From Plasmodiophora brassicae (lineage: Eukaryota; Endomyxa; Phytomyxea; Plasmodiophorida; Plasmodiophoridae), in the NCBI GenBank assembly GCA_039704465.1, contig JASFAU010000020.1, positions 587,007 through 651,006 on the forward strand: a stretch of DNA of 64,000 nucleotides. The letters are read 5' to 3'. The first letter of the stretch is position 1. The number at the start of each line of letters is the position of its first letter. The position numbers were made by a program, and so were the translations under genes. The notes beneath the pieces were generated by a model. It did no database searches. It saw only the letters and a list, made by a program, of their open reading frames with translations, and was not told the origin of the DNA. Below, one piece after another: positions 1 to 64,000 of the stretch.

Positions 1-37
1 TCCTGCTTTATGAAAATATTTAAGTGCCCGTGTCCAG

Positions 38-1737
38 CGATCTGCGTAGCAACGATCTCACACATCTCACCGCCGATATGTTCGCTCGGGTCACGAACGC
101 GGCCCTCTTGTGGGTGCCAATTCGTTCGTCTGCCGCCGTCAACTGAAGCGCCGTCCAAGATTCTTGCAGGACAACCGGGTCACGTCGATCGAAAGGGGCG
201 CGTTCCACGCCCTGTCGAGGCTGGCCGTCCTGTATCAGCCAGATCGTCGCCGTGTCCAGCGCACCAGCTGTTCACCTTTCATGTGCGCATAGGTCGTTGG
301 CTGGCAACGCTATCGGGTCCATCAAACAGGGCGTGTTTGACGGAATGTCGTCGTTGACCTACTTGTATGCATATTCCGCTGCTGCGGCAAGTCGTCTTAA
401 TGTCGTCCCGGTGCGATCAACCGCCCCTGCAGATCGCTGGAACGCAACCGCGTCACATTCGTTCAGAGCGGGGCCTTCAATGGGACGTCATCGCTCACTG
501 AGCTGTGTGTACTACTGCTGATGAATGCGCAATGAATTCCTTTTGTCGTTGACTCTGTTTCAGACACTTGTCACACAACGACATCGAGTTCGTCCACAAA
601 GGCTCGTTCCTAGGCATGCCATCACTGGCGCTATTGTATTGTTTGCATTGTTCGGCGACCTGCCTCTGTATTGTGAACTAAACCATATTGTGCGCACAGA
701 TGGCTAGACGATAATCTCATTATGGATATTCAAGGCGGGACTTTTCAAGCATTGCCATCCCTTTCTGTACTGTAAGCGCGGCGTTTACCAGCGTCATGCG
801 GTTTCTCATTGCATGTAGGTCGTTGATTGACAACCGCCTCGGTGCGGTGAAGAAGGGCATGTTCAATGGAATATCCACCCTGGCGTTCCTGTGTGTGCAA
901 TCATCTTTGTTCCGAGAGCAGACGGGCCACCCCGGTTTAACCTCTATGTATCGTGCACAGATGGTTAAACCAAAACCGTATCGCCGACGTTGAGAACGGC
1001 GCTCTCGATGCGATGGGATCGCTAACGGAGCTGTACGTGTGATCGAGCTGACGTCTCGCCCACGTTCCAAACGCGGGGGACCAACTGCGTTCTGTATAGA
1101 CGGCTGTCCGACAACCTCATCGGAAGGATTCGGAGAGGCATGTTCTGCAGGATAACATCTTTGCTAACACTGCACGTGAACCTGTTGAACGCATCACACA
1201 CCCGTACCCTGGTGACATGCGTCGTGCACAGATGGATGGACCATAATTGCGTTTCGATTGTTGAGCAAGGAGCGTTCGATCGCCTGTCGTCGTTACGAGA
1301 GCTGTATGCCTTGACTTGAGGTGCGCATTCGAATGCGAACAGCTGATGAACTTCGTGTACAGGGAGCTGTCTAACAACTATATCGATACGGTCGAGACTG
1401 GTGTATTTAACGGGTTATCGTCACTGGCCTTCTTGTAGGCTTTATGCGCTCTGTGATATAAGTACTGACAAACACGATATTGTATACAGGCGTTTGGCCA
1501 ACAACCACATCACGTATATTGAGAAAGCGGCGTTCGACGGCATGTCGTCGCTGGGCACCTTGTGCGAGACACTCATGTTCAATCCTATTGAAGTCCACTG
1601 TTGACCATGTGTGTGCTGTCATGTGTGTTCGCAGGGTGCTTACAGGGAACCCGATATGCTATTGGCTGCATTGGTCGTACCCGGGTATAGCGGAGGCCTT
1701 ATGGGGACTGCCGAATCGAACCCAGGTTATATGCTGA
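38..1737 (+). CDS. LRR protein, 3' part, one repeat per 72-nt exon
   Basis: This is the 3' part of a leucine-rich-repeat gene whose start lies left of the window. Exons read 38-109, 160-231, 293-364, 433-504, 564-635, 700-771, 819-890, 961-1032, 1100-1171, 1232-1303, 1363-1434 and 1490-1561, each exactly 72 nt, then a last exon 1635-1737. All introns are phase 2 and split a Leu codon, so each exon adds one 24-residue LRR (L-x-x-N-x-I-x-x-I-x-x-G-x-F). The last exon has two Cys flanking a Trp/Pro-rich stretch and stops at TGA 1735, like a C-terminal LRR cap. No membrane segment follows the repeats, so the product is probably secreted or bound to a partner. Exon 1100-1171 ends at a GC rather than GT donor. 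Ligand unknown. Confidence 0.75.
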
Positions 1738-2037
1738 TCCCCCGCTGATGACCAAGGAGCCTATCTGTGATACAAATACAAACACATGGTTCACATGCTG
1801 CTGACGAACTCGTTGTGAGGAGGTGCCCGAACCCAGGGGCCGGAGAGTCAGCTGTCATTGCTTGATCGAGCCGGGAGTCGTTAATTGGCTGCTGAAGGTC
1901 TCGATCACGTGGTGGGTCACTCGTATGGAATATGTGCAAACTCTGCTGATATCCCCGTTTGGGTCTACATATAATGGTACAGTATGGGCCCGGCCGGGAC
2001 GGGACGCGATCGAATTCCGTACCCCAACCTAAACTAG
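1738..2037. other. Intergenic, LRR gene to LRR receptor
   Basis: This spacer lies between the TGA of the upstream LRR gene and the ATG of the LRR receptor, both read rightward. I see no convincing ORF or RNA gene. It must hold the terminator of one gene and the promoter of the other. No clear TATA element was recognised. Confidence 0.5.
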
Positions 2038-5000
2038 ATGCCGACGTCGCGGATCAGGCCTGCGTCGGCGTCGTGCGCGGCGTGGCTAATCGGCTCCTGG
2101 ACGGTTATTGTTCTGTGGAGCGTGGCGCACGCGTCGAACCTGTGCACCTGGTACGGGAAGGGATGCGCCGGTTCCGTCACTCTGTATGGTGACCTGCCCA
2201 ATGCATCTTCTTCGTCGGTTAATGTGCATGCAGCGATGTGTCGCCATTGACAAATCTCACCGGCGCGATCAACTCGACCTGGTTTTCGACTTTGCCAAAC
2301 GTTGGCAACATTCAATTCTTGTACGGCCACGTCACGGTTGCAGAGCAACGCGCGCTCACAGTACTAATATGCATTGCAGAAGTATCCATCACAACCCCGG
2401 CATCACTTCCATCACGACGGGTGCTTTCGACTCGATGCCGTTGCTTCAGATAATGTATATCAGGGCCCGCGCGAGAGAGCGCTGCCGAGTGTGACCGAAT
2501 CGATCGTGTGCCCAACAGAAACGTCGGCTCGGACTCGATCACAACAGTCCAGATCGGTGTGTTCAATACGTTAACATCATTGCAGCAACTGTCTGCCAGA
2601 TTACGTATGCCGCTCTGTGCCACCGCTGCGTCTGACGCGTTCTGGGCCGCAGGATTATCTCTGGCAACAAGATCACGCAAGCGATAGCGACCGGCGCACT
2701 GCCCGTGTCATTGCAGAGCCTGTCGGTGATTGCACGTTGTGGCAGCCACACCGAACCGGTCGACACCCACTGACCCGCTCGTACAGGGTCGTCTCGAACA
2801 ACCAAATACCGTCGATCACGGCCGGGTCCCTCGACGCGCTAACGGCGTTGACTCAGCTGTGAGGAAATGTCGAGGCACAGTACTGGGTTTGGCTCTGGCT
2901 AATTGACGTACTGGCGCCTCCTACAGGTGGTTTAGCGCCAACTCCTTACAGACCGTGCCTTCGAACGCGTTCAGGTACTTAACGGGCCTGACGCAACTGG
3001 ACCTGGGTGGCAACGTCATTACGGGGCTTCCACTGGGCGTCTTCGACACACTGACAAGGCTCCAGACTCTGTATGCTACCTCCACGACGTGATTTGGGGC
3101 GAAGCGTCGGCTGAGGCTCCCCGCCCAGGTATATCTGGAACAACAAGTTGACGTCGTTGAACGCGAACCTTTTCGCAATGCTGACACGGCTGACATCGCT
3201 GTATGGAATACGGCGCTTGGGTCGTGGCCATATGGAACTGATCATGTGGGCGTATTTGCTAATTAGTGGTATCAACCAGAATCCGTCCATTGCGTCGCTG
3301 GACCTGTATTTGTTCCAGAACTTGACCTCGTATTCTACGTCAGGCAACCTGTACCAAGCGATAAGACGGTTCCGGTGCACAGTCTTGACCTTGCGGATAG
3401 GGATCTCAACTGGCAGATGACCGCGCTGACATGCGTTCCGCTGCCGCCACCGGTGAACTTCACCAAAGGAGGTGGCTCATACGCTGTCGGCAGTCGACCA
3501 TACTGCCCTGCACCAACACCTGCACCAACACCAAGTCCCAGACCGTCAACACGGAAACCAACTATTAAGCCCAGCACAAGGCGACCTACTACCAAGCGAC
3601 CTACCACGAGACGACCTACCACGGGACGACCTACTACGAGACGACCGACCACGAGGCGGCCTACTACAAAGCGATCTACTACAAGACGACCTACTACGAA
3701 ACGGCCTACTACGAGGCGGCCTACCTCAGGTCGACCTACCACGAGACGACCTACCACGATACGTCTTACTACGAGAGGTCCAACTACGAGACGACCTACG
3801 ACGAGGCGTCCAACTACGCGGCAACCCACTTCGAGGCGGCACACTACGAGGCGACCTACCACGAGACGACCCACCACGAGACGATCTACCACAAAACGTC
3901 CAACCACGATGCGACCTACCACGAGGCGTCCAACTACGAGGCGACCCACTTCGAGGAGGCCCACTACGAGGCGACCCACTACAAGACGACCCACTGCGAA
4001 TCGAATTACTACGAGGCGACCTACCTCAAGACGACCTACTACGAAAAGACCTACCACGAGACGACCTACCACCAGGCCATCTACTTCAAGGCGGCCTACT
4101 ACAGGACGAGGTCCAACTACAAGACCACCGACTACGCAGCGATCCACTTCAAGGCGACCTACTTCAAGGCGACCTACTTCAAGATGGCCTACTACAAAAC
4201 CTACCGCAGGATCACCTTCTACGAGACGACCTACTACGAGACGACCAACCACGGGACGACCTACTACGTGGCGACCTACCACGAGACGGCCTACGACGAG
4301 GCGTGCGACTACGAGACGACCTACCACAAGACGACCTACTACGAGCCGGTCTGCCACGCGGCAACCTACTATGAGACGACCTACTACGGAACGACCTACC
4401 ACGAGACGACCTTCCACGAGTCGACCATCCACAAGACGACCATACGCAAAGCGCTCAAGCACAAGGCACCCTACCACACGACAACCAAGCACAATACGAT
4501 CGACGACAAGGCCGCCCGCGACAACGCATCCAGCAACCTCGAGACGACTCACGTCAGTAAATCATCCAGCAAGCAGGCGTCCAAGTACCGCACGGCGACA
4601 GGGTCCGACCACCAGACGGTCCACCAGGCCGACGACAAAGCACCTGGCAGCGACACATCAGACGCCAAGCCACTCGACGACGTCAAGACATCCGAGTACA
4701 TCAAGACGCCCGACGACAGTAGGAGGGCAAACAACAACGAGACGCCCAACGGGAGGTAAGATCAACATGACGACTATCGGCGGAACGGGGAAGCCTAATA
4801 CGAGCAGCAGCCCGACTAACACGTGCCTCGACTCGTGTAACCGGCCGGGGCGTCTCGCCGGTGACAAGTTCGCCATTCTGGGTTCGCCTACAAGAGCCCC
4901 CGCTGCTGGATCCTGCCCAGCCCCTGGCGCTGTATGCCAGGATCCCGCCAGCCGCCGTCGACCGGCGCCTGGTGACAACGTCATGGCACTGTGACACCCT

Positions 5001-8000
5001 GGACCTGTCGACCGCGTCCGGGAACGCGTTAACCCCACCGGTGAACACGCTGGCGCTCGTGCTGGCCCCGAACGTACTGCGGTACTCCACCACGTACCGG
5101 TTCACAGTCACTGCCGGCTTTCCAGGCGGCGTGACGACGACCGCTTCCATCATTCTCACCGTCCCAGCGGTACCCACAGGCGGCACGGTCAACGTGTCCT
5201 GGGCAGGCGCCGCCCAGGAGCTATCGACCATGTTCAAAGTCAGCACCTGGGGATGGCACGCCGATTCCCGTCTGTCGTACGCGTTCTCGTACATGATCGT
5301 GGGAGACCCGTCCGGCGCCGAGTACGGTATCGTGGCGGCGGGTGACCCGACATCGCCCTCGGTGATGACGACGTTGCCTGCGGGGAACTCGGCCGGCGTT
5401 CGGCTGCTCGTTCGTGCCATCGCGTCCGGGTCGCGCGTTCGCTCGTCGCCCGCCTGGGTCGATGTTGTCGTTCAGCGGGCGCAGCCTGAAACCGTGCTGG
5501 CCAGCGTTGCTGCCAGTGCGACCTGGGCTGGGGATCCGCCCCGGGTCGCATTGAACCGCCTGCAGACGGCCACGCTGGCCCTGAATGCTCTGGCCAACGC
5601 ATCAACGCCCAGCCCGACGTCGTCGTCACCCGTCGTCGTCGCGGCACGGTCCACACTGATATCGGCGCTGGTCGCAACGTGGTCGAACGCGACGAGCGTT
5701 GACGACGCTGCCATCCTGCTTGGGGCGCTGACCGCCCAGCCTCATCAGCTGTCGCCCAATACGACCCAGCAAGTCCTGTCGTTCGCCCGAACGCTGCTCG
5801 AGGAATCATTATCGGGCACAACGACGCCGACCTCATCATCATCGCTGACGTTCCTGGGGCTGACCGCCCTAGCTCAATCGGTATCGTCAGCGATGACCGC
5901 CTCCGACCTGATGAACACCACAACGTCGCCTGTACGATCGGTAATGGCGCCCGCGCGTACCGTCGTCGACATGATTGCCATGGCGCAGGTCGCGACAGTG
6001 TCCCCATGCCAACCCGCGTCCACGATCGCTACGCCCAACTTCGTGTCTCAGGCCTGGGCGCTGGACGGCCTCGATCACGTGAGCGGCACCTGCGATACGA
6101 CGGGCGCCGCACGCCCTTCTGCATCCGTCGTGCTTCCGTCCGACTTCTGGTCGGCGATGAACATCAGCGGCGGCGTGGGCGTACAGATGACGACGTGGGC
6201 GGGAGACCCGCAGGCATCGGCGATGGTGAACCCGGCATCCCCTGTTGTCACCGTCCGCGCCTACAACCTGCTGCTGAACGCAGCAGGGACGATGTCATCG
6301 CCCGACCCGATCCATGTACACAACCTGTCGCCCGCGTCCCCTGTCCAGGTCGCGTTGGTACCCACGACCCGGTGGCGTCCGGGCATCGACGTATCGGGAA
6401 CACCCTCGTGTCGTGCGGCCAATGCCACCCGTCCCGTTTGCGTCACGTTCGACAGCGTGTACCAGAACTGGACCACAGCGGGATGCGCGACGATCCTGTC
6501 CAGCAACGCCACATCGGTGACGTGTGCCTGTACACACCTGACAGACTTCGCGCTGGTCATGTACATGGAGCAGGTGCAACCAGCACCTGGATGTGGTGCG
6601 TCGACGTGGATCTCTGCTCAGCAAGCACTGGAGGCGGTCATCAGCGACGCCAACGCCGTCCATCGCGTGTTCCTGGGGCTGTACCTAGCGACAGGAAGCG
6701 TGTCTGTTGCGTTTGCCGCCCTGGCACGACGGCATGTCACCAAGGTGCACGCTCGACGTTCCGTATTCGTCTTGCTGTCGCTCTCCGTCACGGTCTGCCT
6801 GGTTCGTTCAGCGATCTGCGCTGTGAACCTGGCTTTCCCCGCCGCCATTGTCCCGGTCGCCGTTCTGTCCGTCCTGCCGTCCATGTGCGAGTTCTTCCTT
6901 CTGACGTACTTCATTCTGATGATCTGGTCGGTCGGCGACCGCATGAAGAGGATGTCGACGGGCGCACCCACGAATGTGCTGACTGGCGTCGTGGGGCCAT
7001 ACGTTGTCGGCAACTTGACGATATCGCTTGGCGTGCCCGCGCTGGTCATTTGTGGTGTCGCTGTGACTTCCACAGACAGCGTCGTCGTTCGGACGGTTCC
7101 TCTGTACCTGATTCTGTTCGACGTCGCCGCCGCTCTGGTCGCCGCCGCCTGCCTTCTTTGCGGGTCCTACTTTCTGTACACCAGCCGTTCCATGCGGAAC
7201 ACGTTGGCGGAGGCGGCCGTTTCCATCGGGAACCATCAGCAGGGACACGCTCAGTCGTACAGGCGCGTCGGTCGGTTTGTGTTCATCACGTGCACCCTGT
7301 TCTCGGCTGCCCTGTGCGTCGAGAGCGTGCTGTGGCTGCTGTCCATCATCGTCCCGCAGGCATACATGGCCGGGTTCCTCGGATTCTACGCCCTCTTCCT
7401 GTCCTGCGACCTGCTCTGCGTCCTACTCGTCGTCGCGTTCTGCCGCAGGACTGTGTCGACAGCGGCACAGGCCAATGCTGGCGCCGGCACGACGATAGTG
7501 GGGAAAACCCAGCGGAAACCCGGAAGCCTGATCGGGCAATGGTCGGAAAAGAAACTCTCCGGAAAGGCGAATCAAACGCTGCCGCACCTGCCCAAACAGA
7601 GTTCAGCGGCAATCGCGGTCGCTCTGGGTGCAGCAACGACTATGGAATTCGTACCTGTAGTTGCCAACTCCAGGCTTCATAACATTCAGGCGTCGGCTGA
7701 TGTCGATGCCGGAAATGGGCGACAGACCGAGCACGTCAAGTATGAAGCCGAGGCGGTCGAGGAGATCCTGGGGTGGACATGGGAGCGGGCCGTATCCGGG
7801 AAGGACGCACTGCTGGCTAAGAACCGGCCTGATGCTGTTCGGCCTCATCGAGAACCGCAACCTGAGGACTATCTTGCTAGGACTGGCCCAGACCGTCTTC
7901 ACCATCGGCAACTGTCGTTGGCGCCGGAGTCATCGTCTGGAGTTCAGGGGCCGTCTGCACGCGACATGGCACCGCAGGTGACACTACAGATGGCGCCAGG

Positions 8001-8100
8001 CTGCGCGCCCCTGGACAACAGGAACACGCAGGCACAACCTGCCCGGCGGATCGACGCTGTCGTGGGCGATCGCTCACCCGACGCCGAGGCTCACAATTAA
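2038..8100 (+). CDS. LRR-REJ-GPS-7TM adhesion-type receptor
   Basis: Eleven exons: 2038-2183, 2234-2320, 2380-2454, 2519-2590, 2653-2721, 2787-2858, 2927-3070, 3129-3200, 3267-3329, 3383-4755, 4811-8100. They sum to 5463 nt, 1820 residues. Order: signal peptide (hydrophobic residues about 14-32), about nine LRRs on phase-2 exons, an Arg/Pro/Thr repeat stalk (about 320-720), a beta-rich REJ-like region (about 745-1290), a GPS motif (Trp, paired Cys, then CACTHLT near residue 1300, nt about 6530), seven hydrophobic helices (about 1340-1610) and a 200-residue cytoplasmic tail. In known adhesion GPCRs the GPS is cut between L and T, leaving a tethered agonist. The REJ label rests on appearance and position before the GPS. 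The 7TM part is not clearly secretin-class. The 55-nt intron 4756-4810 is needed to bring the stalk into frame with the REJ-like region. Confidence 0.85.
3540..4740 (+). repeat. Coding minisatellite, R-P-T-T-R stalk of the LRR receptor
   Basis: About 80 imperfect copies of a 15-nt unit (ACN-AMG-MGR-CGN-CCT type) encode R-P-T-T-(R/K). The stalk is both Thr-rich, so a likely O-glycosylation substrate, and strongly cationic, unlike ordinary uncharged mucin stalks. The repeat opens all frames: the complementary strand has a 405-codon ORF of G-R-L-V-V repeats that I treat as a by-product. Copies vary from unit to unit, with no perfectly homogenised block. Confidence 0.9.
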
Positions 8101-8451
8101 TCCACGAGTCGTCCACTGCTGCGTGTGTCACGTTGTTATCGAAATACACACGAGGTATTTGCAGACCCGCCAAGCGTTTCAGGGCTGTACGCGAGGAACA
8201 GCATGATCCAAATTTGAAGCAGCATACTGTGCGTAACGTGCGTTGCTTTCCACGGCCAGACCATCGCAAGTGTACGAGTCTCCTGTTGACTAACGACATG
8301 GACAGGCGGTCAGCACAGTCGTCGGATCGGGATGGGCTAAACGAGTACGGATCGATGACGATCGCTCCAGAGAGCCCACGTGATCGTGACAATCGTGGCG
8401 TATCCGCGTCGACGGGTGTATGATACGGGTGAGACGGCGAAACCGCCACGA
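8101..8451. promoter_or_regulatory. Intergenic region upstream of the NHL receptor
   Basis: This is the only spacer between the two receptor genes and must contain the 3' end of the LRR receptor and the promoter of the NHL receptor. No ORF here looks coding. No specific promoter element could be assigned. Confidence 0.4.
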
Positions 8452-11400
8452 ATGCCGACCCATATCGCCTTCTGGAATGTTGTCCTCGTAACGCTTGCTG
8501 GCAGCGCTTGGGGACTAGCCGCAGGGTACACGGCAGGCAGCGTGTCGACGTACGCCGGCATCTGCCAGACGAGCGCCGGGTACCGCGACGGAGCCGCATC
8601 GACCGCCATGTTCAATTCGCCACGGGGCGTCGCCGTCGACTCCAGCGGCAACCTGTTCGTGGCCGACTCGAGCAACCACAGAATCCGGAAGGTGGCCCCG
8701 AACGGCACCGTCTCGACGTTCGCCGGCTCTGGCAACGCGGCATTCGCCGACGGGCAGGCGACCTCGGCCAGCTTCAACACGCCGGCCCAGCTGGTCGTCG
8801 ACTCCAGCGACAACATCTACGTTATGGATTCGTACAACCATGCGATCCGGAAGATCACGCCGTCAGGTACCGTCACGACGTTAGGTGCGAGTACTCGCCC
8901 GGTCATCATTTCGAGCGCGGCGGCCACTCATCGGACATGTTAACGTTCAGCTGGGAAAGGCGGCACCTCGGGATACGTCGATGCAACCGGGTCGTCGGCC
9001 TATTTCAACCAACCGTATGGCGGGTGCATCGACGCCAGCGGCAACCTGTTCGTCACCGAGGTGCAGAACAACCGGATCCGCAAAGTCACGCCGGGCGGCG
9101 TCGTGACGACCGTCGCCGGGAGCGGCAGTGCTGCGTTCTCTGATGGGACGGGCACGGCCGCCAGCTTCAACGGCCCGACTGGAATTGCGATCGACGCCAG
9201 CGGGACGCTGTACGTCGCCGACCAGAGCAACCACCGGATCCGCATGGTTCGTTTCGTCAGCGCGTCCGCCGTCGTGACAACGATCGCCGGGACGGGGAGC
9301 GGCGGGTTCCTCGACGGGTCGCCGTCGCTCGCCCTGTTCAACAACCCGTCCGGGCTGGCCATCGACGCGTCCGGCAACCTGTTCCTGACCGACAGGCTCA
9401 ACTATCGCCTGCGCATGCTGCAGGCGGCGTCGTCGTGGTACGTGTCGACCTGGGCGGGCACGGCATCGTCTGGCTATCAGAACGGGGCGCCCACGTCCGC
9501 GACGCTGAACCAGCCCACCGCCGTTGCCCTGAATGGGAACAGCTCGATCTACGTTGCGGACAGCAGGTAGAACACAGTGTGCGAAGCGGAACGCCTGGCT
9601 GACGTCGTTGTCGCTCAGCAATCATTGCGTTCGCAAGGTCCAGATCGTCACACAGGCGGTACCGGCAGCGGGAACCGTGAGCACGTACGCGGGGACGGGC
9701 TCGTCGTCCTACCAGGACGGGGCAGCGTCGACGGCCACGTTCAACACGCCGCGGGGCGTGGCCCTCGACGCATCCGGCAACGTGTACGTGGCCGATTCGG
9801 CCAACCATCGCATACGAAAGATAACGCCGGGCGGGACCGTGTCGACGTGGGCGGGGAGCGGCTCGGCTGCGTTCGCGAACGGGCAAGGCACGAGCGCCAG
9901 CTTCAACACGCCGGCGCAGGTCGTCGTGGACGCCAGCGACAACGTCTACGTCGTCGACCTGTACAATCATGCTGTACGCGTGATCACGCCGTCGGGCGCC
10001 GTCTCGACGCTGGCGGGCGCCGGGGGCACCTCCGGGTACGCGGACGGAACCGGCACGGGCGCCAGGTTCAACCAGCCGAGCGCCGCCTGCATCGACAGGA
10101 ACGGGAACATTTACGTCACCGAATGGGGCAACCATCGCGTACGAAAGGTGACGCCGGCGGGCGTCGTGACCACCGTCAGTTCTGGGCCTGTCGTTCATGT
10201 GGGCTGAACCGGTGTGGTGACTGTGACGTCGATCAGGTGGCGGGAAGTGGCCAGGCCGCGTTCGCCGACGGCACGTTCAACGCGGCGAGCTTCAGTTCGC
10301 CCGGTGGCGTCGCCTGTGGGTCCGACGGCACCCTGTACGTTGCCGATCAGAACAACCATCGGATCCGCATGGTGACGCCGACGGGCGTCGTGACCACGAT
10401 CGCGGGGACCGGGGCGGCCGGGTTCCTCGACGGGTACCCGCTGAGCGCCAGGTTCAACCTGCCGACGAGCATGGCGGTGGACGGCAGCGGGAACCTGTTC
10501 GTCTCCGATTCCTCCAACTATCGAATCAGGGTGCTGCGGGCGCCCACCTGGTACGTGACGACGTGGGCGGGCGGCGGGTCCCCCACGATGCAGGACGGGG
10601 CGCCGGCGTCGGCCGGCCTAAACGGCGCGCTGGGCCTCGTCTTCAACGGGACCACGAACCTTCTGCTTGCCGACCAGTAGTACGTTATCGGCGTCTGCGG
10701 CGTGCAACGACGACGCCCCATTGACACGCGTCTGTCCAGCAACCACCGCATCCGCTCCATTGTGTCGGTGCAGGGCGAGGTACCATCGGCGGCTGTCGCC
10801 CAGACGTCGTCGTCCCTGTCGTGGTGGCCGTATGCCCCAAGTACGGTCTCGACGTACGCTGGGACGTGCACGTCGTCCGGGTACCAGGACGGGGCAGCAA
10901 CGTCGGCAGCGCGGTTCAGCAACCCACGTGGCATGGCGTTCGACTCCAAGGGCAACCTGTACGTGGCCGACTCGGGCAACCACCGCGTTCGAAAGGTGAC
11001 GCCCGGCGGGACGGTGTCCACGTTCGCGGGCAACGGGTCGGCGATGTTCGCGGACGGGCCAGGGACGTCAGCCTGCCTGAACACCCCCAGCCAGGTCGTT
11101 GTCGACCACGCCGCCGACGACACCGTCTACGTCATCGATCGGTACAACCACGCCATCAGGAAGATCGGCCCGTCGGGCGTCGTGTCCACCCTGGCCGGCC
11201 AGGGCAACGTATCGGGGTACGTCGACGGCACGTCCGCCTACTTCAACCAGCCGTACGCCGGCTGCATCGGGGCCGACGGCAGCATCTACGTCACCGAGTT
11301 CGCCGGGCATCGCGTGCGCCGGGTGACGCGCGCCGGCGTCGTCACGACCGTTGCTGGGAGCGGGATCGCCGGGTACGTCGACGACCTGGGCACCGCTGCC

Positions 11401-14400
11401 CAATTCAGCAGCCCGGCTGGCATCACCATCGATGCCACCGGCGCGACCCTGTACGTCGCCGACCAGGGCAACCATCGCATTCGCGCCATCTCGACGTCGA
11501 CCGGGCTGGTGACGACGATCGCTGGGAACGGGATCCAGGGGTTCCTCGACGGCCCCGGCCTGCAGGCGCGATTCAATTCGCCCGACCTGCTGGCGCTGGA
11601 CGCGTCCGGCAACCTGTACGTCGCCGGCAACCTGGACCAGCGCGTGCGCGTCCTGCAGGCGTCGTCGTCGTGGTACGTAACGACCTGGGCGGGGACGTCG
11701 ACGTCCGGGTTCCAGGACGGCGCGCCCTTGTCGTCCACCTGGAACCGACCCGTCGGCATTGCCCTGAACGGGACCGACGCCGTCTTCGTCGGCGATTATC
11801 TGTACGTGGGTGGCACATTGCGCACCGTCGCCTACTCGGGGTTCCCTGATCCGATGGCCGGCCAGCAACCACTGCGTCCGCAAGATCACGATAACGTCAC
11901 CGTCGTCGACGACGATCGAGCCCGGCCCGATATCGACCTACTCGGGGATCGGCACGGCGGCGTTCCAGGACGGGTCGGGCGACAACGCGGCGTTCAACGC
12001 GCCCCGGGGCCTGGCCTTCGACTCGTCCGGGAACCTGTTCGTCTCCGACTCGTACAACCAGCGGATCCGGAAAATCGCCCCGAACGGGACCGTGACGACG
12101 TTCGCGGGCACCGGCTCGGGCGGGTTCGTCGACGGGCAGGGCACCGGCGCCAGCTTCAACACGCCGGCGCAGATCGTCGTCGACGCGAGCGACAACCTCT
12201 ACGTCATGGACTGGTACAACCACGCCGTGCGGAAGATCACGCCGTCGGGCGTGGTGTCGACGTTGGCGGGCGCCTATGGCGGTTCCGGGTACGCCGACGG
12301 CACCGGCAGGAACGCTCTGTTCAACCAGCCGTACGCGGCCTGCATCGACGGCAGCGGGAACATTTACCTCACCGAGTGGGGCAATAACCGCATCCGGAAG
12401 GTGACGTCGGCTGGCGTGGTCACCACCGTAAGTTGGTGCCCTGCATCACGCTGTCGTCGATCGTGCTGACAGGTGGGCGTTCTGTCTGCAGGTTGCAGGA
12501 AGCGGGAGCGCCGCGTTCGCCGACGGGGTGGGCACGGCCGCCAGTTTCAACGCGCCCGGTGGCATCGCCGTCGACCCCAGCAGCGGCACGCTGTACGTCG
12601 CCGACCAGTACAACCATCGCATCCGGATGATAACGACGGCGGGCGTGGTCACGACGATCAGCGGGACGGGGACGGGCGCGTTCCTCGACGGGGCGGCCGC
12701 GACGGCCGCGTTCAACCTGCCGACGCACCTGACCATGGACCGCCTCGGGAACTTGTTCGTGTCCGACAGATCGAACTATCGTATTCGCATGCTGCAGGCG
12801 TCGACCTGGTACGTCACGACGTGGGCGGGCTATGGCAGTTCGACGTTCCAGGATGGAGCGCCGACGTCGGCCGGCATGAACGAAGCGCTGGGACTTTGCA
12901 CGAGCGGCACCAGCCTATTCTTCGTCGACCAATAGTACGTGGCACCCACCTGGCCGTCCCATGTCTCGTGCCCCACTAAACGGACCGATGAACGTCAGCA
13001 ATAATCGCGTTCGTCAAATGCAGGTCATTCAAGCGCCGACCTCAACCAAGACGACGCGACATGCCACAAGGCGACCAACCACGAGGCGCCGGACGACGTC
13101 GAGGCGACCATCGACACGGAGGCCGACGACACGACGACCCACCACAAGGCATCCAACGACAAGGCGTCCCACTACGAGACGTCGGACCAGTAGACGACCA
13201 ACAACGGGACGTCCGACAACGAAGCGTCCGACAACGCGGCATCCAACCACGAGACGGCCCACAACAAGGCGCCCAACTACGAGGCGACCTACTACAAGAG
13301 GTCGGACCACTCGACGACCAACAACCGGACGGCCGACAACGAGGCGTCCTACAACGCGACATCCAACCACGAGACGGCCCACCACAAGGCACCCAACCAC
13401 CAGGCGTCCCACTACGAGACGTCGGACCAGTAGACGACCAACAACGGGACGCCCGACAACGAAGCGTCCGACAACGCGGCATCCAACCACGAGACGACCC
13501 ACAACAAGGCGCCCAACTACGAGGCGACCTACTACGAGAGGTCGGACCACTCGACGACCAACAACCGGACGGCCGACTACGAAGCTTCCTACAACGCGAC
13601 ATCCAACCACGAGACGGCCCACCACAAGACGACCCACGACAAGACGAACCACGTCAAGACGTCCAACTACAAGGCGTCGTACTACGAGACGTCCGACCAC
13701 AAGAGGGCCAACAACACGTCATCCGACGACGAAACACCGGACCACTAGACGACCAACAACCGGACGCCCGGCCACGAGACGTCCGACAACGCGTTATCCA
13801 ACCACAAGACGACGCACAACAAGGCACCCAACGACAAGGCGCCCCACTACAAGACGTCGGACCAATGGACGACCAACAACCGGTCGGCCGACTACGAAGC
13901 GTCCTACAACGCGACATCCAACCACGAGACGGCCTACGACAAGGCGCCCAACTACGACGCGACCTACTGCGAGACTTGCGACCACAAAAGGGCCAACAAC
14001 AGGCCGGCCGACGACACGTCATCCGACGACGAAACACCACACCGCGAGGCATTCCAGTACGGAACACCCGACTACGAGGCGCCGCACGACAAAGCGCCAG
14101 AGTACCAGGCGCCGCTCATCGAGACGTGTCACAACCAGGCAATCTCCCACGGGTCATCCCACGACGCGACATCCGACAGCCGGACGCCCGATAACGACAC
14201 ACCCAACAACGCGACAACCGACAACGGAGCACCTAGCAACACGACACCCAACAAGTCGTCCGACAACAACGAGGCACGCGACAACGAAACGGCGAACAAT
14301 TACGAGACGCCCTACAAGCAGAAAGACGTCGACAGCAATGAGCGTATCCACGAGACGGCCAACCACGAGACAGCGTTCGACTTATCACCGGCGGTCAGCA

Positions 14401-17400
14401 ACGAAACGCCAGACAACGGGGACGCACATAGGCTCTACGAGACGCCTCACCACGAAGCGACTTACATTGGACAGGACAACGACAAAACGACGTGCGACGT
14501 CAAGGCGAACAGCAACGTCAAGGCGGCCGACAGCCAGACAGGCGCCCATGACCCAAACCCACAGACGCACGACGACGACGTCTCGCAAGACGACCATCAG
14601 GAAACAGTCCACACGGGTACCCCATCGCACGACAACGAACAAGGCATCACCATCGCATTCGGTGAGGCCGATAAGCACGAGGAACGTGCCCAGCGACCCA
14701 ACCACGCCGTCACATGCCACCAGAACGTCCAGGCCACGAGGGACGCAGCAAGCGACGACGACATCGTACAGAGCGGTCGACAGGAGCCCAGCTGGCCGTC
14801 CGACAACAACAACCGCACCGGCGACGTCCCCGTTCTGGGTTCGTCTGCAATCGCCGTCGGCGATGAACCCTGCCGCCTCCCTGGTGCTGTACGCGACGAT
14901 CCCATCCGGCATCGATCGTCGCCTGCTGACAACGACGTGGTCCTGCGACACGCTGGACGTGTCGATCGCGTCCGGTAACGTGCTGACGCCGCCAACGAAC
15001 ACGCTGACGCTCGTCCTGGCACCGAACACCCTGCGGTACGCGACGACGTACCGGTTCACGATCACGGTCACCGTCCCAGGCAGTCGTAGCATGACGGCAA
15101 CGGCCTCGACGACGTGGACGATCGCAGCGGTGCCGACCGGGGGCACCCTGAACGTCACCTGGGCGGGTACCGCCACCGAGCTGTCGACCGTGTTCAACGT
15201 CAGCACCGGGGGATGGGATAACCCCGGCGACCCCGGCCGCCTGACGTACGCGTTCTCGTACATGTTCGTCGGGGACGCATACTCCAGCGCCGAGTACGCC
15301 ATCGTGGCGACCGACCCGACGTCAACGTCGGTGCGGACGACGTTGCCGGCGGGGAGCCCCGTCAGGGTCCTCGCTCGGGCCATCGTCGCCGGATGCGGTG
15401 TTCGTTCCGCCCCGACCTGGACGGATGTCGTCGTGCATCGCGGCACGTCGACTGGGGCGGTGCTGACGGGCGTGATCGCCTCTGCAACGAGCGTCGACGC
15501 GCCGGTACAAGTCACGATGAACCGCCTGCAAACGGCCACGCTGGTCCTGAACGCGCTGGCCAACTCAACGACGAATCAGAGCTCGTCGACGACGCTCGTC
15601 GTTGCCGCGCGATCAGCGCTCATCTCTGCGTTCGTTTCCACGTGCTCGAACACGACGTCTGCTGTCAGCGCCGACGATCTCGCCGCCCTGCTTGGGACGC
15701 TGACCGCCCAACCGCACCAGCTGTCAGCCAACGCCACGCGTCAGGTGCTGACCTTCGCCAGCAGGCTGGTCCAGCAATCGTTGCTGTCGACGTCTGGGGA
15801 GACGAGCGCATCCTCCACATCGTTGACGATGCAGGGGCTGACGGCCCTGGCCGGGTCGGTCTCGTCAGCGATCACCGCCGGTCGCCTGCAGAACGCGTCG
15901 TCACTCTCTGCCGCCCCACTCCACCACGCCGTCGTCGATCTGATCGCCTCGGCGCAAGTCGCCAGGGTGCCACCGTGTCAGCCGGTCGCGACGATCGCCA
16001 CGAGCAACTTCGTGTCCGAGGCCTGGGCCCTGGATGGCCTGGCCCACGCGAACGGTACCTGCAACGTCGCTCAACGAGCGCCCGTCGTTCTCCCTGCCGA
16101 TTTCTGGTCGGCCACGAACACGAGCGGCAACGTCGGCGTGCAGGTCACGTCGTGGGCCAGCAACCCCCAGACGACGCCCTTGGTGGACGCCGCATCGCCG
16201 GTCACGACCGTTCGGGCGTATCGCGTCGACCAGGTGCCGGGCGTGTCGCCACCCGAGCCCATCACTGTGCGCAACCTGTCATCAGCGTCGCCAATCAACG
16301 TGACGTTGCAGCAGACGTCGGGCGCCCAGCCCGGTCGTCGCCCTGCCTGCGTCACGTTCAACACCGTTCAGCAGAACTGGACCACGTCCGGCTGCGCGAC
16401 GGTTCCCACGTCGTCGTCGTCGGGCGATAACGTGTCGATCACGTGCGCCTGCACCCACCTGACCGATTTCGCCCTGGTCACATACATGGAACAACAGCAG
16501 CAGCAACCCGATCCTGGATGCGGGGCCACGTCCTGCAGTACCGCTGCCGACCGAAGGGCCCTGGAAGTCGTGCTCAGTGACGCGAACGCCATCCATCGCG
16601 CGTTCCTGGGCCTGTACCTGACGACCGCCTTCGTTGCCATTGTGCTCATCGTCCGGGCCAGGTACCACGTCACGAAAGTTCACGCCCGCCGGTCCGTGTA
16701 CGTTCTGCTCTGCCTCTCCATCGTGGTCTGTGCGGTTCGCGCCGCGATCTGCGCTGTGCACCTGGCGCCCGACACGGCCGTCATCACGCTCGCCGTTCTG
16801 TCCGTCCTGCCGTCCATGTGCGAGTTCTTCCTGCTGTCCTACTTCATCCTGATGCTGTGGTCGATCGGCGACCGCATGAAGAGGATGTCGACGAACGCGC
16901 CGTCGGGTGTGCTCAGCGGGTTCGCCAGGCCGTACGCCGTCGGGAACGTGTTGATCGCGGTCGGCGTCCCGTTTCTCGTCGTTGGCGGCGCTGCTCTGCG
17001 TCCAGCACAAACGGTGGTTTTCGGCACGACCCCATTGTACATGGCCATGTTCGATGCGGCTTCCGTTCTGGTCGCCGCCGTCTGCCTCCTGTGCGGGTGC
17101 TACTTCCTGTACACGAGTCGGTCCATGCTGAAGACGTTGGTGGACGCTGCCGTTTCCATCGGACGGCATCAGCAGGGGCACGCCCAGTCGTACAGGAACG
17201 TCGGGCGATTCGTCTTCACCGTCTGCGCGCTGTTCTCCGCCTGCCTGTGCGCGGAGAGCGTCCTCTGGCTGATGTCGATCGTCGCCCCGCACACCTACAT
17301 GGCCGGGTTCTCCGGGTTCTACTCCCTGTTCCTCGCCTGCGACCTGCTCTGCATTCTCCTGGTGGCCTCCTTCTGCTACAGGACCGTGTCGACGGCCGCG

Positions 17401-18090
17401 CAGGCCAGCTCGGGCGCCGCCGCCAACCGTTCCACCGTTGTCGACGTCGCAGCGACTCGGAAGCGATGGTACCTCGGCGCGACGTCGCAGTCGACATCGC
17501 AGAAAGCCTTGAAGAGCGGTCGCGATCCAAAGACGAATGGCCTGGCGCCGTCGCATCGTCCAAAGCAGAGTTCCGCGTCGATAACCATCGCGCTTGGTAC
17601 GGCATCGTCGGGCGAATTCGCCCCTATTGCTGTCGAAGCGAGGCATCGCAACGGTTCAGCCAGCAAGATCGGGTCCCTGGCGCCCGACACGTTTACCCTT
17701 GAGGCCGACGTGGCGGAGAGCATCCTGGAATCCTCATGGGAACATGTCGTTCGGCGCGTTCGGCGGTCACCGAATCCGCCATGCGCGGCGGCGGCCCCTG
17801 ACGGGCGTCCTCAACAAGAATCGGATTTCGTCAAGCACCTGGTTAGAACGGTCAGGGAGCGCGTCCAGCATCAGCAACTGTGGCTGGCGAACCCGACGAT
17901 CGGTCGCGATCCGCAGCAGGTCGTGCGCGATGTGACAGCGCAGCTGATGTTGCAGATGGCCCCAGAGCGCACATCGCTGGACAACATCCACAACCAGGCC
18001 CAGCTTGTACAGAGGATCGATGCGATTATCCGCGAACTGGTCGCATGCAACCCGGCCGAATCGGAACAATGTGCTGAATATAGGTCATAA
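8452..18090 (+). CDS. NHL propeller-REJ-GPS-7TM adhesion-type receptor
   Basis: Eight exons: 8452-8884, 8951-9566, 9619-10174, 10237-10679, 10740-11801, 11866-12427, 12492-12934, 12999-18090. They sum to 9207 nt, 3068 residues. A signal peptide (MPTHIAFWNVVLVTLAG...) is followed by 24 NHL repeats in four six-blade blocks (residues about 27-1370), an Arg/Pro/Thr stalk (about 1383-1976), a REJ-like region, a GPS motif (CACTHLT near nt 16,450, residue about 2520), seven hydrophobic helices (about 2570-2840) and a long tail. Everything from the stalk on parallels the upstream LRR receptor almost segment by segment, so the two are paralogues with different heads. The start is the first ATG before a hydrophobic leader. 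Each intron falls at the same point of the propeller repeat and restores the VTTVAG or D-x-N-H-R-I-R consensus. Ligand and signalling partner are unknown. Confidence 0.88.
8530..12934 (+). repeat. Four tandem six-blade NHL modules, about 1.1 kb each
   Basis: The NHL region repeats with a period of about 345 codons plus introns: modules at about 8530-9566, 9660-10679, 10830-11801 and 11920-12934. Blades within a module carry an ordered signature: STYAG, STFAG, STLAG, TTVAG, TTIAG, then YVTTWAG. The same order recurs in all four. NHL propellers usually have six blades, so each module probably folds as one closed propeller. Conservation of blade order shows whole-propeller duplication rather than single-blade expansion. 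Introns recur at equivalent sites: three modules are split after the fourth T-T and all four end in a phase-2 intron. Confidence 0.85.
13030..14810 (+). repeat. Coding minisatellite with higher-order repeats, stalk of the NHL receptor
   Basis: This is the same five-residue R-P-T-T-R type unit as in the LRR receptor, but longer and organised into near-identical higher-order blocks of about 240 nt (for example 13,150-13,390 and 13,390-13,630). That indicates recent homogenisation by unequal exchange. After about 14,100 the units decay into looser Thr/Arg-rich sequence. Confidence 0.88.
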
Positions 18091-18095
18091 ACGGT

Positions 18096-18524
18096 CTAGT
18101 ATTTAGCTTCGTCGGCGAGCCTGGGCGGTGGGACGTCCTCGGCTGTGAGATGGGCGTAGTATTCCTTGTCGGCGACAATCTTTTTCAGGGCATCGCGCTC
18201 CTTCAACAGGATACGGTACCCGTTCTTCAGCGTGATCAGGACGTTCATGGCGAGCTCCTTATTGTCGCCGAAGCGAACCTTATCCTCCTGGGTCCATTCA
18301 TTGAACGGGACTTTCAGCTGCGCCTGGAACGCCGCCATCTTCTCCCGGTTCATCTTCATTTCCTGTTCCACCGACCACAGGTGCATCTCGTTCAGCTTCT
18401 GCGGCGACCACGACAGCGATCGGCGCGCGACCCCTGTTCTGTAGCCTGGGCTGACCGCAAGGCGCTGTTGCCCGATGGACTTCCTAGCCCATGCTACCAC
18501 CGACGCACGCAACGACGACGCCAT
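18096..18524 (-). CDS. Small mitochondrial-type protein, possibly COX IV-like
   Basis: An uninterrupted 142-codon frame on the minus strand. The N-terminus (about residues 1-38) is rich in Arg, Ser and Ala and lacks acidic residues, as in a mitochondrial presequence. The remainder is helical and charged. A short Q-L-K-x-P-x-x-x-W-T-x-E-x-K stretch near residue 68 recalls the matrix part of cytochrome c oxidase subunit IV, but no membrane helix follows, so that label is only a guess. It ends tail to tail with the NHL receptor, only 5 nt separating the two stop codons, so their 3' UTRs must overlap. Confidence 0.65.
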   Translation of the reverse strand: MASSLRASVVAWARKSIGQQRLAVSPGYRTGVARRSLSWSPQKLNEMHLWSVEQEMKMNREKMAAFQAQLKVPFNEWTQEDKVRFGDNKELAMNVLITLKNGYRILLKERDALKKIVADKEYYAHLTAEDVPPPRLADEAKY

Positions 18525-18823
18525 CTTCGCAACCAGCCGATCGCCATGCGCCTATGTTTAGCGTTGCGCCGCGCCCGTTGAACATCATCGTACCCCTCTC
18601 TCGTACTACTGGCGCCGAGCTTCTTACGAGACGACGCGTTCCGACATAAGCGACGTCGACGGTTGTTGGTGCCGCCCGCGAGAGGAACCAAAGCGCGTAA
18701 AGTTTGGCACAAACGCAGGCGAATTTTATCCGCCCATCTCAGGACAAGTACGAGTCAGCATTCATTCGAATACCATTGTCCATCGTGGCCCACAGGAGAC
18801 TGTGCAACGCGGGTCCGCTGGGC

Positions 18824-20551
18824 CTAGCTGACGGCTTCGACGCGGTTGAAGACGGCCGATGTGAGCTTGTGGTCGCCGGAATCGGCATCGATGCCCCAGA
18901 TGGACACGCCTTTCAGGCCCAGCGAGAACGCGTAATCGATCTTGGCGACCAACGTCTTCGCATCATCATACGCGACAAACCTATATACCATCGTCAGTCA
19001 ACCGCGATCACGCCTCGCAGCGTCGACAGCGCCGAATCGTACTGGTCGGCGTCGTAGGTGAAGTATTCGCACTGCTGGACGGTGTCCAGCTGGACGACCG
19101 GCTGCTTCTTCGAAACGATGTCGTGGATCTCGAAGTAGGCCAGGTACCCGGGCTGTCTGGTGCACCCGGCGTTCGCCTCCTTCTGCGCGCCTGTATACGC
19201 GGGAGCATTCATCGCGGGCCCTGCGGCGCCGACACAGTTTCAGGATCAGTTGCCCCGATAGACGGGCCGTCCCCGCCGACCTGCTTGACCGGTCGGGACA
19301 GGCGTCTTCAGCGCGTAGGCGATGCCCCAGAACGACAGGCCCAGGTTGAACTTGCCGGGACCGTGCCCGGTGGAATTCGCCTGATCCAGGAAATACGCAA
19401 TGGCAGCCGCCTGGGAATCGCCGTTCTTGTCCGCGTTGTGCAGAGCGGCGGAGCACCCCGTGTAGGGCTGCCATGTCCCCAGTACCTGCAGGGGGCGCCA
19501 CCGTCATACGAATGATACGCATCGTCGGGCAGCAGTGCCCTGAACCGACGTTGTATCCCAGGATGTTGATCCAGTCGACGTAGGCGACCATCTCGGGCAC
19601 CCGATAGTTCTTGCCCCAGCCAGGGCCACCCGGAACAATGGTGGACAGGACCAGGCGCGATTGCCCATCGGACAGCACCTCGCTGTCGATCGCCTCGCGC
19701 ATGGCCCTCATCAATGCGGCGAACGATTCGGGATCGTTGGTGCTCCCTCCACGCGACGTGTCCCCGGGGAACTCCCAATCGAAATCTGGGGACGCAGGGC
19801 ATCAGCAAACATCCTGGGACCCTTCACCCGACGAGCAACGTACCCAGGCCGTCGAATCCGTACCTGCGCGCGAACTCCACCGTTGCCTTGGCGAACGTCT
19901 GGCGGCGAGAGGCGTCAGCAGACATCTGCGACATTGGCGCCACGCTCTGTCGACAATACGAGACTTCATCAGACATTGGTTCAGGCGCCGTCGACGGCCA
20001 GCGCGATTACAGGGATGTCGCCACCAACGGACAGCATGGTGGTCAGCAACGGGTGCGACCTCTTCAGCGCGTTGAACGCCCTGTAGTTGTTCGCCTCCGC
20101 CTCGCTGGGGTCCTCGAGCACCCAGGTCGTCAGGCTGACCGGCGGCGAGAACGAGTAGATCAGGTGCGTGTACAGGTGGGCCTGGACCGTCTCGGGGGTC
20201 AGCTGGGGCACCGACGTGCAGTTCCCCGAGCTGATCGTCTGGCGCGCACAGCCCCTGTGAGCACACACGCGACGCGGATGGCGCGTTCGCGATCCTTACT
20301 GGGTAGTAGTACCCGATCATGCGGTTGTCGGTCGCGAACTTGGTCGGGTAGGCGGCACCTGCCCCACCCGCGGGCGCCGACGGGCGCGCGCCGAACGCCG
20401 CGCCAATCTGCTTGGCGTACGCGGCGCACAACGCGATCGCCACAATGACGATGACGAAGGCGGCCGCGGCGCCGTGCGTCGCGCAGCGCTGACGGCGACG
20501 CTCGCGAAGGTACTCGTCGACGCCGCCGCTGAAATCGTCGTGCTGCAGCAT
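18824..20551 (-). CDS. GH18 chitinase-like protein, type II membrane-anchored
   Basis: Seven minus-strand exons: 20551-20300, 20238-20011, 19946-19844, 19785-19550, 19485-19290, 19220-19043, 18980-18824. They sum to 1350 nt, 449 residues. Residues about 27-47 form one hydrophobic segment after an Arg-rich stretch, so it is probably a signal anchor with the enzyme outside or in the lumen. GH18 landmarks appear in order: a YYYP first strand, a SVGG turn, then DGLDFDWE (the DxxDxDxE catalytic motif, with the acid Glu present) formed across intron 19843-19786, an INILGYN strand and a GVSIWGID C-terminal strand. GH18 enzymes cut beta-1,4-N-acetylglucosamine polymers. Here it may digest food or remodel the cell's own cover. 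Confidence 0.88.
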
Positions 20552-20752
20552 TGGGGCTCCTACCCACAGTTACCAGAGTGACGACAAACTCGGACGATAA
20601 CAAGTTCGGCGGAACTGAAGGCACCCTCACTGGAGATTCCCTCCGAAACGACCCGCGCAGTTTCCGAAACACTGCGCCGCGAGCTACTTACTTCATACGC
20701 GGCACACACCAACTGCTCGCCGCAGACGTTATAGGAACGGGGAGCGATCGGT

Positions 20753-22294
20753 TTACGGATGAGGAGCGTCGGACGGGGCCAGACTGATGCCGACGCTGGC
20801 CAGAGCATCGACGATCCAGCCGGGGACGGCTCTGCGATCCAGGCTGGCGCCGTTGCGGGTGCGTCGTTCGGTGAAGTACCGCGACATGAACTGGCGAACG
20901 AACTCGGGGAACCGGCGCTGGGTGATGCTGTCGCGCATGTCGCGCATGAGACGCATGTGGAACGCGATGTTGTGCACGCTGACCAGCTGGCAGGCGCCGT
21001 GCTCGCCCAGCGCGAACATCATGCGGATGTGACTTCGCGTGTAGTCTCGACACGTACTGCAATTGCAGTCCTCCTCGATCGGCGAGTAGTCGTGTTCGAA
21101 GGACGCCCGTTTCAGATGCAGCGTGCCCCGGCGCGTCAACGCGTTACCCATCCTCTACAACGAACGCAAGGTTATTGGTCGCGGCATTGCACACGTCATT
21201 GCTGTGAAACCAACCGCGGTGCGTGTGGGAAACACTGAACAGCCACAACAGCAGCAACAATCAGTTCATGCTGTCGCCAACACTGAACCATGGACATACC
21301 GCAATCAAACATGTCAACGCCAAGGGCGACGCAGACGACCAGGTCTTCCGGGAACCCGACACCCATGCAGTAGCGAGGCTTTTCTTCGGGGAGGAGATCG
21401 GTGCACAGGCTGACGCTACAAGCGGGCCGTTCAGCACGTCAAGCCTGCCGGTACAGACGCAAAGCTACCATCTCCAGAATTCGTCTTTGCTTTCGCCACC
21501 GGATAGACCGCCGATGGCATACCCCGGGCAGTTGCGCTTGACCATCTCCTCAACGCATATGCGTCGCAGGTCGTGGTCCAGCCCGCCCTGGACGATGGCG
21601 AACAGGTTCTGGTCCTGACGTCGCTCGTGCGCTGCCAGGCACCGATCCAGCCACCGAATCGATCTCCACATGGCCTCCTCGACCCTGCACATCGTCGTTA
21701 GCATGGCGCCTCATCGCGACCAACCATGGGTGGCACCTCGGTCCAGTTGTGGTGGATGAAACGACATCGTCGAGTTGCATCATGATGTCGCTGCCGATGG
21801 CATTCTGCATGGCAATGGAATCCTCGGGCCGTAGGACGAGTTCCGTGGCGTTATCACGATGCGACACGAACGTCACGCCTTGCTCAGTTACATTCATGAG
21901 CTTGGCGAGCGACACCATCTGAAATCCGCCAGAATCCGTTAGGATCGCCCTCGGCCACCGCATGAATTTGTGTAGGCCGCCGTACGTGTTCTTCATACGT
22001 TCCAGGCCCGGCTGCAACGCCAGGTGGTAAGTGTTCCCCAGGATAATCTGACAGTCCAGCTCAGCCAGCTGCGACGTCGTCAGACCTAGTGCCGCACAAA
22101 TGGAATAATGAGACGGCGCGCGAACCGGGGCGACACGAGCCACGACACGCACCTTTCATGACGCCAGACGTCGCAACCGGCATGAACATGGGCGTCGGCG
22201 CATTCGCCAGATGCGGCAAGGTCATGCGCGACACGCGCGCCTTGGTCGTTGGGCATTTGGCGTCAATGGTAAACCGCAGCGGCCACGGCTGCAT
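20753..22294 (-). CDS. QTRT1: Queuine tRNA-ribosyltransferase catalytic subunit
   Basis: Six exons: 22294-22153, 22085-21737, 21684-21469, 21409-21300, 21234-21215, 21154-20753. They give 1239 nt, 412 residues, the usual length of the eukaryotic catalytic subunit. It exchanges guanine for queuine at the tRNA wobble base. Visible landmarks: [28 protein letters not shown] (an active-site Asp), GGLSGGE, the DMFDC nucleophile region, VFPTRTAR, and the zinc site C-x-C-x2-C with a following His. The fifth exon is only 20 nt and encodes the FPTRTA loop. The gene faces QTRT2 across 160 bp. Confidence 0.93.
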
Positions 22295-22454
22295 CGTCCT
22301 TGGAGGTGTCGTCGTCGTCGTCGTCGTCGCGCAGTGTCGCCGCGCGCGCCACGGACTCCGCAGCAGTCTGCGACAGACTCTGTTCGACTGTGCCACGGAG
22401 TCCGCCACGGACTTGGGCCTCTCCGCTATTTCTGTTCCTGCACATTCTGCCCCG
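22295..22454. promoter_or_regulatory. Shared divergent promoter, QTRT1/QTRT2
   Basis: The two start codons lie 160 bp apart on opposite strands, so this stretch must serve both genes. It contains a GTC run (about 22,308-22,329) and is open in several frames, but no family match starts before ATG 22455 on the plus strand. Co-regulation of the two subunits of one heterodimer would be the expected outcome. Confidence 0.6.
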
Positions 22455-23624
22455 ATGCCGGCGGCCTCGTCGTTCACTGTCCGCGCGCGTTCGGGTCGCG
22501 CCCGGGCGGCGACGCTGACGGTCCGCCGGAAGACGCTGCAGACGCCCGCATGTCTGCTGCCCGGCAGCAATGGCGTCATCCCGCACGTGACGGGCGACCT
22601 CGTCGCCACGGTCGCGGGTGCCTCGGCGTGCTACGTCGCCCTGGAGGCGTACATCCCGCTGCTGACGGAACCGGCGAACCGGAGCGCGATTGACGAGCGG
22701 CGCCTCGCCGATTTCACGCAGCGGTTCCCGGGCGGCCTGCTCAGCTACCTGAGGAGGTGCCGCAAGATCGGCGCTGTGCCTGTCGACGACGACGACGACG
22801 GCATCCAGTTCCATGGTCTGCATCCAGCGCCCCGGTGCCTTCGAAACGAGCTGTCGCACACGAAATCGCATGCGTCTGCGACGCACAGCAGCGGGTCCGT
22901 TTATCGTGTGTCGCCGGCGACGTTCGCGCGCGCCGCCATGACGTTCGGTGCGGATGTCCTTGTTGCGACGCCCGGGCGCGTCACCGACGACGACCGCGCC
23001 CGGCATACGACCCGGCACACATGCCATCTGAAGGAAATCCTCGAGGCGTGCAGAGCGGTCGAGGATCGCCCCTCCGTGTTCGCCTACGTCGACGCGCCCT
23101 GCGTTGACTCCATCGTCGGCACGTTCGATAGCGACGTCGACGGGTACATCGTTCCGTTCGCTGCGACACATGACGCTGTCAATGTCCCCGATCATAAGCC
23201 CCGGCTAGCGATCGGCATCTCGTCGTTCGCTGACGTCGTCGACGCGGTTCTTCAAGGCGCCGACGTGCTGGACAGCAGCTGGCTGGAACCGTTATCGATG
23301 GCCGGCACGGCGATCGTCATCGACGAGGAGGCATTCGAGCGCCTGGACCTGAAGGCCTGGGACAGGTTCGCCGACGACCTCGCGCGCCTGGACACGACCT
23401 GCGCCTGCTTCGCTTGCCAGCACGGGCACACGCGCGCCTACATCAGCCACCTGTTCGCCATGGACGACCTGCTCGGCTACGTCCTGCTGACGATGCACAA
23501 CGTCGCCCAGCTGAACCGCTTCTGCGAGCGGCTGCGCGGCGCCATCGAAGCGGGCCGCCTGGCAGCGTTCCTGGCGCCCTATACGCCATCCATCACCGTT
23601 CCAATACATAGTACGACGGCATAG
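22455..23624 (+). CDS. QTRT2: Queuine tRNA-ribosyltransferase accessory subunit
   Basis: An intronless frame of 389 codons from ATG 22455. It resembles the non-catalytic TGT subunit: an early TPACLLPGSNG strand in place of the catalytic subunit's TPVFMPV, a C-terminal CACFACQHGHTRAYISHLF zinc-site region, and a following HN-x5-RF helix. It lacks the DSGGFQ and DMFDC motifs, as expected for the partner that supports the catalytic chain. The frame is open further upstream to 22089 but that part overlaps QTRT1 and has no family features. The adjacent catalytic gene strongly supports the call. Confidence 0.85.
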   Translation: MPAASSFTVRARSGRARAATLTVRRKTLQTPACLLPGSNGVIPHVTGDLVATVAGASACYVALEAYIPLLTEPANRSAIDERRLADFTQRFPGGLLSYLRRCRKIGAVPVDDDDDGIQFHGLHPAPRCLRNELSHTKSHASATHSSGSVYRVSPATFARAAMTFGADVLVATPGRVTDDDRARHTTRHTCHLKEILEACRAVEDRPSVFAYVDAPCVDSIVGTFDSDVDGYIVPFAATHDAVNVPDHKPRLAIGISSFADVVDAVLQGADVLDSSWLEPLSMAGTAIVIDEEAFERLDLKAWDRFADDLARLDTTCACFACQHGHTRAYISHLFAMDDLLGYVLLTMHNVAQLNRFCERLRGAIEAGRLAAFLAPYTPSITVPIHSTTA

Positions 23625-23715
23625 GTGAATAGGCAGACCTAACGCCTGTCTATTCTTAGCTCGCGCGTCGTCCGCCCGGACGCGACTCGACGTGTTGAGG
23701 AGGCCGCCCTACCCG

Positions 23716-24239
23716 ATGCAGTGGTTGCTGAAGCTCGCGCCCGGTGAGACGAACCCGAACTGGGCGATCATCGAGTTGCAGGGCAGCATCGAGGCGCCGG
23801 CGCAGGCGAGCCTGCAGACGATGCAACTGGGCTTGTTCACGGGCGCGTCCGAGGTCCGCACTCATCCGCGCGCGTGGGATCGTGCGCCCGGACGCAGCTG
23901 ACATCGCTCGACAGGGGGATCCAGTGACGCTGGTCGTCGGCAACCACAAACTCGAGGGCCGCATCGAACAGTTGCAGAAGCCGCTGGCTATTGCCGACGT
24001 GGCGTCGTCGTTCAGTGCCGCAGACCGCATGGACGGCAGGTACGTTGCTGGTCTCTGTCGTCGTCGTTCTGGTCATGGAACGTAGGTACTCACTAACCAG
24101 TGATCGCACGATCGGCATCGTCGGCATCGTCAGGAAGAAGTACGCCGCATGTGGTGCACGTTTGCCTGGTGTACTGACCTGGTCGCTCAGGTTCGTCTTC
24201 AGCAGTCGGCCGCTGCCGATCGCGTCCCCACGCGCCTAA
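23716..24239 (+). CDS. CTF8: CTF8-like subunit of the alternative clamp loader
   Basis: Four exons: 23716-23853, 23915-24039, 24101-24139, 24191-24239. They sum to 351 nt, 116 residues, close to the usual Ctf8 size. Features match the family: W-A-I-I-E-L-Q-G near the start, a central LVVGNHKLEGRIEQLQKPL strand pair, and a C-terminal (I)VRKKFVFSSRPLPI that only forms once intron 24140-24190 (with a CTGAC box) is removed. Ctf8 joins Ctf18 and Dcc1 in an RFC-like complex that loads PCNA and supports sister-chromatid cohesion. The frame opens at a GTG at 23692, but ATG 23716 is the better start. Confidence 0.82.
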
Positions 24240-24547
24240 CGGAGGTCGTACAGCACCACCAAATGCTAAACGTATATATCGTCGAGCTTGGCCAAGCACG
24301 CTGACTTCGTGAATATTGTTCTTTGACGTCGTCGACGTCGTTGCCGTTGGCGCGCGTTCGCGACCGGCAGCCCCATAACAATAGTACGCTGTGAAGGTTG
24401 CTTCCTCGTTACGTGTTGATTGGGTCGGCGCCAGTGGCGAGATATGATTGTGTGTAACCGGGGGTCGACTGCACCAGTGGCCGGCCGGGGAGGAGGGTGG
24501 GGAACGAATGCGCACCAAGTCAGTTGGGATTTCGGTGCGTTTCGTCA
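24240..24547. other. Intergenic, no gene seen
   Basis: This lies between the CTF8-like gene and a short signal-peptide ORF. Only overlapping shadow frames were seen. A long minus-strand ORF runs through it (24093-25010) but looks like compositional noise. Confidence 0.4.
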
Positions 24548-24892
24548 ATGGTCGCTGTCGTTGCAATCGCTCTGTGCTGCGTCTCGGCACGTGCGAACGA
24601 CGAGAGCGACGACGGTTGCCGGGCCCTGAACGCGGTCGTGTCGCCGCAGTGGCGGAGTACTTCATGCAGGATATTGATTCTGACATCGATGAATATGAGA
24701 AGAATGAACGCTGTCCTGAAACTGAGCGGCCTGTTAAACGACACCTGTTCGCATGGTTCCAAATTTCAACCACTATTGCGGCATATCCGCCAATGGCGCC
24801 AACCCGAAAGCCAGGCCAAATTTCTGGAAGTGCCCCCCCCCCCCCTGACGGTGCGGCGTGCCATGCCATCAATCCTCGGCTCCGTCGGCTAG
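24548..24892 (+). CDS. Hypothetical short secreted protein
   Basis: ATG 24548 starts a 114-codon frame with a hydrophobic leader (MVAVVAIALCCVSARA) and a plausible cleavage site, then a polar region with a few Cys. No family was recognised. A run of 13 C residues at about 24,833-24,845 interrupts the end of the frame and encodes Pro, so the true 3' end could differ through slippage or a sequencing error. It may be a remnant, since it abuts a decayed Skp1-like locus. Confidence 0.35.
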   Translation: MVAVVAIALCCVSARANDESDDGCRALNAVVSPQWRSTSCRILILTSMNMRRMNAVLKLSGLLNDTCSHGSKFQPLLRHIRQWRQPESQAKFLEVPPPPLTVRRAMPSILGSVG

Positions 24893-25014
24893 GTGCGTTT
24901 GGGATGTTTGGGTTTGCAGAGAGGATATTGGATGGCCGCGACGGCAACCTGGGGCCGTCGAACGTCACGCTGCGATCCAATACGCGGTGTGACAGTACTC
25001 GGTTCGTCATCTGG

Positions 25015-25450
25015 CCACGTTTCCCGATGTGGATGACGTCGTGGGCTAGCCGCGATCGCGGGTTGCGACGGTGCCGTTGACTCCCTGACGCTACGCTCGA
25101 GCGACGCCGTCCACCACACTGTGGACACCGCGCTCGCCGTCACCCATCCGCCGTGCTGAAGCAGGTGGTCGACGAATTTACGACGTGATCTGCACGCGGG
25201 AGCCAGGGTTCTTGCCGAATATCGCCAGCACCGAGTTGCATCTGATCGTGGACTTCATAACTCAACCTTCCCGGCGTATGGCACCATATGTGCGGACCCC
25301 CATCCTCTTCTACCTGTTTACGATACGATTGCTAACAGGGCGTCGGTGCTGATGTCCACCCGTGCTGCGGATCGGCTGGCGCTGAACGCGACGCCACTTG
25401 CTGTGCAATGCCGATTGCTGGAGGGGGCCGATTACCTGACACTGGTCGTC
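25015..25450 (+). pseudogene. Decayed Skp1/POZ-like gene, copy 1
   Basis: This region aligns with the first exon and start of the second exon of the intact Skp1-ankyrin gene at 27,707. It shows SLTLRSSDAVHHTVDTALAV, then a frameshift by a missing pair of bases near 25,150, several stops, and later the exon-2 segment encoding L-L-E-G-A-D-Y-L. No ankyrin repeats follow. It looks like a truncated, inactivated tandem copy. Confidence 0.7.
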
Positions 25451-25708
25451 ACTCACATGCGCATTAGTCCGCTGTAGGTATAAATTCGAGGCAAGTTGTA
25501 TTCCGAAGAGGTCTGGGACATAAGCGGGGAGAGAGACGTCGGGAAGGTGGAGTACTAGCGCGTGAACAGGCGGTAGTAGTCATAGATTTGACAGTCGTTC
25601 AACTTATGGGAACGTTGAAGGTGCGTGGAAAGAAGGTCTGCATGGACAGACGCCTCGCAAAACACGCAAATCTGAACAGGACGAGCATCAAGATGCTCTA
25701 ACATGCCG
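25451..25708. other. Intergenic, no gene seen
   Basis: Spacer between the first Skp1-like remnant and the 3' end of a minus-strand signal-peptide ORF. It is noticeably less GC-rich than the surrounding genes and has no convincing fr ame. Confidence 0.35.
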
Positions 25709-26116
25709 TTAGTGCCATAGATCAGGCTCCCACAAAAATATGGGCAGTGGATTCCTGGGACCGACTGGCACTGCTTTTGATAATGTGTGGCGGGGCCCAG
25801 CGTGGTGAATCAAGGCTGGATGATCCGCCGGGGGAATCTCAAAATTCAGGTTCACATTGTCATATTCCCAATCGTGCTGCGCAACGGATTGGGCGTCTGG
25901 ACAGGCGTCGCGCGTGCGGGAAACGGAAGGCCCCGGCTGGACGTTGGCGGTGCCACCCCCGTCAACAAAGTGCTGGGCGTCGAACGCGTTGGAGTCGAAG
26001 AGAGTATCAACCCAGAGATCGTCATCGGTAGCGGATCCGACGACGTTCGACTGGAACGTCAACAGAAGCGCACACACAGAAACTCCCAGAAGCATTTGCA
26101 TAGTTCCGCTCGGCAA
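25709..26116 (-). CDS. Hypothetical secreted protein
   Basis: A minus-strand frame of 135 codons with a good signal peptide (MQMLLGVSVCALLLTFQSNVVGS, shown as a leader after a short basic start) and an acidic, Pro/His-containing mature part. No family was recognised and no internal repeat is seen. It sits between two decayed Skp1-like copies on the opposite strand. The signal peptide is the only positive evidence, so it could be a remnant. Confidence 0.45.
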   Translation of the reverse strand: MPSGTMQMLLGVSVCALLLTFQSNVVGSATDDDLWVDTLFDSNAFDAQHFVDGGGTANVQPGPSVSRTRDACPDAQSVAQHDWEYDNVNLNFEIPPADHPALIHHAGPRHTLSKAVPVGPRNPLPIFLWEPDLWH

Positions 26117-26499
26117 CGACGTGTTTTGATGTCTGACGGGCTACCGCGGGCCAGGTCCGCTGCGGACTGCCGGCCTGCCCTCTGCGGACTGCCGGCCTGC
26201 GCCGCTGCGGACTGCGGGCCTGCGAGGAGGTCTGTGTTTGACAGCACGTGGCCCTGGTCTATTTTTGCCCGCGGCAGAGCCGAAAGCTCCGGAGACTGTC
26301 CCAGACCGTGCGACGCGCCAGCCCCTCGCCTCGGCCGACTATGTATGTAGGTAGACGCATTCTGCGTCCTTCGGTTGCAGGGGACAGCTGCCCGCACAGA
26401 CGACCCGGAACGCATCGACAGCCTAACATCGATCCGGAGGTTCTGCCTTGTGTTCCACTCCAGTTCGCGCACCAGGCCACGTCGGCCAATCGTGATCGC
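26117..26499. other. Spacer with short direct repeats
   Basis: No gene is seen. Around 26,150-26,230 a 22-nt Gly/Cys/Arg-type sequence ('ctgcggactgccggcctgc') recurs three times in a row, a small tandem repeat. The right end resembles the 5' flank of the intact Skp1-ankyrin gene (about 27,600-27,700). Confidence 0.5.
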
Positions 26500-26950
26500 G
26501 GGTTTCCATGGTGCCGTTGACGCCCTGCCGCTACGCTCGAGTGACGCAGTCGACTACTTTGTTGACAACGCGCTCGCCGTCAGCCGCTCCAGTATGCTAA
26601 AGGACATGGTCGATGGACTTGGCGCTATTTGCGTGCGGGATCCAGTAATATTCTTGCCAGATATCGCCAGCACCGAGTTGCACCAGTGATCGTGGACTTC
26701 ATGGACGCATTCGTCCCGGCCAGGTATATCGCACAGTGTGCTGACGCATCCTCATCTGCCTGTTCCTAATTACTGCTGACTGGACGGCGCTGTTGACCGT
26801 ACAACTGTTGCCTGTTGCTGCGAAGTGCCGATTGCTAGTGGCGGCCGATTGCCTGGAAATGCCTTTGCTCATGGACTGCGTTGCGTCGATGGGCGGTCGA
26901 TATTGTCGAAATGCGCGGCACGCTACGTACCTGCTGGTGCTGTTCGCCTC
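26500..26950 (+). pseudogene. Decayed Skp1/POZ-like gene, copy 2
   Basis: A better preserved relative of the gene at 27,707. The POZ part (GAVDALPLRSSDAVDYFVDN, then a FLPDIASTELH stretch) is open, but two extra bases after the ELH codons near 26,686 cause an early stop. The exon-2 start is recognisable at about 26,780-26,880 (CRLLVAADCLEMPLLMDCVA). The ankyrin part is missing or lost. It is 1.2 kb upstream of the intact copy in the same orientation. Confidence 0.72.
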
Positions 26951-27140
26951 CTACTTAGCTGTAAGCTCGTTTCTTTGCAAAGGAACACCGAATGTCGGTC
27001 CTGTGTTGGGCTGCACGGCCCATGGGAGGAACTGGTAGGTTGTGCGGCGCCCTCTGGTGATCTCACCTATGCGCTTTGCACGCTGCTGCCGCATAAGGCG
27101 GCGGTAACACTGCTCGGTGCCGCTAGTGGCGCCCGAGATT

Positions 27141-27706
27141 AACGTTATCTGGTGAGGTCGTTTTACCGCATGACAGCACAGCATTGGGCCCCGCAATCAG
27201 AGCCCCGTGACGACATCACCCACGGGAAATCAGTGTCTGTCGTGAAGACCATTTACAAAACATGAGCGCACTGTACCGTTAAGAGCACCTGAACTGGACG
27301 CCGACGTCCGACGAGGATGTAATGGCCCATCAGTCCTTCCATGAACGCTGTAAGATCAACAAGTCGCTAATCAGACAGAACAAACTGCCGCCTATCCAGG
27401 ACAGCTGTACTGATGTGTCGTGATGGTGTTTCCAGGAGGTGATGTCTCGAGCGCTTCGCAAATGAGTTAACGGGATGGTCGTGACAAGCAGCGGGACAGT
27501 CTTGCAAAGTGTGCAGAATTATCCGTTCGCCGCGCCTTCCAGCTGGGTGACCGTGCGGGCGCGCAATTCCCGCCATCGGCCAGACGCGTTCGGGCGTGCA
27601 TAGGGTTGCAGGGGGCCGGGCGCATCCTGCCGGCGAACATCGATCCGGGGATATGCCCTGTGTTTCACGCCAGTTCGACGTCAACTGCAGGCCACGTGAT
27701 CTCCCG
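27141..27706. other. Intergenic, upstream of Skp1-ankyrin gene
   Basis: No coding sequence is seen. The last 100 bases match the flank of the second decayed copy, so this is duplicated promoter or 5' UTR sequence. An upstream in-frame start cannot be excluded. Confidence 0.4.
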
Positions 27707-29812
27707 ATGTGGCGCACGTGGCTGATCGTGATCGCGAGTTGCAATGGCGGCGCTGTTGACGCCCTGACGCTACGTTCCAGCAACGCCGTCGACTACACGG
27801 TGGACACGGCGCTCGCCGTCATCCACTCCACCATGCTACAGCAGATGGTCGATGATCTTGGCGTCGCTTGCACGCAGGAGCCCGTCTTCTTGCCAAACAT
27901 CGCCAGCACCGAGTTGCACCTGATCGTGGATTTCATGTACTCAGCCGCCCTCGGCGAGGTATGGCATCGTTTGCGGACGTCTCTGCATCCTCTTTCTACC
28001 GGTTTACGATATGACTGCTAGCAGGACGGCGCTGTCGACCGTGCTGCTCGCTGGGCCCGACGCTGGCTGACATCGGAGGCGCCTACTGGGCAGTGCCGTT
28101 TGCTGTTGGCGGCCGACTATCTGGACATGCCTCTGCTAATGGTCGGCATTGCGTCCCGGCCGCGCCGATGGGCCGATATTGTCTCAATGCGCGATATGCT
28201 GCATGGCGATGCATTTCGGCTCGTACTGAACCGCACCCGCGCCCTCGTCCGTCTTGATGAGCACATGCGCACCGATCGAAACCGGGCGCTCGTCAGCCAG
28301 ATCCGCGCCCAGCTGGCGGTCGGCGGCGGGACGGCTTCATTCGTTAACAACGCGGAATGGGATGGGGCGATCAAGGTCTATCGAAGCCTGATGCACTGGG
28401 CAGCACGCCATGGCGAGGGAGCCGTCATCGACTTCTTGAGGATGGCACCTGGCGTCGACGTCAACGTCCCCGATCAGCATCAGCGGACGCCTTTGCACCT
28501 GGCCGTGAAGCGACCCACCGGTAAAGCCATTGAGTTGCTGGTCGAATTGCACGGCATCGACGTGAACGCGCGAGACGATGAGCACGAGACGCCCCTGCAA
28601 CGGGCAGTACGCTTCGGCAACGTCCACGCCGTTAAGGCATTGCTGGCGAGCCGTTTCACCGATGCTGATGTGCGCGATGGTCGCGATGGAACGCCGCTGC
28701 ACAACGCTGCTGAACGGGGCGACGTTCCCGTCGTCGACGCTCTACTTCGAGCAGGCAACCGCGTCGACGTCAACGCTCGTGACTTGTCTGGCCAGACGCC
28801 GCTACACGTGTCTTGCAATACTTACGGAGACGAGCACATCGTCGAGATGCTTCTGTCGGCGCCTAGGGTTGACGTCAACGCCCGGGACGCGGACGCCCGA
28901 ACGCCACTGGAACTCGCCGCGTATTCAAGACGCGACGATATATTCAGGACGTTGCTGAACACAGCCGGCATCGACATCCTGGCGCGTGATGCGCGCCGGA
29001 GGACGCTCCTGCACCGGGTGGAGGAACTCAGCTTCCCAATCATCGTCGAACTATTGACGGTGGCAACCGGGGTTGTCGTCAACGCACGCGACGAAACCAT
29101 GGACACGCCGTTGCATCGGGCTGCGTATCTGGGATTGGGCCACATCGTCAGAGTGATGCTGGACTCGCCCTGGAGCGATGTCGATGCGCGCAACAGGCTC
29201 GGGCACACCCCGTTGCACAGGGCCGTCGTCGGCGGCCACGCTGACATTGTCCAAATGTTGCTACCGCAGACGGGGATCGCTATCAATGCTCGGGACACTG
29301 GTCAGCAGACGCCTCTGCACCTGGCGACTTCTCTGGGCTACACATCCGTTGTTTCCGCGCTACTCAGCGCCGCGTTCATCCACGTCAACGTTCGTGATGC
29401 CTCCCAGCAGACGCCTCTGTACAAAGCAGTCGTTCGTGGATACGTCGACGTCGTCACGTTGCTGCTGGGTAATAGCGGGATCGACGTCAATGCGCGTCAC
29501 GACGGCTCCCAGACCGTTCTACATCAGGCGATTGACGGAGGGGACCTGGAGATGATCACGTTGCTGGTGGGCGCCTCTGCAATCGACGTGAATGCTCGCG
29601 ACACGCTCCGGCAGACACCGCTTCATCGCGCCGTTGAGAAGGGCCGTCTGGACATTGTGGAGTTGTTGCTGGGCGTACCCGCAATTGACCTGCGTCTCAA
29701 GGATTGCCATGGCCGGACCGCCCACCGATGTGCCAAGCAGCGACGCTTTGACGAGATCGCCAAGCGGCTCAAGGTGCGACCACGACTAGCGTGGCTATGG
29801 TCACATACGTGA
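27707..29812 (+). CDS. Skp1/POZ-like domain fused to about 14 ankyrin repeats
   Basis: Two exons, 27707-27958 and 28025-29812, give 679 residues. The first exon is Skp1/BTB-like: A-L-T-L-R-S-S-N-A-V-D-Y-T-V-D, then H-S-T-M-L-Q-Q-M-V-D-D-L-G, then STELHLIVDFMY. The second exon begins with the matching L-L-L-A-A-D-Y-L-D-M-P-L-L helix, a linker of about 70 residues, then about 14 ankyrin repeats of 33-34 residues, most with (T)PLHxAV and VNARD. By analogy, the POZ part would bind a cullin or F-box-type partner and the ankyrin part a substrate. The start is uncertain because the frame is open further upstream. Confidence 0.85.
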
Positions 29813-30203
29813 TGTGCACACACTTCGCTACGCGAACGCGTATCGTGCTTTCGAATGCATACACAACTATATTCGCACTGACGTCGACCTCGACGTACCG
29901 TTGCTATGAGACCACCATTGCGCGCGTGAAACGGATCTCGGCAATGGGGGGCATGCAACACCCGGACGACCTTCGTCCCGCTTATCGACGGTCGTCGTTG
30001 GCGCCTGCAGCAGAAGCGGGGCACGATGGACGTGACTCATGCATTGCTCGGCGCCCCCCGTGATTCATGCCCATGCGCGTGTTTCCGCCGGCCAGCCCGC
30101 CCTCGTTTAGATTCCCAATCAGTGCCTCCGAGCGACGTCTACGAAATCGTTGCGGGACACGGTCGCCCCTCGTCGAAGGAGCGCAGAGCACTAGGTAGAG
30201 GCC
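29813..30203. other. Intergenic, no gene seen
   Basis: Spacer between the Skp1-ankyrin gene and the MscS-like gene, both on the plus strand. No convincing frame, repeat or RNA gene. It must hold the terminator of the first and promoter of the second. Confidence 0.4.
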
Positions 30204-32221
30204 ATGAGCGACGTCAGCGGCAACGGCACAACGGGCGGCGTGCGGCGCCGATCGTCGGGGCGTCGTCGTAGCAATCGCTCGTCGCTGCGCGTCGGCGACC
30301 TGGTCGCCCTCAACGAGGCCGGCGACGACGTCGACGACGTTAACGCGGGCAACGACCTGACGCGCGAGTTCTCCATGATCGAGGCGGCCGCCGGCGACGA
30401 CGTCGAGCTGGACGACGCCAGCGCGATCAACGCGGAGGAGCTCCTGTCCGGGCACGAGAACCGGCGCCGGCACCTGGCCTGGTGGCAGAAGTACGCGGCC
30501 GTCTGGGGCGACCGCCTCCCGTGGCTCGTCTTCGTTCTCGTCGTCTCCGTCGGCCTGCTCGCCGTGGTCATCGTCGACCGGCGCAGCGATTCGCTGCTGA
30601 AGGCGCCGCTCGTCAACATGAGCGCCTGGATGGTCCTGTCGATCCCGCCGTTCCTCCTGGCGCTCTACGTCGTCGTCGAGCTCGTCCAGCGCCTCCTCTG
30701 CGTCGTCGTCCTGCGCGTCGCCTCCCGGTCGTCGTGGCTCGTCCAGCTCGTCCTGAAACAGTTGCTGCGACGATGCGGCCTGGCCCTGTTCGCCATCGTC
30801 GCCGACCACCTCGTCCTGCGGTTCTGGATGCACGACCAGGGCGGCGTCGCCCTGGAGCGCATGTACGTCGCCCAGTCCGTCTGCCGCCTGATCTACCTGA
30901 TGTGGATCCTCTGGGCGCTCCGCAACATCGTCCTGCGCGCCCTGCGCCACCACGCCGCCCTGCACGTGTTCCGCCGGCGCGTCGACGACCTGACGTTCGC
31001 CAAGGACGCGCTCGTCCTGCTGTGCGCCATCGACAACGTCGGCGAGCGTGACCGGATCCGCGCCAAGTGGGCGGCGAACAAGGCCCGGGACGCGTTCGAC
31101 AACCGGCTGCGGCGGGCGGCGACCAACACGATGCAGCTGCCGCTGCAGATCGTCGAGGACGGGCAGACGGGCGAACAGCGCTGGGCGTACTCGGCGCGGG
31201 CGCAGGTCGAGGTCGGCACGCGCCAGCAGGCCAAGTGGGTCGCCGCTGGCCTGCGCGACGCCCTGTTCCGCAACGCCCGCACCCTGAGCTTCGCGCGCCT
31301 CCGCACCATGCTCGGCCTGGACGACCACGACGTCGAGCGATGCTTCGAGACGCTGTTCCACCGCAACGAAGGTTCGTCAGGGTTTGTTTGCGCACGCGTG
31401 CTTTCGACGATCCTAAGAGCGACGTCGTTCCAGGGGACTACGACGCGATCAAGCCCGACGAGCTGTTCGTGTCGGTGCAGACGCTGTTCAGCGACCGGTG
31501 CGACCTGCGGCAGAGCGCCGAGAGCTTCGAGAACGCCGCCGACATCGTGACGACGATCTGCAACGTCGTGTTCGTCGTCGTCGGCGCGGGCCTGGCGGCG
31601 CACGCGTTCGGCGCCAGCTTCTCGGCGCTGACGGTCGGGTGCACGACGGCGTTCGCCGCCGTCGGCTTCAGCCTGCACGGGACGATCTCGGCGGTCGTCG
31701 TGTCGATCGTGTTCGTCCTGGTGCGCCGCCCGTACAGCGTCGGCGACCGCGTCGCGATCGACGGCGGCGAGTACACGGTCGCCCGCATCCGCATGATGAC
31801 GACCGAGTTCGTCGGCCTGGACAACAAGCTGATGACGATGCCGAACGCGCAGCTGGCGACGATCCCGATCTTCAACCATCGGCGGGCGGGCCCGGCCGTC
31901 ATCAGCGTCAAGGTCAAGGTGGCGTACGCGACGCCCCGCGCCAAGATCGACGCGTTGCACGCGGCGATGCGCGCCTGGGTCGCCGCCCTGCCCGACACGT
32001 GGACCGAGACCGTCGACCTGGAGCAGGCCGACCTGTCCGACGGCAACGCGCTGCTGCTCGAGTTCAAGTTCCAATGCCGGTCCATCTGGCACGATTCCGT
32101 CGTGCCCGGCGCCACCACCGACGTCGTCAACGCTGTACGCCAACGCATGCTGGAGACGGGCATCGCCCAGAGCGACCCGGCCGCGTGGGTCAGCACCGAT
32201 GCGGATGGGCGTCCACTCTAG
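30204..32221 (+). CDS. MscS-like mechanosensitive ion channel
   Basis: Exons 30204-31371 and 31434-32221 (62-nt intron) give 651 residues. A polar, partly acidic N-terminus of about 100 residues is followed by four hydrophobic segments (near 110, 140, 190 and 225), a charged helical loop, then two more hydrophobic segments that include the Gly/Ala-rich pore helix (about 455-505). The beta domain follows directly with RRPYSVGDRVAIDGGEYTV, then DNKLMTMPNAQL. These are MscS signatures. Family members open under membrane tension to release osmolytes. The predicted topology resembles eukaryotic MSL proteins. No EF hand was seen. Confidence 0.9.
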
Positions 32222-32327
32222 TCGTAGTAGGCAATGATGAAGCCACACACACACACACAACGGCACTGTGATACAGCACAACCATTGGGGATCCTTTATT
32301 CGCAACGCGATGTGCAGGTTGGGGAGC

Positions 32328-35300
32328 TCAGGCCCATGCGAAGCAGGCCAGCGCGGCCACGACGACCAGCTGCAGGAAGAGGCCCGGTGCGGCAGGCGTC
32401 GCCGCCGGGCTGACCTTCAGGACACCCTCTCCGGGCGTCGACGCCGGCGTGGGCGCAGGCGTCGGTCCCGCCGGTGTGGGCGCAGGCGTCGGTCCCGCAG
32501 GTGTGGGCGCCCGCGTCGTCGTCATCTTGGGCTTCTACACACAGCACCACGTTCGTCAGCGGCAGCAGCGCCACACACACACACACTGACCTTGATCGTC
32601 GTGACGACCAGGCTGGCCTGCTGCTGCCAGTTGGCGGCCAGCAGGACGGGGAAGTAGGTGCCGTCCGCCTTCAGGTCGACGGTCGTCACCGACCCGGACG
32701 ACGCGTTGACGGCGATGCCCGTGACGGGCACGACGAACGCGTTGTTGACCAGGGCGCCGATCCAGGCGACCGTGTACGCCGACGTCCGGTTGATCAGCAC
32801 GTTGAAGTTGAGCGTGATCGTCGCCGACGACACCTGCGCCAGGCCGCTGATCGCCGACCCGTCGCCCAGCAGCTGCCCGACGACGGCGCCGTTCGTCGAC
32901 GACGCGCGCACGACGGCGTAGCTTGCCACGCCGTTCACCATGACGGCCAGGCTGGCCGCCGTCGTCACGCCGACCGTCACCTGGACCGTGTTGCCGCCGC
33001 CGGCGGCCAGCAGGCGCCGCCGGTGCTTCGACGTGGCGTTCGACGACGCCACCGACACGATCAGCTTGCAGCCGGTCGACTGTGTCTGCGACGTCATGCC
33101 CGGCGCCAGGACGAGCTGTGCCTGGGGCACCGGCGGCGGCAGCGTCCCGAAGCAGTTGCGGGCGGCGCCGCCCGGCGTGCAATCGCAGGCGACCTGGTCG
33201 AAGAAGTTGGACAGGAAGCCGTACGTGCCGACCAGCTGGTTGTACGACTGCTGCGCCTGCAGGACGGATGCGGCCGCCATGAACAGCGTCTGCATGTTCT
33301 GGTTGGCGACCTGCAGGCCCCACATGTTGGCGTTGACCCACTGCTTCGCCTTCCACTGGAACGGCACCATGCTGGCGTTGACCTGGGCGCACGTGTCAGG
33401 AGCAGCAGCACGATGCGCACCGTGACCAGCTGCGTGCGCCGCGACGTACCCATTGGCCCGGCGACCACCGGTAGATCGGGCCCATGACGCTGTTGCAGGC
33501 GGCACAGTTGGCCGCGTCCATGTTGTTCGTCCACTCGTTGCCCTGCGGGTGGCAGGCCTGGTCGGCGAGGCAGGCCGCCTTCGTGAACGCCTTGTCGCGC
33601 CACAGGCCGCCGTACCGCGCGCACTGGGTCCCGTTCGTCAGCGACGGGTCCGAGCAGGTGCCCGGCAGCGACCCCCAGTTCAGCATCGTCGACGGGTTCG
33701 CCGGCGACTTCCGCGACTGGCACTGCACGTTGCCGTTGACGTCGGGCGGGATCTTCAGGTAGCACGTGCCGAACGACTGCCTGCCGTTGTTCCACTGCTG
33801 GCGGTCCCAGTCGTTGCATTGGCCGGCGATGGCCTGGCACGACGCCTTGTCGGGGCAGGGCGCCCACGGCTGGAACTGGCAGTTCAGGTACGGGGCGATC
33901 TCGCCGAGCGCGCCCGTCGCGCTGCACGTCGTGTCGTTCGTCGGCAGCTGCGAGCACGACGCCCAGGCGACCTTGACGTTGTACTTCGTCCCGGTCGACA
34001 GGCAGGCCGGCTGCGTCACCGACCCGTCGCCGATCAGGCACCGCGCGTTCTGCCAGGTGTCAGATGGCGGGCGCCGCAACGACCCCCGGGGCGCACACGT
34101 ACCCCGCCGACGACGCTGCTCTGCCACTGCCCGTTCAAGGACAGGCAGGCGGTCTGGTTGAACGCGTTGCCGGGCACGTAGCAGACGTTGTTGCCGGCGC
34201 CGTTCGTGCGCTGCGCGAAGCACCTCGGGCAGGGCATCGTGCAGAACTGCTTCTGGACGCACTGCTGCGGCGACAGGTTGCCGCCCCACTCGAGGCCCTG
34301 CGGGTCCTGCCAGCTGATGACACAGACACACGCACGCGTCAGTGATCGACACGTCTGGGCGCACGACACGGGGGAACGTACTTGCACTGGCCGGCGGCGC
34401 ACGACTCGGGCGTGTTGTACTGGCCGGCGTTCCAGTTGTACCCCTCGAAGAGGCGGATGGTGGCGTTGCCGACGGCCGGGGCGAACGACGAGCAGAACGC
34501 CTGCGTCAGCGGGACCTGGCTGCCCCACTGCTGGTTGAACCCGCACAGGCCCTTGCCGTCGTTCATCCAGTTCATCCAGTACTGCGCGAGCACGGGCACA
34601 CACCGATTCAGCGATCCGCCCACCACCCCGGTACAACGCTGCTGCCTACGAGCTGGTACGAGTTGCTGTCGCCGGAGAACGTCTTGCGCGTCTGCCACGC
34701 GTTCTGGCAGGCCTGCTGCGTGACGTTGGTCGCGACACACATCATGGAGCCGCACGCCCATGGGTTCTGCGTCCCGCAGATGCTGGGCGGCGTGCACGTC
34801 GCCTGCGTCGTCTTGTTCGTGTCGACGCAGAAGCCCTGGCAGTTGGCGCACTGCGACCACGGGTTGTACCAGGTCAGGTTGCGGGCCGTGCACGCCTGCT
34901 GCGTCTGGTAGAACGTCGCCTGGCAGTAGCTGGGCTGCGACTGCTTCCAGCAGTTGGTCGGCGAGCTGCACTGCCCGCAGAACGAGCTGGACTTGTCGAC
35001 GGGCGTCGTCCCCAGGCACTGCGCCTGCGACGTCACCGAGAAGTCGTAGTTGCAGTTCTTCTTCAGCAGGCAGCCCGTCTTGTTGCCCGGGCGCATGCAC
35101 CCGTTGTTGTACTGCGAGTGCCACTGGTACGAGTCGCCCTGCCCGAAGCAGTCCTCGGTGACCAGCGTCGAGTTCAGCATGCCGATGAACGCCTGCTTGT
35201 ACGTGGCCGCGTTCGACGGGTCCAGGCGCCAGGCGACGTTCAGCGTCGTCTGCGCGGGGGGGAGAACGCGCGTCAGGGGGGGCGTTGAGCGCAACGCAAC

Positions 35301-36569
35301 AAACAACCGCACCTTGAGGTCCGGCGCCATGCGATCGTAGTAGCACTGCAGGACGAGGAGGTAGTCGGTGCCCCAGGGCACCTTGCACGTCTTGCTGTTC
35401 GTGGTGTCGCACGACCCCGAGTAGACGCAATCTGCCACACACAGTTAGGCCTGGCCCCTGGACACAGGAGACGCGCCCGCCTACCAGAGTCCTTGGTGCA
35501 CTGCTGGTTGTAGATGAGCGACTGGCACTGGCCGGTGAAGGCGAACCAGCTGTTGAACAGGGCGTTGTAGTCCAGGGGCTTCTGGCTGATCTGGTTGTAC
35601 GACGCCATGTAGCCGAGGATGGCGAGCTGGACCTTGCCGGGCGTGGCACACTGCGCCTGGATCGTCGGCAGGCTGACGTTGTTCAGCGTCGTCACCGACG
35701 CCTGCACCGTCGCCGGCACGCAGCACTGCGAGTTCGCCAGCGACTGGTTGCAGCAGGGGCTCGTCGCGAACTGGGACGACCCGTACTCGAACGCGCAGCT
35801 GAACGCGCGTCGTCAGACGGACAGACCCAGGGGCGAACCGCCTGCCGCCGCCCTTACTAGTTCGCGCCGGGGATCGTCACCTTCTTCTGCGTCGTCGCGA
35901 AGAACGAGTTGATGATCTTCCGGCACGACTGGACGGTGTCGCGGGCGCCGATCGCGTACTGCAGGAACGACAGGTCGCTGCTGGCCGACGGGTTCGACAG
36001 CAGCTGGGCGGTCAGCGCCTGCGCGTGGCTGAACACGTTCTGGAAGGCCTTGACGCCGGCCACGTCGCACTGGGGCACGTACTCGCCGCCGACCGTGATG
36101 GACGCCGGCACCGGCGCCCCCGACTTCCCGGTCAGCATGCCGCCGAAGAACTGGACCGTCTTCGTCACCGGGCGCAGGGCGGCCTCGATCTGGGGGAACG
36201 GGGGCCCCGGCGGCGGGCCACCGCCACCGCCGCCGCCGCCGCCCTGCATGCTGATGATCTTGATCAGCGAGATCGCGTTCGCCTGCACCGGCTCGATGTT
36301 GGGCAGGCCGCCGAGGCAGTTCAGGAACGTGGCGCCCGGGTCGATCGTCGTGAACATGACGAACACGTTGGAGAAGTCCTGGCTCAGGTACGACCCGTAC
36401 GGGCCGAACGTGCCGGCGGTCAGGTTGACCCGGCCCTGCATCATGAACGCCAGCTTCGGGAACGTGTTCGGCCCACCTGCGCCGACAAGGTCAGGAACGG
36501 GCGCAGCGGGTACACGCGCGCGCAACGTACCGCCACCATTGTTGTTGTTGTTGTTCATGCACTGACCGC

Positions 36570-36600
<31 letters not shown>

Positions 36601-36855
36601 ACCGCCGACCGACTGGCCCGCCGTGATCGACGTGTCGTTGATGATGGTGCCGTTGACGTACAGGGGCTGGTCGAAGACGACCGTGACGACCATGATGTCG
36701 ACCTGCTGCTGCTTGTCGCCGCCGCCGCCGCCGTCGCCGACGCTGAACGACTTGAACTGGAACGACGAGCTGACGACCTGCGGGCCGGCGGCGGCGCCCA
36801 CGAGCGCCACCGCCAGGCACCAGCACCCGACCACGACGAACGCCTTCGACAACAT
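32328..36855 (-). CDS. Large Cys-rich GPI-type surface glycoprotein
   Basis: Ten minus-strand exons: 36855-36537, 36476-35858, 35798-35485, 35431-35313, 35249-34650, 34581-34382, 34313-34103, 34049-33450, 33382-32591, 32534-32328. They sum to 3981 nt, 1326 residues. A signal peptide (residues about 1-23) is followed by a Gly-run region with an Asn run, a Cys-rich region of about 700 residues with many N-x-S/T sites, a beta-rich part, then a T-P-A-P linker and a hydrophobic C-terminus ending FAWA with no basic tail, typical of a GPI signal. No catalytic family was recognised. The first intron is 60 nt and in frame, so retention would add 20 residues. The exon at 35858 ends in TA|GTAAGG, which looks like a stop unless the intron is removed. 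Confidence 0.8.
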
Positions 36856-37203
36856 CCTCGTCTGCTGTTTGCTTTGTGACGACGCCCGGGGCAGTCGGGC
36901 ACAGACGACACGAGCGCGCGATGCGCTCGTCTGTGCCCGGCAGCGAGGGTTTCAGGCCCACAGTCGCATGGGCATGCAGGCGGGCGCTGTGTGTGTGCGC
37001 GCGCGCTCGTCGTTGATGCCGCGCGCGCCCCACCCAGTCACATGAGCGCCGCCGTCAGCGAAGCACCGCGGCCGCGCGCACGCGCTCTCCTCCTCTTGCG
37101 AACGAAACGCCGACCCGCAGCCGTTCCGAGGCGCTCAGGCCGACCGCATGGCCTCGTGCCCTGGGGACACCCGCTCCCATGTATTTACCGGGACGGCAGC
37201 GCG
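36856..37203. promoter_or_regulatory. Promoter side of the GPI glycoprotein gene
   Basis: This lies upstream of the GPI glycoprotein start and downstream of the borealin-like stop, both minus strand. Sequence is rich in CGCGC and GTGT runs. No gene seen. Confidence 0.4.
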
Positions 37204-37941
37204 TCACGCGCGCAGGAGCGCGTCGACCTGTTTGACCTTGCCGGCGAGGCGTCGCTGCACGGCCCGGATCGCCTTGCCGGCCTGCTTCGTGGCGCGCTTC
37301 GGCCGGGGGCTGTCGACGACGGGCGGCCCCGCCTCGACCACCATCGCGTCGTCGTCGCCGCCCGCCGACGCGATGCTCTGCGATCGGGTCACGCGGCGCG
37401 GCGTCTCGAACTGGACCGGGCCGCGCGGCGCCGCCTTCCTCCCCTTCTTGATCGTCGACCTGGCGATGCCGCTGCTGCGGCCCGGCAGCGTGTTCGTCGC
37501 GTCCGCCAGCGCCTGGCGACGGCACGACAGCTTGGGCGTCGCCGCCACCCACGTCGCTGCACCAATACAAACGTCAGCGTGGGTGTTGCACAATGGGTCG
37601 CACGAACAGCGCAGTGCACGTCTGGGAAACATGAAACGCATCTCACCAATGTCGTTGGCCATGCGGATCTCGGACGAATGGGCGGCGAGCGCCAGGTCGC
37701 CATTGTACCGGTCGAGCAGTTCGCCGATGGTCATCGCCCGCATCTGCATGGGGATACGCGCCAGCAGGGCGGCCATCTGCGCGTCCAGCGACGCGGCCTG
37801 GCGCTCGGCGGCGCGCACGACGTCGCCGCACATCTCCTCGACTGCCGGCGACACGTCAGCGACCAGCTGCGCCGGAGCAGGGACGCGCGACCCCCCACCT
37901 TTCAGGTCGACGTCCTCGACGATCGCGGCGACGGGCGCCAT
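37204..37941 (-). CDS. Borealin/Nbl1-like chromosomal passenger protein (tentative)
   Basis: Exons 37941-37647 and 37556-37204 give 215 residues. The first exon is a helix (residues about 30-75) ending in R-I-P-M-Q-M-R-A-M-T-I-G-E-L, similar in style to the borealin N-terminal helix that ends in a Pro-x-x-x-R-x-M motif. The second exon is basic and Ser/Pro-rich with ETPRRVTRSQS, resembling borealin's phosphorylated linker. Borealin ties survivin and INCENP to centromeres. The similarity is short, so the call is provisional. The 90-nt intron is in frame. Its start codon lies 311 bp from the divergent TIM9 gene. Confidence 0.5.
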   Translation of the reverse strand: MAPVAAIVEDVDLKGGGSRVPAPAQLVADVSPAVEEMCGDVVRAAERQAASLDAQMAALLARIPMQMRAMTIGELLDRYNGDLALAAHSSEIRMANDIGEMRFMFPRRALRCSCDPLCNTHADVCIGAATWVAATPKLSCRRQALADATNTLPGRSSGIARSTIKKGRKAAPRGPVQFETPRRVTRSQSIASAGGDDDAMVVEAGPPVVDSPRPKRATKQAGKAIRAVQRRLAGKVKQVDALLRA

Positions 37942-38252
37942 CGCGACCCACCCCCCTCTCTCCTCCGGAACTGACGCCGCCGGAGCTGCCCGTCGCGCAA
38001 CCCCCCAGGTCCCGCTGCGCAACATACGTCCTGCGCCGTGGCGCGCTACGTTCATGCGCCAGTCGCGCATCACGAATACAATCAGTACAGGGCACAGGAT
38101 CGCCGGCGGTTTCCGAAAACGGTCGTCGTTCGTGTCGCCGTCGGCGTCGTGGTACGGCGACGCAGCGCCTCGAGTTCGCCGCCGACATCGTACATTACCA
38201 CAAACAGCGGTCGATTGCGCGGCGCCGCCAAATACAGCGCGGTCGGTCGGCG
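37942..38252. promoter_or_regulatory. Divergent promoter, borealin-like gene and TIM9
   Basis: This region separates two genes read in opposite directions. The minus-strand frame of the borealin-like protein stays open through it, so a longer N-terminus is possible, but the sequence is low in family features. Confidence 0.45.
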
Positions 38253-38595
38253 ATGAACGCGTTCGGGATCCAGACGGCGCTGTCCGAGGCGGAGCAGGCG
38301 CGCCTGATGGACGTCCTGCAGGAGTTGCAGGTGCGCGACGCGCAGTCCATGTACAACAAGCTGGCGGAACGGTGCTTCGACCGCTGCGTCGACAACTTTC
38401 GCGGCCGGTACGTCCTCCGTTTGTGTGCGCCCCGCGCCCGCTCGTCGCTGACGTCGGTCCCCGCCGACCAGGACGCTGGACCAGAAGGAGGAGGCCTGCG
38501 TCAACACGTGCTGCGACAAGTTCATGAAGTACATGCAGCGGGTCGGGGCGCGGTTCGCCGAGCAGAACATGGCGCAGCCGGGCGCCGCCCCATAG
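38253..38595 (+). CDS. TIM9: Mitochondrial import chaperone Tim9
   Basis: Exons 38253-38407 and 38472-38595 give 92 residues, the usual small-Tim length. The twin CX3C motifs are present (C-F-D-R-C and C-V-N-T-C) with a spacing of about 15 residues once the 64-nt intron is removed. The C-terminal stretch M-Q-R-V-G-A-R-F-A-E-Q-N is the Tim9 signature rather than Tim8, 10 or 13. Tim9 works with Tim10 in the intermembrane space, carrying hydrophobic inner-membrane proteins. There is no cleavable presequence, as usual. Confidence 0.92.
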
Positions 38596-38710
38596 CGACG
38601 GTACGGGGCGGCGCCCCACACAATGCACGACCTACACCCGGTGGCGTTCGTTCGTCGTTGCTGAGTGGGGTTTCCGGGGAGGCACCTATCGTCCGCCGAT
38701 TTACACAATG

Positions 38711-39939
38711 TCATTTCTTGATGCGAGCGGCCGCCTTCCTCGCCGCCTGCACCTGCTGCTCGATCGCCTCGTTGTCGTCGTCGCCGCTGCTGCTCCATCC
38801 GGACGCGGCGTTCGACGCGACGCTGGCCGGCGACGGGGCGGCGCTCGTCGACGCGGCCGGCCTCGGCGGTGCCTTTGTTGACGAGGACGACGACGCCCGT
38901 CGCGACGGGTGGACGTAGTGCGTCACCTTCGGGTAGATCGGCGTCGCCGTCGGCGACGGAACCAGTTCGACCTTGCGGCTGCTGCTGCCGCCGCTGAAGA
39001 CGGCCGTGATCCGGATGACCGGCCCGGCATCGTCGACGTCGTCTGCCCGCGCTGGCCGGGGCGGCACCGGCGGCGGCTTGCCGTATGGGTTCGCGTACGA
39101 ACCGGCGGCCGGCACCGGCTTCGAAGCCTTCGTGGCTGTCGGAGCGGTCCTCCCTGACGACGGCGGCGGCGACGGCCTGCTGCTAGTCGACGACGACAAC
39201 GCTTCCCGTCCGGCATGCGAAGGGGGAGGTGGCCCTTGTCGCGTGCCGGGCGTGCTTGCCGATCCAGACGGTGTCCCGTTGGGCGGACGGGTGCCGCTGG
39301 ACGCGTTCAGGGCGGACGCGGGTGGCGCGGACGTCGGGCGATTGGCGAGTGCCGCGCTGGGCTGCTTCGGTGCACCTCCCAGCATCTTGAGTCTGTCGGG
39401 ATGTATGCCGGACGTCGTCGACGACGTCGCGGGCGGCTTGTTGGCAGCGGGTGGTCTGCCCCCTGATACGGGGGCGGGCGCCCCGCCCATCATCTTGAGG
39501 CGGGCCGGATGGATGCCGCCGTTCGACGACGCGGGCCTCGACTGGGCAGCGGGTGCGGGTGCGCCACCCATCGCCTTAGGCCTGTCGGGTCGGATGCCGC
39601 CATTCGACGTCGTCGATGAGGACGAGGGTGCGGATGACGGCGCTGCCTTCGCGGTCGATACGGATGCGGGGGCGCCACCCATCATCGCTAGTCTGGCCGG
39701 GTGGATACCGGACGCGGACGCAGGAGCGCCGCCCATCATCTTCAGCCGGGCGGGATGTATCCCGGACGACGACGACGACGACGAGGAAGCCTATTCCGAG
39801 GATGGGTCGACAGGCGGCCGCGGAGAGAATCGCATCGTTGCCAAACCTGGGGTTTGGCGCCCGACGCCGCCGGGTTCGGTATGTTGTACGCGGCCGGGTT
39901 GGCACCATGGCCGAGCTTCTTCAGCCGGTCGGGATGCAT
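38711..39939 (-). CDS. Disordered protein with repeated HPxRLxxxGGAP motif
   Basis: Exons 39939-39847 and 39790-38711 give 390 residues. The protein is Pro/Ala/Ser-rich and has six copies of a short motif, (M/I)-H/R-P-x-R-(L/P)-x-x-(M/L)-G-G-A-P, the first right at the start (MHPDRLKKLGHGA). Spacers are low complexity. Near residue 270 is a PPVPPRPAR segment that could bind an SH3 domain. The C-terminus is a short Glu/Gln/Ala helix. No known family was recognised. The regular basic-hydrophobic motifs suggest a multivalent scaffold, but the partner is unknown. It is convergent with TIM9. Confidence 0.78.
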
Positions 39940-40191
39940 CAAGTGATGACTGGGCCGGGCGCCTGACACTTGACACACACAAACACGCACCGGCGTCGCG
40001 TCGCGCTGGCCCGTCGGCTGCGGACTCCGCCACGGACTCCGCCGTCTTATGGTACATACCGCGATGCCCCGTCGCTTCCGTGTCCCGCTTTGTCGACATC
40101 GTACGCTCGTTTGAAGCATGACGGCGCCGGACGCGCGTACGGATCGACACCGCATCCGCTCTCTCTACCCGGTATAATGAAGCGAATACGT

Positions 40192-41631
40192 TCAGTGTAT
40201 TTCGGTGCTGGCATTCTCAGTTATGTTCCTCATGGGTGACATTGCCACGACAATCGGCGCACCTGCCGTCGGCGCGCAACGACCACGACCGCGCCTACAC
40301 CAGCGTGTACAGGCGGCCATGAGGCATCTGTCGATGGCGGACGACTTGGGTCGGTACGCCACGAGCATGGGTATGGCCCAGACGATCGCCATCACCTGGC
40401 TGACGCCGTAGGCGACCAGGAAGTGGAACGGCGACGTGTTCTGGACGGCCAGGACCGCCAGCTGCGACAGGAGCACTAACGTGGCCATGACCCACGACGA
40501 GCAGAGTCGAATGTAAATCGGACGGCGCGTTGACGACGCGTCTGGCGTCAACCGGCCCTGCCGTTTCGACTTGCAGATATGCGGGAGCACTGCCCAGCAC
40601 GGGTAGGCGTTGGTGACCGTGTACAGGATGCTGGTGCTCAGCAGGAACAGGTGTGTTGCAATGACGCCCATCGGCAGGACCTGCGTGCCACTGGCCACGT
40701 CGACAACGACGTACATGGCGGCCGTCAGCAGGACGCCAGCAGCAGTGACCGCGTAGTACGCGGTCAGGACGGGACGCGCCGATAGCTCGGCGGTCATCAA
40801 TCGCGATACGGTCACGTTCAGGGCGATACGGGCCGTCGCGCTCAACGGCATATCGATGTGGTTGACGAAGACGAGGGCGGCGTACGGGAGTCCCTGCTCG
40901 CGGCACCAGGCAATGTTGATCGCCCTGATGGTGCGCACCACCTGCGACAGCACCAGGAAGCAGATGTTGACGGTGGTGGGCCAGGGCGGGGCCCGCACCC
41001 TCCAGCTGTCGTCCACAGAGAATTGCAACACGCGAACGATGTCGGCCAGGCTGAGAAGGACGAGCGCGGCGGCAATACAGCTGAACAGGATGACGACGGG
41101 TGCTCGCCGCAGGGCGATTCCCGCCGGGTTCTGCTCGACCGTATCGCGGTCAGACGCCATGACGACAATGTCGGACGTGCCGATCGCCCCGACGGTGTCG
41201 ACGGCGACGACGATCGGCAACGTGGCAAACGCGCCGGGCCTGGGGACCCAATAGGACCACGCCAGCATCTCCACGATCGTTCTCAACAGGCTGCCAGGCG
41301 CAACGTAGAGGACGAGGCCCGCGCAGCCGTTCCTGGCGCAAGCGTCGGCCCACTCGGCGACATTAACAGTGACGGTGGCCATTTCGACGAACACGACCCG
41401 CTGGTGGGCGCCCTGGTCGATGCCCGTCGGGCGCTCTACGTCTGCCTGCCAGGCCGGTGCCGAAACGTTAAAGGTCTGGTTGCCCATGGCGAACCCGTAG
41501 CTGCTGAGCGAGCGAACCTGCCCGTCCGCTGACCTAATCGTCAGCGCGTTCGATGGCAAGGGCGCCGCCCATATTGCCACCGCTACGATAGCTGTCAGCA
41601 TTGCCATTAGGATTACAATTGTGCACCTCAT
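40192..41631 (-). CDS. Seven-helix membrane protein with Cys-containing ectodomain, copy 1
   Basis: An intronless minus-strand frame; from ATG 41631 it gives 479 residues. A signal-like hydrophobic start is followed by about 150 extracellular residues with a C-A-R-N-G-C-A-G-L-V-L-Y motif, then about six to seven hydrophobic helices from residue about 180 to 440, and a basic tail. It is a clear paralogue of the next gene (identical spacing, shared R-A-P-P-W-P, L-P-M-G-V-I-A-T and A-Y-G-V-S-Q segments). No named receptor family was recognised. An upstream in-frame ATG at 41697 is possible but puts a polar stretch before the leader. Confidence 0.8.
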   Translation of the reverse strand: MRCTIVILMAMLTAIVAVAIWAAPLPSNALTIRSADGQVRSLSSYGFAMGNQTFNVSAPAWQADVERPTGIDQGAHQRVVFVEMATVTVNVAEWADACARNGCAGLVLYVAPGSLLRTIVEMLAWSYWVPRPGAFATLPIVVAVDTVGAIGTSDIVVMASDRDTVEQNPAGIALRRAPVVILFSCIAAALVLLSLADIVRVLQFSVDDSWRVRAPPWPTTVNICFLVLSQVVRTIRAINIAWCREQGLPYAALVFVNHIDMPLSATARIALNVTVSRLMTAELSARPVLTAYYAVTAAGVLLTAAMYVVVDVASGTQVLPMGVIATHLFLLSTSILYTVTNAYPCWAVLPHICKSKRQGRLTPDASSTRRPIYIRLCSSWVMATLVLLSQLAVLAVQNTSPFHFLVAYGVSQVMAIVWAIPMLVAYRPKSSAIDRCLMAACTRWCRRGRGRCAPTAGAPIVVAMSPMRNITENASTEIH

Positions 41632-41871
41632 CGGGACGCGATCGATCACGGGGTACGTATAGGTAGGACGTACCCGGACGAAATGGTCAAACAGCAATTA
41701 GTCGTCCGCCTTCTACTACTGCGGCGAGCTTCGTTTCCGGCAGGTTCCTGTGGCGGAAGCGTCGGGATACGGAAGCAACACGACGTACCCAGCCTGGGAA
41801 TGCTCTGCCGCGCACCGTCGTCCACCTGACGAGTGCGCACCCAGAGGATGGCTCATACGTTCCGCAATTGT

Positions 41872-43224
41872 TTATTTCTTGGAATCCGTCATGACGGGGT
41901 CCTGCTGGTTGCGATTCCCCACAGCAATCCTGCGGCAGACGCAAACGGCGGACGACTTTGGGCGGTACGCAATCAGCATTGCGGTGGCCGAGAACATCCC
42001 GACGATCTGGCTGACACCGTAGGCGGCCAGAAAGTGGCCGGGCGACACATTCTGCACGGCCAGGACGACCAGATGGGACACGAGCAGCAACGTGGAAATC
42101 GACCATGCGGCAACCAGTCGCCTAGCGACCGCGCGTCGGCCGCGTAGGGCATCCGCGCTTGCAGAGAGCCCCGCTTGGCGTTGCCCTTGCAGCACCCGGC
42201 GGACGACGACCAGACATGCATACCCGTTGCTCACCGAGAAGATGATGCTGGGAGCGAGCAGCATCAGGTACGTCGCGATGACGCCCATCGGCAGTACTTC
42301 CGTGCCGGCTGCCACCAGCACGATCACGAACATGGCGATCGTGATCAGCAGTCCGACCACGGAACCAATACGGTCAGCCATCAGCACGGAACGATCCTGG
42401 CCCTCGGCTTCCAGCGACCGCGTTACCGTCAGGTTGAGGGAGGAGCGCGACAGTGCCGTGATCGGCAGGTCCAGGTAGGTGAACAGGACGAGATAGGGAT
42501 ACGATATCCCTTGCTCATGGAACCAGGCGAGATTGGCGGCCCGGATCGTGCGCGTGACATGCGCCACCATGATGACACCGATGCTGAGCGTGACGGGCCA
42601 TGGCGGCGCCCGCATCCTCCACTTGTCGTCCACGACGAATTGCAGTACGCGAACAACGTCAAACACGATGATGCAGACGTATGCCACGGCGATGAAGCTG
42701 AAGAGGGCGATGGTCGACGGCAGGCGAAGGGCGACAGCCGCCGGGTTCTGCTCCACGCTTGCCCGGTCCGACGTCATTGTGACTAACCGGCCAGACAATA
42801 CGCTGGCCGCATCTACATCGTCGACGACAACGAGCATGGGCAGCGACGCGAACACGTCAGACTGAGCGGTGGTCCAGTACGACCAGGCCAGCATCTGGAC
42901 GATGGTTCGCAGCAGGCTGGAGGGTCCGATGTAAAACACAAGGCCGGCGCAGGCGTTCCCGTGGCAGGCGCGGGCCCAGTCGGCAACGTTGATCGTGACC
43001 GTGGTCACTTCCACGAATACGACCCGGTCGGCGACGCCCGCGCCGAGCGTCGCGGGGCGCACGCCGCTTGCGAACCAGGGCATCGCCGAAACACTGAACG
43101 TGGTGTTGCCCGTGGCGAACCCATAGCTGGACAGTGTACGGGGCTGCCCGTCTGCTGTCTGGACCGTTAACGCCTGAGACGATGACGTCGCTGCCCACAC
43201 GAGCACGCTGAGAGGAATCAGCAT
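41872..43224 (-). CDS. Seven-helix membrane protein with Cys-containing ectodomain, copy 2
   Basis: An intronless minus-strand frame of 450 residues, the upstream tandem paralogue of the gene at 40,192. It starts with a signal peptide (MLIPLSVLVWAATSSSQA), then an ectodomain with C-H-G-N-A-C-A-G-L-V-F-Y, helices and a short tail containing a C-V-C stretch. The two copies diverge most in the helices that line a pocket and in the tail, so they may detect different ligands. Function unknown. Confidence 0.8.
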   Translation of the reverse strand: MLIPLSVLVWAATSSSQALTVQTADGQPRTLSSYGFATGNTTFSVSAMPWFASGVRPATLGAGVADRVVFVEVTTVTINVADWARACHGNACAGLVFYIGPSSLLRTIVQMLAWSYWTTAQSDVFASLPMLVVVDDVDAASVLSGRLVTMTSDRASVEQNPAAVALRLPSTIALFSFIAVAYVCIIVFDVVRVLQFVVDDKWRMRAPPWPVTLSIGVIMVAHVTRTIRAANLAWFHEQGISYPYLVLFTYLDLPITALSRSSLNLTVTRSLEAEGQDRSVLMADRIGSVVGLLITIAMFVIVLVAAGTEVLPMGVIATYLMLLAPSIIFSVSNGYACLVVVRRVLQGQRQAGLSASADALRGRRAVARRLVAAWSISTLLLVSHLVVLAVQNVSPGHFLAAYGVSQIVGMFSATAMLIAYRPKSSAVCVCRRIAVGNRNQQDPVMTDSKK

Positions 43225-43577
43225 GCTACCACATGGGCCTATGGCGACGCACGCACACGAGGCCAGCGCGCGACCGATCGGGCGTAGTACCCTATCAAGG
43301 CCGACTCGCTAGGGTACTCGGCCCTGCTGAAAAGCCGACCTGTGCAGGTCAGATACCACCAGTACTGCTGCCGCAAAGCGCTGGTTGGTCAACGGCCCGA
43401 TTTCATTTGGTAACGACCAGCTCTGCCTGAGCTGGGGCAGGAACCTTGATACTGCCTGGCGTTCAACATTGCCTCTTCCTCTGTCGCCAGGGGGCGCATC
43501 CACTCTATCCAGCATCCATACACATGCCCAGGCATCCATATAATATGCGACAAGTCATGTGTACTGTCCACCTGTGT
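43225..43577. other. Intergenic, no gene seen
   Basis: Spacer between the start of the second seven-helix gene and the end of the zinc-ribbon gene, both minus strand. It should contain the promoter of the seven-helix gene. Only short shadow frames are present. Confidence 0.4.
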
Positions 43578-43979
43578 CTAGTATTCCCACGACAGGTTGA
43601 TTTGGTTGTAGTGCGAGCACTGTGGGCACCGCCAATCCTGCAGGCCATGGGGCAGCGGGTGCCGGTGCTGGCACCGCTGGCAGTGCCCGCCCAGGCCGGA
43701 TCCGATCTGCGGCGACGGATGCGACGCCTTGAAGTGCAGGTAGTCGCTGATCTCCATCATCTCGTACTCCATCTCGGCCTGGGTCGGCCGCCGGGGCCCG
43801 CCCGCGCTGTTGTTATGGACAAACTCGTCCAAGACGCGGATCTGCGCCTGGTGCTGGCCGTTGCCGTGCCGGTACGCGTCGGCGCCGTACTGATAGCGCA
43901 TCCCGTCGTCGTTACGATCAGGGCTGCTGCTGCTGCTGCTGTCCCCTTGCCCTCGTTGCTGTGATCGTCTGGTCGCCAC
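43578..43979 (-). CDS. Small zinc-ribbon protein
   Basis: A minus-strand frame of 133 residues. The first half is polar and Ser/Gln-rich. The second half has C-x2-C, then a His/Leu/Pro loop, then C-x2-C (CQRC ... CPQC, about 20 residues apart), a four-Cys zinc ribbon. The end is N-Q-I-N-L-S-W-E-Y. Such ribbons often bind nucleic acid or a protein partner. No specific family was recognised. Confidence 0.65.
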   Translation of the reverse strand: MATRRSQQRGQGDSSSSSSPDRNDDGMRYQYGADAYRHGNGQHQAQIRVLDEFVHNNSAGGPRRPTQAEMEYEMMEISDYLHFKASHPSPQIGSGLGGHCQRCQHRHPLPHGLQDWRCPQCSHYNQINLSWEY

Positions 43980-44173
43980 GGTGACGTCGCCCGCGACCCT
44001 ATCGTGCTACACGCCACACACCTGCCTGCGTTTGGCCGACGCGTTTAAATAATAACAGCAGACGGCGCGGTTTGCCAGACATCACGCCGCGCGACGTGAC
44101 TCCTGCTGTTCCCCCAAGGCGGACACCACCCGCACGACGTCGTGAATCAACGCTGTGTCCGCACCAGCGCGAG

Positions 44174-46104
44174 ATGGACCCCTGGGCAAGCGCTGACGGT
44201 CGCAGGGCGCCCCGCGCGTTGCCGAACCGTCACAGCCCGCCCGTTGCGTCACCGATGCCGACGACGTCGACCTGGCTGGAGGCGTGCCGCGACCAGATTG
44301 TGGGCACGGACGAGTGGCGCGGCGTCTCGCACAGCATCTACCAGCACCTGCAGGAGACGCTGGCGAACGACCGCGCCGGGTTCTTCTCCGAGCTGACCGC
44401 CGCCGAGCAGCTCGCCTACATGAACCGCATCGAGCAGCGACGTACGTCTGTGCCATGTCATGTCGGCGTCCCTCCGATGATCACGCTTCAGTGCCCACGC
44501 TGCCGGCGTACCCGTCGTTCATGGCCAAGCTGAGCGGTATCGTGGACGCGGCCGTGGCCGCCGCCGCCGATCGCCCGGACGCACCGTGTGCCGATCGCAC
44601 CCGCCTGGAGCGGATCCTCGAGTGCACGTCGGCCGCCGCCGCCGCCCTGCTGGAGGCGTCGCCGGACGCGACGCCGGATGAAACCCACGAGCGCTTGCAG
44701 ATTCTGACGAACGTCGCCATCCCGCCCACCCTGCGACGGCAGGTACGGTATTAACGGGCGTCGTGGGCGTCACAAAGAGGATCTGCTGAAGCGCCACCGC
44801 CGCCAGGTCTGGCGTCTGTGCATGGCGATGCCGTCGGCGCGGGCGCCGTTCCAGGCCAGCCTGTCAGCGAGCAACGGCCTGCTGCGCGAGCGCCAGCTGG
44901 AGATCGCGGCGCAATGCGAAGCGACGCTGCTGGAGAGGTTCCCGGCGATGCTGTCCAATGCCGACGTCGTCCGGTGCATGCGCGAGGTGCTGTCGTTCCG
45001 CGACCAGGAGTCGGGGCCGATCCCCGCCCACGCGTTCTACGTCATCGTGCCGGCGCTGATCGCCTACGATGTCGTCGACGATGGCCTCGCGGTTGCCGAG
45101 CACATGTCGACGTACGACCTGGCGCGGTACGTCCCCCGGGCGCAGAACCCGGACGCCCTGATGGCGTTCGTCGCCAGACTCGACGCCGACCTGCGCCAGA
45201 AGGACGCCGAGCTCTACGCGGTAACGAGCGTTGTCGCCTTGTTCGTATTACAATTCCTTGACGTGACGAGGGGAAGGTCGTCGAGCGAACGGCCAACGAG
45301 CGACAGGGGGCGCCGGTCGCCGAGGGCTGGCACCCGTTACGACGGTTTCCCGTGGTCAGCGCCCTGGAGGTAGGGCTTCTTGCGCCCCGATCGTCGTGTC
45401 CGGCCAACCTGTGGGGTTCCTCTGCAGGCCGCATTGGACGACATGTGCGACTACGCGTTCGTGCGGATCTGCTCTGCGCCCGTCGTCCTGTACGTCTGGG
45501 ACCAGCTGATCCTGTCCCGATGGCAGATGCTGCCGCAGCTCTGTGCCGCGTTCCTCGTGTGCCTGCGCGCCACGCTCCTCAAGGTCGGCCGCGCCGCGCG
45601 TCTGGCGCCCGGCCTGCACAGCGCCGCCCTAACTAGCGCGCGTGTGCCCAGTGTACGTCGCCGGCTGCGTTTCAGCAAGCGATCAAGCGCATGGGCCCAC
45701 ATCTGCAGCAGCGCGCGTTCCAACGGGCAGTCTCGTTGCTGTACCCTGTGCCGCGTCCGGCAGCAACGTTCGACCGCCAGGCCGGGATTCTGCCGGCCCT
45801 TCCCGCCATCGATAACAACCCAAAGTACCTGGCGGCTCTGTGCAAGCTCGACAACGACGACGACGACGACGACGAGGGCGACGCGAAGCGCGTCGCGGTC
45901 AATATGAACACGTGGAGGCGGCGTGCCCGACACGTTGGCCTGTGGGTCCAGTTCATCCGGCGTCGTTTCCATCACCTGCCAGGCGCGATGCTCGGTCCTG
46001 ACGCCCAGCCGTCGTCGGCCGCGAAATACGATTTCGTCGACCACTCCACACGTACCGTGCTCCACGCTGTGGACGCCTTGTTCGGATTCCAGCGCCCACC
46101 TTAA
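44174..46104 (+). CDS. Helical protein with TBC-like segment (tentative)
   Basis: Five exons: 44174-44441, 44492-44742, 44807-45220, 45428-45583, 45676-46104. They sum to 1518 nt, 505 residues. It is alpha-helical throughout with many Cys-poor amphipathic stretches. Exon 4 encodes V-V-L-Y-V-W-D-Q-L-I-L-S-R-W-Q-M-L-P, similar to the last helices of TBC (Rab GTPase-activating) domains, but no clear upstream IxxDxxR or YxQ finger was seen, so activity is doubtful. The last exon carries an Asp run and a basic C-terminus. Intron 45221-45427 is unusually long (207 nt) and may hide another exon. Confidence 0.6.
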
Positions 46105-47864
46105 CAGATAATGATCAACGCGAAGCCGCCTGTACTCTGCATGACGTACCGTCCTGAGGTAGCGCAGGTAGAAGACTGATGATTGGCGCCGGATTCGGAC
46201 ACACTGGCCAGTCGGCCCCTGTCTGAGCAGCATCGACTCGGTGAGGGCTTCATGACAAATCCGGATCGGGCATGTGGCAGTATGTCAACGAACGTGGCGC
46301 TGAAGAGATAGCCGCATGCGTCCGCCAACTGGCGAGAGACGTCCACTGACGCCAGCCTGGCGGGCAAAGGAACCGCTCTCTGGAACAGCATCTCCATGAG
46401 ACCGTGTAGGCGCTGACGGGTATAGCTGAGACAAATTATGTCCAATGGGTGCAGCGGCGTAGAGTGGCCAATGGAAAACAGTAATCTCGCAGCCGTATGC
46501 AGGATCGTCCACCAGGTAGGGTTATCCGCACCAAGTTGCGGTGGTGTTCAGGGAGCAATCGCAACAGGGCAGGCGTAACCACATCTCGTTCGTCGTACGG
46601 GATGGGGAGTCGGCCAGGCCCAGCAATTCGTTCGGATGCCGACGCCGCGACATTGTCGAACCCTGCGACAGCAAGAAACGCGACGAAATGCTGGCGAAGG
46701 AATCGAAAGGCGCGAAGAACTCGTCCCCGGTGCTGGACGACGTCGTCCCGTTGCAATGTGTGTCGTATAGCAACTCCAAGGGCATATCCCGTCAGCCGAT
46801 CGACAATCGAAAACGATAATCGTCGTGTCACCGGACGATACCCGTGAGGCACCGGCTGGACCCACCAGATAAGACGTCACCGCATTGCTGGTGCGACTCT
46901 TCCGAAGGTACAGGCAGGTGTGAGACAACGTTACGCCTCTCACCAGATATGTCATTTGCGTCCAGCAGCGAGTGTTTGTCTTGGCCCCACCCGGTACCGA
47001 TTGCACAGGAATGGATGCCAAACCCCAATCAGCCCCCATCCGAACGTAGATTAGCCAGGCATCACAGGGGTGCATACAGGCATCGTTCGCCCGCTCAGAG
47101 GGAACTTACTGCACCGGATTGGATGACAAGAGTGTACCACAAGGCCATCAGTAACTGACGATTGCAGCGAGTAGCGTCGGGTGCCGCAGGTGTTGCAAAG
47201 CTATCGACTGGAACCGATTGGAGCAGATAGAAACCGAAATTCCTGTCATTCAACGTGTCCGTAATCGACACGGTTTTCTGAAACGAGGACAGGTACGGAC
47301 AGCGCTTGGAGCGCCCGCTGTTTCCCGATCCCAGGAGGCATCGACTGCATCACCATAACCGGCCAGCCGCCATATCGACTACTAGTAGGCAACCAGATTG
47401 CACATCCGTGGCATTACGAGTAAAACAGGCCGGTCATCAATTATGAACAACTGCCGTGCGTTTCGCTCCATCGAGTGGATCCAGGCCAAGTCTGATCACG
47501 CAAACGGTGGCGACGCGCGTGGACGTCTCACCGGGTCACGTTCATCATTGACCACAAGCCACTGTTCTTTCCATCCCGCTGGCTTCGACCACTCGGCCGC
47601 ACAGTCGTGTGCTCAACGCCGTCGACACCGTATTCGAACGCCACAGTCCACCAGCATGTATACGCCTTGGGGAGTACGCATGGCAACGATGACATCCTGT
47701 CGCTACTGTACGGCACCGCCGACGACTGATGCCTTCATTGATCCGATAAGGCCAACGCGGATGGTTGGCCAGGGGAGCTTCCGGTTCGAGTCGACCGCCC
47801 ATAGTGGGAAATAGGACACACACACAGACGCGCACACACACCGACGAACAGCTGCGGGTTCACA
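46105..47864. other. Unresolved region with broken minus-strand coding traces
   Basis: No complete gene could be built. On the minus strand, three frames in succession (about 46,850-46,530, then 46,530-46,440, then 46,500-46,200) show protein-like composition, for example H-T-A-A-R-L-L-F-S-I-G-H and R-L-A-S-V-D-V-S-R-Q-L-A-D-A-C-G. They do not join at acceptable splice sites, which suggests frameshifts. At about 47,540-47,570 on the plus strand there is a V-T-F-I-I-D-H-K-P-L stretch that recalls the RNase H part of a Ty3-type element, without other element parts. This may be a graveyard of a gene and a retroelement. Confidence 0.35.
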
Positions 47865-48731
47865 ATGAACAGCGGCGTCGACGACCACGACAAGGCGGCG
47901 GACGTGCAGGAGATTGTCGAGCGTGCCACCGCGCAGCTCAACGATGCCGTCCGGCAGTTGCAGGACCTGGCCAACGAAGTCGGCGGCCCGGCCACCGACG
48001 AACCCGATGCGCTACCAGCTGACGACGATGCTACGTCGGCTGACGACGTTGACGGCGACGACGTCGATTCGAACAGCGAAGCAGGGGCGGCGCCGCGAAA
48101 GCCTCGATCGGCAGCGCGGACGGGCGTATGGGTGATGGCAGGCATGGGCGCTGCCGTCGCCGCCGCCGTTGCCGTGTACTATTTCGTATCGCGACGTGAT
48201 CACGACACTGCGGGCGCTGACGTCGAGGGCGACGGCGGCATGTCGTTCCAGGCGGCGCTGATGCGCGTTGCACGTGACGACGGCAGCGGTGGTGGGACGA
48301 CGACGGCGGCGGCCGACACCAATTGGGCCCAGGCGCTAGCCGACAACGACGACGCGAACGCAACCATGATGGACCGGTTGGTGACGGCGGCCTCGTTCGT
48401 CGGCAACCTGGTCGTGTCGGGCATCATGACCAGCGTCGGCGAGAAGGCGCGCGACATGGTCGCAGACACCCTGCCCGACGTCCAGGAGTACATCGACTCG
48501 GCGCAGGACGCCGTCGTCGGCCTCGTCCAGGAGCAGGTCGACGCCGTCCAGGACGCCATCCAGGAGCAGGTCGGCGCCGTCCAGGACGCCATCCAGGAGC
48601 GGGTCGACCACGCCAAGGTGGCCCTGGTCGACGTCGGCGGCGCCTGTCAACCACAGGGCGTCGCTGTCGACCTGATCGACCTGATCGACGTTGCCGAACG
48701 CGATGACGAAACAGCTGGGCCCGGGCAATAG
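47865..48731 (+). CDS. Single-pass membrane protein with C-terminal helical repeats
   Basis: An intronless 288-residue frame starting with an acidic, helix-forming N-terminus, a single hydrophobic segment (about residues 89-107) flanked by Arg, then a soluble region. Residues about 220-250 contain three near-identical copies of an 11-residue unit (E-Q-V-D/G-A-V-Q-D-A-I-Q), an amphipathic coiled coil. There is no signal peptide, so the N-terminus is probably cytosolic. Function unknown. Confidence 0.7.
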   Translation: MNSGVDDHDKAADVQEIVERATAQLNDAVRQLQDLANEVGGPATDEPDALPADDDATSADDVDGDDVDSNSEAGAAPRKPRSAARTGVWVMAGMGAAVAAAVAVYYFVSRRDHDTAGADVEGDGGMSFQAALMRVARDDGSGGGTTTAAADTNWAQALADNDDANATMMDRLVTAASFVGNLVVSGIMTSVGEKARDMVADTLPDVQEYIDSAQDAVVGLVQEQVDAVQDAIQEQVGAVQDAIQERVDHAKVALVDVGGACQPQGVAVDLIDLIDVAERDDETAGPGQ

Positions 48732-49328
48732 GATATATATAAATAGCGTGCCATGGGGCATTTCGGAGGGAACAACATGGAATGTTCTAGCAGTGCGCGC
48801 CCTGACATCGTTCTGGAAAATCTGGACCTGCGCGCGTGTCACCCGCGGAATCGTGTGTGGCGGATCCCCCCATTTTTAAGGCGGCGCAGCGCGACGTATC
48901 TAACCAGCAACGCGGCGGTCGACCCGCTGCGTGCGTCTGGGTGTACCTACTTACCAACACCCTCGTCGGGTGCGGGTCGGCGGTCGCCTGGCGCAGTGCG
49001 TACGGCATTTTTGCGCGGCGCATCGGGTCGTCCGGCAGCAGCCAGCCAGCTGGGCGCAAAAAGACGCGTGTGAGGTGGGCGCGCGCGCGGCGCTTCGCGT
49101 CACGGTGGAGTGTGCGTGGCCGATTTAATCCGCGGATCGATCGGCCACAATTGGTTTAGTGCGCGCGCTCGGCGCTCGTCGTCGTCGCGTTCGTCGCGGG
49201 GCGCTCGTGCGCGCGCGCCTCCACGCCGGGTCCGGGGGGCAGGCAGCACCGGCAGGCGCGAGCGAGCGAGCGGTGGCACACAGCGATACAGCGGCGCGTC
49301 CCGTCTGTCGGCCTGCAGCGTCGACGAT
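48732..49328. promoter_or_regulatory. Intergenic, upstream of the protein kinase
   Basis: About 600 bases with no convincing gene. A TATATATAAATA stretch lies just after the preceding stop (about 48,732-48,746), an AT-rich island that may belong to a terminator or promoter. Near 49,130-49,200 the DNA is rich in GCGCG. Confidence 0.4.
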
Positions 49329-50483
49329 ATGTCCGCCGCGGCGATCCTGCGCAAGTTCGTCTGCGGGCTCGGCGCCGCCCAGGGCGCCGAGGAGCCGCTG
49401 TCCTCCCCCATCCCCCATTTCCGCCGCACCGATATCCATAGCGTCTACGCCATCGGCGATCGCCTCGGGCACTGCGGCACGTTCGGCGAGGCCCGCGCCG
49501 CCGTCAACCGGTGCACCGGCCAGGCCGTCGCCATCAAGCACGTCCGCAAGCACAAGTGCCTCATCAAGATGCTGCGCACCGAGGAGGCGGCCCTGCGCGT
49601 CATGCAGGTACGCAACGCGTTGTGTGCACACGCGTGACGCTGACGGCTGCGGGCGCCCCCCCTGCCCCGCTCACAGCATGGGAACATATCGCGCCTGTTC
49701 GCCGTCTACGAGGATCGCAAATCCGTCTACTTTGTCCTGGAGAAGTGCACGGGCGGCGACCTGATCGACCAGATCGTCCTGAGCAACGGGCGCCTGCCCG
49801 AGGCGCGCGCCCGCCAGATCTGCCGCCAGCTGGCCTCGGGCATCGCCCACCTGCACATGAAGGGGTTCGCCCACTGCGACATCAAACCCTCCAACATCCT
49901 GTCCGTACCCGTTTGCCACCACCCCCTCGCCTGTGTCTGGCCCCAGGTCCCCATGCGGCGCTGCTGTTCAGGTTCCACGACAGCGAGGTGAAGCTGATTG
50001 ACTTTGGCGTGTCGCAAGTGGTCGGGCCCAGCCAGACCCTGCACGCCGAGGTCGGGTCGCCGTCGTACATGGCGCCGGAGGTGTTCTCGGGGTGCTACAC
50101 GGCCGCCTGCGACCTGTGGTCCCTCGGCGTCGTCCTGTTCGTCATGCTGTTCGGTTTCAACGCGTAGGCTGTGGGCCCGTTGTCCGCCGACCGTGCACCA
50201 ACCGTGTGTGTCTGTGCTGTGTGTAAGTTTCAACCCGCGCGCCGAGGCCGACTGCTGCCCGGACGGGGGCGCGTCCAGCTACGTCCACCGCAAGATCTGC
50301 GCCCGCGTCCTGCGCGGGTTCGACTGCACGACGCGCGACGGGTACGGCGCGTTCTTCCCCAAGGCGGTGGGCGTGTCGGACGAGGTGAAGGAGGTCGTCG
50401 GCGCGCTCCTCGAGTCGAACCCGGCGGACCGCCCGACGGCCGCGTCGCTCCTGCAGTTTCGCTGGTTCACCATGGCCGACTGA
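49329..50483 (+). CDS. CAMK-type protein kinase with HCD catalytic loop
   Basis: Exons 49329-49607, 49677-49900, 49972-50163 and 50228-50483 give 951 nt, 316 residues. Kinase motifs in order: glycine loop L-G-H-C-G-T-F-G, V-A-I-K (ATP Lys), catalytic loop H-C-D-I-K-P-S-N, D-F-G, M-A-P-E, D-L-W-S-L-G-V, and a C-terminal R-P-T helix. Only about 45 residues precede the kinase domain, with no other domain. The Cys in HCD replaces the Arg of HRD, so it is a non-RD kinase and probably does not need activation-loop phosphorylation. The glycine loop also departs from GxGxxG. The substrate is unknown. Confidence 0.88.
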
Positions 50484-50698
50484 CCCGAACGAACCTGCAC
50501 GTGTCCTACCCGCTGTCGCGCGCGCGCTCTCTCCCTCTCTCCCTCTTTCTATCTCCGCACCCTCCTCTGTCCGACCCATTCGTCCACGCAGGCAGCAAAC
50601 GATACAGCAAGCTACGACAGCACTGTCCTTATCCGGTGTGTGGTGGCCCCGGCTGGCGCGTTACGACGACGACGCGTAGGTGGGCGCGCGCTGTGTAT

Positions 50699-52490
50699 TC
50701 AGAGCATGTGCCGGCTGCTGCGGACGGCGGCGGTCGACGGGTTCATCGACGGCAGGTTCTGGTACTCGTTGGCGGCCGCCGCCTTGGCGTACATGTACTC
50801 GAGGGACAGCGGCCCCAGCTGCGGGTTGCTGGCGGCCGGCATTTGCCCTGCCGTTGACGGCCGCCATTGCGATGCGGCCGCCGCCGCCGGCAGCATCGAT
50901 GGCGGTGGCGCCACGAGGCCCGTGCTGTCCATGTTTGGCAGGGCGCGCGTCGGCACCGTCGTCTGCGCCGCGAGCGCGCCGCCCGCTCCATGGCAGATGA
51001 ACGCCACCAGGAACGCGATGCAGCCGGTGGCCAGGCCGAACACGCCGGCCGTCACGGTCGCGTCGATGATCGGCACGCCGAACAGGTTCGCCGTCGCGTC
51101 GTCCGACGACGCCGGCCCCGGGGCGCAGCCGGCCCCTGGCGGTGCGGTCCAGGCGCCCGTCAGCGGGCACCTCGACACGGCCATGGTCGTCGACTGCACC
51201 TGCAGACGGCCGGGCGTGCGTCAGCAGGGTGCGGGGGAGGCCGGCCGGCGCAGAGACTGACCGACGTGCCCGTGGCCATGGCCGACGAGATGGGCCCCGT
51301 GCTCCAGGTGCTGGCGCTGCTGCCGATCTGCTGCCGGATGGCGACCGGGACGTACTCGGCCATGACCTGCGTGGGCCGCTCGTTGGGCAGCACGTTGAAC
51401 GTCACGAGCGTGCCGGAGCTGCCGTCGCTGTACACGGACATCATGACGATCCGGCTGGTGTCGACGCCGGTCGCCACGCCGATGTCGCTGGCCAGCTGCG
51501 CCTGCGCGACGCCGTCCAGGGCGTACCCGAAGTTGGACCGCGTCGTCAGCGCGACCTGCGTCGAGTTGACGGCGGCGCCGCGCGCGATCTGGTCGTGCAG
51601 GCCCGTCTGGGCGGCGCAGGCCGGCAGGCGCCCGGGCGTGTACACGGACGGCGCCGCCGACGCCGGCAGGCACGTCATCGACGGGCACGACGCGTGCGTC
51701 ACGGTCGTCAGCGTCGTCAGCGGCAGGAAGATGGTGTACGGGAGGAAGGACAGCATCAGGTTGCCGCTGAGGTCGCTACATCCATGCGGGGCGTCGACGT
51801 CAGCGCACCGTACGATGGAATCGGGTGGGACGCACATGGCCCTGACATGGTGCGGACCGTGGTGACGCCGGAGAACAGGCCGACCGGCAGCGTGGACATG
51901 AGGTTGCCCCCGAGCAGGAGCGTCTTCAGGGTCGTCAGGCCCGCGAGCGCGTTCGCCGGCACGGTCCGGATGCGGCTGGCGGTCAGGTCGACGTACCAGA
52001 CCCTGGGCAGGTTGACGAACAGGCCCGGCAGCCCGGACGGGAAGAAGTTCCCGCCGAGGCTGACGGCCACGACGCCCTTCAGGCACGACAGCGCCGTCGA
52101 CGACGACGTGAAGACGTCGGCCGTCACCTGCACACTCACTGAGACACCGGATCGACAACGTTGTCGCGACTGCCGAGGCCTACGCACGTTGTAGTTGGAG
52201 GCGTCGAACCACTGGACGCTGGACAGCGTGTAATTCGCGCCGGACGACGCGTCCGTGGCCAGGACGCCCGTGCAGGCGCACAACGCGCTGAGCATGGCGG
52301 ACGTCGGCGCCGCCCCGATGCGCAGGGCGACGAGCGGCACGTTTGCGTTCGCGTCCGGGCTCCACAGCGTCGCCCCGGGCGAGATCCACGTTCCGAACGT
52401 CGCGCACGACGGCACGGTCGACGACGACGATGACGGACAGGCCGCCAGCAGCAGCAGTAGCAGTGCGGCGGCGACCGCCAGCGTCGGCAT
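50699..52490 (-). CDS. LRR single-pass receptor with tyrosine-containing tail
   Basis: Four exons: 52490-52188, 52127-51847, 51775-51262, 51199-50699. They sum to 1599 nt, 532 residues. Order: signal peptide (MPTLAVAAALLLLLLAA), a Cys-containing cap, about five LRRs (residues about 115-215), a Ser/Thr-rich alpha/beta region of about 170 residues, one membrane helix (near residue 415-440), and a 95-residue cytoplasmic tail. The tail has L-E-Y-M-Y-A and N-E-Y-Q-N-L-P. Y-x-N is the kind of site bound by Grb2-type SH2 domains in animals. Its 5' flank is duplicated near 55,480. Confidence 0.8.
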
Positions 52491-53211
52491 CGTCGACGTC
52501 GCCGGGGGTGCGACCCGTACGCAGGTTCGGTATCTGGCAGCGGCGGCCGGATCCGTCTGACGGGTATCTATCTGCTGCACGAGCGGGGCAGCAGAGGCGT
52601 TGTCGTCAGGGAGAGCCTATATTTGGCACTGACAAGTTCGGCAGCGGCGGCCAGCGGAAACTCGTCCACCGCGCGCGCCGTCATTTGCGAGAAGTGTTGC
52701 CGGCGTAGCATGTGGGCGTCTCCCTGGTGCAGCGTTCCGCATGCCAAGGCCAGTGAGCATTTGGTGGGCGCACCCGCACCGCTGGCCGGTATTTACCCCA
52801 TCCCTTGTGCGCGCCAGTGTCGTCGTCGCAGTGCAAGTGCACGGGTGGGGGGCGCGCGTCCGCCCACCTGCGTCTGCTGATCGGCCTCACGTCGCCTGCG
52901 TGTCTGCACGGGTCGTCTCTACAATACACAACCTGTATCGGTGCGAATCGTATGGGTGATCGATGGCCCGACAACTAAGTGCGCCACATACGACCTACCG
53001 GAAATAGGTAGTGGGCAGAGTCGCTCGCAACTCCGAATGCGCGTGGCTGTGTCGGGGCGACCGCGTCGCTGCTGCATGCCCTGCTCGGTTGTCTGTACCT
53101 ACGCCCGTCCGCTGACGTGAGTCACGCGGGCACCGCCGCGTTCCGCGAAGTGCCGCCGCCAATCTGCCGTCCATATTCCCAATCCCCAATCCCGGCGCCG
53201 CTGCCCCACCG
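52491..53211. promoter_or_regulatory. LRR-receptor promoter, MT remnant, and upstream region of the first GT-like gene
   Basis: This divergent stretch separates the LRR receptor (minus) from the first glycosyltransferase-like gene (plus). The left part is the receptor promoter, repeated at 55,480-55,700. The middle contains the metallothionein-like remnant. Confidence 0.55.
52832..52880 (+). pseudogene. Metallothionein-like remnant, internal exons deleted
   Basis: The sequence starts with the TGC-AAG-TGC exon and then jumps to the last exon (P-T-C-V-C stop). The two central Cys-rich exons seen in unit B at 55,928-56,207 are missing. The remaining Cys codons are no longer in one frame. It is probably inactive, although a spliced product of a few residues cannot be excluded. 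Confidence 0.65.
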
Positions 53212-54596
53212 ATGGCGACGTCGCGTTCGCCCGACCCCACCTGGCGACGGGCTCGCTCGCCGTCATCATCGTCGTCATCATCGTCGTCCCCGCTTCTTAT
53301 CGTCGTCGTCGGCCTGCTGCTGCTCGCCTTCGTCTACGTCAACGTCAGCGCCCTGCACCGCGGGCCCTCGTTCGCCGTGCGCCCGAGCCCGATGCCACAG
53401 CGCACCGGCACCCAGCTGACGGTGACCATCGACGAACACGAAACCGTGGCTGACGCGGCATCGCCGGAGGGTCACCCCGATGCCGGCGGGTCGCCCAGCG
53501 TCGTCGCTGAGCAGGACTTCCTGGTCGATGGGAACGCGACGTTGTCGCCGGACCTGGATCACCTGGGCGCCGAGGCCATCTGCACGACGGAGGGATTCCT
53601 CGGCAGTCTGAAGGCCGGCGCCGTCTTGACGATGCTGGTGACACCCAAGGCGCTGGCCGGCGCCGGGCCCGGTCGCGACAACCAGCACACAGAGCGGCAC
53701 CTGCGGTTCCTGCTGCGGTCCTGGGCGTCCCTGCCCGACGTTGACTTTGTCGTCATGTCGACCAGCTGCCCGCTGCTGGTGCTGGCGCACGAGTACGGCC
53801 TGCCGACGCTGCGGTCGTCGTCCGTCAGCGACGTCGAGGCCGGCACGTACCGGTACGCGTTCCAGATGGCCGTCACGGGCGTGCCGTCGCGCGCGCCCCT
53901 GGTCGGGTTCGCGAACAGTGACATCTGGTTCGAGTCGTCGTTGGCGTGGACGGCGACCAGCCTGCTGAAGGTCGCCGCCGATCGCAACTGGCCCAACTTC
54001 TTCGTCGTCGGCCAGCGTACCAACGTGGACCTGGACGGCGTTATCCAGTCCGACGCGATGACGTTCGATGACAAGGTCGCCCATGTCGTGCGGAACGTAC
54101 CCCGGAAGGGGCGCCTGTTCCAGACCAACGCTGAGGTCGGTGCCTCGCTTGCGCCACACATTCGCCGCCCACGCCCGTGAACTGACACCGACGACAGGAT
54201 TACTTTATCTTCACGCGTGATATCCCTCTGGTCTGGGATTGCATGCCGCCATTCTTCATCGGCGGGGTCGCGTTCGACAACTGGCTGACGGGGTTGGCGA
54301 ACTGCCACCCGTTGATCACGACGGTGGACGCGACGTCCACGCTGGCAGCCGTGCACATCAACCACGGCAAGGGGCGGTTCCAGTCGCATCAGTCGGTGCA
54401 GTCGTTCTTCAACCAGAAGCTGCTGTACGAGAATCCGCTGACGCGCGGCGAAACGTCGCACGCGCACTGGAGGACAGCGGCCAGCGCTGACGGCACCATC
54501 GGCATCAGCCCGGCACATCGAAAGATACCGGACACGAAGACGTACAGGTCGTACCATACGTGCGTGGCACGGAGAGCTGTGAAACCGGGCTCTTAG
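53212..54596 (+). CDS. Type II glycosyltransferase-like protein, copy A
   Basis: Exons 53212-54135 and 54198-54596 (62-nt intron) give 440 residues. A short cytoplasmic N-terminus is followed by one membrane helix (about residues 24-45), a stem and a globular region. Conserved-looking elements are a W-A-S-L-P-D-V-D-F strand, F-A-N-S-D-I-W-F (in the position of the N-x-D-I strand of nucleotide-sugar transferases) and, in exon 2, F-F-I-G-G-V-A-F-D-N-W-L, as in a group of GT-A-like proteins. The product would reside in the Golgi. The sugar donor and acceptor are unknown. Confidence 0.75.
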
Positions 54597-55476
54597 ATGG
54601 GACGAAGACCACTTCCATAGAAAGTCCCTGCTCCTGTACGTAGTAAAATCGATGGACAACAACCGTGCTCTGTCGTTTCCTGTGATCTCGAGACAGCCTC
54701 TGCGCGCTCTGCGGCGGCACGTACGTACTTGCCGACTTGCCGTAGCCTGGCCGTGGCGATATGCGCGTGGCCCTGGGTGTAACGGGAGGGGGGCCGGGGG
54801 CTTACGACGTCTCCCTCTCTACTTACGCAGTGAACTGCAACTGCGCCGTTCGGGCAGTTCTGGGGCAGTTGCGGGGCAGTTGAGCGGTTCTGGCACCTGG
54901 ACCGAACATCGAAGGGCAAGTGCTGCAGGGTGGGTGGCTCCTCGGTCGGTTACACCATCACGAGAAGTTCTTGCTCCCCGACGCACGTGTCCCGAAGGGT
55001 CATTCTTCCAATGGAACCCTTGCGCCAGCGTTACGGAAGGGACATTCCTTGGCAAGGTGAAAGACATCACGGGATTGGGGATCGCGCAGATCAACGAAGA
55101 GACGTTGAGGAGTTATATCTTGAACGGGCGGAATGGTATCAGGAAACGGAAGCGTGATGACGCCGATGGCGACAGTACTAGTGAATCCTGGTTGACAGTC
55201 TGACAATGAAGACGCCAGCACATAAATGTCCCTTTATCTGTGCCGTTCTTCTTCGTAGCTGGACGACTGAAACAACACAAAGTTTAATCTGCGAAGCAAC
55301 TAATTCACTCTGCCCCATGCCTGGTTATTAGCGACCGTCTTACTCTGCATCAGCCAAGGCACGCGGTATACCCACTGATCAGATATACTGGCTTGTAGTG
55401 TACTCAAGATATGAAGACGGAATCATTCATAACAGCGAATCTGCCGCCAATCACCATGGGCAACGTTGCCCGCTAG
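54597..55476 (+). pseudogene. MORN-repeat debris and 3' spacer, unit A
   Basis: After the GT-like gene the unit contains a degraded MORN-type gene (about 54,850-55,210; L-G-K-V-K-D-I-T-G-L-G-I and related frames) that corresponds to the better preserved copy at 58,407-58,910. It then has spacer and the truncated GH6 5' end. Confidence 0.55.
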
Positions 55477-55770
55477 CGTCGGCATGGTCGCCGTGGGTGC
55501 GACCCGTACGCATGTTCGGTATCTGGCAGCGGCGGCCGGATCCGTCTGACGGGTTACCTATCTGCTGCAGGCGCGGGGCAGCAGAGGCGTTGTCGTCACG
55601 GAGGGCCTATATTTGGCACTGGCGCCCCGCCGCGGACTGGCAACAAGTCCGGCAGCGGCGGCCAGCGGGAACTCGTCCACCGCGCGCACCGCCATTTGCG
55701 AGAAGTGTTGCCGGCGTAGCACGTGAGCGTCTCCCTGGTGCTGCGTTCCGCCTGCCTAGACCAGTGAGCA
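55477..55770. promoter_or_regulatory. Orphan second copy of the LRR-receptor promoter
   Basis: The sequence from about 55,484 onward matches the upstream flank and first codons of the LRR receptor at 52,480-52,700, including the G-T-G-C-G-A-C-C-C-G-T-A-C-G-C block. There is no receptor gene here on the minus strand. To its left is the beginning of a GH6 gene. It marks the duplication junction and could now drive an unrelated transcript. Confidence 0.7.
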
Positions 55771-55848
55771 TTTGGGGTGCGCACCCGCACCGCTGGCCGG
55801 TACTGACCCCATTCCTTGTGCGCGCCAGTGTCGTCGTCGTCGTCGCAG

Positions 55849-56309
55849 TGCAAGTGCACGACGGGTGGGGGCGCGCGCGGCCACGTGCCAAGTCCGTCGG
55901 CGTCGAGTGTGTGCTGACGGTATACAGGTGGTGGGTCCTGCACCTGCGGCCCGTCCTGTAAATGCGCCAAGTGCCCGAGCAAGGCGTCGTCGGGCAACGC
56001 GTGCGCATGCACGTCGTCGCAGGGCAAGAAATGCCATCGCACAGGTACGCGGCAACGGAAACGACGACGCCAACGAACCGCTCACGCATGACCGCTCGCT
56101 GTCAGCTGCGGGGACGTGTTCCTGCGGTCCGTCCTGCGCGTGCCCGACGTGCCCGGCGAAATCGGAGGAGCAGAAGGGCGCCTGCAGCACGAAATGCAAT
56201 TGCAAAGGTACGGGGCGACGAATGCCGATGAGCGCACCATCGGCGTCTGACCACTTGTGTCTCTGCAGGCGGTGGCGCCTGTGCATGCCAGCCCACCTGC
56301 GTCTGCTGA
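55849..56309 (+). CDS. Metallothionein-like protein in tiny exons (5' end open)
   Basis: Splicing 55849-55864, 55928-56044, 56106-56207 and 56269-56309 gives about 91 residues with 22 Cys, nearly all in C-x-C, C-x2-C or C-x3-C spacing (for example CTCGPSCKCAKC and CSCGPSCACPTC) and few hydrophobic residues. It ends P-T-C-V-C. All three introns are 61-63 nt and phase 1. Metallothioneins bind zinc, copper or cadmium through Cys clusters. Two repeated Cys modules suggest two metal clusters. The first coding exon and ATG are not identified: the acceptor before 55849 requires an upstream exon. The locus lies upstream of the second GT-like gene. Confidence 0.72.
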
Positions 56310-56593
56310 CCGGCCTCACGTCGCCTGCGGGTCTGCATCGATCGTCTCTAAAATACACCCACCCCCGTCTCGGTGCGAATGGGCACAGTCGGTCGCAACT
56401 CCGAATGCGCGTGGCTGTCTCGGGGCGACCGCGTCGCTGCTGCATGCCCCCGCTCGGTCGCTTCGTCTGTACCTACCCCCGTAGTTCGTCCGCTGGCGTG
56501 AGTCACGCGCGCCCTGCCACGTTCCGGTGAAGTGCCGCCGCAAACCTGCCGTCCATATTCCCAATCCCCAATCCCGGCGCCGCTGCCCCACCG
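56310..56593. promoter_or_regulatory. Upstream region of GT-like copy B
   Basis: Spacer between the metallothionein-like stop and the GT-like start. It is nearly identical to 52,880-53,211 of unit A, so the promoter of both GT-like copies is shared. Confidence 0.5.
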
Positions 56594-57984
56594 ATGGCGA
56601 CGTCGCGCTCGCCCGACCCCAGCTGGCGACGGGCTCGCTCGCCGTCGTTATCGTCGTCATCATTGTCGTCCCCGCTTCTTATCGTCGTCGTCGGCCTGCT
56701 GCTGCTCGCCTTCGTCTACGTCAACGTCAGCGCCCTGCACCGCGGGCCCTCGTACGCCGTGCGCCCGAGCCCGATGCCACAGCGCACCGGCACCGGCACC
56801 CAGCTGACGGTCACCATCGACGAACACGAAACCGTCACTGACGCGGTATCGCCGGAGGATCACCCCTTTGCCGGCGGGTCGCCCAGCGTCGTCGCGGAGC
56901 AGGACTTCCAGGTCGATGGGAACGCGACGTTGTTGCCGGACCTGGAGCACCTGGGCGCCGAGGCCATCTGCACGACGGAGGGATTCCTCGGCAGGCTGAA
57001 GGCCGGCGCCGTCCTGACGATGCTGGTGACGCCCAAGGCGCTGGCCGGCGCCGGGCCCGGTCGCGACAACCAGCACACGGAGCGGCACCTGCGGTTCCTG
57101 TTGCGGTCCTGGGCGTCCCTGCCCGACGTTGACTTTGTCGTCATGTCGACCAGCTGCCCGCTGCTGGTGCTGGCGCACGAGTACGGCCTGCCGACGCTGC
57201 GGTCGTCGTCCGTCAGCGACGTCGAGGCCGGCACGTACCGGTACGCGTTCCAGATGGCCGTCACGGGCGTGCCGTCGCGCGCGCCCCTGGTCGGGTTCGC
57301 GAACAGTGACATCTGGTTCGAGTCGTCGTTGGCGTGGACGGCGACCAGCCTGCTGAAGGTCGCCGCCGAGCGCAACTGGCCCAACTTCTTCGTCGTCGGC
57401 CAGCGTACCAACGTGGACCTGGACGGCGTTATCCAGTCCGACACGATGACGTTCGACGACAAGGTCGCCCATGTCGTGCGGAACGTGCCCCGGAAGGGGC
57501 GCCTGTTCCAAACCGACGCTGAGGTCGGTGCCGCGCTCGCGCCACACATTCGCCGCCCACGCCCGTGGACTGACATCGGCGACAGGATTACTTTATCTTC
57601 ACGCGTGATATCCCTCTGGTCTGGGATTGCATGCCGCCATTCTTCATCGGCGGGATCGCGTTCGACAACTGGCTGACGGGGTTGGCGAACTGCCACCCGT
57701 TGATCACGACGGTGGACGCGACGTCCACGCTGGCAGCCGTGCACATCAACCACGGCAAGGGGCGGTTCCAGTCGCATCAGTCGGTGCAGTCGTTCTTCAA
57801 CCAGAAGCTGCTGTACGAGAATCCGCTGACGCGCGGCGATACGTCGCACGCGCACTGGAAGACGGCGACCGGCGCTGACGGCACCATCGACATCAGCCCG
57901 GCACATCGAAAGATACCGGACACGAAGACGTACAGGTCGTACCATACGTGCGCGGCACAGAGAGCGGTGAAACCGGGCTCTTAG
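56594..57984 (+). CDS. Type II glycosyltransferase-like protein, copy B
   Basis: Exons 56594-57523 and 57586-57984 give 442 residues. This is the near-identical paralogue of the gene at 53,212, with the same membrane helix, N-x-D-I strand and F-D-N-W-L motif, and the same 62-nt intron. It differs mainly by a two-residue insertion (G-T) in the stem and scattered changes. If the intron is retained the first frame runs on without the F-D-N-W-L exon. Both copies look functional. Confidence 0.75.
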
Positions 57985-58406
57985 ATGGGACGAAGACCAC
58001 GTTCCATCGTGCGCCCCTGCTGCTGTACGTAGTAAAATAGAATACCGATGGCCAGCAACCGTGCTCTGCCGTTTCCTGTGCTAAGATAGCGGCACGTACG
58101 TACTTGCCGTTCCCGGACACAAGACCCGCGAGGCGCGCGCACGCCAGCCTGGCGATATGTTGCGCAGTACCAGTACTGTCCGTCGGTCTCCAGACCAGGC
58201 GCGGGCGCTTTTGTCGAGCTCGACCAGCTGACCAGGAGTATGAACGCCCGCAATATCCTTGTTGCAGTGGTGGCCGTGGCCGCAGCCGCGGTCGGCATCG
58301 TTGGCGCATTCATCCGGAGGCCGACCGAGCCGTCGGTCTGATCCTGCAGGCACCTGCATGCGGAGGCGCATGGGCGAGGCCAACCCGTTGTTATTGACTA
58401 GCAGTA
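57985..58406. other. Spacer after GT-like copy B
   Basis: Partly homologous to 54,597-54,850. It includes a short frame with a hydrophobic stretch (M-N-A-R-N-I-L-V-A-V-V-A-V-A-A-A-A-V) at about 58,241-58,341 that reads as a tiny membrane peptide of uncertain status. Confidence 0.4.
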
Positions 58407-58910
58407 GTGGATCCAGGAAACGAACAGTTGGGTTCGCAGAAGTGTGGTGCCCAATACGTTGGCGACGTCAGTCAAGCGTATGGCGGAGGTGGCGGGGTTC
58501 CGCAAGGAATTGGAGAGTGCACGATTCCTGGTGTCGTATCCTACAGAGGAGCGTGGCGCAAAGGATACCAGCAGTGGAACGGCAAACTCTAATCAATCGA
58601 CAGGTCGTTCGTTTACCATGGCTTGTTCAAAGACGGCCTGCCGTTCGGGTTCGGTGCCCTCAGTTCTGGAAAAGGGTGGCGTTACGAAGACCACTTTATC
58701 GATGGCAAACGTCATGGTTACGGCACCTGCACCGACATCGAAGGATAAGTGCTACAGGATCAGTGGCTCATCGGCCTATTACACCGTCATGGGAAGGTCG
58801 TACTCCCCGACGCACGTACGTATTCTCGGAGGGACATTCTTCCAATGAACGCTCGCGCCAGCGTTACGGAAGGGGCATTCCTGGGCAAGGTGGGAGACAT
58901 AACGGGATAG
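58407..58910 (+). pseudogene. MORN-repeat gene, broken, unit B
   Basis: Three or four MORN repeats are readable: S-Y-R-G-A-W-R-K-G near 58,540, V-Y-H-G-L-F-K-D-G-L-P-F-G-F-G and F-I-D-G-K-R-H-G-Y-G near 58,620-58,730. They lie in two frames, separated by stops at about 58,590 and 58,748. MORN repeats often bind membranes or scaffold proteins. The frames could be rescued by splicing in part, but I could not build a full model, so I call it decayed. Confidence 0.6.
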
Positions 58911-59246
58911 GAGGTCACGCAAATCAACGAAGAGACGTTGAGGAGTGATATCTTGAACGCGCGGAATGGTATCTGCAAAGGGAAACGTGATGACGCCAAT
59001 GGCGACTGTTCTAGTGAACCTGGATGACACTCTGAACCTGGAGACGCCAGTAAATAAATGTCCCTATATTTTGGCATTTCTTCATTCGTAGCTGGACGGC
59101 TGAAGCAACACTAAGCTTAATCTGTGAAGCAACGAGTTGACGCTGCCCCATATGGCGCGTGTTAGTTAACGACGGTTTTACTCTGCATCAGCCAAGGCAC
59201 GCGGTACAGCCACTGCTCAGATATCGCCTTGTAGTGTACCCAAGAT
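58911..59246. promoter_or_regulatory. Upstream region of the GH6 gene
   Basis: Less GC-rich than the coding sequence. It matches the end of unit A (55,050-55,420) and so contains the duplicated GH6 promoter. Confidence 0.5.
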
Positions 59247-60973
59247 ATGAATACCGAATCATTCCTAACGGCGAATCTGGCGCCAATCACCATGGGCAAT
59301 ATTGTCCGACAAGCCGTCATCGCTGGAGGCACACTGCCCGGCTGGAGAAGGCTCGTGTTTGTTGTACTATTGGTGCCTATATGCACCGGTGCTTCTCCCC
59401 CTCAGCTTTGCACGGCCGTACCGCCATCGGTCCTGCAGTCGGCTTCCAAATCGTATCCAGCGTGGGTTGCCGGGTTTCAGTGGCTCTTCCATCACCCGTT
59501 CTCGTATTGGTTCACAAACCCGGCCGTCGACCTGCCGAACATTGCCAAGTTGATGACCGCGTGCAACCCGTCGATGCCTGTCATTGTCGTGTACTACATC
59601 CCGAATCGAGACTGCAGTGGATCGTTTTCAAGTGGGGGTGCACCGTCGACTCTCGCCTACAACCGGTCGCTGGCGGGTCTGGCTGCTGCAGTCGGCAACA
59701 ATCGCGTTTTGTACATTGTGGAACCGGACGCTCTAGCCAACGTCAACTCATGCCCGCAATACGCGAGCAGTTATCTGACGAATCTTCGATCGGCAGTATC
59801 CGTTCTCGGCAATAATACGAACGCCACAATCTATCTCGACGTCGGGTTGTGGGCCCTAGGCAACGACCAAAACAGCTCGTTTGTCGGGTCAACATCGCTT
59901 GCTACTTCATTGTCATCCAACATTAAGAAGGTCGATCCAAAGCGCAGGTGCAGAGGCATCAGCCTGAACGTCTCCAATTATCATGCAACGAATGTTCTCG
60001 TTCAAGCATGCAACCTTTTCCACAGTTACACCGATTACGATTACCGTTGCGTCATCGATACTGTAAGCAATCCGTCCGGTACCGTATCAGGACGTCAACG
60101 GCACTGACCCATTGTGGCATGCGACAGTCCAGGAACTTTAACGGCGATGGAAACCTTCGTGAATGGTGTAACTACAAAGGGATGGGCGTGGGAGCAGTGC
60201 CGACGTCCAACACATCGTACCCGCTGGTCGACTATTTCCTGTGGGTGAAAACGATAGGCGCCAGCGACGGACAGTGCACAGGGCGCACGAGCGATGCGTT
60301 GGTCACAAACATTGCCGCTGGGAACTTCTTTCCGCTATCGTTCCAACTGCTGTTCAACCAAAGCGACGTTCCTCCCCGCGGTTTACTCGACAGACAGGCA
60401 TCTTCACGTCCACCGGCCCGGGCAAATACCTCCCATGCGTCGGTGCTTTCTACCAAGTCGTTCGGCATACTACGTGGCACTTCGACCAAGGGCCGCTTTG
60501 TTGCACCTCACGGTACGAGCAGATTTCGACGCAGTTCACAATCACGTCCACCAACAAGCTCGTCCATCAACGGTATCAAACGGAGTCGTCGCCAAACGTA
60601 TACGATGGTTTCGCCGCCCACACGAACGTCAAAACCGGCGACAGGCCTAGTTATTGCTTCTAGGAAACAGATGCAGGAATCGACAGCCAGTCAACCTCCA
60701 TACGTTACTCCCACCACAGGTGCGCATCGAGCAAAGACGAGCTTACGGCCGGGGCCCGTTTCATCAGACGACAGTCTTCGGCAGGATCCCGCAGGAACCT
60801 CTTGGACAGCAGTCTGGGAAGATGCACAACACTATCAGACTGCAATAGTCGTTGTTGTATGTACGGCATCGTTAACCGCGTGCACAGCGATACTGCTCAT
60901 CAGGGTGTGTCGGCTCCTGGCACCAGACCACGTCGCGCAGGTATCGAGCGATACGATTGATACAACATATTGA
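59247..60973 (+). CDS. GH6 cellulase-like protein with C-terminal membrane segment
   Basis: Exons 59247-60062 and 60128-60973 (65-nt intron) give 553 residues. A hydrophobic leader (about residues 32-48) is followed by the GH6 fold: Y-I-P-N-R-D-C-S-G (catalytic-tunnel Asp), I-V-E-P-D-A-L-A-N (the proton donor Asp), then D-T-S-R-N-F-N-G across the intron, E-W-C-N and W-V-K-x-x-G-x-S-D-G. GH6 enzymes cut cellulose chains from the non-reducing end or internally. After residue about 360 a Ser/Thr/Pro-rich region precedes one hydrophobic helix (about 508-530) and a short tail, so the enzyme seems membrane-bound. The Ser-rich part has competing frames and may contain unseen introns. Confidence 0.78.
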
Positions 60974-61432
60974 TTCACGGTCAAGTTCTGGTATTCCATC
61001 TGGACCGATTATGCATCAGTCGCCCAGTGGCCCAGCCGGTATCCGTGATGAAGAACTGGATATGCCTGTAGAGGTAGGTGGCTGTGTCGCCGAAGCCCGC
61101 CCCTCTCAATAGACGAAGACCGTGTCACCACTCGCGTACAACGACCCTGAAGATCGTACAGGCTACAGCCGTGTCGTCGGAAGCGCGGCCCAGTAGCCTA
61201 CAGGGCGCAATTGACACGATTCCCCGGCCCGGCAAGGACGATTAACGGCGTTCAGGCGCCAGTGCGTCCGGGCCGGCAATGATGCACCCGTCGGTACCGT
61301 AACAGGACGCCGTCGCCGCCGTCCACGGGGGCCGAGATATCGATGTGACAGGCGGTGCCGGAGTTGGTGATGGACCACGCTCGATCCGCCATGGAATACG
61401 CGATCTGAACGTGCGGGCCGCTGTCCCCGCTT
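60974..61432. other. Unassigned stretch, possible minus-strand exon
   Basis: No gene was built. On the minus strand, about 61,479-61,252 reads as a protein-like segment (A-Y-S-M-A-D-R-A-W-S-I-T-N-S-G) with balanced composition, but it does not connect to a neighbour. Confidence 0.35.
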
Positions 61433-62505
61433 GTGCGCAGCAATCCGCCGGTAGCGAACGAGGTAGCAGCGCAGGGCAAGGGGTGGTTACGTCACAGTCA
61501 AGGGCAGGTCGCGCGTCGGTCCGGGGGAACTGCCGCCACGAATCAGATACGCCGGCGACATATCAGACACTGGCACGTGGATGGTTATATATTCCACCAG
61601 CGAGTGCGCTCGCGCCACCAATACGATCTGGCAGGTCACGCCTCAACGACGCGGACCACGACCTGCCGCGCCGCCAGGCGCCGCACATTGTTCTGGGTAC
61701 AAGACAGCGCAGTTCGACACGGTGTCCGTTTTGGGACCAGCCGGCACTGGTTTCGGAGACCGGAGGCCTGCATACGGACTGCGCACTGCGTTGGCATTGG
61801 CAGGTGTGGCCGGCACTTGAAGGCCGCAGAGTCAGACGAGTGCAGGAAGCAGTCCAGGCCGGCCCAGTTTCTCCAGACCGCAGCCGCGTGGGAGACAGAA
61901 GCCATGTGCATTGGCAGCAGCGTGGCTTCGCCGCCGACAGCACACCTTGCGCCATACAGCTGTACAATCGGTTCGCCGGCGTCCGCTAGCATGCAGTGTG
62001 TGCCTGTGGTCGGCTTCATCCTGAATTTCGACCGCAAACTAATCCACGTGGACGACGCTGACGCTCTGACGTCTTCCCTCACCATCGAGTGGGCGTCGAC
62101 CCACGATGCCGTCGACGGTGTTGTCACGCGTTCGCATGGCGGCGGTTGTGTACACGTGCTCTAATCGTTATATACGTACTGACTAATGGTAATACAGGGC
62201 ACGTTCTGCACCTCGCCGGCAACGGTCGCCACGGGCCCGTCGCCTATATACAGAAGGAGCAGATCAACGGCATCTGGACGATTCACAACACGTCCCACGA
62301 ACACGACTGTATGTTTTAGTTATGCTTGCCATTATGAGGAGCATATTCCTGAAATCATGTAACGTTACGATACTGTACAGGCTGTATTTTCGTCAACATG
62401 GTGCCCCTGCACTATGGGGAAGTTGCTACGATTGAGATTGGCGGTGTGATCAACATCACGTCGCGAGACAAGAAAGCCACGTTCGCTAGCCTCCGTGTGG
62501 GCTAG
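61433..62505 (+). CDS. Spliced hypothetical protein (5' end uncertain)
   Basis: The last three exons are well supported: one ending at 62144, then 62198-62308 and 62381-62505 (introns of 53 nt with a CTGACTAAT box, and 72 nt). Together they encode V-V-G-F-I-L-N-F-D-R-K-L-I-H-V, then G-G-G-H-V-L-H-L-A-G-N-G, and end A-S-L-R-V-G. The frame is open back to 61433 but composition before about 61,850 is ambiguous, so upstream introns are likely. No family was recognised. Confidence 0.5.
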
Positions 62506-62700
62506 CGATATAGAACGTGTTGTTTGCGAGACCGAGCCACCTGGAGTTATGAACAATTGGGGCTCCATGCACACTGTTGCTTAGCCCTTCTCGCAGTATT
62601 CATTTCCCGGGGAGTCCAAAATTGTTCCCTGGAGAATCGCCGGTAGCGGGAAGGAGTAGAGGGAGCGTGGGCGGACCAGGTCGTAGTCGACCTGGTTGTG

Positions 62701-63210
62701 CTACACGACATCGGCAACGGGTGCCTTGCGATGGGGCCGATGCAGGGCGTCGCAGAAGGCCCAGCAGCCACTCGCCTGCTTGACCCAGGACACGTAGTGT
62801 CCTTGGTCTTGACCAAGACGCTGGGTGTCACCACCCTGGTAGTCGACGAGACCGACTAACTCGAAGTACGCCGGGCCAACCTGGACAACCGGCATCTGAT
62901 GCAGGCCTGTGTCCGCTGAACTGCCCCTATTCATCAACGAGTTCCGCGCCCTGTCCATGCTTCGAACAACCACATCTCTGGGGTCAGGTTGCACCTTCAC
63001 ATCCGCCGACCCGTGGCGCGACACTGATATTGTTCGTATCCCAGGCGTTTCGGCACCTCTGTACGCAACCGGCGAATGAAGATGGATGCCGGGCAACGTA
63101 AAGCAGACGCCGATCCCGCGGTGGGTGCAATCTCGGCGCGATCGTCTACGCGACGTCGCTGCAAGTCGCGAAAGCCGTCCTCTGCGTCGTCCTGCATGGC
63201 CGCCCGACAT
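62701..63210 (-). CDS. Ubiquitin-specific protease, C-terminal part
   Basis: The minus-strand frame contains the His-box region of USP enzymes: Y-F-E-L-V-G-L-V-D-Y-Q-G-G, a short insert, D-Q-G-H-Y-V-S-W-V-K, then W-A-F-C-D-A and the stop. USPs cut ubiquitin from proteins; the His in G-H-Y is catalytic. The Cys box should lie upstream, at or beyond the right edge of the window. The frame before residue about 60 is basic and may cross an intron, so the true exon start is uncertain. Confidence 0.6.
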   Translation of the reverse strand: MSGGHAGRRRGRLSRLAATSRRRSRRDCTHRGIGVCFTLPGIHLHSPVAYRGAETPGIRTISVSRHGSADVKVQPDPRDVVVRSMDRARNSLMNRGSSADTGLHQMPVVQVGPAYFELVGLVDYQGGDTQRLGQDQGHYVSWVKQASGCWAFCDALHRPHRKAPVADVV

Positions 63211-64000
63211 TCCGTTGTGTTCGGCATCACACGGCGCAGGTCGTCCCTGACGTCGCGCCTGCCTGCACCCGGGCCGACGTCGCCGCCGACCAGTGATATT
63301 CTCCCAACAGACCCGCTACCACCTCAACACGTCCTGCTGGACGCTTGATGTCTCGCGCGTCATCGAACTCGTTAGCCGCATGCAACACGTCCTGCTGATG
63401 GGGTATCGTCGCGTCCAGCGCGTCTGTGAGAACGCCCTGCACCTCGAGGACAGGTACGAATTGTCGCCTCAGGCACAGACCCAGGCCGTCTAACTCGTGC
63501 TGGACAGGACACGCATGGCATCGCCTGCCGTCTTTCGTCCAGCATGAGCTGCTGCGGGCAGTGGTCGTCCTGGCGGGCCGGGCCGGGTCCAGCACCGCGC
63601 CGGCCTGCTCCTCAGCTAAGGCGGCGTTTAGACCGCCCGCAGCAGCTCGCTGCGTTCGGGCTGGCGCGCCCTTGACCTACATCATGCATCGATGGGCGAC
63701 GAACAACCAAGGGCGCCTCTGCTGTCCCGTCCGCCTGACGAGCGTCGCTTGCCTGTCCTGCAGATCGTCCAGCAGGCCAGCGGTGTCCAGCACCAGTTGC
63801 CGCCGGTCGACATGCGGGCGCGTACGTACGAAGACCCGCCGCCATCCCGCGGGCCGTCACATCTTCACAAGTTGATCCTCTTCAATACAAGCAGACGAGG
63901 TCTATACGTGCGTGCACCGCACCTGCAGGTCGTCCTGGCGTCAGCCGGCACCGAGCGGCAGCATTCGAAGAATGCGGTGCAGGGGGCGGCGCCCGTTCCC
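63211..64000. other. Right edge, probably 5' exons of the USP gene
   Basis: Several short frames on both strands, none with a recognisable USP Cys box. The minus-strand frame 63,595-63,227 is the best candidate for an upstream exon but shows no family motif. Confidence 0.3.

Follow-up and report, generated by a model that had tools for sequence, protein, structure and literature searches.

Can neighbouring receptors keep one tail and exchange their extracellular heads? The question is raised by two adjacent genes of Plasmodiophora brassicae, a rhizarian protist and the clubroot parasite. The DNA analysed (the window) is the last 64 kb of a contig 651006 nucleotides long (C20:587007-651006), and genome profile searches covered the whole assembly (25.34 Mb, 21 contigs, numbered with the prefix C). 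Here, we propose that genes 1 and 2 encode paralogous cell-surface receptors with a conserved signalling tail, whose heads (LRR, NHL and, in other members, CAP) have been exchanged via a hinge, a proposal that we consider probable with its mechanism included. At the level of predicted genes, we show the architecture, the continuity of head and tail, and the discordance between heads and tails.

One kind of tail under two heads

Gene 1 is read as an LRR head, hinge, REJ-like/GAIN region, GPS motif and seven-helix part (7TM), and gene 2 as four NHL propellers and a hinge on the same type of tail (Table 1). Both models have GT-AG introns of 50-68 nt, with junctions hand-picked for frame and repeat pattern, and both begin, by reading, with a signal-peptide-like hydrophobic peak (residues 11-29 in gene 1, 5-23 in gene 2). 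Introns 1-9 of gene 1 are all in phase 2, which has a chance of ~5e-5 if introns are independent and phases equiprobable, an independence that repeat duplication breaks. Intron 10, between hinge and REJ-like region, is in phase 1 and has equally good acceptors at 4808 and 4811, 3 bases apart. The spliced head matches Pfam LRR_8 at 9.4e-39 (131 bits against a cut-off of 27), while two unspliced stretches of it gave 0.05 and no LRR match, below the cut-off; the match is therefore an independent check on the splicing.

Table 1. Coordinates of the predicted features, as positions in the window
Feature	Position	Strand	Description
Upstream LRR gene	38..1737	+	5' part cut off by window start
Gene 1	2038-8100 (coding 2038-8097, stop 8098-8100)	+	11 exons, 1,821 aa, no internal stop
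Gene 1 head	2038..3329	+	Signal-peptide-like start and LRR exons
Gene 1 exons 1-5	2038-2183, 2234-2320, 2380-2454, 2519-2590, 2653-2721	+	
Gene 1 exons 6-9	2787-2858, 2927-3070, 3129-3200, 3267-3329	+	
Gene 1 exon 10	3383..4755	+	LRR end plus cysteine cap, both by reading; Thr/Arg/Pro hinge after these
Gene 1 minisatellite	3579-4426	+	15-bp unit, 56.5 copies, in exon 10
Gene 1 exon 11	4808..8100	+	REJ-like/GAIN from 4870, GPS from ~6433, seven helices to ~7480, then cytoplasmic tail, stop 8098-8100
Gene 2	8452-18090 (coding 8452-18087, stop 18088-18090)	+	8 exons, 3,068 aa, no internal stop
Gene 2 head	8452..12934	+	Signal-peptide-like start and four NHL propeller modules, seven exons
Gene 2 exons 1-4	8452-8884, 8951-9566, 9619-10174, 10237-10679	+	
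Gene 2 exons 5-7	10740-11801, 11866-12427, 12492-12934	+	
Gene 2 exon 8	12999..18090	+	Second half of last NHL blade, hinge, REJ-like/GAIN, GPS, 7TM, cytoplasmic tail
Gene 2 exon 8 parts	hinge repeats ~13133-14254; REJ-like/GAIN from 14827; GPS from ~16342; stop 18088-18090		

In gene 2, the introns that close the modules (after 9566, 10679, 11801 and 12934) are in phase 2. Pfam NHL matched all six head frames scanned (8e-13 to 3e-24; 48-84 bits against a cut-off of 20) and, in a separate scan, exon 10237-10679; Pfam TEN_NHL also matches the head. With a blade profile built from gene 2 itself, 21 single-frame blades are counted, intron-cut ones being excluded.

Since the junctions were hand-chosen and the deposited models P0002 and P0003 have no NHL part, heads and GPS-7TM exons might be separate neighbouring genes, and the chimaeras a product of joining exons on paper. 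We regard this as very improbable. With the junctions as chosen, 1,821 and 3,068 codons run without a stop, and CAP, REJ and GPS stand together in one deposited protein, the CAP-headed P0001, which belongs to a C16 gene. The last intron of gene 2 (12935-12998) cuts an NHL blade, whose second half (NNRVRQMQ) lies in the hinge-GPS-7TM exon, and the same is found in the C18 paralogue C18a; these exon structures suggest that gene 2 is a single gene from head to 7TM.

The tails of the two genes are identical at 608 of 1102 positions (55%; BLASTP, whole C-terminal part from SPFWVRLQ), at 63.2% over the REJ-7TM part, and at 69% of nucleotides over 2,687 columns, and their heads gave no BLASTP similarity (best E 8.3). 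After the GPS there are 7 hydrophobic peaks in gene 2 and 9 in gene 1; of the latter, one spans parts of two modelled helices and another falls within the cytoplasmic tail. In the AlphaFold2 model of gene 1, seven long helices follow the GPS. Gene models, Pfam and BLASTP thus bear out the original prediction of a shared stalk, REJ-like region, GPS, seven helices and tail below an LRR or an NHL head.

A third gene, upstream, consists mainly of 72-nt LRR exons with ends compatible with phase 2. By inspection, its last frame stops at 1737 without hinge or GPS, and it is separate from the receptors. It had been suggested as a donor of LRR exons, a role that is unneeded because four other GPS loci (C12, C2a, C8 and C2b) also have upstream LRR exons. 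On the minus strand, downstream of gene 2, open frames at 18998-20600 hold a DFDWE motif and presumably resemble GH18 chitinase, and those at 21430-22155 resemble what we take to be queuine tRNA-ribosyltransferase. An Rfam search over the window found nothing reaching gathering scores, and a phage DNA search matched nothing.

Identity of the tail

Pfam GPS (PF01825) matches genes 1 and 2 at 2.2e-9 and 3.4e-6, both above the cut-off, and both genes have the H-L/I-S/T site with flanking Cys and Trp. The string CTHLTDFA, which contains the H-L-T cleavage site, is unchanged across 9 aligned rows, and all 16 matches of the GPS to PDB sequences at E<=1 are adhesion GPCRs. The segment that follows reads TDFALVM in gene 1 and TDFALVT in gene 2, which as a motif is similar, not identical, to the tethered-agonist consensus TxFAVLM of adhesion GPCRs (PMC12716839, part of the text). 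Pfam REJ has no match in genes 1 and 2; it does match four of the six scanned proteins of the 7TM family (C12, C17, P0001 and P0003) and a GPS gene on C4. We use the label REJ-like for genes 1 and 2 because paralogues match in this way, for example P0001 (1.3e-11), the tail of whose gene is 60-61% identical to both. In the AlphaFold2 model of the gene 1 tail, seven helices lie at 206-376, where GAIN subdomain A is expected (pLDDT 42-80 by block), and the beta part of the GAIN region is at pLDDT <50.

The seven-helix part matched no family over the curated Pfam cut-offs and none in NCBIfam, and a 7TM-only profile matched no PDB sequence. A genome-wide search with PF00002 (7tm_2) gave nothing at E<=1, as did the control genomes. 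THH1/TOM1/TOM3 (PF06454) was rejected as an identity: only C18a matched, below the cut-off (E 0.023) and out of register, its first helices being placed at positions 165-218 of 273. Structure comparison of the 7TM model returned GPCRs of class A as well as B2, with Z values common among helical models, and Foldseek with the whole tail model returned no GPCR among the best 50 rows, which are mostly FN3-, Ig- and complement-type entries. From so weak a model, a GPCR bundle is only suggested. The term adhesion-type holds for the GPS and its surroundings, on the Pfam and PDB-sequence matches; the 7TM bundle, which has no family match, has no proven class. Domain libraries confirmed the GPS, LRR and NHL parts and the structural check yielded a weak model.

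Could the tail have been built independently of adhesion GPCRs, from a polycystin-1-type REJ-GPS and an unrelated 7TM that resembles theirs by convergence? The Pfam REJ matches in paralogues and the lack of a known 7TM family both fit this, and we hold it possible, though not the likelier origin. It is opposed by the closeness of TDFALVM to the adhesion consensus, and by phmmer, whose GPS match extends weakly as far as TM1-TM4 of ADGRG6 (E 0.00075), yet the 7TM-only profile matches nothing. With polycystin-1/PKDREJ-like proteins the family shares REJ plus GPS (Pfam REJ in paralogues, not in genes 1 and 2), and it differs from them in its heads and in having seven modelled helices instead of eleven. 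Two polycystin-1 features expected after the GPS are missing from genes 1 and 2: Pfam found no PLAT in either open reading frame scanned to its end, and 7 peaks (gene 2) and 9 peaks (gene 1) were seen in place of 11 helices. Elsewhere in the genome, the GPS gene at C4:788k (Pfam REJ, weak EGF, GPS) differs from the 7TM group after the GPS and looks polycystin-like, with no Pfam PLAT match in the parts scanned. The GPS gene at C3:530k also differs from the group after the GPS.

Among the nearest known systems are adhesion GPCRs (class B2; animals, choanoflagellates and filastereans), with which the family shares a long modular ectodomain, a GPS with H-L-T, a tethered-agonist-like segment, seven helices and shuffling of ectodomain domains. 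Unlike these, the P. brassicae genes are rhizarian, have a REJ-like region before the GPS, carry NHL and CAP heads, and have no PF00002 match; no HRM domain is among the Pfam matches of the genes and their paralogues. Propellers also include the PQQ and RLD domains. Both of these are named, with LRR, in filasterean adhesion receptors (PMC12716839, part of the text).

Heads and tails across the genome

In a search for further members, 20 candidates were scored with PF01825, and 14 GPS loci reached E<=0.001. GPS frames were extracted for all 14, and the tail tree takes 10, leaving out C2b (helices not seen in frame), C3 and C4 (unlike the others beyond the GPS), and C18b (292-aa frame). With profiles made here, C18a has an NHL head of 20 blades and three C16 genes have CAP heads. 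The LRR exons of C12, C2a, C8 and C2b are assigned by position, upstream on the same strand (~8 kb for C2a) and unspliced, and the C17 head has no Pfam match in six frames tried. By reading, C2b (C2:706.6k) has LRR exons and a GPS with no helices in the GPS frame; it is perhaps a secreted form, or has its helices in later exons. Protein searches for homologues beyond P. brassicae, with at most 8,000 exact-word-sharing candidates each, matched three entries, each near-identical or identical to a gene of this genome: the P. brassicae entries P0002 (‘PKD/REJ-like’), 97.9% identical to the gene 2 tail over 994 columns, and P0001 (‘PKD/REJ-like’), which agrees with the C16 gene at 804k in 99.8% of 1,077 columns; and P0003, 100% identical to the C18a tail.

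In the tail tree, where the program flagged long end branches, genes 1 and 2 group with the three CAP genes (95/100 with 10 rows, 100/100 in a second analysis), and C12 (LRR) and C18a (NHL) fall outside. By AU tests, a single clade of NHL-headed tails is rejected with 10 rows (p 0.00035), with 8 rows (7e-7; C2a and C8 dropped), in the REJ-GAIN half (0.001) and in the GPS-7TM half (0.0026), and so is a grouping of the LRR-headed gene 1 and C12 (2e-6). Both analyses give 3 as the fewest head changes, counted unrooted on labelled rows only, with C17 unlabelled. On these trees, at least three head changes are needed, and the heads of the family would have been exchanged several times.

A step in identity is seen at the head/hinge border when gene 2 is compared with spliced C18a: every one of the 14 head windows has 56-78%, ten windows of the tail (residues 2001-3000) have 29-52%, and the hinge between them aligns little or not at all, with the same picture for six splicing variants. 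C18a can be spliced at 5 of the 7 intron places of gene 2 in the same phase, at sites chosen with gene 2 as guide. A gene at C14:415.6-418.5k has two gene 2-like NHL propellers (42-57% in 12 aligned pieces); after them it has a Pro/Thr linker and then a single strong hydrophobic peak, with no PF01825 match on C14. Since gene 2, C18a and the single-helix C14 gene all have it, the NHL head is a unit on three kinds of tail. This and the identity step, together with the gene models, tail phylogeny and AU tests, support the ectodomain swapping on a common GPS-7TM tail that was originally predicted. Other NHL genes, 32-42% identical to the gene 2 propellers, lie at C9:331k and 335k.

The hinges of genes 1 and 2 contain 15-bp minisatellites that read R-P-T-T-R in frame. 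Genome-wide, the exact two-unit pattern has 19 occurrences (backward control 0), of which genes 1 and 2 hold 10, two C16 genes 8 and C8 a single one (C8:977660-977688), the sole exact RPTTR pattern outside receptor genes. It is present in four of the five genes of the gene 1/gene 2/CAP tail clade; short hinges that lack the pattern are seen in C18a and the third C16 gene, and C2a has a related Thr/Lys/Pro repeat that the exact pattern missed. The head borders lie at the 5' side of the hinge minisatellite, placing the breakpoints at a low-complexity hinge, and we infer that recombination in the hinge may cause the head swaps.

Gene conversion between tandem copies is common, and genes 1 and 2 adjoin. 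One may thus ask whether no swap between receptors took place, with one ancestral head, each other head gained once, and conversion behind the likeness of the two tails. In its favour, unrooted counts give no direction of change, and the GPS-7TM half of the tail joins genes 1 and 2 as sisters (95/91) where the REJ-GAIN half does not resolve them. We nevertheless find it unlikely: the three C16 CAP genes are about equally near to both tails (60-63%), so that the tail clade is not just local, the fewest head changes remain 3, and conversion with breakpoints at the hinge would itself be a head/tail exchange.

Signalling, published views and meaning

In light of genes 1 and 2 being exchanged-head receptors, as we favour, what might their mechanism be? 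During maturation, the GAIN domain would cleave its own chain at H-L-T, and the fragment with the head would stay attached. Binding to the head, or a pull on it, may then uncover the tethered agonist (TDFALVM... and TDFALVT... in genes 1 and 2, respectively), which would act as a switch on the 7TM and G proteins. New heads would come by recombination within or beside the low-complexity hinge, the tail being kept, so that one signalling output is wired to new binding surfaces; a head exchange would then be a change of ligand. G-alpha genes (PF00503) are present in the genome. The 82 matches are at exon level, over many loci (C1, C3-C5, C7-C9, C11, C13, C15, C16, C18-C20 and others), and the genes appear strongly expanded, though the weakest matches may be other GTPases. 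An earlier description of some of the receptor genes is possible, GPCR signalling in P. brassicae having reportedly been treated by Bi et al. in 2019. An inhibitor of the GPCR pathway lowered symptoms, according to a review (PMC9180986, part of the text), a result not specific to these genes.

Among titles and abstract openings, we found no architecture that joins NHL to GPS or a GPCR and, among the matches listed, no rhizarian GAIN-7TM. NHL propellers are shared with teneurin and bacterial NHL proteins, where, to our knowledge, they are not attached to a GPS-7TM tail. The term ‘NHL’ is absent from the available part of a review (PMC13197933), and ‘GPCR’, ‘G-protein’ and ‘NHL’ are absent from the main text of two P. 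brassicae genome papers (PMC4815078, PMC4471660). The secretome is enriched in LRR domains and includes a PR-1-like cysteine-rich secretory protein (PMC4471660), and a nitrogen-responsive ‘NHL-repeat binding protein’ (PMC8298192, part of the text) is unmatched to any locus here. Fusions of 7tm_3 to bacterial solute-binding domains, reported in P. brassicae as transporters, also combine a 7TM with an unusual ectodomain in the same organism; they differ in having a class C 7TM, and GPS is unmentioned in the part of the paper available (PMC4815078).

A 2025 survey confines linked GAIN-7TM to holozoans, with fusion in stem holozoans, and describes aGPCRs outside holozoans as lacking extracellular domains (PMC12716839, part of the text). 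In form, the P. brassicae family is a counter-example to that part of the survey: its genes either contradict a stem-holozoan origin or are an independent fusion. On balance, we think that Rhizaria have GPS/GAIN-7TM receptors with large exchangeable ectodomains, and that the module is either far older than Holozoa or was re-assembled with a REJ-type stalk into a convergent adhesion-receptor system, with head exchange at a minisatellite hinge. Through this family, it becomes testable how old the module is or whether it arose repeatedly. One tail with several heads and a recognisable hinge is also a natural series in which to study the way ectodomains are shuffled, and to ask if the GPS/tethered-agonist switch functions under any head. 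P. brassicae being an intracellular plant parasite, these receptors are candidates for sensing the surfaces of host or sibling cells.
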